DNA of 5,180 nt from a bacterium (GTDB lineage: Bacteria > SM23-31 > JAUVVT01), in the NCBI GenBank assembly GCA_030616165.1, contig JAUWXV010000261.1, positions 1 through 5,180 of the forward strand, given 5' to 3'. The position numbers were made by a program, and so were the translations under genes. The notes beneath the pieces were generated by a model. It was not told where the DNA came from. It saw only the letters and a list, made by a program, of their open reading frames with translations, and did not search any database. The first letter of the stretch is position 1. Each line of letters opens with the position of its first letter. This document shows positions 1-5,180 of the stretch, piece by piece.

Positions 1-193
1 GGTTAAAAGATAAAAATTAAATTTATAAAGTTGCATATATTGTAAATTTTTAATATATTTTATAATGAATTTTATTTTCTAAAGGCTGACACTTCAAGTC
101 CGGTTATTCCCAATTCTATATCGACAGCATTTCGTAATGAATAATTATCTTTCCTACTGGGTAAAGATACATAAATTGGAATAATTTCTTTAT
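1..193. other. AT-rich intergenic stretch, no gene recognised
   Basis: Very AT-rich sequence with no supportable gene. On the minus strand one frame is open from 194 down to a TAA at 72-74 and ends in residues such as NAVDIELGITGLEVSAFRK, but it has no start codon and matches no family I know, so it is not called. From about 153 (CCTACTGGG) the plus strand may still be a very decayed part of the RAYT relic that becomes recognisable at 194. Confidence 0.5.
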
Positions 194-221
194 TTCAGAG
201 TTATTTCTCAGATTAACGAAA

Positions 222-249
222 GTAAGGGCGGTTCGCCAACCGCACCTAC
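222..249. repeat. 28-bp palindrome, GGCGGT subtype, in RAYT relic A
   Basis: Two 12-base arms (222-233 and 238-249) pair at 10 of 12 positions around the loop CGCC. The outer arm starts GTAAGGGCGG. It lies between the QIN and WQRN motifs of the transposase relic and is read through in frame as roughly KGGSPTAP. It belongs to the same 12+4+12 family as the copies at 744, 3958 and 4043. Confidence 0.8.
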
Positions 250-289
250 TTTCTGGCAGCGTAATTATTATGAACATATTGTCAGAAAT

Positions 290-362
290 GTAAGGGCGAA
301 GCATTTAAACAAAGAGTTTTTGAGAAATTTAGGGCATATATAAGAAAATGCTTCGCCCCTAC
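290..362. repeat. 73-bp palindromic element, copy 1
   Basis: The 17-base arms GTAAGGGCGAAGCATTT (290-306) and its partner at 346-362 match at 16 of 17 positions and flank a 39-base AT-rich middle. A second copy of identical length lies at 4147-4219; by my count 66 of 73 bases agree. Both copies follow the motif TCAGAAAY and sit in a RAYT relic. Here the element adds an in-frame stop and shifts the frame (73 is 1 mod 3), which breaks the transposase. Confidence 0.9.
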
Positions 363-433
363 GAAAATCTAATTTGCGAATATATCATTAATAATCCAAT
401 AAAATGGGATTTCGATAGGGAAAATTTAAAAAT

Positions 434-440
434 AGGGGAA
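434..440 (+). promoter_or_regulatory. Shine-Dalgarno site of the kinase gene
   Basis: AGGGGAA lies 6 bases before the ATG at 447. It is made from the last sense codons of the upstream transposase relic, so the kinase appears to borrow its ribosome binding site from RAYT sequence. The in-frame TAA at 441-443 rules out an earlier start in this frame. Confidence 0.6.
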
Positions 441-446
441 TAAATT

Positions 447-2687
447 ATGATAGGCAAAACCATCTCTCATTACAAAATCCTCTTTAAACTTGGTGAAGGG
501 GGGATGGGTGTAGTGTATAAGGCGGAGGATACAAAGCTTGACAGGTTGGTTGCGTTAAAGTTTTTGCCGAGTCATCTTATAGATGATGAGAAGGCTCTAA
601 ATAGATTACTAAAAGAAGCAAAAGCTGCTTCAAAGATAAATCATCCAAATGTGTGTACAATTTATGCGATTGAAGAACATGAAGATACACATTTTATTGT
701 TATGGAATATGTTGATGGTATGACATTAAGACAGAAAATAAAAGAGAGGGCGAATAGCCATTCGCCCCTACGGGTAGATGATGCAATAGCTTATTCAATT
801 CAAATTTGTAAGGCACTCAAAGCTGCTCATGATAAGGGTATAATTCACCGCGATATTAAGTCCGAAAACATAATGATAAATTTGGAAAACATGGCCAAAG
901 TTATGGATTTTGGTCTTGCAAAACTAAAGGATGAGGCAGGATTAACAAAGACTGGCACAGCAGGGACAATTGCCTATATGGCACCTGAACAAATCAAGGG
1001 AGAGGATATTGATAATAGAGTAGATATCTGGGCTTTCGGTGTAGTTCTATTTGAAATGCTTACGAGGGAATTTCCATTTGAAGGTCAATATGAATCGGCA
1101 ATGTCTTATTCGATTGTTAATACCGAACCTAAATCTATCACTGACATCATTCCTGATGTCCCAATTAATATAGAGCAGTTAATATATAAAGCGTTAGAAA
1201 AAGACAAAGAAAGACGATATCAAGAAGTAAATGAACTAATTGGAGATTTAAAGAAGATACCTTCTAAAGTAACCATTTTAGAAAAGCAGGAAAAGTCTAT
1301 TGTTGTTCTTCCGTTTGTGAATATGAGTCCGGATCCTGAGCAGGAATATTTTAGTGATGGATTAACAGAGGAAATTATTACTGACCTATCACATATTCAT
1401 ACTCTTAGTGTAATTTCCAGAAGTTCTGCGATGACATTTAAGGGAACAAAGAAGAAAATCAAGGAGATTGCAAGAGAAGTAAATGTACATTATGTTCTTG
1501 AAGGGAGCGTGAGAAAAGCTGGTAACAAATTACGGATAACTGCACAGTTAATAGATGCGATAAATGATAAACATTTATGGGCGGAAAAATACAGCGGAAC
1601 TCTTGATGATGTGTTTGACATTCAGGAGAGGGTATCGAGTTCAATTGTGGACGCTCTTAAACTAAAACTAAATCCTGAAGAAGAGAAAAAAATAGCCAAA
1701 CGTCCAATTGATAATGTGCAAGCCTATGAATGCTATCTGCAGGCCAAACATGAATACTGGCGCTTTACGGCAGAAGGAGCAAAACGAGCACTCCAACACC
1801 TTCAAGAAGCCTTGGGAATAGTTGGAGATAATGTATTTATCTATGCAGGAATGGCAGAGGCATATTTTGTACTCTCTCACACTAAGGGCGAGGAATTTGT
1901 AAAACATTTAGATAAAGTAGAAGAATGTGTGAATAAGATTTTTGAATTGGAGTCTGAATCATCGTATGGTTATTGTTTCTTAGGATTAGTAAAATGGAAA
2001 GAGCCCAAACCTCAAGAAGCGATAAAGTTTCTAAAACGAGCATGTGATATTAATCCTGATGATACTGAAACTTTGATATGGTTGAGTTTTACTGCCGCTG
2101 AAGTCGGAAAACTCTCTATTGCTGAACCATGTATCAGAAGATTATTAGAAATTGACCCTTTATCTCCTATGAGTCACTTTTGTATTGGATGGTTCCATTT
2201 AATGGAAGGACATTTGGAGCCAGTGCTGGAAGCGTTTAAAAAAGCTCATCAAATGGTCCCTGAAAGTCCACTCTTTGGATTTAAATATGCCCGTGCTCTT
2301 GCGCTTAATCAGCAGTTTGAGGAAGCTTACTCGCTTTTTGACCTAATAATAAAAAATTCCCCAGATGATGTTTTTGCCTGGTTGGGTCCATTCTTTAAAT
2401 ATGCCCTACAGGGTGAGAAAAATAAAGCGTTGAAATCCGTCACTGAAGATATTAAGACGGCAGCACGATTGGATGAGACTGTATCATGGTACATGGCAGA
2501 GTGCTATGCATTAATAGATGAAAAAGAAGAAGCAATTGATTGGCTTGAAAATGCTGTTTGGCGGGGAGTTTTAAACTACTCCCTTCTTTCTGAATACGAC
2601 CCCTTCCTCGAAAACATCCGCGGAGAAGAACGCTTTAAAAAGCTCATGGAAAGAGTCAAGTATGAGTGGGAGAATTTTGAGGTATGA
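447..2687 (+). CDS. Serine/threonine protein kinase with TolB/FlgO-like domain and TPR region
   Basis: A 746-aa signalling kinase of the PknB (Hanks) type. The kinase domain (about 9-270) has all key residues: glycine loop GEGGMG (16-21), Lys38, helix-C Glu57, HRD with catalytic Asp136 and Asn141, DFG Asp154, APE 179-181 and the closing Arg257. Residues about 283-408 (SIVVLPFVNMSPDPEQEYF onward) match the TolB-like/FlgO-type domain often seen behind kinases and adenylate cyclases. Residues about 424-715 are helical TPR repeats, probably for protein binding. The linker between kinase and TolB domain is only about 12 residues and no transmembrane helix is seen, so the protein is probably cytoplasmic, whereas many relatives have a membrane span there. 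Residues 101-109 (RANSHSPLR), between kinase strand 5 and helix E, are encoded by a 28-bp palindrome. The start is fixed by a good ribosome site and an in-frame stop just upstream. Substrates are unknown. Confidence 0.95.
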   Translation: MIGKTISHYKILFKLGEGGMGVVYKAEDTKLDRLVALKFLPSHLIDDEKALNRLLKEAKAASKINHPNVCTIYAIEEHEDTHFIVMEYVDGMTLRQKIKERANSHSPLRVDDAIAYSIQICKALKAAHDKGIIHRDIKSENIMINLENMAKVMDFGLAKLKDEAGLTKTGTAGTIAYMAPEQIKGEDIDNRVDIWAFGVVLFEMLTREFPFEGQYESAMSYSIVNTEPKSITDIIPDVPINIEQLIYKALEKDKERRYQEVNELIGDLKKIPSKVTILEKQEKSIVVLPFVNMSPDPEQEYFSDGLTEEIITDLSHIHTLSVISRSSAMTFKGTKKKIKEIAREVNVHYVLEGSVRKAGNKLRITAQLIDAINDKHLWAEKYSGTLDDVFDIQERVSSSIVDALKLKLNPEEEKKIAKRPIDNVQAYECYLQAKHEYWRFTAEGAKRALQHLQEALGIVGDNVFIYAGMAEAYFVLSHTKGEEFVKHLDKVEECVNKIFELESESSYGYCFLGLVKWKEPKPQEAIKFLKRACDINPDDTETLIWLSFTAAEVGKLSIAEPCIRRLLEIDPLSPMSHFCIGWFHLMEGHLEPVLEAFKKAHQMVPESPLFGFKYARALALNQQFEEAYSLFDLIIKNSPDDVFAWLGPFFKYALQGEKNKALKSVTEDIKTAARLDETVSWYMAECYALIDEKEEAIDWLENAVWRGVLNYSLLSEYDPFLENIRGEERFKKLMERVKYEWENFEV
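744..771. repeat. 28-bp palindrome inside the kinase coding sequence
   Basis: Arms 744-755 and 760-771 surround the loop AGCC. The inner eight bases GGGCGAAT pair perfectly with ATTCGCCC, and 9 of 12 arm positions pair overall. It is the same family as the non-coding copies and closest to 3958-3985, with the same loop. It encodes about ERANSHSPLR at kinase residues 100-109, where most PknB kinases have a short loop. The frame stays open and all catalytic motifs follow, so the insertion is tolerated. Confidence 0.85.
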
Positions 2688-2777
2688 GAATATTATCTAT
2701 TTTTCAATAGAGCACAAGGAGATTTTTCTTCTAATTAGTAATTAAATATTTTGTTCAAGATTGTTTAGAGTATTTGA

Positions 2778-3719
2778 ATGATTCCATTTCGACAAACAAG
2801 ATTGGTAATATTTCTATTCACAATGTTATATCTTGTTGTTCTTTTAAAATGTTCTTCAGGGCAGCGAGTAGACCCAAGTTATCACCCAAGACTGCCAAAT
2901 CCTGCAACTTTTCAAAAAAATAATGGACCCATTGTATTAATAGATGAAAGCCACAACAATATCGTTGCTACAAAAGGTCGCTATACTCCTTTTATTGAAG
3001 TACTTCGTTTGGATGGTTATATAATTAAACCTCTCCGGTCGCCTTTTACAGTTGAAATTCTTGAAAATGGTGATATCCTTGTTATAGGCAATGCATTGCA
3101 TGATAGGAATGTACAAGACTGGTCTCTCCCAACGCCTTCAGCATTTACAGATAAAGAAATCACAGAAGTCTGTCAATGGATAAAGAAAGGTGGTTCACTT
3201 TTGCTTCTTGCAGATCATATGCCTTTACCTGGTGCTGCAAAAAACTTAGCACAAGCTCTGGGTTTTGAATTTACAAACAGTTTTGTTTTTAACCCAGAAA
3301 CATGGGATCCAACAATCTTTCGCATCTCAGATAGTACATTAGTGGATCATCCCATTGTACGAGGAAGATCAGAAAAAGAATCTATTGACTCTATAGCAAG
3401 TTTTTTCGGTCAAGCTTTTAGGTCAAATGAGGCTCAACCGTTGCTAGTGATCGGACCTTCCAATGTAGCTTATCTGCCAACCAAAGCATGGGAATTTAAC
3501 GAAGAAACGCCAAGTTTTTCAGCTGAAGGATGGCTTCAAGGAGCAGTAAGAAAATTTGGAAAAGGACGTATTGCTGTATTTGGTGAAGCTACTATGTTTT
3601 CAGCACAGATTTCTCAATCAAGTAAAGAAAAGTTAGGAATGAATACACCAGAGGGAAAAGAAAACCTCCAGTTCCTTCTCAATATTTTTCACTGGCTATC
3701 AGGACTTATAGAGCATTAG
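2778..3719 (+). CDS. Exported DUF4350-like (glutamine-amidotransferase-like fold) protein
   Basis: A 313-aa protein of unknown role. The N-terminus has basic residues (Arg5, Arg8), a hydrophobic stretch about 9-23 and then KCSSG, so it is exported and possibly lipid-anchored at Cys25, although Lys at -1 is poor for a lipobox. The mature part resembles the DUF4350/GldG-type family with an amidotransferase-like fold: VLIDESHNN (53-61), RYTPF and DGY (68-81), DILVIGNA (99-106), a GGSLLLLADHMPLPGAA block (138-154), then GKGRIAVFGEATMFSAQ (261-277) and a C-terminal NLQFLLNIFHWL (296-307). DHMP and FGEA look like the conserved pocket, but no reaction is known. A TGA sits directly before the ATG, so this start is the earliest possible, and it keeps the signal peptide intact. 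No clear Shine-Dalgarno site is present. It lies 90 bp after the kinase on the same strand, so cotranscription is possible but unproven. The family name is recalled from motif pattern only. Confidence 0.85.
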   Translation: MIPFRQTRLVIFLFTMLYLVVLLKCSSGQRVDPSYHPRLPNPATFQKNNGPIVLIDESHNNIVATKGRYTPFIEVLRLDGYIIKPLRSPFTVEILENGDILVIGNALHDRNVQDWSLPTPSAFTDKEITEVCQWIKKGGSLLLLADHMPLPGAAKNLAQALGFEFTNSFVFNPETWDPTIFRISDSTLVDHPIVRGRSEKESIDSIASFFGQAFRSNEAQPLLVIGPSNVAYLPTKAWEFNEETPSFSAEGWLQGAVRKFGKGRIAVFGEATMFSAQISQSSKEKLGMNTPEGKENLQFLLNIFHWLSGLIEH

Positions 3720-3830
3720 TTTTCTCTGTCATCTTTGTTGATGGTAAAGATAATTTAGATAAATTGAAATAAATATTTAATACATGTTTTAATTTTATAC
3801 GTAATCTCGGTTTTATTCATGCGTTTTTAA
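3720..3830. other. Short AT-rich spacer
   Basis: I see no gene and no convincing terminator here. ATCTTT and AAAGAT around 3732-3752 could form a weak stem, but no T-run follows. Confidence 0.4.
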
Positions 3831-3926
3831 GAACACGACCCCTTCCTCGAAAACATCCGTGGTGAGGAACGCTTCAAAAAGCTCATGGAAAGAGTCGAAT
3901 ATGAATGGGAGCATTTTGAGGTATAA
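3831..3926 (+). pseudogene. 3'-end relic of a second kinase/TPR gene
   Basis: Ninety-six bases encode EHDPFLENIRGEERFKKL and on to WEHFEV followed by TAA, matching the last 31 residues of the intact kinase (gene positions 2592-2687). By my count 86 of 96 bases agree. Of the ten differences, six fall at third codon positions, and only three residues change (Tyr/His, Lys/Glu, Asn/His). That pattern points to a separate paralogue that diverged under selection rather than a recent copy of the neighbour. An in-frame TAA (3828-3830) stands directly before it and homology ends there, so everything upstream of the tail has been lost. A RAYT relic follows within 8 bp. Confidence 0.9.
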
Positions 3927-3933
3927 TAATAAT

Positions 3934-4035
3934 TGGCAAAACAATATGATATTACATGTAAGGGCGAACAGCCGTTCGCCCCTACGAAACAAAATTTATG
4001 AATGTATCTTTAAAATTTATTGGAATGAGAATTGA
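3934..4035 (+). pseudogene. RAYT C-terminal relic, copy C
   Basis: An open stretch starting WQNNMILHVRANSRSPLR and ending IYECIFKIYWNEN before TGA at 4033-4035. WQ..N corresponds to WQRNYYEH of copy A with a deletion, and NKIYECIFKIYWNE corresponds to ENLICEYIINNPIKWD. At the DNA level the bases after the palindrome (AATTTATGAATGTATC) align with copy A (AATTTGCGAATATATC). A 28-bp palindrome occupies the same relative place as the 73-bp element in copy A. The likeness is moderate and decayed, so the assignment is less certain than for copies A and B. Confidence 0.5.
3958..3985. repeat. 28-bp palindrome in RAYT relic C
   Basis: Arms 3958-3969 (GTAAGGGCGAAC) and 3974-3985 (GTTCGCCCCTAC) pair at 11 of 12 positions around the loop AGCC. 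It is read in the relic as VRANSRSPLR, the same phase as RANSHSPLR in the kinase. Compared with the kinase copy, the pair closing the loop is C-G here and T-A there, so the stem is kept by a double change. Confidence 0.9.
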
Positions 4036-4042
4036 TGATTAT

Positions 4043-4070
4043 ATGAGGGCGGTTGGCGAACCGCCCCTAC
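4043..4070. repeat. 28-bp palindrome, GGCGGT subtype, in RAYT relic B
   Basis: The inner arms GGGCGGTT (4047-4054) and AACCGCCC (4059-4066) are perfect around the loop GGCG, and the outer left arm has decayed. In the relic it reads EGGWRTAPT, the same phase as KGGSPTAPT in copy A, but at a different place in the transposase (before the RKPLGRLIG motif rather than after QIN). Confidence 0.85.
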
Positions 4071-4146
4071 AAACCGAAAACCATTAGGACGTTTAATTGG
4101 TGCATTTAAAACAGTTTCAAACAAACAAATCAATTTAATCAGAAAC

Positions 4147-4219
4147 GTAAGGGCGAAGCATTTAAATAAAGAGTTTTTGAAAAATTTACGGTATATGCAA
4201 AAAAATGCTTCGCCCCTAC
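4147..4219. repeat. 73-bp palindromic element, copy 2
   Basis: The 17-base arms at 4147-4163 and 4203-4219 match at 16 of 17 positions. Overall it has the same length and about 90% identity with 290-362, and differences are confined to the AT-rich middle. Unlike copy 1 it has no internal stop in the transposase frame. The left flank TCAGAAAC mirrors TCAGAAAT at copy 1, while the right flanks differ beyond CG. Confidence 0.9.
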
Positions 4220-4238
4220 GGATCCTGCGGTGGGGGGA

Positions 4239-4413
4239 ATGGGTTTGATTCGCCCAAAAGGTACCGTTAACATAAAGATTCAAATTCCTGAAGAATCCTG
4301 AAGTTTCTCCTGAAAAAGCAATTGAAAACAAAACTTTTGTAAATTTTTGGCAGCATACTTTAAAATTATTGCAGTGTATCTGTCTTTCTGAATTTATTTC
4401 AGCATATAAATAA
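4239..4413 (+). pseudogene. Possible small gene frameshifted by a 10-bp duplication
   Basis: From ATG 4239 the frame reads MGLIRPKGTVNIKIQIPEES and hits TGA at 4299. The bases CCTGAAG recur directly (CCTGAAGAAT then CCTGAAGTTT, from 4287). Removing one 10-base unit joins the start to a second open stretch (PEVSPEKAIENKTFVNFWQH and onward) that ends SAYK at TAA 4411-4413, giving a 54-aa frame. I do not recognise the product. A G-rich run directly abuts the ATG, too close for a normal ribosome site, and the region starts at the edge of relic B, so it may be a fragment of a longer gene or chance. Confidence 0.25.
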
Positions 4414-4426
4414 TCAAAAAAAAATA

Positions 4427-4474
4427 GATTCTGAAACAATACTGAATCAAGTTCAGCACAGGGTTCAGAATGAC
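4427..4474. repeat. Nested inverted repeat ending in AGAATGACAGG
   Basis: ATTCTGAA (4428-4435) pairs with TTCAGAAT (4464-4471), and inside it CTGAA (4442-4446) pairs with TTCAG (4452-4456). The right side ends GAATGACA, the same tail as the repeat at 4795-4873. Stems of the type ATTC...GAATGACA are a common class of dispersed bacterial intergenic repeats. Function is unknown, and no T-run follows to suggest a terminator. Confidence 0.6.
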
Positions 4475-4794
4475 AGGGCTATGTTTTATTTAGTTTTAAT
4501 GGTTTTAAAATAGCATTAAAATACACAAATATTATGTATTTTTGAGAATTTACAAAAGTTCTATGAAAATGTAATATATAGAGAAATTTATGGCGGAGGA
4601 TATGAAATCTTTCCTTAAAACAAATATTAATATTATATCTGCCCTTAATAAGATGATTTTGAATAGATTAACTATTAGTAGTGTTTCATGAAAATAATGC
4701 TATAAATAATATAATTAATATGGATAATGAATTTTATTTTCTTGAAAACATGTGTCCATAATACATAATAATCAATAAGTCGTATTATTTATGG

Positions 4795-4818
4795 ATTCCC
4801 CCGAGTACTCGGGGGAAT
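4795..4818. repeat. Perfect 24-bp palindrome
   Basis: The half ATTCCCCCGAGT is followed by its exact reverse complement with no loop. It resembles the widespread GGATTCCC...GGGAATGACA intergenic repeats and is followed by GACA. It is GC-rich against very AT-rich surroundings and lies inside the MITE-like element. Confidence 0.85.
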
Positions 4819-4873
4819 GACAATGTGAGGGCAGGAATGACAAGGTGAGGGTGGGAATGACAGGTTGTGTTGA
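4814..4873. repeat. 20-bp tandem repeat, three units
   Basis: Units start at 4814, 4834 and 4854, each with GGAATGACA. Units 1 and 2 share GGAATGACAnGTGAGGG-like content, and unit 3 has decayed after ACAGG. The first unit overlaps the right half of the perfect palindrome, so the array looks like repeated copying of that palindrome's tail. This is too short and irregular for CRISPR. Confidence 0.75.
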
Positions 4874-4917
4874 TGATGTTTTGATTATTTCTAATAAAGT
4901 ATTTTCGTGAAACACTA

Positions 4918-5180
4918 TTATAATTCTTGCCAAATGAAATCACGAATAAATTTTTTTAATGTTCTGTTTTTTAAAGGAAAAACTTATAAAGTTCGATAAT
5001 TAAATGTAATATTTTCAATAGTGATTTAATCTATTTATAATTGGATGAGAACGTCTTATGGAGGACGATACGGCAAAAAATTAGAATTTTTCATGGATAA
5101 TCCGAGGGTTGTCCCTACATGGTTGTGGAAGTTATAGTAAATCAATATATTACATTTACACTTATTTCAACAAAAAGATT
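4918..5180. other. AT-rich intergenic stretch, nothing recognised
   Basis: No gene, RNA or strong repeat is visible. AGGG-TTGT-CCCT (5105-5116) followed by AC could be half of another decayed GTAGGG-type palindrome, but it is too short to call. A gene could begin beyond the window. Confidence 0.4.

Follow-up and report, generated by a model that had tools for sequence, protein, structure and literature searches.

The window, meaning the whole 5,180-nucleotide stretch analysed here, is contig C118 of a fragmented 3.74-Mb genome (a MAG, labelled G000). On its plus strand, positions 447–2687 hold an intact gene for a 746-aa Ser/Thr protein kinase with a PknB-like kinase domain at residues 9–259 (Pkinase match, E 1e-55), a FlgO-like region and TPR repeats; by sequence, 4eqm and other PknB-type kinases are the nearest solved structures. 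Purifying selection acts on the gene (dN/dS over the kinase domain of 0.083/0.72, or ~0.12, between C118 and its nearest paralogue, C38), the alignment shows its catalytic motifs preserved, and the kinase, judged from its sequence, probably remains functional. The 3′ end of the gene (2587–2692) is repeated as a fragment at 3826–3931, 1.2 kb downstream and 88% identical, with an unrelated ORF at 2778–3719 between the two copies.

Inside the uninterrupted kinase ORF, at 744–771, lies a GTAG-type REP whose tag is on the minus strand (768–771 reads CTAC on the plus strand). The coding strand, GAGAGGGCGAATAGCCATTCGCCCCTAC, specifies kinase residues 100–109, ERANSHSPLR, and the central claim of the sequence-only reading, that a palindrome is translated within an intact kinase gene and leaves its frame unbroken, is borne out by the open 447–2687 ORF. 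That reading had drawn the unit as 12+4+12 with an AGCC loop. The AGCC centre is there, flanked within the inner 20 nt by a perfect 8-bp stem (GGGCGAAT/ATTCGCCC), but just 9/12 arm positions pair, with three of the outer four unpaired and GAGA at the left end, where a symmetric unit would give GTAG. The RNA hairpin of this stretch has a folding energy of −13.7 kcal/mol (z −2.2). In the AlphaFold2 model (mean pLDDT 86.9), helix alphaD spans residues 94–103, a turn or loop 104–109 and helix alphaE 110–129; the REP peptide is thereby predicted to form the end of alphaD and the alphaD–alphaE loop, a flexible stretch on the surface of the C-lobe. Mean pLDDT over residues 101–110 is 68, versus ~91–95 in the flanking blocks.

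RAYT relics and the REP family of the genome

Just upstream of the kinase, on the plus strand at ~239–464, is the C-terminal relic of a RAYT transposase (WQRNYYEHIVRN ... EYIINNPIKWDFDRENLK), detected by tblastn with the RAYT of contig C268 (E 3e-8) and followed in translation; a PF01797 profile search of C118 gave no match, the relic being seen by tblastn with the genome’s own RAYTs. A MITE-like element of 74 bp (290–363), bounded by terminal inverted repeats of 17 bp, splits the relic, and a plus-strand REP at about 222–250 reads KGGSPTAPT in the relic frame. A second RAYT fragment (GGWRTAPTN..LGRLIGAFKTVSNKQINLIRN), recognized by eye from translation at 4042–4145 on the plus strand, carries a REP at 4046–4070 and ends at a second MITE-like copy, 90% identical to the first (4146–4220). 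Both MITE-like copies have 17–18-bp inverted ends (GTAAGGGCGAAGCATTT), and each lies inside or adjoins a RAYT fragment. REPs thus adjoin the window’s RAYT relics and lie within their reading frame, and the earlier suggestion that units of the same design occur in transposase relics was right in substance, those at ~222–250 and 4046–4070 belonging to a related subfamily. Closest in sequence to the kinase unit is an intergenic REP of its own subfamily (GGGCGAACAGCCGTTCGCCC), on the minus strand at 3958–3986.

The kinase unit was also rightly suspected of being of a mobile type. Exact copies of its 20-nt core, GGGCGAATAGCCATTCGCCC, lie at two intergenic sites, C112:7312 and C277:9961, and identity to the C112 copy extends to ~31 nt, by reading, once flanks are included; in 200 shuffles of the window there were 0 matches, compared with three real ones. 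Across the genome the pattern TAGGGGCR(N6-16)YGCCC has 83 + 61 = 144 matches, and a reversed-pattern control has 0 + 1. Our census, made by pattern searches and from selected stretches of a fragmented MAG and covering REPs that match the GTAGGGGC type exactly or nearly so, puts the genome total at ~140 GTAG-type REPs. These share the consensus YGTAGGGGCR..YGCCC and fall into ~60 distinct cores with compensating stem changes, and the base 5′ of GTAG is a pyrimidine in 130/136 copies; RAYT is known to cleave at CT or CA beside GTAG-tagged hairpins (PMC8266576). The genome also holds seven Y1_Tnp (RAYT-type) genes or pieces, among them the C268 RAYT, which has REPs of the GAACGGCCGTTC subfamily both inside and beside it. 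Dispersed copies, compensating stems, a 5′ pyrimidine and RAYTs with adjoining REPs are marks of GTAG REPs, and with its terminal GTAG on a short palindrome, its dispersed copies and a RAYT with cognate REPs, the window unit belongs to the GTAG REPs with RAYTs as defined in PMC3733652.

This kinship separates the unit from the palindromic elements of Rickettsia (RPE), to which the sequence-only reading had likened it while assigning it to a different, RAYT-accompanied family. That placement is correct: both are short palindromes lying in frame in functional genes, but the Rickettsia repeats are CGTC-tagged and have no associated transposase (PMC3733652), whereas the window REPs bear GTAG, not CGTC, and accompany RAYTs. 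Described REP/RAYT (TnpA-REP) systems, REPINs and BIMEs share with it the GTAG tag, the short stem and the presence of REP-flanked RAYT genes in the genome; they are mostly extragenic, while the window REP is translated. It lies wholly within the ORF of a conserved protein that has homologues without the REP, and in this it resembles the GTAG palindromes translated in ORFs of conserved proteins reported by Di Nocera et al. 2013, who already listed in-frame intragenic GTAG REPs and, in recB of X. campestris and X. oryzae, different REPs occupying nearly the same site (PMC3733652). Their cases differ from ours in the hosts: here these are RAYT genes and a single Ser/Thr kinase family, of which the same genome has both occupied and empty paralogues.

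Occupied and empty kinase loops

The close kinase family has eight members in the genome, the window kinase included, and the relatives searched were all from outside the genus of the window genome. The with-and-without comparison proposed with the original observation, applied to these paralogues and relatives, returned both loops with and loops without an insert. The alphaD–alphaE loop is occupied, at the same position and in the same phase, in C118 (KIKERANSHSPLRVDDAI), C38 (KTVGANGQSPFLSVDDAV) and C211 (KIVGAIRESSLPLKDVI); it is empty in C262 (KAKKEKLGIDEAV), in C261, C204a and C204b (KINSGPLKIKEAV) and in C32, G005, G001 and others. The loop DNA of C38 (GTAGGGGCGAATGGCCAATCGCCC) and C211 (GTAGGGGCGATTCGCGAATCATCCCTGC) consists of REPs with other centres. 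Stem types differ among the occupied genes (GAATAGCCATTC; GAATGGCCAATC; GATTCGCGAATC), as do the translated peptides (ERANSHSPLR, VGANGQSPFLS and VGAIRESSLP).

A count by hand between shared anchors gives 19 residues for the empty genes, 24 for C118 and C38, and 23 for C211, a net gain from the REP of 15 nt (C118, C38) or 12 nt (C211). The unit therefore adds five residues to the window kinase relative to C262 and the other empty kinases, not the nine first proposed. Because the net gain is smaller than the 28-nt unit, flanking host bases would have been replaced, probably ~13 of them at the junction, and for this reason the argument that a length of 1 mod 3 by itself points to an insertion rule fails. 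The REP’s CCCCTA end falls on the Pro-Leu of the SGPLK that is usual in the family.

A kinase tree from which the loop columns were left out pairs C118 with C38 (98/97) and places the empty C262 as sister to the pair (100/99), while C211 is sister (97/95) to the empty kinase of G005, from another family of the class. A single clade of the three occupied genes is rejected (AU p = 0.0014), and two changes are required. Against other copies, the C118 REP matches best in antisense (33/38 vs 24/38) and the C38 REP in sense (30/38 vs 25/38). Given the tree and these opposite orientations, two acquisitions are the simplest account and three are possible; the unlike stems likewise make repeated acquisition at one site likely. 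More than one acquisition at this loop is thus supported but not proven. The window core is identical to its intergenic copies although dS between C118 and C38 is 0.72, and the window REP may for this reason be younger than the C118–C38 split, or have been overwritten later.

We consider it very probable that a GTAG-type REP was inserted or copied in frame into the kinase loop and tolerated there, the same loop having been entered at least twice. The unit would be non-autonomous, one of the palindromes whose mobilisation is attributed to RAYT (TnpA-REP) single-strand transposases, and a RAYT is the presumed mobiliser here. Its arrival would have added a net ~15 nt and kept the frame open, and its translation as ERANSHSPLR in a length-variable, insertion-tolerant alphaD–alphaE loop would have left the kinase functional and the added peptide presumably neutral. 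Tolerance of the loop together with REP abundance probably explains why REPs entered it two or more times in this kinase family, and tolerated insertion of a mobile palindrome into a surface loop is the most likely mechanism.

A single gain in the ancestor of C118, C38, C262, C211 and G005, with losses in C262 and G005 and later conversion of the stems, would account for the agreement of the occupied genes in position and phase and for the pre-insert residues LRQK, common to all three occupied genes and replaced by LKAK in C262 and LRKK in G005; decay of a double-tagged perfect palindrome at one end in C118 and at the other in C38 would also explain their apparently opposite orientations. This history is rather unlikely, however, since it takes one gain and two losses where two gains suffice, the occupied genes do not form one clade by the AU test, and their stem types differ. 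Far less credible is ordinary variation of the alphaD–alphaE loop with a palindrome arising in the codons by chance, which we hold to be extremely improbable. Loop length does vary among such kinases (a second L016 kinase has a long loop), the ancestral loop already had Pro-Leu (SGPLK), which agrees with part of the REP, and S. aureus PknB has SHGPL there with no insert; yet the exact 20-nt core in intergenic REPs, the lack of any match in shuffles and the REPs of other types that two paralogues have at this position already contradict it.

REPs in other kinases and in RAYT genes

Kinase REPs are also found outside the loop. C211 (L156) has a second in-phase REP in the linker just before a predicted transmembrane stretch (GTAGGGGCAATCGGCCGATTGCCC), and a G001 kinase (C421, L264), from the same family as the window genome, has one at the equivalent linker, reading RAISQSPL; these pre-transmembrane linker REPs are in two different kinase paralogues of two genera. 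In a kinase of Acidobacteriota (Terriglobia), at L016:3480-3530, an inverted REP pair is translated just past a hydrophobic, transmembrane-like stretch (SVGAGLVPALGRPRGAPLPK). Two further kinases of the same family as the window kinase have a REP ~85–90 nt upstream of the start codon (G000 C261:24987-25006, L183; C204:2980-3002, L152). Among the REP-rich genomes, no REPs were found in the kinases examined from G014 and G029. The convincing translated-REP genes found in G000 are kinases of this family and RAYTs only. Other in-ORF matches were rejected, those at C108:4465, C214, C216 and C170 as chance, non-palindromic matches and others as lying in short spurious ORFs. By coding length alone, three kinase REP events have a probability of ~2.5e-7 (85% coding assumed).

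RAYT genes are the other hosts. In G000, the RAYTs C207, C268, C283, C302 and C316/C199 have in-frame GTAGGGGC REPs inside the gene, as do RAYTs of other genomes (L191, L192, L194, L202, L212, L272, L274, L275, L276, L280, L286, L287, L288, L292, L293 and L295). The site is mostly just after the HUH motif PNHxHGII, as in PNHLHGIIFIENPVGANGRSPL (G182), and a second REP-like stretch often follows further on. A term search of PMC2817692, PMC6006769 and section 16 of PMC3733652 found no mention of REPs translated inside RAYT genes, which may be new.

The reading phase, which had been suggested for tabulation, is the same (GTA GGG GCR) in all six kinase cases, which are few and not all independent. 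The 97 matches to HG..GTAGGGGCR, not all of them in RAYT genes, are spread over phases 0, 1 and 2 as 58, 30 and 9, respectively. With so few kinase cases and a 58/30/9 split at the RAYT HUH-like site, a strict phase rule is not upheld and a tendency remains.

These distributions bear on whether the REP has been put to use, its peptide in kinase regulation or its mRNA hairpin, within the coding region, in tuning translation. Repeated use of one loop, a stable RNA hairpin, a single phase in all six kinase cases and the confinement, in this genome, of convincing translated REPs outside RAYTs to this kinase family (the ~2.5e-7 above) speak for it; but the kinases examined from REP-rich G014 and G029 have none, the peptides differ among occupied genes, and a tolerant loop accounts for the site with no function, leaving such use decidedly improbable. 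A broader proposal, speculative and in our estimate unlikely, is that GTAGGGGC-type REPs are a recurrent protein-coding module, in frame (mostly in the VGA...SPL phase) after the RAYT HUH motif and repeatedly seeding, in Ser/Thr kinases across phyla (G000, G001 and Acidobacteriota L016), surface loops and linkers close to the membrane, with some kept for function. The tolerated, repeated entry of REPs into the kinase loop is the reading we prefer.

Translation of GTAG REPs has been described before (PMC3733652); what appears new is the recurrence of REPs at a single kinase loop and their in-frame position within RAYT genes of many bacteria. Both are worth following: the occupation, more than once in one genome, of the same kinase loop, and the presence of REPs in RAYT genes. 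The former provides a natural series in a single genome (empty, occupied, and occupied by a different REP) on which the costs or benefits of translating a REP can be tested directly. Despite the “extragenic” in their name, REPs get into coding sequence in uncultured lineages, and they may ride inside the genes of their own transposases, a point relevant to the persistence of REP populations.
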